A stretch of 23,005 nucleotides of DNA, taken from positions 1 to 23,005 of IMG/VR virus record IMGVR_UViG_3300013126_005788; one strand, 5' to 3'. A program made the position numbers and the translations under genes. The notes beneath the pieces were generated by a model. The model did not search any database, was not told the origin of the DNA, and saw only the letters and a program-made list of their open reading frames with translations. This DNA is from a virus. Positions 1 through 23,005 of this stretch are shown here, in pieces (within the stretch, counting starts at the first letter, position 1; every line of letters starts with the position of its first letter).

Positions 1-222
1 CCGCTGCATGGCGTTCAGATCCCGGTCAGCCAAAAGTTCGCCCTCGCGGCGCACTACGACAGCCACGAGCTGCGGTAAACTTTCCCCCAGGGCAGCAATG
101 ATGCTGAGTGGTTCAAGTGACGTGAATGAAATGCCCTGTAACAGCCGTGTCAACTGTCCGATCTGACCGAGCACAAGTGGTTTTTGAATGTAGGTGGTAC
201 CGTTTATGGTGTAGGTGTACAT
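1..222 (-). CDS. Tail-assembly-chaperone-like protein, partial (N-terminal 74 residues)
   Basis: The reading frame opens at the ATG at 222, behind AAGGAG with good spacing, and runs open to the window edge, so the C-terminus is missing. The visible part starts MYTYTINGTTYIQKPLVLGQ and has no cysteine, signal peptide or membrane segment. It follows the tail tube gene directly with a 26-bp gap. In siphovirus-type tail modules that position is normally held by a tail assembly chaperone (lambda G-like), sometimes made in two forms by a -1 frameshift; the frameshift region would lie outside the window. The role is inferred from gene order only. It could equally be another small tail protein. Confidence 0.5.
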   Translation of the reverse strand, partial: MYTYTINGTTYIQKPLVLGQIGQLTRLLQGISFTSLEPLSIIAALGESLPQLVAVVVRREGELLADRDLNAMQR

Positions 223-248
223 GTGGCTCCTTTTTGATTTTACTTTTT

Positions 249-1193
249 TTACGAAAATACGATCACGAGCTCATCGTCACCGGTGCCCATTGCCAATTGA
301 AAGCTGGTGTCGGCAACTTCATTGCCTTCGCGTTCGCCTTCACTGACTTTTGTTGTCACGACGGTGGGGGCGGTTATTTTCACTTTGTTGTACTGGCTGG
401 CTCCGATAGCACCTAGCGAAAGCGCAGCAGATGTGCCCGATTTCCACAGCCCGTACCAGTCATGTCCATTTACCAACTCCATTTCAGGGTCAAACGTTCC
501 GGATGGGTCACGATCCGTCAGCATGAATGATTTATAGCCGCTTACGGCGTTGATATCTTCACGCGGGGCCAGCTTGTTGCCCATATCAAAGCTGATGCTT
601 TTGATGGTGGGAGCAAACGCACCGATTGTGAACTGTGCATTGGTCAGCTGGGGCGGGGTGTGAGTTGGCAAAGTCGGTATAATCAACGGTGTATCAAAAA
701 CCGCATTGTAGGACCCCATAAAATCAAACTCGGCAAACAGCTGTTCGCCAACCGTACCACTGAATTTAACGGTACCGCGAGCTCCGCTGATCAGTTTTCT
801 GACACCGTCAACATAAACGCCCAGGGTAAGCGACGGTATACCGGTCGAGGCCGGTTTGTAGGTTACGGTTTCGGCACCCGGCGTTACTACCAGTGTGGCA
901 GCAAAGCCGGCGGCCCGCAGGTAGGGATCAACAAACGGCAGATTTACGGTGGAGAATGCTGCCGTACGTCCCATCAATTCTGTTTTAAAGGCGACATGAG
1001 CCAGTGCCAGACCAGGGATCTGCTTGATCTTGGAGAGCGTCGGCAATGCAGCATTTCTCTGGATCATTTTTATATCCGGAGTCCACTTTACATCCAGGGC
1101 GATAATGCCCCCTTCGGTAGCGGTCAGTATTTCTGCGGTGCCTTCAGTCGCTTCTATTTTTCCGGCCAGCGCCCGGCGGCGAGTCTTAATCAT
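249..1193 (-). CDS. Major tail tube protein
   Basis: A 314-residue protein rich in beta-prone segments, Gly, Thr and Ser, without membrane segments, as expected of a tail tube subunit. It would polymerise into the rings of the tail through which DNA passes. The N-terminus (MIKTRRRALAGKIEATEGTA) resembles the opening of many phage tail tube proteins, where a basic start is followed by an E-x-T-x-G loop. The ATG at 1193 has AAGGAGAAG upstream and overlaps the preceding stop as ATGA. No sheath gene lies before it, which argues for a non-contractile tail. Size and place in the module support the call; the exact family was not checked. Confidence 0.7.
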   Translation of the reverse strand: MIKTRRRALAGKIEATEGTAEILTATEGGIIALDVKWTPDIKMIQRNAALPTLSKIKQIPGLALAHVAFKTELMGRTAAFSTVNLPFVDPYLRAAGFAATLVVTPGAETVTYKPASTGIPSLTLGVYVDGVRKLISGARGTVKFSGTVGEQLFAEFDFMGSYNAVFDTPLIIPTLPTHTPPQLTNAQFTIGAFAPTIKSISFDMGNKLAPREDINAVSGYKSFMLTDRDPSGTFDPEMELVNGHDWYGLWKSGTSAALSLGAIGASQYNKVKITAPTVVTTKVSEGEREGNEVADTSFQLAMGTGDDELVIVFS

Positions 1194-1333
1194 GGCAGCT
1201 TCTCCTTTTTATTTTTTGATACTTCAGCAGGGACGACCGGCTGGTCGCCCCTGCCTGTTACCTCGATTTCCTGACCATCTACAAGCTCCACAATCCGCAG
1301 TACTGATGCATCGTTAATTGTTATTTCCGGCAT
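1190..1333 (-). CDS. Small tail-module protein of unknown function (47 aa)
   Basis: A 47-residue acidic-then-basic protein, MPEITINDASVLRIVELVDG..., ending in a lysine-rich tail. I chose the ATG at 1333 because AAAAAGGAGG lies just upstream. A longer in-frame reading back to 1423 would run through the inverted repeat at 1352-1394 and is unlikely to be translated. Its TGA overlaps the tail tube ATG (ATGA), so the two are probably translationally coupled. I do not recognise the family. Its place between tail terminator and tail tube suggests a small accessory tail protein. Confidence 0.6.
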   Translation of the reverse strand: MPEITINDASVLRIVELVDGQEIEVTGRGDQPVVPAEVSKNKKEKLP

Positions 1334-1351
1334 GGCATTCCTCCTTTTTGG

Positions 1352-1394
1352 TTCGACTCCGCTCACCAACCTTTGGTACCTGAGCGGAGTCGAA
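1352..1394. repeat. Inverted repeat, TTCGACTCCGCTCA type, copy 1
   Basis: The arms TTCGACTCCGCTCA (1352-1365) and TGAGCGGAGTCGAA (1381-1394) are perfect 14-bp complements around a 15-bp loop that itself contains ACCAA/TTGGT. The right arm ends 3 bp before the stop of the tail terminator gene (1398). The same arm sequence occurs at 3094-3139 and, degenerate, at 14908-14946. It looks like a dispersed extragenic repeat acquired from the host chromosome, and the RNA hairpin could stabilise or end transcripts. Confidence 0.85.
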
Positions 1395-1397
1395 GGG

Positions 1398-1868
1398 TTA
1401 AATGGCGATTCTCTCTGTAACACTCAGGCTGATTAGCGCGTGATGGCACAACACACTGCCGAACATGCGATCATCAATCAGCTCTATCTGGGCGGGGGTT
1501 TTGTCCGGGTCATCGCCGTTGCGATACATCCAGCTGGAGCCGGACAGCGGCTCGGCGGTACGAAAGGCATCACAGATCGTGTCGCACAGATCCTGAAACA
1601 GTACGCCGCTGGCTGCAGCATCCTGCAACCCCATGTAACCGTGCAGCATCATCGCATGGTGGCGGAATACGATGCCCTGCTGATGCTCCATAACGGATTT
1701 GCGGGTAATCTCCCAGCCCAGGATGCGACCGCTGCCGTCTTTGAACAGTCCGATAAACTTAGCCAGATCAACCGCCTGGCGCTCGTATATGTGAATTATC
1801 CCGCTGCCCGGTACCGCCTCCAGTCTGGTTTTGATATCAGCGGCTATGTTGCTGTAACGGATGGTCAT
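1398..1868 (-). CDS. Tail terminator / minor tail protein (lambda U-like position)
   Basis: A 156-residue soluble protein starting MTIRYSNIAADIKTRLEAVP, a helical opening typical of tail completion proteins that cap the head-proximal end of the tail tube. The ATG at 1868 overlaps the TGA of the previous gene (ATGA). It lies between an HK97 gp10-like gene and the tail tube gene, the usual slot of the tail terminator in siphovirus modules. Cysteines appear mid-protein (DLCDTICDAF) and near the end. The family was assigned by order and general look, not by a diagnostic motif. Confidence 0.5.
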   Translation of the reverse strand: MTIRYSNIAADIKTRLEAVPGSGIIHIYERQAVDLAKFIGLFKDGSGRILGWEITRKSVMEHQQGIVFRHHAMMLHGYMGLQDAAASGVLFQDLCDTICDAFRTAEPLSGSSWMYRNGDDPDKTPAQIELIDDRMFGSVLCHHALISLSVTERIAI

Positions 1869-2389
1869 TCGCTAAGCTCCCTGGCGATGGTCAGGCCGCA
1901 TGCCTGGGCCATGGCCTCAAGCCTGCCGATATTCTCATTGGCCGCTTTTTCAAACATATGGCGGCCTTCGAATCCTTCGGCTTTAATCTTGCGGCCAATC
2001 AGATATGCAACACGTTCTGCATCCTTGCCAGATAGGCCCAGTTTTTTGTTAACCCAGGGGATCAGCGGAGATACATATTTATCCCCTGGCACAGCTGAAG
2101 CGAGGCCTTTCCCCGGTCTGCGACCCTTTTCAATTACCTCGGCATATTTCTGGGCGCTCATAACGACACCTTTGACGATCGGAGTCCCTTTATTATAGAC
2201 CTGATCCTGTATGGATCCGAGCAGACCGCCCTGGGCACCAAAGACCCCCTGCGGCGTCCGTTTTTGTACTTCGGTAAGCAGAAACAGAGTGGCCTGAGTT
2301 ACAAAGCGATCAAGCCCGGCCTGAATAACCTTGGGCGCTGTTCCGTCAAGCAGTGCGCCCTGTGTGCTGACACTGATCTGGAGCTTCAT
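1865..2389 (-). CDS. HK97 gp10-like neck/tail-completion protein
   Basis: 174 residues. The central part, with KRTPQGVFGAQGGLLGSIQ then YAEVIEKGRRPG, has the pattern of HK97 gp10-like/minor capsid (lambda Z-like) proteins: an R/K-TP-x-G-x-L-x-S segment followed by Y-A-x-x-x-E-x-G. These act at the head-tail joint or tail completion. The ATG at 2389 overlaps the upstream stop as ATGA, and the stop overlaps the next ATG in the same way, so the three genes form a tightly coupled set. Confidence in the broad family is moderate; the exact role within the neck is inferred. Confidence 0.6.
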   Translation of the reverse strand: MKLQISVSTQGALLDGTAPKVIQAGLDRFVTQATLFLLTEVQKRTPQGVFGAQGGLLGSIQDQVYNKGTPIVKGVVMSAQKYAEVIEKGRRPGKGLASAVPGDKYVSPLIPWVNKKLGLSGKDAERVAYLIGRKIKAEGFEGRHMFEKAANENIGRLEAMAQACGLTIARELSE

Positions 2390-3039
2390 CGCCTGCGACC
2401 ATGTATCAAGCGGGGACGGGATGTGTCCGCTGCAGTTGCAATTACTGAAGCTGCGATGGTGGTATCTGTGTCTTTAATCCCGAGATGATGTTTGTACAGC
2501 CCCTCGAATGACTCTGCGAGGCGGCGGAATTCATCAGATTTGGAGCGATAATTGACAGAATCAGCCTGAATCAGGCTGTCACTTGTCTGACCGAAGGCAG
2601 CTGCCAGCTGCCGCAGACAGAGCGAGACGGCCAGATTGGCAACCGCTTCCAGATCCGCAGCCGGGAGTGTCAACTCGGAGTGCAGAAGGGAATACAGTAA
2701 TCTGACATTTTGACTTACTGCAGGTTTGATGGTGGAAAAACGGATAAATATTTCGGTCGGAGTCTGGTAGAAACGCCAGTCTCGCGGATCAATCAATGTC
2801 TCCGGGACTGCTCCGACGGGATACTCAATAGATTCAACAGCCGAAAAACCAGGACTCCAGCCAGGCGGCAGCGGGATGTCATAACTATTCTGACCCGGAA
2901 CATCCGCACAGGTAAGACGTGGCCGGTGTTTGCTGTAGCGTTTGATAGCTTCAGCGGCAGCTGATAAGAGATCATCCGGATCTGTCAACCGGCCGGAATC
3001 ATCTTTTACTTTGGCGCGTATGGAATCAATGAGTGGCAT
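2386..3039 (-). CDS. Head-tail connector (adaptor) protein
   Basis: 217 residues beginning MPLIDSIRAKVKDDSGRLTD, with a mainly helical N-terminus and C-terminal helices (FRRLAESFEGLYKHHLG). This composition and position, first after the capsid gene, fit head completion adaptors that dock under the portal. The N-terminal sense of the protein supports ATG 3039 as the start, yet the 20 bp upstream are pyrimidine-rich with no Shine-Dalgarno sequence. A TGTAAT hexamer lies 9 bp upstream, so the transcript may be leaderless (see findings). The adaptor identity is inferred from position; no single motif proves it. Confidence 0.5.
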   Translation of the reverse strand: MPLIDSIRAKVKDDSGRLTDPDDLLSAAAEAIKRYSKHRPRLTCADVPGQNSYDIPLPPGWSPGFSAVESIEYPVGAVPETLIDPRDWRFYQTPTEIFIRFSTIKPAVSQNVRLLYSLLHSELTLPAADLEAVANLAVSLCLRQLAAAFGQTSDSLIQADSVNYRSKSDEFRRLAESFEGLYKHHLGIKDTDTTIAASVIATAADTSRPRLIHGRRR

Positions 3040-3047
3040 GCAGCGAG

Positions 3048-3090
3048 ATTACAGGAGGGGCGGGGGGAAAGTATTTTTACCGGGTGAAAA
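3048..3090 (-). promoter_or_regulatory. Candidate activator-dependent late promoter 2 (head completion/tail operon)
   Basis: On the minus strand a 17-bp near-palindrome (3074-3090, plus-strand TTTTTACCGGGTGAAAA) is followed by a 20-bp C-rich spacer and TGTAAT (3053-3048, 5 of 6 matches to the -10 consensus). No -35 is seen. The palindrome centre (3082) to the start of the -10 is 29 bp, almost identical to the 10775-10818 copy. Mor/C of phage Mu bind dyads near -43 at promoters lacking a -35; that this phage's Mor-like protein binds here is inference. Confidence 0.5.
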
Positions 3091-3093
3091 CAA

Positions 3094-3139
3094 TTCGACT
3101 CCGCTCATGTACCAGGACGGTAACTAAAGCGGAGTCGAA
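3094..3139. repeat. Inverted repeat, TTCGACTCCGCT type, copy 2
   Basis: Arms TTCGACTCCGCT (3094-3105) and AGCGGAGTCGAA (3128-3139) are perfect 12-bp complements, sharing arm sequence with the copy at 1352-1394. It sits in the 167-bp gap between the capsid stop (3207) and the connector start (3039), just before the late promoter. On the minus strand the hairpin is followed by ATTGTTTT, so it could end transcription coming from the capsid operon. Confidence 0.8.
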
Positions 3140-3206
3140 GTTTCGGGTTTTTACTCCGTTTACAGCATGATGTCAACTCACAAACGCTTGCACACCAACA
3201 TTACGG

Positions 3207-5222
3207 TTAACCGGCAACGACAGCTTTATAGGCGCCACGATAATCCATGATTTCAAACTCGTACTCATCACGGATCTTGTACTGCAGCTTATCAGCAACG
3301 AAGAACTGTCCAACGGTCGGCTGATCGGCTACGAACATTTCCGGTTCCTGCTGACCGTTCAGGTAGGCCACTTCCAGAATTTCCACATCTTTCGGATCGG
3401 CGAACATCATCCAGTCGGTGGCGTCAGTCATGAAGGGGCATTCGATTATCCCTTCGTTATTTGCGCCGAAGTAGTTGAACATGGAGTTACCCTGATTGGC
3501 CGAGCCAGGCACGCCCCGGGTCTGGTTGAGCTGAACGGCGGCGTCCCACAGATCGGACGGGATAGCCAATGTGACCGGGCGCAGTGCCAGACGTTCGCCG
3601 GAGCCCGGTTCGGTCTGCTTGGCAATTGCGGTGCGGCCTGCTACGGCAGATGCCAGGGCATACGCGGTTGTGCTGAGATTGTTGTGGCTGGCGTGGAAAG
3701 TTGCAAGCGAATCGCCTTTATAGATGTCGTTGTTGATAAATTTGTTCCAGGCACGCTTGGCCTTGGTTCGGCGGGCGGCACGGGGGAGACGACTGACGAT
3801 GCGGTTAATGGCGGTCATATCGTCGTTGATGATCATCTTACGGGTAATGGTGATGATGCCTCCCTTCTGGTTGAGGGCATATTCCATTTTTTCATCCGTC
3901 AACGTGCCCAGGTCGGCGTAGTCGATATTTTCCGGATTAACGTCAGGCAGGTCGCCGAAATAGGCTATACGGATCGCCTGGAGTGGACGGAAGTCACGGG
4001 CATTGCGAACGTTGGAAATCAGTCGGGACAATCCGAAGTCAGTGGTTTCGCGGTAATCGGCCACCATGCGGCGATAGAGTGCGTTGCCGAGCAGGTAGGA
4101 GAAGGTCGAGGTGTCGAATGCAGCCTGCATGCGGCTGGCATTGTCCTGATAGCCGCGTACGTCGCTGTCGCCGGTAATTTCGGTATATGCGGCACGAATA
4201 CTGTTGAAAACCGGAACATCCCGCATGGCATCGGCCACCGGCACCTGGAACAGGCCATCAACGGCGGCCTGAAGTTTGTCGCCGGTTTCACGCCCCACGC
4301 GAACATCTCCCACGCCGCGCACCTGACCGGAAGCGGTTAGCTTGTCCAGGGTTTCTTTTTCCAGCTTGATAGCTGCCTGCAGCGCATCTTCAGTAATCAC
4401 CGTACCGCCGAAGCTGGCACGTAGCTTTTCCTGCACCGGTTCGGGAAGCTTGCTGGCGGACAGCTGTTTGTCCAGGAGCATGCTGCTGGCCAGCAGGCGG
4501 GTTTCCTGAAGCAGTGCCGAGGCAGCCTGAATCTGATCCGCTCCGGCGGCGTTAGTGCCCTTGTCCATGGCCGCCATCATCTGCTCGATGGCCTGTGATT
4601 CGGTCATGGTTTTACCATCCAATGCGGCCTGAATCCGGTCGGCATCAGCCTGGTGTCGCAGCCGGAAGGCTGCCATTAACGTCTTGATCATGGGTGTTTC
4701 CTCCTCTAGGTCGGTCTGTCTGGCAGCCGCCATCTTTAAAAATTCCCCTTTGGCAACGGGGTCATACACTACATCCACAGTTACGGAATTGATTGAGGTC
4801 ATCATGGGAAGTTTTCTGCCCGCTTCCAGCTTTAAACCCATTTTTCCGGAGACATCCACCGACAACCCGAGAACATTTTCCAGCCCCATTTCGGCACAGC
4901 CAACCAGATTATCACGCAACCAGGTGGAGGTCGGCAGCAGAATCAGGGTGGCATAGATGCCATCTTGCTTTGCAATGGCTCCCTGCAGCACTCCTACCAT
5001 TTCTCCGGTCGGCTTGCCGAAACGATGCGGTTTGTTCTGATGCTGGGCTTCAGTCAGCATGAACACCTTGGCGCCCTCGAACTTGCCGACGGCAGCGGAC
5101 ATGACTTCCTTATCCCAATAATTCCCGTTCAAGTCCTGGCCGAAAGCGGCAACACGCACGTCCCACTTGAAGCCGGTGGCATCGCCTTCCTTGGCCGCCA
5201 TGATCTGATAGCTGCGTACCAT
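3207..5222 (-). CDS. Fused prohead protease - scaffold - major capsid protein
   Basis: 671 residues in one frame. Residues 1-177 look like a prohead maturation protease: H61 and H66 (in AQHQNKPHRFG) and GLSVDVSG with S121 resemble the His and Gly-x-Ser of capsid maturation proteases. Residues about 178-330 are Met/Ala/Gln-rich and helical, as in scaffolds. From about 330 on the protein looks like a major capsid subunit (for example ARTKAKRAWNKFINNDIY and MFNYFGANNEGIIECPFM). Start ATG 5222 follows AAGGAGTAATCC, 3 bp after the upstream stop. Mu encodes protease and scaffold in gene I and the capsid separately in gene T; here they are joined. A strong internal ribosome site at 4689-4707 suggests a shorter scaffold-capsid product is also made. 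Confidence 0.8.
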   Translation of the reverse strand: MVRSYQIMAAKEGDATGFKWDVRVAAFGQDLNGNYWDKEVMSAAVGKFEGAKVFMLTEAQHQNKPHRFGKPTGEMVGVLQGAIAKQDGIYATLILLPTSTWLRDNLVGCAEMGLENVLGLSVDVSGKMGLKLEAGRKLPMMTSINSVTVDVVYDPVAKGEFLKMAAARQTDLEEETPMIKTLMAAFRLRHQADADRIQAALDGKTMTESQAIEQMMAAMDKGTNAAGADQIQAASALLQETRLLASSMLLDKQLSASKLPEPVQEKLRASFGGTVITEDALQAAIKLEKETLDKLTASGQVRGVGDVRVGRETGDKLQAAVDGLFQVPVADAMRDVPVFNSIRAAYTEITGDSDVRGYQDNASRMQAAFDTSTFSYLLGNALYRRMVADYRETTDFGLSRLISNVRNARDFRPLQAIRIAYFGDLPDVNPENIDYADLGTLTDEKMEYALNQKGGIITITRKMIINDDMTAINRIVSRLPRAARRTKAKRAWNKFINNDIYKGDSLATFHASHNNLSTTAYALASAVAGRTAIAKQTEPGSGERLALRPVTLAIPSDLWDAAVQLNQTRGVPGSANQGNSMFNYFGANNEGIIECPFMTDATDWMMFADPKDVEILEVAYLNGQQEPEMFVADQPTVGQFFVADKLQYKIRDEYEFEIMDYRGAYKAVVAG
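4689..4707 (-). promoter_or_regulatory. Internal ribosome binding site and nested start (scaffold-capsid, 494 aa)
   Basis: Within the protease-capsid gene the minus strand reads AGAGGAGG (4707-4700), 8 bp, then ATG (4691), encoding MIKTLMAAFRLRH at residue 178. Core and spacing are near ideal. The start lies exactly where the protease-like part ends, so 3207-4691 would encode a protease-free 494-residue product. The purines also encode Glu-Glu-Glu, so chance is possible. Confidence 0.55.
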
Positions 5223-5225
5223 GGA

Positions 5226-5465
5226 TTACTCCTTGGCCTTTTCGGCTTTTTTGGCGACGGTGTATTTCTTGCCGTCGGCGGTGACCAGGGTGACTGTGTC
5301 GCCATTATCAACCCAGTCCAATACGTCATTCTGTTCAAGAGGCCGTGAAAACGGTTTTGACCGTGCCACTTCGCGCCCGGAATCCTCATCCGTTACGGTT
5401 TCAACCGTTGCCCCCTTGAAAACCAGCCCTTCCAGAAACTTCCTGTCGATTGCTTTTGATGCCAT
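5226..5465 (-). CDS. Small charged head-module protein (79 aa), unknown
   Basis: 79 residues, MASKAIDRKFLEGLVFKGAT..., with an alternating beta-like middle (GDTVTLVTADGKKYTVAKK) and a Lys/Glu/Ala-rich tail. The ATG at 5465 follows AAAAGGAGGG. It lies between portal and protease-capsid. No head-morphogenesis (MuF-like) gene occupies this slot as it would in Mu. I do not recognise the family. The beta-rich small fold next to the capsid gene could suit a decoration or head-stabilising protein, but that is only an inference from position. Confidence 0.65.
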   Translation of the reverse strand: MASKAIDRKFLEGLVFKGATVETVTDEDSGREVARSKPFSRPLEQNDVLDWVDNGDTVTLVTADGKKYTVAKKAEKAKE

Positions 5466-5493
5466 ACATCATCCCTCCTTTTGTTTTATTTAA

Positions 5494-5562
5494 CCCCCCT
5501 CAATCCCCCCTTAACAGGGGGGAGGTTAGCCCCTCCCCTGTTAAGGGGAGACGGGGGAGGGG
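5494..5562. repeat. G/C-run inverted repeat in the portal-capsid gap
   Basis: Left arm 5494-5525 (runs of C, CCTTAACAGGGG, then GGAGG) pairs with right arm 5530-5562 (CCCCTCCCCTGTTAAGGGG, then G-rich). The core CCCCTTAACAGGGG appears in both arms, so each arm is itself partly palindromic. It occupies most of the 129-bp gap 5466-5594. It has the look of a dispersed chromosomal intergenic repeat and may act as an RNA hairpin between portal and capsid messages. Confidence 0.75.
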
Positions 5563-5594
5563 GCACATGCCTCTAAATCGATTTATAACACGTA

Positions 5595-7040
5595 TTACAG
5601 CCCCGAACCGGGACCGGTGGCATGGTCTGTAGCGGTTGAATTGCCGTCCGGGCTTTCAGGGGCATTTTTACCCGTTTGGTAATCTTCTGTTCCCGGCTCG
5701 TTTTCCTGCAGGTTGTCGGTGTCGATTTCAAAGCCTATCAACGCGATTACCAATGCAAACAGCTTGGCGGCGTTGCCGGCGTCCAACCACCCCTGGGAGG
5801 CGGCAGCGACCATGGAGGTGATGATGTCCCGTACGGCGGTGCTGATCTTGGTCAGATCCTTGTTGGTGGTTTCCGGAAGTTGTACGGCGAAATTGAACGC
5901 TTCATCTTCCGGCATTACCAGATACCCGGCATCGAGCGCTTTCCGGATGCAATAGGTGAAGATCGTCTCAATGATAAATTTGATTTTGTTCTTGCGGCTG
6001 TCCACCAGCGCCATGATCGGGTCGTTGCTCTCGGATGCGGTATTGCGGTTTACATCGCCGCCACCGCCGTACCAATGTTCCGGAATGCTTTTGTTGCCCA
6101 GGATGTGGTTGCGGAATACTCCGGCGCTCTCTTTGATTTCCATGGCCTGAAGGTTTGGAGCGACTGTAGCCCACTTCACTTTTTCGTTATGAACCCGGAT
6201 GGCACCATCTTCCTGCCGGGAATATGCCTGCGCTATTTTTTCGCAGGTGGCTTCATCACCGCCGTTTACCTCCACATCCCAGATGTAGGCGTTCTGTTTG
6301 CGGGCCTTATCGGCGTAGTTGTAGATGAACTCCTCATACTCATCGAGCCAGTCGGCAATGACGAACAGGTCTGAGGTGCCGTAGGGATCGTTGCTGACGC
6401 GGTTGATACTGAAGAGGAAACATTCTCCGTCGGTGAAACCGTCCCGCATGATGCGGGCATCGTTCGACATGACGGTCTCTGCTTCACCGGCCAGAATGAT
6501 TTTCATCTGGCGGGTTTCTGCACTGTGCATGGTCTGAATTTTAACGCCGATCTGCAACTTGGCGTTTTGCGGGTCGGTATAAATTTCCACGATCAGGGCC
6601 GGGTCAATCATGCCCAATCGCACCTTGCCGGTCTGTTCGGCTACGAATACCGGCCAGCACTGGACGCCGTACAGAAAAAGCTCGCGGGTCATTTCTTCCA
6701 GGTTGATGTCCATGCGATTGATCGGGTCAAACCAGAAACTGTCGAGGATCTCTTTGACGGCATCAATTTTGACGGTATAGGTGAAACCTTTGCCGGTAAC
6801 AAACGTGGTGAGAGTTTCGATAATCCAGTTGCCAAGCGGATTGGTTTTCCAGAGCCAGTAGCAAACTTCCACCTGACGCTGCCAGGCGGCCACCGGAAGC
6901 TCACGATTGGAGTTTCCGGAAAGACGCCGCCACGGGGTGGCATCTCCGGCACCGGATGAAGCGGCGGGGAGGCGCTGGAGAACTGCCTGCTCGATAGCAG
7001 CGCCGAACAGCTTTTCTGTCAAATATGCTTTGATACCCAT
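5595..7040 (-). CDS. Portal protein
   Basis: 481 residues, the usual size of phage portals, which form the dodecameric ring at the capsid vertex through which the terminase pumps DNA. The N-terminal third has the portal-like pattern of a Trp-rich helix and CYWLWKTNPLGNWIIETLTTFVTGKGF. The middle has GMIDPALIVEIYTDPQNAKL followed by RVSNDPYGTSDLFVIADWLDEYEEF. The C-terminal region (NIPEHWYGGGGDVN-like, then LVDSRKNKIKFIIETIF) fits the clip/stem-wing layout. The ATG at 7040 overlaps the terminase stop (TAATG) behind GGAGGCGGG. The acidic, Ser/Gly-rich tail looks disordered. Position after TerL supports the call. Confidence 0.8.
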   Translation of the reverse strand: MGIKAYLTEKLFGAAIEQAVLQRLPAASSGAGDATPWRRLSGNSNRELPVAAWQRQVEVCYWLWKTNPLGNWIIETLTTFVTGKGFTYTVKIDAVKEILDSFWFDPINRMDINLEEMTRELFLYGVQCWPVFVAEQTGKVRLGMIDPALIVEIYTDPQNAKLQIGVKIQTMHSAETRQMKIILAGEAETVMSNDARIMRDGFTDGECFLFSINRVSNDPYGTSDLFVIADWLDEYEEFIYNYADKARKQNAYIWDVEVNGGDEATCEKIAQAYSRQEDGAIRVHNEKVKWATVAPNLQAMEIKESAGVFRNHILGNKSIPEHWYGGGGDVNRNTASESNDPIMALVDSRKNKIKFIIETIFTYCIRKALDAGYLVMPEDEAFNFAVQLPETTNKDLTKISTAVRDIITSMVAAASQGWLDAGNAAKLFALVIALIGFEIDTDNLQENEPGTEDYQTGKNAPESPDGNSTATDHATGPGSGL

Positions 7041-8752
7041 TACACCCGCCTCCGCCCTGATAGTCGTTCTCTGCCGCCTCTGCCGCTGCCCATGAATGAT
7101 TCACGCCTCTCGCGGCGGGTTGCCTCTTTGTGCTGATTCGGATCCGCGCCGGCACAGACGGCGGTGATCAGCGCGCCTTCGCATAAATCAAGCAGCATCT
7201 CCAGCGCATCAGGACCGTCATCGTGACCGCCGCGCCCTTTGGGTCGGTAGTAAAGCAGCTGGCGCTTCAACTCGGTATGCTCTCTCCGGAACCTGATCCA
7301 GCCGTTCTTGATCCAGGGTTGCAGCCGGATAATACGCAAGTCCTTATCAGCGTTCGGGGTCTTGTCATCGATATTGAGCGTGATACCTTCATCCTTGGAA
7401 CGCTGCTCAAGGGTGCGGGCAAAGAACTCCTGAAACTGCACCGTCTCCATGCGGAACTTCAGGAACGGATCCCGTTGGTGGTAAAGCAGAATGTCATCCA
7501 TAATCCGGTCGGGGCGACGTTGCTCGATATCGGCAATGTGCAGATAGAGCAGGCGGTTGATCATGCGACCGGTCAGGATCGCCGATGGATCGTTACGCTT
7601 GTTGCGCTTGCCCAGGGACGGATCGCAGGCACCGGCGTGGGGAATGCAGGTCAGATCGACGTCGCCATCTTCCCAGTCCTGGAACCACTCTTCAAAGAAC
7701 ACCTGATCTTCGGGGTTGAGCGGTTCATTCTGTTTTTCGCTCTCGAAGTAGGCGGGGCCGTCGGATACCCGCATCTTCATCAGGTAGTAGTACGGCTCCA
7801 TCTCCGGCCAGAGTACTTCAGTGCCGGCCAGCATTTCCGCTTCATGGGCGGCGAAGTAATTGTCGGCGGCGGCCTCGGCCATATCCTTGCCGATGGAAAT
7901 ATCAGCGTAGATCCGTTCCCACTCTTCCCAGCGCTTGACCGCCGGGCTCCACTTCATGACCGCTTTGAACTTCTGCCCCTTCCAGCCCGGCTTGACCAGC
8001 AGGCGTGACAACAGCGAATCATAATGCAGGATGGTGCCAACCACGATGAACACGGTATCCGGTTGACCGATCTTCATCAGCGCCTTGAAGAACCAGTTCT
8101 CAAGTTTTTTGCGCTGATCTGGCGATTCAACAGATTCGTCGTTTTCCAGATCATCGACTATGACCAGGTCGGGGCGGCAATTGCCGTGGCGTAGACCGCG
8201 CAGTTTCTGACCGGCTCCGGCAGCCTGAATCTTGACGCCGTTGCGGGTAATGATCTGATCGGCACGCCACACCGGCCCTTCGCCGCAAAGCTCCGGGAAG
8301 TCCTGCTGCAAGCGTTCGTTGGTCTCCAACTCCAACTTGATGAATGAGAGAAAAGATTCCGCCTGACTGCGAGTCTCGGAAACGATCAGCGGATACTTGC
8401 GCTTGCGGAAGGCGGCGACCCAGAGCGGGAGACCAAAGGTGCCCCAGGTAGATTTGGCATTGCCACGGGGTGCGGCGTTGGCCTCTTTATCCCCCTGGCC
8501 GGTCTGAAACGCCGTCTGGATCATGTCCAGGTAGCGCTGGGAGAAATACTTATGCAGCCGGCTGGAGGGTTTGGCGAAATAGTGCGGGAAATAGGTGCGG
8601 CAAAAGAAATCAAGGCTTTCCGAAGCCTGCGCCTTGCGGGCTTTCTGGGCGGATTTGTCATCGGGGAAAGGCTTGGCGGCCGCCTGGATCATCTGGCGGA
8701 GCGCTTCCACCTCCTTGTCGAAGATTTTCTTTTTCGCCTGGCTAAGCAGCAT
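7040..8752 (-). CDS. Terminase large subunit (ATPase/nuclease, Mu gp28-like)
   Basis: 570 residues. It is the DNA packaging motor, with an N-terminal ATPase and a C-terminal RNase H-like nuclease. Visible motifs are PRGNAKST (residues 95-102, Walker A-like), LVIVDD (196-201, Walker B, followed by LENDES), VGTILH (about 239-244, coupling motif) and GACDPSLGKR with D376 as the first nuclease acidic residue, followed by NDPSAI. A second acidic cluster, DDGPDALEML, lies near the C-terminus. The ATG at 8752 follows GGGAGAAG and overlaps the small subunit gene by 11 bp. In Mu-like phages this enzyme packages headful DNA with flanking host sequence. Confidence 0.9.
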   Translation of the reverse strand: MLLSQAKKKIFDKEVEALRQMIQAAAKPFPDDKSAQKARKAQASESLDFFCRTYFPHYFAKPSSRLHKYFSQRYLDMIQTAFQTGQGDKEANAAPRGNAKSTWGTFGLPLWVAAFRKRKYPLIVSETRSQAESFLSFIKLELETNERLQQDFPELCGEGPVWRADQIITRNGVKIQAAGAGQKLRGLRHGNCRPDLVIVDDLENDESVESPDQRKKLENWFFKALMKIGQPDTVFIVVGTILHYDSLLSRLLVKPGWKGQKFKAVMKWSPAVKRWEEWERIYADISIGKDMAEAAADNYFAAHEAEMLAGTEVLWPEMEPYYYLMKMRVSDGPAYFESEKQNEPLNPEDQVFFEEWFQDWEDGDVDLTCIPHAGACDPSLGKRNKRNDPSAILTGRMINRLLYLHIADIEQRRPDRIMDDILLYHQRDPFLKFRMETVQFQEFFARTLEQRSKDEGITLNIDDKTPNADKDLRIIRLQPWIKNGWIRFRREHTELKRQLLYYRPKGRGGHDDGPDALEMLLDLCEGALITAVCAGADPNQHKEATRRERRESFMGSGRGGRERLSGRRRV

Positions 8753-9245
8753 ACTTCTCCCGGCCCCACTGGATCAGATCATCAAAGTTGTCCTGAATCG
8801 CGGCGGTAATCGCCTCATCATGTTTTCCGCCGTACTCGATCAGATCCTTGATGAACTGGAGGAACATCTCACCACGCTGTTTGGCGATGGTATCCTGCGC
8901 GTCACGGGCGGCTTTGCGGTTGCGGTCGAGCAGAGCATCAACCTTGGACAGGGAATCGAACATGGCCGGAGAAACTTGTTTGATGGAAACCAGCGCCGAT
9001 TCCTCAATCTCGTTCATGATGTTTTCGCGGATTGCCTCCAGGCGCTGTTCGAAGCCGCGTTTCATCTCACGAGCCTTGTCCCATTCGTCGCGATCATCAT
9101 TCGGTGCTTTGGTGCGGGCTTTCCAATCAGTGAGGGTGTTACGCGATACCTGTAGCGCCTCGGCAATCGCCGTGAGGCTCTGCCCTTCGATGTACATCTG
9201 CCGGGCGACTGGCTCCAGTTGTGCGCGGGCTCCCTTCTCGGCCAT
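8742..9245 (-). CDS. Terminase small subunit (DUF1804-like, HTH)
   Basis: 167 residues. The N-terminal helix-turn-helix (QSLTAIAEALQVSRNTLTDWKAR, about residues 20-42) is typical of small terminase subunits that recognise the packaging site, and this arrangement matches the Mu-like DUF1804 family. The rest is charged and helical (KREFEQRLEAIRENIMNEIEE type), suitable for oligomerisation. The ATG at 9245 overlaps the upstream stop as TAATG behind GAGGGAG. It directly precedes TerL, the normal order in Mu-like phages. Confidence 0.75.
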   Translation of the reverse strand: MAEKGARAQLEPVARQMYIEGQSLTAIAEALQVSRNTLTDWKARTKAPNDDRDEWDKAREMKRGFEQRLEAIRENIMNEIEESALVSIKQVSPAMFDSLSKVDALLDRNRKAARDAQDTIAKQRGEMFLQFIKDLIEYGGKHDEAITAAIQDNFDDLIQWGREKYAA

Positions 9246-9490
9246 TATTTCAACTCCCTCTCAAGGCGGGCGATATCGCCGTCGATCTTGGCCACTTCGG
9301 CCCAGGTCATCACCAGTTCATCCGTCTGCTGGGCAACCTGGGGAATCTCCATTTCCGAGAAGGGCGTCAGGGCGGTATTGAGCCCCTGGCGGATGGCGGT
9401 ACAGAGTCCTTCACCCTTGAGGGTCAGCTTTGCTCTTTGGTCCTGTGCCTCGGCCAGCCTTCCTCTCATTGCGGCACGTTCCATGTTCAT
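9245..9490 (-). CDS. Small helical protein upstream of terminase (81 aa), unknown
   Basis: 81 residues, MNMERAAMRGRLAEAQDQRA..., predicted mostly helical with heptad-like spacing at both ends (AAMRGRLAEAQDQRAKL and KIDGDIARLERELK). The ATG at 9490 overlaps the upstream TGA (ATGA). Mu-like phages carry two or three short proteins of unknown function between lysis genes and terminase (Mu gp24-gp26 region), and this occupies one of those slots. No function can be assigned from sequence. Confidence 0.65.
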   Translation of the reverse strand: MNMERAAMRGRLAEAQDQRAKLTLKGEGLCTAIRQGLNTALTPFSEMEIPQVAQQTDELVMTWAEVAKIDGDIARLERELK

Positions 9491-9936
9491 GATTTCCCCA
9501 CTTGCTGGCGCACCTGCGGACAGAAGGTATTGTTCTTGATCGCTTCAGCCAGATGCGAACTGGCTTGAGCGTTGAGGGAAACAACTGACATCATTTCTTC
9601 AGACAGTTTCTCCATGCGGAGCATGGCACGGTCATAGTCTCCAACCAGGTGCACATTGTTTTTGTAAAGACTGGCGATGTTGTTGACATCATCCTTGTAC
9701 TGGCTAAGAATTTTATTGGTTGCGTCCCGGTCGGCACGATGTTCCCGATCATATGATTCACGCAGCTTCTGCTGCTCTTTCTCATACAGATTACGGTACT
9801 GCTGCTGTTGTTCCCGATAGACGGCCTGCTGCTTATCCAGGCGCTTGTTGTCAAAATGCCAGATAATGAAGATCAGGCCGGGCAGGCCGAGTAACTGGAT
9901 GATCAGTTGAGTGAAAGGTAGTGGCAGTGAGTCCAT
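9487..9936 (-). CDS. Membrane-anchored coiled-coil protein, possible spanin-like or DUF2730-like
   Basis: 149 residues. An N-terminal hydrophobic segment (about residues 8-27, LPFTQLIIQLLGLPGLIFII) is followed by a long Gln/Glu/Lys/Arg-rich coiled coil (about 30-130) and a short tail with one Cys (NTFCPQVRQQ). A single anchor plus periplasmic coiled coil is the layout of an inner-membrane spanin. DUF2730-type proteins of Mu-like phages share it and occupy this same place. The ATG at 9936 has no good ribosome site but lies 2 bp after the stop of the small membrane protein gene, so coupling is likely. Confidence 0.65.
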   Translation of the reverse strand: MDSLPLPFTQLIIQLLGLPGLIFIIWHFDNKRLDKQQAVYREQQQQYRNLYEKEQQKLRESYDREHRADRDATNKILSQYKDDVNNIASLYKNNVHLVGDYDRAMLRMEKLSEEMMSVVSLNAQASSHLAEAIKNNTFCPQVRQQVGKS

Positions 9937-9938
9937 TT

Positions 9939-10124
9939 TTAACAGCCCTGCAACGCACTTTGCACAACAGTACCGCCGGTTACGTCGTGATCCTTGGCTA
10001 ATAAGCCAACTAAGAGCAACGTAATGCCGGAGCCTGCTGCAGCCCAGTCGTTGTTGACGATACCGGTGATAATTTGCGGTAATCCGCCCAGTGCCCCCGC
10101 TAATGATGTTTTCCAGTTTTTCAT
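9939..10124 (-). CDS. Small membrane protein, holin candidate (61 aa)
   Basis: 61 residues, MKNWKTSLAGALGGLPQIITG..., with a hydrophobic stretch (about 31-44, SGITLLLVGLLAKD) and a weaker one near the N-terminus (GALGGLPQIITGIV). The ending LAKDHDVTGGTVVQ is a pattern I associate with small phage proteins found next to endolysins. The ATG at 10124 follows GGAGGAACATC. It lies 20 bp after the endolysin gene, so it may release or time the endolysin as a holin. That function is inferred from size, hydrophobicity and location. Confidence 0.6.
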   Translation of the reverse strand: MKNWKTSLAGALGGLPQIITGIVNNDWAAAGSGITLLLVGLLAKDHDVTGGTVVQSALQGC

Positions 10125-10144
10125 GATGTTCCTCCGTTTATTAT

Positions 10145-10663
10145 TTATGCCCGTGCCAGCCAGCCGTGCAGGAATTTGCTTTTTTTCGGGTTGTGCAGGG
10201 CGATGTGGGTGTAATAGGCTTTGGCGGCGGCACGGCAGCCGGCCAGCAGCTCCACCGGATTTGCAGCGTTGATGGCGGCTTTGGTTTGTGGGCCGATAAT
10301 GCCGTCTTCATCAACGTGCAGCGCCCGCTGCATGAGTTTGTAGGCCGGGCGGATACCCATGTTGATGCCTTTGTCGAACAGCCAGTTAACCAGGTTCTGG
10401 TCGTTGATTTCGTCCATAACTGGCGTCCAGAAATTGCGTTTGTAGAAATCCTTGATGCGCCCCTGAAGATCGGCGTTCCGATCGAGGCATACCGGGAAAT
10501 CTTTCTGCTGTTTCAGGTGATCAACATCAGGCCAGCCATTCCACCCCGGCCAGTTGACGCGGCTGATACCGCGATAGGTTTCGCCGCCGCTGTCATCGGG
10601 ATCGTTGTTGTAGCCACCTTCAAATTTCATGGCTGCGGCAAAGGCAGGTTCGAATAAGGCCAT
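10145..10663 (-). CDS. Endolysin, glycoside hydrolase family 108
   Basis: 172 residues. The N-terminal motif FEGGYNNDPDDSGGETYRGIS carries the catalytic glutamate (E15) in the E-G-G-Y context of GH108 lysozyme-like muramidases. The C-terminal half (MQRALHVDEDGIIGPQTKAAINA) matches the short peptidoglycan-binding domain usual in this family. It cuts the glycan strand of peptidoglycan at lysis. There is no signal peptide, so it needs a holin to reach the wall. The ATG at 10663 follows CGGAGAACACA. It is the first gene of the late lysis-head transcript, about 105 bp downstream of the proposed start point. Confidence 0.9.
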   Translation of the reverse strand: MALFEPAFAAAMKFEGGYNNDPDDSGGETYRGISRVNWPGWNGWPDVDHLKQQKDFPVCLDRNADLQGRIKDFYKRNFWTPVMDEINDQNLVNWLFDKGINMGIRPAYKLMQRALHVDEDGIIGPQTKAAINAANPVELLAGCRAAAKAYYTHIALHNPKKSKFLHGWLARA

Positions 10664-10722
10664 TGTGTTCTCCGATCTGACTGGCCTGGCTTGTTCGACC
10701 GGTCGGAAGGCTTTTAAAGTGT

Positions 10723-10748
10723 AAAAAGCGGGGCGGGATCACCGCCCC
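10723..10748 (-). terminator. Intrinsic-terminator-like hairpin in the endolysin leader
   Basis: On the minus strand GGGGCGG (10748-10742), a 5-base loop, CCGCCCC (10736-10730), then GC and TTTTT (10727-10723). Stem and T-run are those of a factor-independent terminator. It lies between the proposed late start (about 10768) and the endolysin ATG (10663), so it would act as a leader attenuator, or as a second block on middle-operon transcripts. Confidence 0.6.
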
Positions 10749-10774
10749 AATTGCAAGGAGGTACTGTTGACGGG

Positions 10775-10818
10775 ACTATACGAAAGAAACGGAGGGGGGT
10801 CTTTTTACCGGGTAAAAA
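10775..10818 (-). promoter_or_regulatory. Candidate activator-dependent late promoter 1 (lysis/head operon)
   Basis: The 17-bp palindrome TTTTTACCGGGTAAAAA (10802-10818) has 8-bp arms around one central base. On the minus strand it is followed by a 21-bp spacer with a C-run and by TATAGT (10780-10775), a 5-of-6 match to the -10 consensus; no -35 is visible. With a start near 10768 the palindrome centre is at about -42, where Mu Mor/C dyads sit. A near copy with the same spacing lies at 3048-3090. Binding by the Mor-like protein (11549-11863) is inference. Confidence 0.55.
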
Positions 10819-10851
10819 AGAAAAGCCCCAATCCGGGTGGAAAGGGGCTTT
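10814..10851 (-). terminator. Rho-independent terminator ending the early/middle transcript
   Basis: On the minus strand AAAGCCCC (10851-10844), a 14-base loop and GGGGCTTT (10829-10822) are followed by a run of T broken by one C (to 10814). It lies downstream of the last middle gene (10939-11121) and just before the late promoter palindrome, whose edge shares the T-run. No gene was seen in 10852-10938. Confidence 0.8.
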
Positions 10852-10938
10852 GAAGTATTTTGTGCCTTATATCGTGAGAGGGGGGAATTTGTCAACGGCA
10901 TAACTCACGCAGCAGCGGACAAGCCGCTGTGCGTGGCG

Positions 10939-11121
10939 TTATGCCAGCTTCCATATAAGGTCACTGATTTCTTCAATGTCGTTATACAAACTCAATGGGA
11001 TATCGTCGCTGTCTCTGATCGCGTCCTGCGCCTGATCCTCCAGAGTCACAATCCCATCATCCTCGAATTCAACTGTGACCTCTTTAACGATCGTCACCAT
11101 AGCGGTTGCTTTATATTTCAT
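10939..11121 (-). CDS. Small acidic protein (60 aa), unknown
   Basis: 60 residues, MKYKATAMVTIVKEVTVEFE..., with a beta-strand-like first half and a strongly acidic helical second half (LEDQAQDAIRDSDDIPLSLY). The ATG at 11121 follows AAGGAGAG. It is the last gene before the terminator at 10814-10851, so it closes the early/middle transcription unit. The family is unrecognised. The acidic, small, DNA-mimic-like composition is noted but proves nothing. Confidence 0.6.
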   Translation of the reverse strand: MKYKATAMVTIVKEVTVEFEDDGIVTLEDQAQDAIRDSDDIPLSLYNDIEEISDLIWKLA

Positions 11122-11130
11122 ATACTCTCC

Positions 11131-11220
11131 TTAATTTGAATTGCCGTGCGGCTTATACCAACGTCCTCTCGGTATTTCATTCATAAGTACCAGCACGTTA
11201 CCGGCTGAAGCTACTATCAT
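11131..11220 (-). CDS. Possible 29-residue ORF inside an inverted repeat
   Basis: ATG at 11220 gives MIVASAGNVLVLMNEIPRGR and nine further residues to a TAA that is part of the ribosome site of the next gene (TAAGGAG), an arrangement often seen with coupled genes. The frame is open further upstream, back to a TAA near 11280, but no better start is visible and the site before 11220 is weak. The stretch lies largely inside the 11141-11265 inverted repeat, so the codons may be incidental to an RNA or DNA structure. Confidence 0.25.
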   Translation of the reverse strand: MIVASAGNVLVLMNEIPRGRWYKPHGNSN

Positions 11221-11265
11221 CGAATGTGTCTGACCAATATTGATCGTCCTTGGGCCGCACGGCAA
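11141..11265. repeat. 12-bp perfect inverted repeat with a 101-bp spacer
   Basis: TTGCCGTGCGGC (11141-11152) and GCCGCACGGCAA (11254-11265) are exact complements. They frame the stretch between the two small genes at 10939-11121 and 11274-11459. A long-range RNA stem, a small mobile insertion or a recombination site are all possible; nothing flanking shows an obvious target duplication. Confidence 0.6.
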
Positions 11266-11273
11266 ACCGTTAA

Positions 11274-11459
11274 CTACTTATCCGGAACGGTTATGTGATT
11301 ATAACATGCCATAGTCACACTACCGCTGCCGAGGTGGCCGATCCCAAACGGCATGGCGTGGATTATACCCTGAACTGCGCCAGTTATGACAATGCCATCG
11401 GTACAGCCCTCTTTTTTCTTAGTACAGTCAGCACAAGGTGTGTTTACTGAATACGACAT
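11274..11459 (-). CDS. Small cysteine-containing protein (61 aa), unknown
   Basis: 61 residues starting MSYSVNTPCADCTKKKEGCT. I chose the ATG at 11459 because AAGGAG lies 7 bp upstream; an earlier in-frame start at 11543 has no such site. Cysteines C9, C12 and C19 form C-x2-C-x6-C, with C52 near the end, so metal binding is possible. A hydrophobic Gly-rich middle follows (GIVITGAVQGII). The family is unrecognised. It lies directly downstream of the Mor-like activator gene with a 90-bp gap that holds two ACCGGT motifs. Confidence 0.6.
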   Translation of the reverse strand: MSYSVNTPCADCTKKKEGCTDGIVITGAVQGIIHAMPFGIGHLGSGSVTMACYNHITVPDK

Positions 11460-11548
11460 ACGATTTCTCCTTTTTTTTGTGTCCCCTCCACTGGAAGTGA
11501 AACACGATATGGACCGGTACCAAGGCCGACCGGTTATCGGCAAACCGT

Positions 11549-11863
11549 TTAAATAAGTTCTTCCTGTTTCCAGGCATGCTTTTCATTGTGATCATCCTTG
11601 ATGATCTTATATACGGTTTTCAGGGTCAGGCCGGTATCGAGCGCCAGGCGGCGCTGGTTGGCGCCGGAGAAATATGCCAGGATGTATGCCCGCTTGGCGG
11701 GGTAAAGCAGATGATGCACCTGCTTGAAGTAGAGCGGTACACCGGGGAACGCCTCAGCCAGTTTTACCGTGGCATCGATCCCGATCACAGAGATCACAAC
11801 CTGGTAATGCTCCGGCAGCTCATCGACCTGCAGGTAGTTCAGATATTTTGCATGATCACTCAT
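11549..11863 (-). CDS. mor: Mor/C-family transcription activator (middle/late regulator)
   Basis: 104 residues, close to the usual Mor size. The N-terminal half is a dimerisation-type region (IDATVKLAEAFPGVPLYF). The C-terminal helix-turn-helix is GANQRRLALDTGLTLKTVYK (about 67-86), the placement and sequence style of Mu Mor and C. These proteins bind a dyad just upstream of promoters that lack a -35 and recruit RNA polymerase. Only one such gene is visible, so it may perform the late switch alone, acting at the paired palindromes at 10802-10818 and 3074-3090 (inference). The ATG at 11863 overlaps the upstream stop (ATGA). Confidence 0.85.
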   Translation of the reverse strand: MSDHAKYLNYLQVDELPEHYQVVISVIGIDATVKLAEAFPGVPLYFKQVHHLLYPAKRAYILAYFSGANQRRLALDTGLTLKTVYKIIKDDHNEKHAWKQEELI

Positions 11864-12360
11864 CCCAGGCTCTCCAATATTGCGTTCAACGCTTCGGCTG
11901 ACCGGGCATGCGCCGCTTCATCAACCGCCTCAACATTCACCGTACCAGCCTGCGGCTTGACAATGCGCCGTGGTAGTCGTTTCAGCAGTTCTGCCGGTTG
12001 CGGCCAGCGCCGGCATTCACGGAAGAGCAGTTTGAATCCGGCAATGATCCGTTCACGATCCAGCTCCTCGGTCATACCTTCACCGATGATCTCCACCCAA
12101 TCCTCGGCAACCACTTCAATCAGATCGGCGGCCGGGGCATCCTGCATGCGGCGCGGAAACATCCGTTGAAAAGCGGCGTAGATCAGGAGGCGCAGCCAGT
12201 AATCCGGTGCAGATTCATGTTCATTGCGCCAGACGATCATTTTCTGGATGCCTTGCACTGTTTTCGGTATGTGCAAACCACCTGGGCCTGAACGGGCAGG
12301 GTAGCCCTGTACGGTAAGCTGTACGCCGGTAGCTGAGATTATATTCGTATTCTGTGTCAT
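11860..12360 (-). CDS. Unknown early/middle protein (166 aa)
   Basis: 166 residues. After a variable N-terminus (about 1-30) it has a helical region with IVWRNEHESAPDYWLRLLIY and then FKLLFRECRRWPQPAELLKR. The latter W-P-x-P-x-x-L-L pattern recurs in phage proteins associated with replication loading, but I cannot name a family. There is no signal peptide or membrane segment. It overlaps both neighbours by ATGA, tying its expression to the Mor-like gene that follows. Function not assigned. Confidence 0.65.
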   Translation of the reverse strand: MTQNTNIISATGVQLTVQGYPARSGPGGLHIPKTVQGIQKMIVWRNEHESAPDYWLRLLIYAAFQRMFPRRMQDAPAADLIEVVAEDWVEIIGEGMTEELDRERIIAGFKLLFRECRRWPQPAELLKRLPRRIVKPQAGTVNVEAVDEAAHARSAEALNAILESLG

Positions 12361-12545
12361 CGGAGTGAGCTCACATATGCATCAATCCATGCCTGGCGAT
12401 CGTTGATCAGCTTTTCCTCCAGCGCAGCGTGCAGAAACTCCTGCACGCTGCGTCCGGAAAGTGCTTTTTCAACGGAGGCTTTTGTTTCGTCGCTGATACG
12501 GCAGCTGATGATGTTGTAACGAGGATGTTGTTTCATGCGTCCCAT
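12357..12545 (-). CDS. Small ribbon-helix-helix-like protein (62 aa)
   Basis: 62 residues, MGRMKQHPRYNIISCRISDE..., with a short strand (NIISCRIS) followed by two helices (ETKASVEKAL and VQEFLHAALEEKL), the order of ribbon-helix-helix DNA-binding proteins. I chose ATG 12545 because GGAGAGG lies 9 bp upstream and the upstream gene stops 1 bp before it; an in-frame reading from 12605 would lie within that gene. It may be a small regulator of the early-to-middle switch. The fold assignment is by eye. Confidence 0.55.
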   Translation of the reverse strand: MGRMKQHPRYNIISCRISDETKASVEKALSGRSVQEFLHAALEEKLINDRQAWIDAYVSSLR

Positions 12546-12546
12546 A

Positions 12547-12759
12547 TCAGGCTGCCTCTCCGGCTGACTGCTGTTTTGCGACATGGTCAACCGCAAATTC
12601 AACATCGGGATTACCGGCGGCAGCCGATATCATCAGCCGTTCAAACTGGGCCAGCCGTGCCAGCTGCCGTTTGATATCGTCATAATCACGGGTAAAGAGT
12701 ACGGTCAGGCCATGATCATTGAGGGTTCGTTGTAATTCGTCACGTTTTTGAAGAGTCAT
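12547..12759 (-). CDS. Small protein of unknown function (70 aa)
   Basis: 70 residues, MTLQKRDELQRTLNDHGLTV..., mostly helical and charged. I chose ATG 12759 because AAAGGA lies 7 bp upstream and the longer in-frame reading (to 12795) begins inside the hairpin at 12786-12823. It is followed at 1 bp by the ribbon-helix-helix-like gene. The family is unrecognised. Confidence 0.55.
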   Translation of the reverse strand: MTLQKRDELQRTLNDHGLTVLFTRDYDDIKRQLARLAQFERLMISAAAGNPDVEFAVDHVAKQQSAGEAA

Positions 12760-12785
12760 GAGGATATCCTTTCGGCTGCTCAAAT

Positions 12786-12823
12786 AACTGACCATTTTCC
12801 CGGCGTCAGGAAAATGGTCAGTT
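12786..12823 (-). terminator. Perfect 15-bp hairpin after the HU gene
   Basis: AACTGACCATTTTCC (12786-12800) and GGAAAATGGTCAGTT (12809-12823) are exact complements around an 8-base loop, 7 bp past the HU stop. On either strand the following T-run is poor (ATTTGAG on minus), so it may be a weak terminator, an RNA-stability hairpin or a protein-binding dyad. Confidence 0.5.
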
Positions 12824-12829
12824 TCACTG

Positions 12830-13051
12830 TTACTTCGCTGCCTTGAAGGTCAGCACTGTTTTTGCCGGTACCTGGATCGCTTCACCGGTTTTCGGGTTGC
12901 GTGCGGTCCGCGCTTTGCGGGTGACGGTTTTGAAGGTGCCGAATCCCTTGATGATGACTGGCTCCGGACTGGCCTTGATCGCCGCGAATACTGCCTTTAC
13001 CTGGTGTTCATCCGTGTTTGCCGCTTTTGACACGTCTTTGATTCCTGCCAT
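12830..13051 (-). CDS. HU/IHF-family DNA-bending protein, phage-encoded
   Basis: 73 residues, shorter than cellular HU (about 90). The family signature is clear: GFGTFKTVTRKARTARNPKT, then GEAIQVPAKTVLTFKAAK, covering the beta-arm and C-terminal helix. The N-terminal helices are abbreviated. The ATG at 13051 follows CAGGAGGTAACAACC. Mu transposition requires host HU and IHF to shape the transpososome. A phage copy between Gam and the regulators could serve that need or aid repression and packaging; this is inference. Confidence 0.85.
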   Translation of the reverse strand: MAGIKDVSKAANTDEHQVKAVFAAIKASPEPVIIKGFGTFKTVTRKARTARNPKTGEAIQVPAKTVLTFKAAK

Positions 13052-13070
13052 GGTTGTTACCTCCTGTGGT

Positions 13071-13139
13071 TTATTTGACTCTGATATTCCAGAGCTTTCC
13101 TGCTATTTCGATAAATGGGCATGGCGTGATCGGTTCCAT
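13071..13139 (-). CDS. Possible 22-residue ORF between Gam and HU
   Basis: ATG at 13139 overlaps the Gam stop (TGATG) and encodes MEPITPCPFIEIAGKLWNIR plus two residues, ending 19 bp before the HU start. No separate ribosome site is visible, so expression would depend on reinitiation after Gam. The overlap style matches neighbouring genes, but the ORF is too short to be sure. Confidence 0.3.
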   Translation of the reverse strand: MEPITPCPFIEIAGKLWNIRVK

Positions 13140-13636
13140 CACGCCGCCTCCCTGATCCGCTCGACGTTCAGTGTGTACCCGAATACATTTTCCATTTTTC
13201 GGGCAGCTCCCACCTCGGCCAGGGTTTCATCCGGCAGATTTTTCATGGCTTCTTTGTCGCACTCTTCTTTGATGCGGATGCAGTTGATCAATGCGAGGTC
13301 TTTGAGCGACTGGAGCGTTTCGGCTACGCGTTTGATCAATATTTTGGTGGTGAGGCGGAAGCCGACTTCACCAAAGGTGAGCTGTTTGGTTTTAACCTTG
13401 ATGAACTCAGGTTTATTGGCTTCGCAGTATTCTTTGATAGCCAGCTCCAGGGCGTTTTTCTTGCACTGCAGCGGCGTGGCCAGTTCTTTGGTCTGGGTTT
13501 TAACCTGGTCTATTTTTTCATTCTGGCTGGATTCCAATAAGCCGAGTTCGCGATCGATGCCGCCGATTTCCATGAGTGCGCAGTCAACGTCGTTCCAACT
13601 GCTGAACAGTGTTCCTTCAATTCGTTTTCTTGCCAT
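13139..13636 (-). CDS. gam: Gam-like host-nuclease inhibitor
   Basis: 165 residues. The pattern MARKRIEGTLFSSWNDVDCA, then ELGLLESSQNEKIDQVKTQT with a long charged coiled coil and KTKQLTFGEVGFRLTTKI, matches Mu Gam, which binds double-strand DNA ends (Ku-like) and protects linear phage DNA from exonucleases. I chose ATG 13636 (GGGAGAGACGAAC upstream) over an in-frame ATG at 13651. It sits in the semi-essential early region, as in Mu. Confidence 0.85.
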   Translation of the reverse strand: MARKRIEGTLFSSWNDVDCALMEIGGIDRELGLLESSQNEKIDQVKTQTKELATPLQCKKNALELAIKEYCEANKPEFIKVKTKQLTFGEVGFRLTTKILIKRVAETLQSLKDLALINCIRIKEECDKEAMKNLPDETLAEVGAARKMENVFGYTLNVERIREAA

Positions 13637-13673
13637 GTTCGTCTCTCCCATATATTTTTTTATTCATTGAAGC

Positions 13674-13838
13674 CTAGTGATCATATTGAGTCTGGTAGTA
13701 GGCCCGTTCGGTTTCGTTGCGCTCGACCAGACTGCGGATGTATCGGTCGTCAATGCTGGCGGCACGCATACCCCAGCCAATTACAGCACCCATCAAAATC
13801 AGAGTGAGACAGATTGTCAGCCAAATAAAATTATTCAT
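13674..13838 (-). CDS. Small single-pass membrane protein (54 aa)
   Basis: 54 residues. MNNFIWLTICLTLILMGAVI begins an N-terminal membrane segment (about 3-24), followed by a short polar tail (RAASIDDRYIRSLVERNETE...). The ATG at 13838 overlaps the stop of the 35-residue ORF before it (ATGA), with GAGG upstream. Between Gam and the GemA-like gene, it could be a small early membrane factor. The family is unrecognised. Confidence 0.6.
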   Translation of the reverse strand: MNNFIWLTICLTLILMGAVIGWGMRAASIDDRYIRSLVERNETERAYYQTQYDH

Positions 13839-13942
13839 CGCGCCAGCCTCGCAGTTTGCCGGTGCAATATCCGGCGGGTCTTGAATTGGGTTATTTCCTG
13901 TTTGATTACGTCACAGAAGCCTTTGATTATTCGCCTGATCAT
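13835..13942 (-). CDS. Very small basic protein (35 aa)
   Basis: 35 residues, MIRRIIKGFCDVIKQEITQF..., highly basic with an amphipathic look. The ATG at 13942 overlaps the GemA-like stop (ATGA), behind AGGAGGTACACC, one of the best ribosome sites in the window, and its own stop overlaps the next ATG in the same way. The coupling on both sides is the evidence for translation; no function can be named. Confidence 0.6.
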   Translation of the reverse strand: MIRRIIKGFCDVIKQEITQFKTRRILHRQTARLAR

Positions 13943-14472
13943 GGTGTACCTCCTGTTGATTTTTGTTGAGCGCCCATTCCTTCGAGCGCTTTGATAACTC
14001 TGCCGACATCATTCATCGGTAGCATCCGCAGCCCTGCCACCCCAAAACGGTTGCGAACAAATGTGTCAAGTGCCTTGTCTCGTGGTTCTCCGGCTTCTGC
14101 CCTGGCAACCTGACCCCACATGGCATCAATTTTCCGGCACTGCGCTCCGGTGGCGAATCCGGGCCGGCCTTCCATATCGGTGTATTTCTTCCCATAGGGT
14201 GCATGGTCTTTTTTGCTGTATGGTTTGTAGGGTGAATGCAATTTCTGTTTCCACACCCCGCCTGCAACCGCCTTACGTTCCCAATCATCAATAAGCGAAC
14301 CGGCCTGGTCGAACGTCAGAGTCAGAGACGATTCTTTACCGGTTTGCACCTGAAGATTGTTCCGGTACTGCTCTTTGTCCCAGCCCATGGCATTGGCCAG
14401 GGCATGGAGCTTCTTTATCTGCCCCCCACTGATCGGCGAGGCCTTACTGTTGTAAACTCGTTTGGTACTCAT
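13939..14472 (-). CDS. GemA/gp16-like early regulatory protein (DUF1018)
   Basis: 177 residues from ATG 14472 (GAGGGGGAACTG upstream), chosen over an in-frame start at 14547 that lies inside the previous gene. The conserved pattern is ISGGQIKKLHALANAMGWDK near the N-terminus and ATGAQCRKIDAMWGQVARAE then FVRNRFGVAGLRMLPMNDVG towards the C-terminus, typical of the Mu gp16 (GemA) family, described as modulating host gene expression in Mu. Its stop overlaps the 35-residue ORF. Family call is good; precise role is not established. Confidence 0.8.
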   Translation of the reverse strand: MSTKRVYNSKASPISGGQIKKLHALANAMGWDKEQYRNNLQVQTGKESSLTLTFDQAGSLIDDWERKAVAGGVWKQKLHSPYKPYSKKDHAPYGKKYTDMEGRPGFATGAQCRKIDAMWGQVARAEAGEPRDKALDTFVRNRFGVAGLRMLPMNDVGRVIKALEGMGAQQKSTGGTP

Positions 14473-14891
14473 CAGTTCCCCCTCATTCCCAGTAGTCTGG
14501 CGGCCTCTGTTTCTATCTCCGCCGTGTCGTTTACCGCCCGCAGGCATTCCAGCAGATACTGGCTCATACGGGCAAAACGGTTCAGCGTGTCGGTTCTCGG
14601 GCCATACAGGGCCGCAAATCCAACCAGGTCAATAATCACTTCCTCCAAGTCAACGCACGCAGCGGGCGGCACAAATAACGCCTCGATATGTGTACCGTTT
14701 TCGGTCAACCAGGTATCAATCTGCGGGTTTTGCTCCACAAAGCGCCGCACTCCGGCGCGAAAACGCTCAGCATCAACCGGAATCCGCCCCTGATTCAGAA
14801 ACAGATTCACGGCGGTGCGGCTCCAGCCAATGCCCTCTGCAACGGATTTCTGGCTGATTTTTAGTTCGGTAATGCACTGTTTCAATAGCAT
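14472..14891 (-). CDS. Cro/C1-type HTH DNA-binding protein (139 aa)
   Basis: 139 residues. The N-terminus, ITELKISQKSVAEGIGWSRT then AVNLFLNQGRIPVD, is a lambda-repressor-type helix-turn-helix (about residues 7-40). This arrangement, HTH plus a variable helical part after the transposition ATPase, occurs in many Mu-like and Tn7/Tn552-like operons. The ATG at 14891 starts 11 bp past the ATPase stop; the inverted repeat at 14908-14946 lies between. Its stop overlaps the GemA-like start (TGATG). Likely a regulator; target unknown. Confidence 0.65.
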   Translation of the reverse strand: MLLKQCITELKISQKSVAEGIGWSRTAVNLFLNQGRIPVDAERFRAGVRRFVEQNPQIDTWLTENGTHIEALFVPPAACVDLEEVIIDLVGFAALYGPRTDTLNRFARMSQYLLECLRAVNDTAEIETEAARLLGMRGN

Positions 14892-14901
14892 GGCCGCCCC
14901 C

Positions 14902-15819
14902 CTACAGTTCGGCTCCGCTCACTGACCTATGGTCACTGAGCGAAGTTACCGTATTGGTTGCAGCGCGTTTTGCCAGCACACTTTTCAGGGCATCTCCGCT
15001 GCTGACCGGCTGTGACTGTGGTTTTGCCTTTCCGGAGCGGGGAAGGGGGGCCGATTCTCGGCAGGCCACCTCACGCACATCCTGCTCCGATACCACTTCA
15101 CGCCCGGCGGTGAGAGCGTGATAAAGCAGCGCCACCAGCAGTTCCTGCAGCTCCAGAAAGTTTTTCGCCTGAGGCAGGTCGGACAATGCTTCCAGGGAGG
15201 CATCATCAAAATATCTGCCGACGGTGGAACGCACATATCCAGCCGCCTCAGCATCGGTCAAACCCTGCATATGTACGCAATCACTACGCAGTCTCACTTC
15301 TGAAACACCAGCGCGGTTCATGGGGTCGCTCTGCGCGACCAGCAGGATGGTGAACAATTCATCCTCACTCAGCCATTCTATTTCGCGCATACTTTTCAGG
15401 CTGCGCAGAGTGGCGGAATGGAGCCGTTGTGCTTCTTCGATAACGACAACAATCTTCTGTTTCCGTGATGCTTCTCCGACAATACGGCGTAGCTGCATAC
15501 TGCTGACAACGCCGCCGCGTTTGACATTTTCATTGGACAGTTCCAGAATCAGTGCGGTTTTGATATCAGCAATGGTCAGCTTTTCCTGATCTTCCCGCTT
15601 GGCGTGTATCGTTGTAACCCCCAGCTTTTTCAGGGCAGCCTTGACCGCTTCGGTCTTACCGCAGCCGCGCTCGCCGACAATGCTCACCATGGCGCGTGAT
15701 TCAACTGCCATGGTCAGAATACGGAGCACCCGCAGGCTATCCCCGGTGGTAAATGAGGCTTTATGGAAGGGATCGACCTTGAGCCCCAAACTGCTGAATA
15801 CCTCGAGCTTGTTCATCAT
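14902..15819 (-). CDS. MuB-type AAA+ transposition ATPase
   Basis: 305 residues. Walker A is GERGCGKT (49-56), Walker B is IVVVIEEA (123-130) followed by QRL, and TILLVAQSD (157-165) is in the sensor-1 place. This is the ExeA/TniB/MuB group, which binds DNA with ATP, selects targets and activates the transposase. The ATG at 15819 follows GAGGAGGTACGC and overlaps the transposase stop (ATGA); the second ATG (15816) is an alternative. Its last residues (SDHRSVSGAEL) are encoded within an inverted repeat (14908-14946), so the C-terminus was probably altered by repeat insertion. Confidence 0.85.
   Translation of the reverse strand: MMNKLEVFSSLGLKVDPFHKASFTTGDSLRVLRILTMAVESRAMVSIVGERGCGKTEAVKAALKKLGVTTIHAKREDQEKLTIADIKTALILELSNENVKRGGVVSSMQLRRIVGEASRKQKIVVVIEEAQRLHSATLRSLKSMREIEWLSEDELFTILLVAQSDPMNRAGVSEVRLRSDCVHMQGLTDAEAAGYVRSTVGRYFDDASLEALSDLPQAKNFLELQELLVALLYHALTAGREVVSEQDVREVACRESAPLPRSGKAKPQSQPVSSGDALKSVLAKRAATNTVTSLSDHRSVSGAEL
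14908..14946. repeat. Degenerate inverted repeat, TTCGGCTCCGCTCA type, copy 3
   Basis: TTCGGCTCCGCTCACTGACC (14908-14927) and GGTCACTGAGCGAAGT (14931-14946) form an imperfect hairpin with a 3-base loop. The right arm seems to have lost about three bases relative to the other copies (1352-1394, 3094-3139). Unlike them it overlaps coding sequence, forming the end of the ATPase gene. Confidence 0.65.
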
Positions 15820-17411
15820 GCGTACCTCCTCTCTAATAGTTCGGCCCCGATATCGAGACCCAGTTCTACGACATACTTCCGCGACAGGCCGTTTTGGGCG
15901 ATCAACTCCGCCACAACCTCCCGTTCCTCAAGCGACAGAATAGAGCCGCTCACGGTTTGCAACTCCCGCAGGGCCGCTTCCATGGACGGCATGCGGTCCA
16001 AATCAAGCGGGTTTTCCAGCGGGCGAGTTTCTTTGATGCGGGTCGGGAACTGCGTCACATTGGCAGCCCTGACCGGGTGTTCGGTGTACAGCGTATTAGT
16101 CAGGCCATCCAGCTCCCGTGCGGCTTTTACCGCTTGCTGATGCGGTGTTTCGGTGTGCGCGGTATATTCGCCGTATTTGTTGGGTGCAAAGTTTTCCACC
16201 TCGTATTTACGGCCATCCCGCTCATCGACAACCATCATCATGTCGGCAAAAATCCCCTGATAAACCCAGACGGTGGCGCTGTGCAGTCCCTTGACCTCGT
16301 ACAAAACATTGTCGATGGGGAACACTCCGGCAGCATCAACCGTGCGTTTCCAGCGCTTCACGACGGTGCGCAGGGCATTTTCCGGCAGAGCGGTGGCGCC
16401 GCCGTACAGGCTGATTTTCTGCCATGCCTGGCGGCGCGTGATGGTGCGTTCAAAGCGGTGTTTGCGGCTGTTGTACTCTTCCTGGTAGATCATGAAGCGG
16501 CGGTTCAGTTCGGACAGGGTAATTTCAAAGTGTTTCCAGTCTGATTCAACGAAGAATGGGAGCTCAAAGGATTGCCACATGGTGCGCCAGGGGCGCTCGA
16601 TCTTGCCGTGGCTTTCCTTGTTAAGAGCAATGGAACCGTCTATCTCAATCCCCAAGCGGCCAAACCAATCAGGGGCGCCGTCGCTTTTCATCATCGGCCC
16701 TTGATCGCCTTTGATGTTTTCCGGCAGGCCGAAGAAAAAAGAATCATCATTTTTACTCCATGCCCAGGAGAGGAAATCCATGTTATCCCCGGCGCTTTCC
16801 CCCAGGGCGGCGATGTAGCGAGCGCAGTGGACGCCGCTGTAATCATCGGTGAGGCCGTAAATCCAGGGACGCAGGCGGATCGGCACCGGCTTATTTTTGT
16901 ATCCGGCAATCCCGGCATGTAGTTTCAGCACAAAATCACCGTTTTTAAGCGCTTTACTGACCCAGAAGTTTTTCGAGCTGGAGGCGTCCACATGGTGCAG
17001 CTGATTGGGTCGTTCCGCCTGATATCGCTGAATACGGCGCTGACGGCGGTTAAGCCCCATTTCACGCATGGTGCGGTCAAATGTACTGATGCTGACATCG
17101 GCATAACTCTCGGCAATCGCGCCGTTTTCCAGGGCGATCTTGACGGCGGCTGCTGTAGTAATTTCACCTTTATGCTCCGGCGGGCGGCGCTTGATGGCGG
17201 CAATGGTAGCGGCGGCAGCGACGATGCCCTCTATTTTGACATCGCCTTTGCGGCGGATGCGGTCGGTCGGCATGGAGCGATAGAGTGTTTCAGGCGATAT
17301 TCCCAGCCGCTCGGCCCAGTCATTAACAACTTGCCGCTTGGTTCCAAATGGCGCTGTTTTCCATTCGTCAACAACCAGCGCCAAAATATAGGGTTCGAGT
17401 GCCTTGGACAT
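15816..17411 (-). CDS. Mu-type DDE transposase (MuA-like)
   Basis: 531 residues from ATG 17411 (GAAGAGGA upstream); longer in-frame starts lie inside the preceding gene. The N-terminal part (1-130) holds helix-turn-helix-like DNA-binding regions, including SISTFDRTMREMGLNRRQRR. The catalytic core shows HHVDASS (D142), IKGDQGP (D236) and GKIERPW (E272). The last two are separated by 35 residues, the classic DDE spacing. The C-terminus is a beta-barrel-like region with FPIDNVLYEVKGL and a helical tail that could bind the ATPase. The enzyme cuts and joins phage ends for integration and replicative transposition. It is shorter than Mu MuA (663) and overlaps the ATPase by ATGA. Confidence 0.9.
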   Translation of the reverse strand: MSKALEPYILALVVDEWKTAPFGTKRQVVNDWAERLGISPETLYRSMPTDRIRRKGDVKIEGIVAAAATIAAIKRRPPEHKGEITTAAAVKIALENGAIAESYADVSISTFDRTMREMGLNRRQRRIQRYQAERPNQLHHVDASSSKNFWVSKALKNGDFVLKLHAGIAGYKNKPVPIRLRPWIYGLTDDYSGVHCARYIAALGESAGDNMDFLSWAWSKNDDSFFFGLPENIKGDQGPMMKSDGAPDWFGRLGIEIDGSIALNKESHGKIERPWRTMWQSFELPFFVESDWKHFEITLSELNRRFMIYQEEYNSRKHRFERTITRRQAWQKISLYGGATALPENALRTVVKRWKRTVDAAGVFPIDNVLYEVKGLHSATVWVYQGIFADMMMVVDERDGRKYEVENFAPNKYGEYTAHTETPHQQAVKAARELDGLTNTLYTEHPVRAANVTQFPTRIKETRPLENPLDLDRMPSMEAALRELQTVSGSILSLEEREVVAELIAQNGLSRKYVVELGLDIGAELLERRYA

Positions 17412-17415
17412 GGGG

Positions 17416-18333
17416 TTAGTCCTCTTCGGTGAAGTATGCCTGACGCATGCGGGCGTCCAGATCTTCAAGCTGGTGGATGGCGGCATTGAGCGGAGCCCAG
17501 ATCTGCGCCTGCAAGGGGCGGTCGCCAACCACGCGCGGGTCAATGACGAATTTCTGTATGGCAATTTCCAGCCCCAGGGCCGCTTCGAGAACGCGGTCCA
17601 TGGTGGCAACACTCCAGGTGCGGTCATGGCATTCCGGAGCATACTGTTCGAGATGCTTTACCTTTTCGATGAGCGCCTCTTTTTCTATGCGCAGCCCTTT
17701 GGTTTCTTCCTTGACGCAGGCATTCATATCTTGGATCAACTTCTTGGCAGTGGCGTTGATGTCGTTTTTGGCTTTGATGATCTGTTCGATAGCTGTCTGA
17801 AGTTCTTCGACGTGATCCTGATCAATGGGGATAGTTTCCCCTTCGATAATCAGGGACTCACCTTCGATGGCTACGGTACCGTCATGGGTGAGTTGGCGGA
17901 GCTGACGAAGTTCTTTATAGCCAAGGCTTAAATTGCCGACGGTCGTCAAAAACTGCTCACCGAAAACATTCATATTCATCAAATCTTCATCAACCTTTGA
18001 CCGTGATAACCCTATGTAATTACAAAAACTATCCCATGTTCCGATATCAGAAATGCCTTTATATATTTTTGACTCTTTAACTTGCTTCAACCAGACCAAT
18101 TTGCCGATATCGGTAAATTCACCGATTGCTTTGAAGCCTTGAATCCGACCGATCATCTGGTGACACTGGGCAATCATCAACTCTCGCTGTTCCCGCTCTG
18201 CCTTTTCCTGCTGCAGCCGGTTGGCTTCTGCTTCCAGCGGTGCCACGGCCATGACGCTGTCCCGCTCTACCCGCTCCAAGGCTCCCTGTGTCGCGGTCAT
18301 TTCTTCTGCTGTTGGTAATGATTTCCGGGCCAC
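17416..18333 (-). CDS. Early protein with coiled coil and HTH-like region (305 aa), unknown
   Basis: 305 residues. I place the start at GTG 18333 (GGAGGTGTAGC upstream, 1 bp after the previous stop). The N-terminus is coiled coil (EAEANRLQQEKAEREQRELM). Next comes IGKLVWLKQVKESKIYKGIS, then GTWDSFCNYIGLSRSKVDED, which resembles the DNA-binding region of DUF3102-like or ParB-like proteins. A second helical stretch follows (about 165-240). It lies 4 bp before the transposase. Similar genes before transposases of Mu-like prophages suggest an accessory role in transposition or partition, but I do not recognise a named family. Confidence 0.6.
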   Translation of the reverse strand: MARKSLPTAEEMTATQGALERVERDSVMAVAPLEAEANRLQQEKAEREQRELMIAQCHQMIGRIQGFKAIGEFTDIGKLVWLKQVKESKIYKGISDIGTWDSFCNYIGLSRSKVDEDLMNMNVFGEQFLTTVGNLSLGYKELRQLRQLTHDGTVAIEGESLIIEGETIPIDQDHVEELQTAIEQIIKAKNDINATAKKLIQDMNACVKEETKGLRIEKEALIEKVKHLEQYAPECHDRTWSVATMDRVLEAALGLEIAIQKFVIDPRVVGDRPLQAQIWAPLNAAIHQLEDLDARMRQAYFTEED

Positions 18334-18334
18334 G

Positions 18335-18631
18335 CTACACCTCCACTGTCGTTAATTCGCTCTGCAGGCCGTTGATGCGGCTCTTTAAACCATGCACATA
18401 CCCGGCATGCATGGCGGCAATGGCTGGGCCTGGCTCAAAGCCATCACCCGTCTGGCGTATCCAGCGGCAATCAATCGCCCAGGCGATTTTGGTCATGACC
18501 GTGCCGCTGGGGATCTCCAGCGCCACGGCGATTTCATTGGCCGTGACCGGTTTGATCTGCTGATGGAGAAATTCAATGATTTCGGTAAACTTGCGGTCTG
18601 ATTCACAGCGTTTGTACGTTGATTTTGCCAT
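18335..18631 (-). CDS. Winged-helix DNA-binding protein (98 aa)
   Basis: 98 residues from ATG 18631 (GGAGGTAGGACA upstream; the previous gene's TAG lies within that site). FTEIIEFLHQQIKPVTANEI then AVALEIPSGTVMTKIAWAID and WIRQTGDGFEPGP form a winged helix: helix, recognition helix and beta-wing. It is probably a small early regulator. Two residues separate it from the following GTG gene, so the two are co-expressed. The family name was not pinned down. Confidence 0.65.
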   Translation of the reverse strand: MAKSTYKRCESDRKFTEIIEFLHQQIKPVTANEIAVALEIPSGTVMTKIAWAIDCRWIRQTGDGFEPGPAIAAMHAGYVHGLKSRINGLQSELTTVEV

Positions 18632-18635
18632 TGTC

Positions 18636-19073
18636 CTACCTCCGTAATTTGCATTCATTTTCCAGCAACGCTATTTCCTGATCCAGCTGCTGCCGCTGTT
18701 GTATTTTTTTGGCCAATATCATGAACGGCTTTTCGTTGGCCGTCAGAATGCCCGCCCCCAGCTCCTCAAGGCCTATTTCCATGGGATCAAAACGCCCGGC
18801 CAGTTTGCAGGAGGCAATGACCTGGATCATGGTTGGCTGATACTGATCATCGCTGGAAAGGATTTTGTCGAACACTGATCCTCTGACTTCAATGCCGGTG
18901 GCCTCGCTGATCATGGCGGCCACCAAGGCCCGGTTGCGCGGGTGGAGCATTCTGGACAGGCTCTGTTTGATATTGAGGCTCAGGTGTTTCAGGCAACCCG
19001 GCATCAATTCGCTATCCAACAGGCTCATTTGTCCGGACATACTTTTATCTATTTTGCTGTGTTGATTGGACAT
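18636..19073 (-). CDS. Early protein of unknown function (145 aa)
   Basis: 145 residues, MSNQHSKIDKSMSGQMSLLD..., mostly helical. The middle (LHPRNRALVAAMISEATGIE) and IGLEELGAGILTANEKPFMI are reminiscent of phage regulatory CII-like or toxin/antitoxin-like helical proteins, without a clear match. The C-terminus is a Gln/Glu-rich helix (KKIQQRQQLDQEIALLENEC). The ATG at 19073 follows GAGGGG. It is the first minus-strand gene after the plus-strand insert 19141-19638 and sits beside a dyad and -10-like hexamers. Confidence 0.6.
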   Translation of the reverse strand: MSNQHSKIDKSMSGQMSLLDSELMPGCLKHLSLNIKQSLSRMLHPRNRALVAAMISEATGIEVRGSVFDKILSSDDQYQPTMIQVIASCKLAGRFDPMEIGLEELGAGILTANEKPFMILAKKIQQRQQLDQEIALLENECKLRR

Positions 19074-19089
19074 GACGCCCCTCGAAAAA

Positions 19090-19120
19090 CTGTTATTATC
19101 AAATCAAGTTTGATATATTC
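19090..19120. promoter_or_regulatory. Divergent promoter region with operator-like dyad
   Basis: TATCAAA (19097-19103) and TTTGATA (19109-19115) form a perfect 7-bp dyad with a 5-bp centre in the 67-bp gap between genes pointing away from each other. On plus, TGTTAT, 17 bp and TATATT (to 19119) form a possible promoter for 19141-19638. On minus, TTGGGA, 18 bp and GATAAT form one for 19073. The dyad lies between these elements, so a bound protein could control both. Confidence 0.45.
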
Positions 19121-19140
19121 CCAATTAAGGAGTGTGGAAC

Positions 19141-19638
19141 ATGTTGCCGTTACTTTTTAAGGCTGATCCGGTCTTTGATATCCGCAACGATATCGAGCAA
19201 ATTCGGATGACTATCCCATCAGATGACCCGGAATTTGTGCAGGCTATCAAACTGCCTAGAAAATCCAACATTGCCCGTATGCCCGTTTTCAGAGCGTATA
19301 TACTGACAAAGCAATTGCAGCCGCTGGCCATATTCGACAGACTTGGATATGAAGACTTGGAAGCTTTTATAAAGATTGGTATGTGTATGCGCCCGAAACA
19401 CATTGACAACCCCAAACGCTACCGTGATGTAGAGGTCATGAACCAAGGCAAAAAGCTCTTTTTCTCCAAAGCATTTAAAAAGCCTTATAAGATTGCGCTG
19501 TTTATGGCTGATAAAATCCAGTTTCATGCGTCAATTCCTGTCGATTTGATGATATATCTTTGCGCTCGCTTCCACGATCTGGACATTGTCGAGAGGGGCA
19601 TCTGGAGTGTCATCACTGGAGAGGCTGAACCGGACTGA
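19141..19638 (+). CDS. Plus-strand gene of unknown function inside the early operon (165 aa)
   Basis: 165 residues from ATG 19141, which has AAGGAG 8 bp upstream; an in-frame GTG at 19132 overlaps that site. It begins MLPLLFKADPVFDIRNDIEQ, is soluble, and contains RYRDVEVMNQGKKLFFSKAF and a Cys-bearing helix (IYLCARFHDLD). It is more A+T-rich than the transposition genes and reads against the early operon. Its last 108 bp overlap the opposite-strand ORF 19531-19701. Orientation and a possible own promoter suggest expression in the lysogen (a moron-type gene). I do not recognise the family. Confidence 0.6.
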   Translation: MLPLLFKADPVFDIRNDIEQIRMTIPSDDPEFVQAIKLPRKSNIARMPVFRAYILTKQLQPLAIFDRLGYEDLEAFIKIGMCMRPKHIDNPKRYRDVEVMNQGKKLFFSKAFKKPYKIALFMADKIQFHASIPVDLMIYLCARFHDLDIVERGIWSVITGEAEPD

Positions 19639-19701
19639 AAGTATTCCAAGGTCTGCAGCGATCTCCAGGGCCTCGGCGGTGGGCAAATTCTTTTTCTTCA
19701 T
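19531..19701 (-). CDS. Small early ORF coupled to the Ner-like gene (56 aa)
   Basis: 56 residues, MKKKNLPTAEALEIAADLGI..., with an N-terminal basic stretch and an acidic middle (SSDDTPDAPLDNVQIVEA). The ATG at 19701 overlaps the TGA of the Ner-like gene (ATGA) behind GGAGGCAGC, which is good evidence of translation. Its 3' two-thirds run antisense through the end of the plus-strand gene (19531-19638), so both ORFs being real would be unusual. Unknown function. Confidence 0.5.
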   Translation of the reverse strand: MKKKNLPTAEALEIAADLGILSVRFSLSSDDTPDAPLDNVQIVEASAKIYHQIDRN

Positions 19702-19925
19702 GCTGCCTCCAGGTATTTAGTTGGTGTGTCGGGCCAAAAATATTGAACCGGAAGTCCGCACGCTTGTGCTGTCACCTGACGGATCCGGTAGCCTTTTTCC
19801 TGGTTACTGAGTACCCGGTATAGTCGCTGCCGCGATACGCCGGCGGTTTTGGCCAGGGCGGCATTGGTAATGCGGCGCTTGACCAATTCTCCACGCACGA
19901 AAGAGTAGAACTCTTCTGATGACAT
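19698..19925 (-). CDS. Ner/Cro-like HTH early regulator (75 aa)
   Basis: 75 residues from ATG 19925, chosen because GAGGAGGTAACCGCA precedes it; an in-frame ATG at 19956 with a weaker site would add ten residues. The fold is a lambda-repressor-type helix-turn-helix, ITNAALAKTAGVSRQRLYRV (about 19-38), followed by EKGYRIRQVTAQACGLPVQY. It is the first gene of the minus-strand operon, divergent from the repressor, in the position of Mu ner, which dampens early and repressor promoters. Target and mechanism are inferred from place and size. Confidence 0.75.
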   Translation of the reverse strand: MSSEEFYSFVRGELVKRRITNAALAKTAGVSRQRLYRVLSNQEKGYRIRQVTAQACGLPVQYFWPDTPTKYLEAA

Positions 19926-20035
19926 TGCGGTTACCTCCTCTTTTTTTTGCGTCATGGGGTTGACCTTTTGAAAGTTGTTTTGTGTAACGTGATGGATAAC
20001 AAATAAACTCATTTAAGGACAAAATCAACAAAAAA
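19926..20035. promoter_or_regulatory. Repressor/early divergent control region
   Basis: On plus, TTGACC (19960-19965), 17 bp, then TGTAAC (19983-19988) is a plausible repressor promoter. On minus, TTGTCC (20022-20017), 17 bp, then TTATCC (19999-19994) is a weaker candidate for the early promoter. GTTGTTTTGT (19974-19983) and ACAAAATCAAC (20019-20029) are inverted near-copies that could be operator half sites. The region is A+T-rich, as in Mu early operators. Confidence 0.5.
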
Positions 20036-20635
20036 ATGAACTCAATTGGTGACAGACTAAAAATAGTTATGGGTAGCATGTCTGGTCGCAAATTTGCTTC
20101 TGCGCTAGATTTAAGCTCTACCACTGTGAATCAGTATTTAAATGGCAGAACCCCGCCAGCTGATTTTATTGTCCTCGTTTGCGAACGTTTCCCGAATGTT
20201 GACCCATGGTGGTTAATGACCGGGCAAGGAAAAGCGCCCGAATCAAAGCCAATGGATCCTCAAATTATGGAGGTCGTATCGATCATGGAACGCCTGGACG
20301 ACAAGGGAAAGGCTGATTTGGTGCGAGTTGCCGAGAAGGAAGAGCTGCTGGCGGATATAAAGAAATCGCGGGGACTGAAGCCGATTGGTGAGGCGGGAGT
20401 TATCGGGGTGAATCTGTTGATCCAACTTCTGCTGCCAACAGAGTTGATCCTAGTTGCTGTCGGTTACGGTTGGATTAATGGGGATACGGCATGGGAGCTC
20501 TTGTCCTGGAACAAATACTATTGGGCTTTGGCACTGCCGGCAGTATTTATATTTCCTGTTCAGGCCATACGCTGGCTGAAGCGTAGAGAATCATCTGTGG
20601 TTATCTTCAAATCGCGACGTTTTGGGCGCTGGTGA
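20036..20635 (+). CDS. HTH repressor with two C-terminal membrane segments
   Basis: 199 residues. Residues 4-65 are a CI-type DNA-binding domain: SGRKFASALDLSSTTVNQYL (16-35), then NGRTPPADFIVLVCERFPNV and WWLMTGQG. Residues 75-112 form a helical linker (MERLDDKGKADLVRVAEKEE). There is no LexA/S24 cleavage domain; residues 121-146 and 161-179 are hydrophobic and look membrane-spanning, with a basic end (LKRRE and FKSRRFGRW). The start ATG 20036 has no well-placed ribosome site (AAGGA lies 16 bp upstream). Divergent placement opposite the Ner-like gene supports a repressor role; membrane attachment is inferred from the sequence and would be unusual. Confidence 0.7.
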   Translation: MNSIGDRLKIVMGSMSGRKFASALDLSSTTVNQYLNGRTPPADFIVLVCERFPNVDPWWLMTGQGKAPESKPMDPQIMEVVSIMERLDDKGKADLVRVAEKEELLADIKKSRGLKPIGEAGVIGVNLLIQLLLPTELILVAVGYGWINGDTAWELLSWNKYYWALALPAVFIFPVQAIRWLKRRESSVVIFKSRRFGRW

Positions 20636-20686
20636 TGTGATGTGGTGAGGCTGTGGATACAATTAATATAGGGGGTGATTCAAAAT

Positions 20687-22630
20687 ATGGCTTACCGAGT
20701 AATGTGGGAAACTGAAGTGCGGCATGAAGGCTTAGGAAAGTATCGCCATATACGTGGATCAGAACAATATGTAGTTGAACAAAAAGCTGCGGCCCAGAAA
20801 CTTCAATGGGAAGAACAATGGCAACGGAAACAGGAAATAGATCGCCGCGGCAAAGAAAGGGAACGGGCTGCTAATCAAAAAATTTCGGAACGAGAACAGA
20901 ATGCTTTAGAGAAAGCACGCCAGAAAGAAGAATCTCAGCGCTATAAGGACGAAAGAAAGCAAGAAGCTTTAAACCGTGATAAGGAAGCCAAAGACGCAAT
21001 TGATACGTTAAAAAATATACTCAATCATACACTCAACGTAAACGATGCTATCGACTGGGAAAAGCTCAAGGATACGTCAAAATTCATCGAACCTCTTCCG
21101 AAATTAGATCTTCCGCCATGTCCGGCAAACCAGCCAATTCCAATTGCTCCGGTACCAAAGATTGTCCCCATGAAGCCAAGTTCTTCGGCCAGAGATAAAT
21201 CTCCAACAAAAAGTTTTGCCAAATATCAGCCGGTTTTTGGTTTTTTTGACAAGATCATACCTTCATTTAAAGCAAAAAAGATTGCAGCAGCTGAAGCTTT
21301 GTTCTCTCAAGATTATACTGCCTGGGAGACAGAATGCTTCAAACTTGATGAGTCTGATTCTGCAGAGTTGAAACGGTGGGAGGAAAGTAAAAACAGTATT
21401 GATATACGAAATGCTGCACTTTTGGCTGAATGGGAGCGAAATGTTGAGAGAACAAAAATTGAGAATACAAACAGAAAGTCATGGTGGGAAAAGAGCTGTG
21501 AACAGGCCCGGTTAAAGCACGCTGAAGAGGTAAAGCAATGGGAGTTACGTAAGGAAAAGTTTATCGAAAAACAGGCTGCTATTAATTCTGTAATTGATAA
21601 AAACCGAGAAAACTATTTGTCAAATGAACAGGGTGCAATTTCTGATTATTGTGATTCTGTTCTGTCAAACTCTATCTATCCAGACTATTTTCCCAATGAG
21701 TGGGATCTGGATTACAACGCCGACACAAAAAACCTGATTGTTGAATATGCGTTACCAGCTCCTGAATCACTCCCGACTTTGAAGGATATCCAGTACGTGC
21801 AAACAAAGGATGACTTCAAGGAAAGTTATCTGTCTGAAAAAGAATCAGAATCCATTTATGACAGCCTGCTATACCAGATTGCACTGCGCACCATTCATGA
21901 ATTATTTGAAGCTGATACCGCTAATGCAGTAGATACCATTGCATTTAACGGTATAGTTACTGCCCTGGATAAAACTACAGGAAATAAAGTCACTGCCTGT
22001 GTCCTTTCTCTGATGACCCGCAAAGAACAATTTTTACAAATTAATCTCGCAAATATTGAACCTAAGGCATGCTTCAAGAGCCTGAAAGGTGTCGCTGCCA
22101 CAAAACTTATTGGGATTACTCCTGTATCGCCTGTTATGGCAATTGACAGAAATGACCGCCGTTTTGTTGAAGGTTATGGAGTTGCTGATTCTTTAAATGA
22201 AGGTACTAATCTGGCGACTATGGATTGGGAAGATTTTGAGCACCTGATAAGAGAGGTGTTTGAACAGGAATTTGCAACGAGCGGTGGCGAAGTGAAAGTA
22301 ACTCAGGCAAGCCGGGACGGCGGGGTTGATGCGATTGCATTTGATCCTGATCCAATCAGAGGCGGCAAAATCGTTATACAGGCAAAACGTTATACAAATG
22401 TGGTAGGAGTTTCGGCCGTCAGGGATCTATACGGTACTGTTATTAACGAGGGAGCTACCAAAGGTATTTTAGTTACTACTGCTAATTATGGGCCTGATGC
22501 ATACGAATTCGCAAAAGGAAAACCGCTATCTCTGCTGACGGGTGCGAACCTTTTACATTTGCTCGAAAAACATGGGCACCAAGCCCGTATTAATATAAAT
22601 GAAGCTAAGCAATCCTTTCAAAATAAATAG
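20687..22630 (+). CDS. Long coiled-coil protein with C-terminal Mrr-type nuclease domain
   Basis: 647 residues from ATG 20687; GGGGGTGAT, near-complementary to the 16S 3' end, lies 7 bp upstream, so an in-frame GTG at 20675 inside that site is not used. Residues about 25-105 are highly charged coiled coil, 130-165 Pro-rich, and about 190-310 charged helix with repeated Trp-Glu pairs (WERNVE, WWEKSCE). Residues 512-620 are an Mrr_cat/PD-(D/E)xK restriction domain: WEDFEHLIREVFEQ, then SRDGGVDAIA (D544, D548), IVIQAKRY (Q565, K567) and GILVTTANYG. Mrr-family enzymes cut modified or foreign DNA. A+T-rich coding unlike the transposition genes suggests recent acquisition. It may act in defence or superinfection control; this is inference. 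Confidence 0.75.
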   Translation: MAYRVMWETEVRHEGLGKYRHIRGSEQYVVEQKAAAQKLQWEEQWQRKQEIDRRGKERERAANQKISEREQNALEKARQKEESQRYKDERKQEALNRDKEAKDAIDTLKNILNHTLNVNDAIDWEKLKDTSKFIEPLPKLDLPPCPANQPIPIAPVPKIVPMKPSSSARDKSPTKSFAKYQPVFGFFDKIIPSFKAKKIAAAEALFSQDYTAWETECFKLDESDSAELKRWEESKNSIDIRNAALLAEWERNVERTKIENTNRKSWWEKSCEQARLKHAEEVKQWELRKEKFIEKQAAINSVIDKNRENYLSNEQGAISDYCDSVLSNSIYPDYFPNEWDLDYNADTKNLIVEYALPAPESLPTLKDIQYVQTKDDFKESYLSEKESESIYDSLLYQIALRTIHELFEADTANAVDTIAFNGIVTALDKTTGNKVTACVLSLMTRKEQFLQINLANIEPKACFKSLKGVAATKLIGITPVSPVMAIDRNDRRFVEGYGVADSLNEGTNLATMDWEDFEHLIREVFEQEFATSGGEVKVTQASRDGGVDAIAFDPDPIRGGKIVIQAKRYTNVVGVSAVRDLYGTVINEGATKGILVTTANYGPDAYEFAKGKPLSLLTGANLLHLLEKHGHQARININEAKQSFQNK

Positions 22631-22646
22631 TTGACTGGAAATATAT

Positions 22647-23005
22647 ATGAGCAAAATAAAAATACTTGCTGGCGATCTTGAAGCAGGCACCTACGACCTT
22701 CCAAATGATCTTTTTGGACGTGAATTGATCATCAGGAAACAATTCTCAACACAAAAACTGACCTGGTCAAAGAACTGGATCGCGTTGAACTGCATACAGA
22801 AGAAAGTGTTAAAAGGCTGGCCGGTACATCTGGCTGGGGCGTGGCTGGACTTGCTCTTTTTGGACCACTCGGAGCAATCGGCGGAATGCTGATCGGCGGT
22901 AAAGGTAAAGTTGTTTGTTTTGCAGCGTACCTTAAAGATGGCAGGAAGTTTTTAGCTACCACCGATGGTAAAATGTATCAGAAATTAGCTGCGGTAACGT
23001 TTTAG
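22647..23005 (+). pseudogene. Frameshifted gene for a glycine-rich small protein
   Basis: ATG 22647 opens MSKIKILAGDLEAGTYDLPN and continues in frame only to an unrelated ending (stop 22890-22892). From about 22724 the reading continues sensibly in the -1 frame, with KELDRVELHTEESVKRLAGT, GWGVAGLALFGPLGAIGGML and LKDGRKFLATTDGKMY, ending at TAG 23003-23005. The second part has the TEESVKRL-(G-rich hydrophobic)-KDGRKFLA layout I associate with a family of small bacterial proteins. The total span of 359 bp is one base short of a whole number of codons, pointing to a single lost base near 22725-22760. No slippery heptamer is visible, so a mutation or sequencing error is more likely than programmed shifting. 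Confidence 0.65.

Follow-up and report, generated by a model that had tools for sequence, protein, structure and literature searches.

A predicted single-activator late regulon with two Mor-type promoters in a Mu-like prophage and its relatives

Two nearly identical palindromes in a prophage region are very likely the binding sites of one dimeric Mor-family protein (encoded at 11549–11863, minus strand) and mark two Mor-dependent late promoters, forming a late regulon with a single activator. The window, that is, the whole stretch of DNA that was analysed, comprises 23,005 nucleotides (positions 1 to 23,005 of IMG/VR record IMGVR_UViG_3300013126_005788). Its first base is also the first of contig C15 and lies within the prophage, and therefore the far tail genes and the rest of the tail operon are out of view. 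We infer binding, activation, start points and timing from homology and geometry. The promoter module would be a variant of the Mor/C-activated promoters already known from Mu, and three conserved additions were brought to light beyond the first-pass annotation of this DNA: a promoter-terminator unit upstream of each palindrome, an adaptor and tail mRNA predicted to be leaderless, and a structured lysis leader.

The palindrome at 10802–10818 (TTTTTACCGGGTAAAAA; TTTTTACCCGGTAAAAA on the minus strand; dyad 1) is perfect, with two 8-bp arms around one central base, and the one at 3074–3090 (TTTTCACCCGGTAAAAA on the minus strand; dyad 2) differs from it by one base. When up to 3 mismatches were allowed, these were the only two matches in the window, while dinucleotide shuffles gave 0.01 on expectation and none of 100 contained two. 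Perfect palindromes with 8-bp arms and loops up to 6 are not rare (5 in the window), and it is the repeated one that is rare. A pattern search of the whole 3.58 Mb assembly (3,576,562 bases) found the palindrome only at these two places.

On the minus strand, dyad 1 is followed by a C-rich spacer of 21 bp (10781–10801) and the -10 hexamer TATAGT (10780–10775), and dyad 2 by a C-rich spacer of 20 bp (3054–3073) and the hexamer TGTAAT (3053–3048). The distance from dyad centre to the first base of the -10 is 30 bp and 29 bp, respectively. Both sites were scanned for a sigma-70 pair of hexamers; neither reached 9 of 12 consensus positions, and no -35 was present. With the first -10 base set as -12, the dyad centres lie at about -42 and -41, and the first promoter is predicted to start near 10768. 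All late genes of the window are on the minus strand. Site 1 precedes the endolysin gene (10145–10663; GH108 plus peptidoglycan-binding), the first gene of a late operon in which small genes, terminase, portal and capsid genes follow, and site 2 precedes an SU10-type head-tail adaptor gene (2386–3039), after which come the tail genes. These measurements bear out what the first-pass annotation had described: a palindrome with a one-change copy and no further intact copy in the window, C-rich spacers without a -35, 5-of-6 -10 hexamers at 30 and 29 bp, a dyad near -42 as in the Mu Mor/C geometry, and one copy before lysis-to-capsid genes and the other before head-completion and tail genes.

Mor/C activators are DNA-binding dimers that contact the C-terminal domains of the alpha and sigma subunits of RNA polymerase. 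The 104-aa product of 11549–11863, earlier suspected to be Mor-like, belongs to the Mor family according to Pfam, PHROGs, profile comparison and predicted fold. It scores 31.9 bits against PF08765 (cut-off 24.9), close to the 33.8 and 34.3 bits of the Mor proteins in relatives L076 and L016, and PHROGs assigns it to the late transcriptional activators. In profile comparison by hhalign, the E-values are 6e-6 for Mu Mor and 4e-4 for Mu C. The AlphaFold2 model has a mean pLDDT of 83, and the six top PDB matches found by Foldseek are Mu C (9l0x) and Mu Mor (1rr7, 9l0y), with probabilities from 0.99 to 0.66 and E-values of 0.06 or weaker; the model is thus consistent with a C-terminal helix-turn-helix and the overall Mor/C fold. 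A profile search of PDB sequences with the Mor protein returned nothing at 0.01, whereas the fold search did find matches. This protein is the only Mor-family match in the genome. A second Mor/C paralogue (C-like protein) was sought in the genome and none was found, which does not fit the two-tier Mor-then-C cascade of Mu.

In Mu, the binding element of the Mor dimer is 16 bp long, contains two 5-bp repeats, is centred at -43.5 and takes the place of the -35 (PMC4390567, PMC4287176). Measured by the same ruler, the dyad centre of Mu Pm is 30.0 bp from its -10, and since this distance is the same as here, the working principle is very probably the same. Both sites of the window likewise have a dyad about 30 bp before a recognisable -10 without a functional -35. 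Mu Pm shares with the present module a Mor-family activator encoded just upstream, a terminator-like hairpin just before the promoter, and a dyad 30 bp from a -10 of 5 of 6 or weaker, with no -35 (PMC4390567, PMC4287176). It differs in that the Mu dyad is part of the hairpin itself (AGCCGGTTAATCCGGCT), while here the dyad lies just past the hairpin, and in that no upstream promoter-like sequence (P1, see below) precedes Pm (best 7/11). Furthermore, what Mor drives in Mu is a middle operon that includes C, without direct action on the structural genes. The late promoters of Mu are served by C, a relative of Mor, and Pm by Mor itself (PMC4461284). The C system, with one activator for several late promoters (Plys, PI, PP and Pmom) including those of lysis and head/tail genes (PMC4461284), is similar in this respect, but the count here is one Mor-family protein and two promoters, and the genome shows no further C-like protein; the late promoters appear to be under the direct control of this one protein. 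Bacillus phage BalMu-1 is also Mu-like, with GemA, then a Mor-family protein (33% identity), then lysis-side genes, and a comparable dyad/-10 module could not be recognised downstream of its Mor gene. In the literature searched, which left out most subscription journals, no such regulon outside Mu is described. Most work on the Mu Mor/C switch has been done in a single coliphage, and the present case would extend the switch to a lineage of Mu-like phages whose hosts are of Geobacter type or related.

The same layout of dyad and -10 was observed in about 20 related phages, with 18 lysis-side sites next to a Mor-family gene and adaptor-side sites in 6 phages. Apart from the window, 17 phages have a dyad 28–31 bp from a -10 downstream of their Mor-family gene, and 5 have one ahead of the adaptor gene. 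For the Mor loci, a search of viral contigs with the window Mor as a single protein found nothing, while an alignment query found 17 loci. In the nearest relative, G001 (L015), whose Mor is 68% identical, endolysin and adaptor genes are preceded by TTTTCATCCTGCGAAAA and TTTTCATCCAGCGAACA, which lie 30 and 29 bp from TATAGT and TGTAAT, respectively. The adaptor-side module is also found in L012, L013, L027 (plus L028, L029) and L031, and the module 3' of Mor in L076, L124, L125, L126, L127, L169, L017, L020, L132–L134 and L136–L140. The hexamer TATAGT of the first promoter is identical in G001, L124, L125, L126 and L127.

Among 24 modules, mean symmetry is maximal at 28–31 bp from the -10, with 3.9 of 8 pairs at 29.0 bp versus 1.8 at other positions. 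With the best centre taken for each module, the mean is 5.42, whereas random placement gives 3.90 (sd 0.20) and at most 4.67 in 2000 draws. This is supporting and not independent evidence because the -10 anchors and half-site registers were in part set by eye while the dyad was visible, and the related phages are not independent of one another. Some dyads are weak, with 3–4 of 8 pairs (G001 adaptor side, L017, L134, L138, L139, L140). The second site was not found in several relatives, whose contigs were partly read. In more distant relatives (L011, L030 and others) the module is absent and a normal ribosome site precedes the adaptor gene, and no clear module was seen at the distant Mor loci L141–L158, L170–L171 and L019. 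DNA patterns were less productive: the one from the lysis-side downstream box gave only two matches, both unrelated, and the one for the adaptor side gave 50, mostly by chance. No match to the G001 tape-measure gene was seen in this genome. The search of related Mu-like prophages that the first-pass annotation had suggested came out in favour of its interpretation, with one correction: position, symmetry and the outer T/A arms are kept, but the palindrome sequence itself varies with the Mor protein. Conservation thus concerns the geometry and the within-phage identity of the sites, not the palindrome sequence. Genome G066 carries two almost identical Mor regions, L020 and L021, on separate contigs; their dyad is the same, and they may be copies of a single transposing phage. 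In G001 and G064, clusters of the palindrome ACGAAATTCGT (L004 763–815, L006 713–729) lie inside a gene between Mor and the lysis genes and are unrelated to the dyads.

Dyad sequences differ between phages while agreeing within a phage (0–2 mismatches of 17). Lysis-side and adaptor-side dyads show 1 mismatch in the window, 2 in G001 and 0 for L126/L013; the dyads of L112 and L031, two contigs from one metagenome sample, differ at 1 position. Moreover, the half-site classes follow the recognition helix of Mor: TTTTTA occurs with TLKTV (window), TTTTC(A/C/G) with the PLxTV type, TTTTTG with SLERV, and TT(T/A/G)TGC with SIREV. The correlation between half-site distance and recognition-helix distance is r = 0.68, and after correction for the rest of the protein a partial r of 0.37 remains (permutation p = 0.001), but within the closest clade by itself the correlation is not significant (exact p = 0.23). 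The roughly 20 natural activator-site pairs are a source for reading the recognition code. This co-variation also bears on an improbable alternative, in which the palindromes would be operators, for example of the prophage repressor, that hold the late genes off while another activator works at the late promoters. Palindromes of this kind often serve repressors, and the window does encode Cro/C1-type helix-turn-helix proteins (19698–20012 and 20036–20635). However, no copies of the dyad were found near the repressor genes, the site sequence varies together with the recognition helix of Mor, and a dyad at -41/-42 before a -10 without a -35 is in the classical position of an activator, not one that blocks the start.

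Every dyad site is preceded by an intrinsic terminator, and the terminator in turn by a promoter-like sequence of the form TTGACA-16/18-TAYAAR (P1). On the minus strand at site 1, the terminator is directly upstream of the dyad (10822–10851; fold -18.8 kcal/mol, z -5.4), is kept in relatives, and its T-tract extends into the left arm of dyad 1; P1 is TTGACA-18-TATAAG (10866–10895), recognised by comparison with relatives and with a null. At site 2, also on the minus strand, a terminator-like hairpin (3094–3139; -26.7 kcal/mol, z -5.2) is preceded by TTGACA-17-TAAAAA (3148–3176), recognised by module comparison. P1 scores at least 9/11 in 23 of the 24 modules, and random 150-bp stretches of the same phages reach this score in 2.7% and at least 10/11 in 0.5%. 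The distance from the P1 -10 to the late -10 is mostly 83–102 bp, often 91–95 bp, and none of 21 tallied P1 -10 hexamers ends in T.

The late genes of lambda are headed by a promoter with an intrinsic terminator close behind it (PR'-tR'), and the order of P1 and terminator before late genes is shared with this arrangement. The present module differs in that a second, dyad-dependent -10 lies past the terminator, and no Q-like factor was found. One could take P1 (TTGACA-17-TAYAAR) as the true late promoter, with control by antitermination at the adjoining terminator as in lambda, and with dyad and second -10 as a loading or pausing site. P1 is indeed the most constant element of the modules (at least 10/11 in 20 of 24), with an intrinsic terminator within about 100 bp. 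We consider this very improbable, as it leaves unexplained the conserved -10, the C-rich spacer, the 28–31 bp geometry and the adaptor ATG 8–9 nt past the late -10 in 6 of 6 phages, and no candidate for an antiterminator was found. Lysis and adaptor modules resemble each other in their terminator and P1 parts, both within and between phages, which would also suit shared repeats without a regulatory role, such as an intergenic 130-bp duplication or a by-product of the terminators. Such an origin has hardly any likelihood, because a passive duplicate would not keep its symmetry and its spacing to the -10 while diverging, as the dyads do between phages.

Under the single-activator reading, the P1-terminator unit before each dyad is most simply an insulator that excludes prophage and early transcription from the late operons, and a further gating role is possible. 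In one specific form of gating, which we hold to be rather unlikely, the TTGACA promoter about 91 bp upstream, with its -10 never ending in T, would fire short transcripts that end in the left arm of the Mor dyad, and polymerase leaving there would compete with, or later feed, the activator-bound promoter. Combined with an attenuator leader on the lysis mRNA that contains ACCUCCUU and with a tail mRNA lacking a leader, such gating would determine when lysis occurs and how head and tail production are balanced, and, if true, it would be control of a kind not described for Mu.

From the gene order MuA, MuB, GemA and then Mor, Mor would be expressed early, and the early transcript would be halted at the terminator beside dyad 1. 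Accumulated Mor may then occupy both dyads near -41/-42, substitute for the missing -35 contact and recruit host sigma-70 RNA polymerase to the neighbouring -10. Transcription from late promoter 1 would cover the operon of lysis, terminase, portal and capsid genes, and the adaptor and tail genes would be read from late promoter 2 as an mRNA with little or no leader.

The prediction for the tail mRNA comes from the adaptor start. The ATG is 8 nt past the -10 in the window, protein homology begins at the first residues, and the distance is 8–9 nt in all 6 adaptor modules, in which the DNA at the position expected for a ribosome site is C-rich; therefore a leader of 0–3 nt is predicted. A leaderless mRNA has a start codon no more than about 3 nt from its 5' end and has no Shine-Dalgarno sequence, and the adaptor and tail mRNA is a candidate for this class.

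The predicted lysis transcript begins with a short leader containing a conserved ACCUCCUU box, followed by a terminator-like hairpin. The ACCTCCTT box (10755–10762, minus strand; anti-Shine-Dalgarno-like) lies near the 5' end of this transcript and is kept in G001, L076, L124 and L126, with ACCTCTTTT instead in L125. Folding predicts a GC-rich hairpin plus T-tract in the leader, downstream of late promoter 1 and ahead of the endolysin gene (10724–10749, minus strand); L076, L124 and L126 have it too, and the forms of G001 and L125 are weaker. In another clade its place is taken by a long stem, which in L137 covers the lysis ribosome site. That the leader always hides this site was not upheld, since pairing is strong in L137, partial in the window and L124, and little in G001, L076, L125 and L126. 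The idea of TACCTCCTT as the ribosome site of an antisense ORF was dropped, as no conserved ORF exists on the reverse strand of the window, G001 or L076. No Rfam family was detected in the window, L076 or L015. For the host -10, shuffled -35 sequences gave as many matches in a host sample that is too small to define it, and hexamers TATACA/TATAGA lie upstream of 2 of 6 host tRNA genes.

A second conserved stretch before the endolysin gene, GACGGCAGCCTCCGTGATCCTGCCCGAG, is found in L015 (about 18700–18850), L076 (about 500–700) and the lysis leaders of L127 and L140; it is probably a structured RNA element and is absent from the window. Upstream of the endolysin gene, L015, L017, L020 and L140 have a common leader element, GCCGACACCAGGC-hairpin-CCGGTCCAT, in otherwise divergent phages. 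Elsewhere in the window, a perfect 12-bp inverted repeat with a 6-bp loop (12423–12452) lies within the small gene 12357–12605. A 651-aa protein (20675–22630, plus strand), whose C-terminal part resembles an Mrr-type restriction endonuclease by eye, adjoins the repressor gene at the left end of the prophage and is possibly defence cargo.
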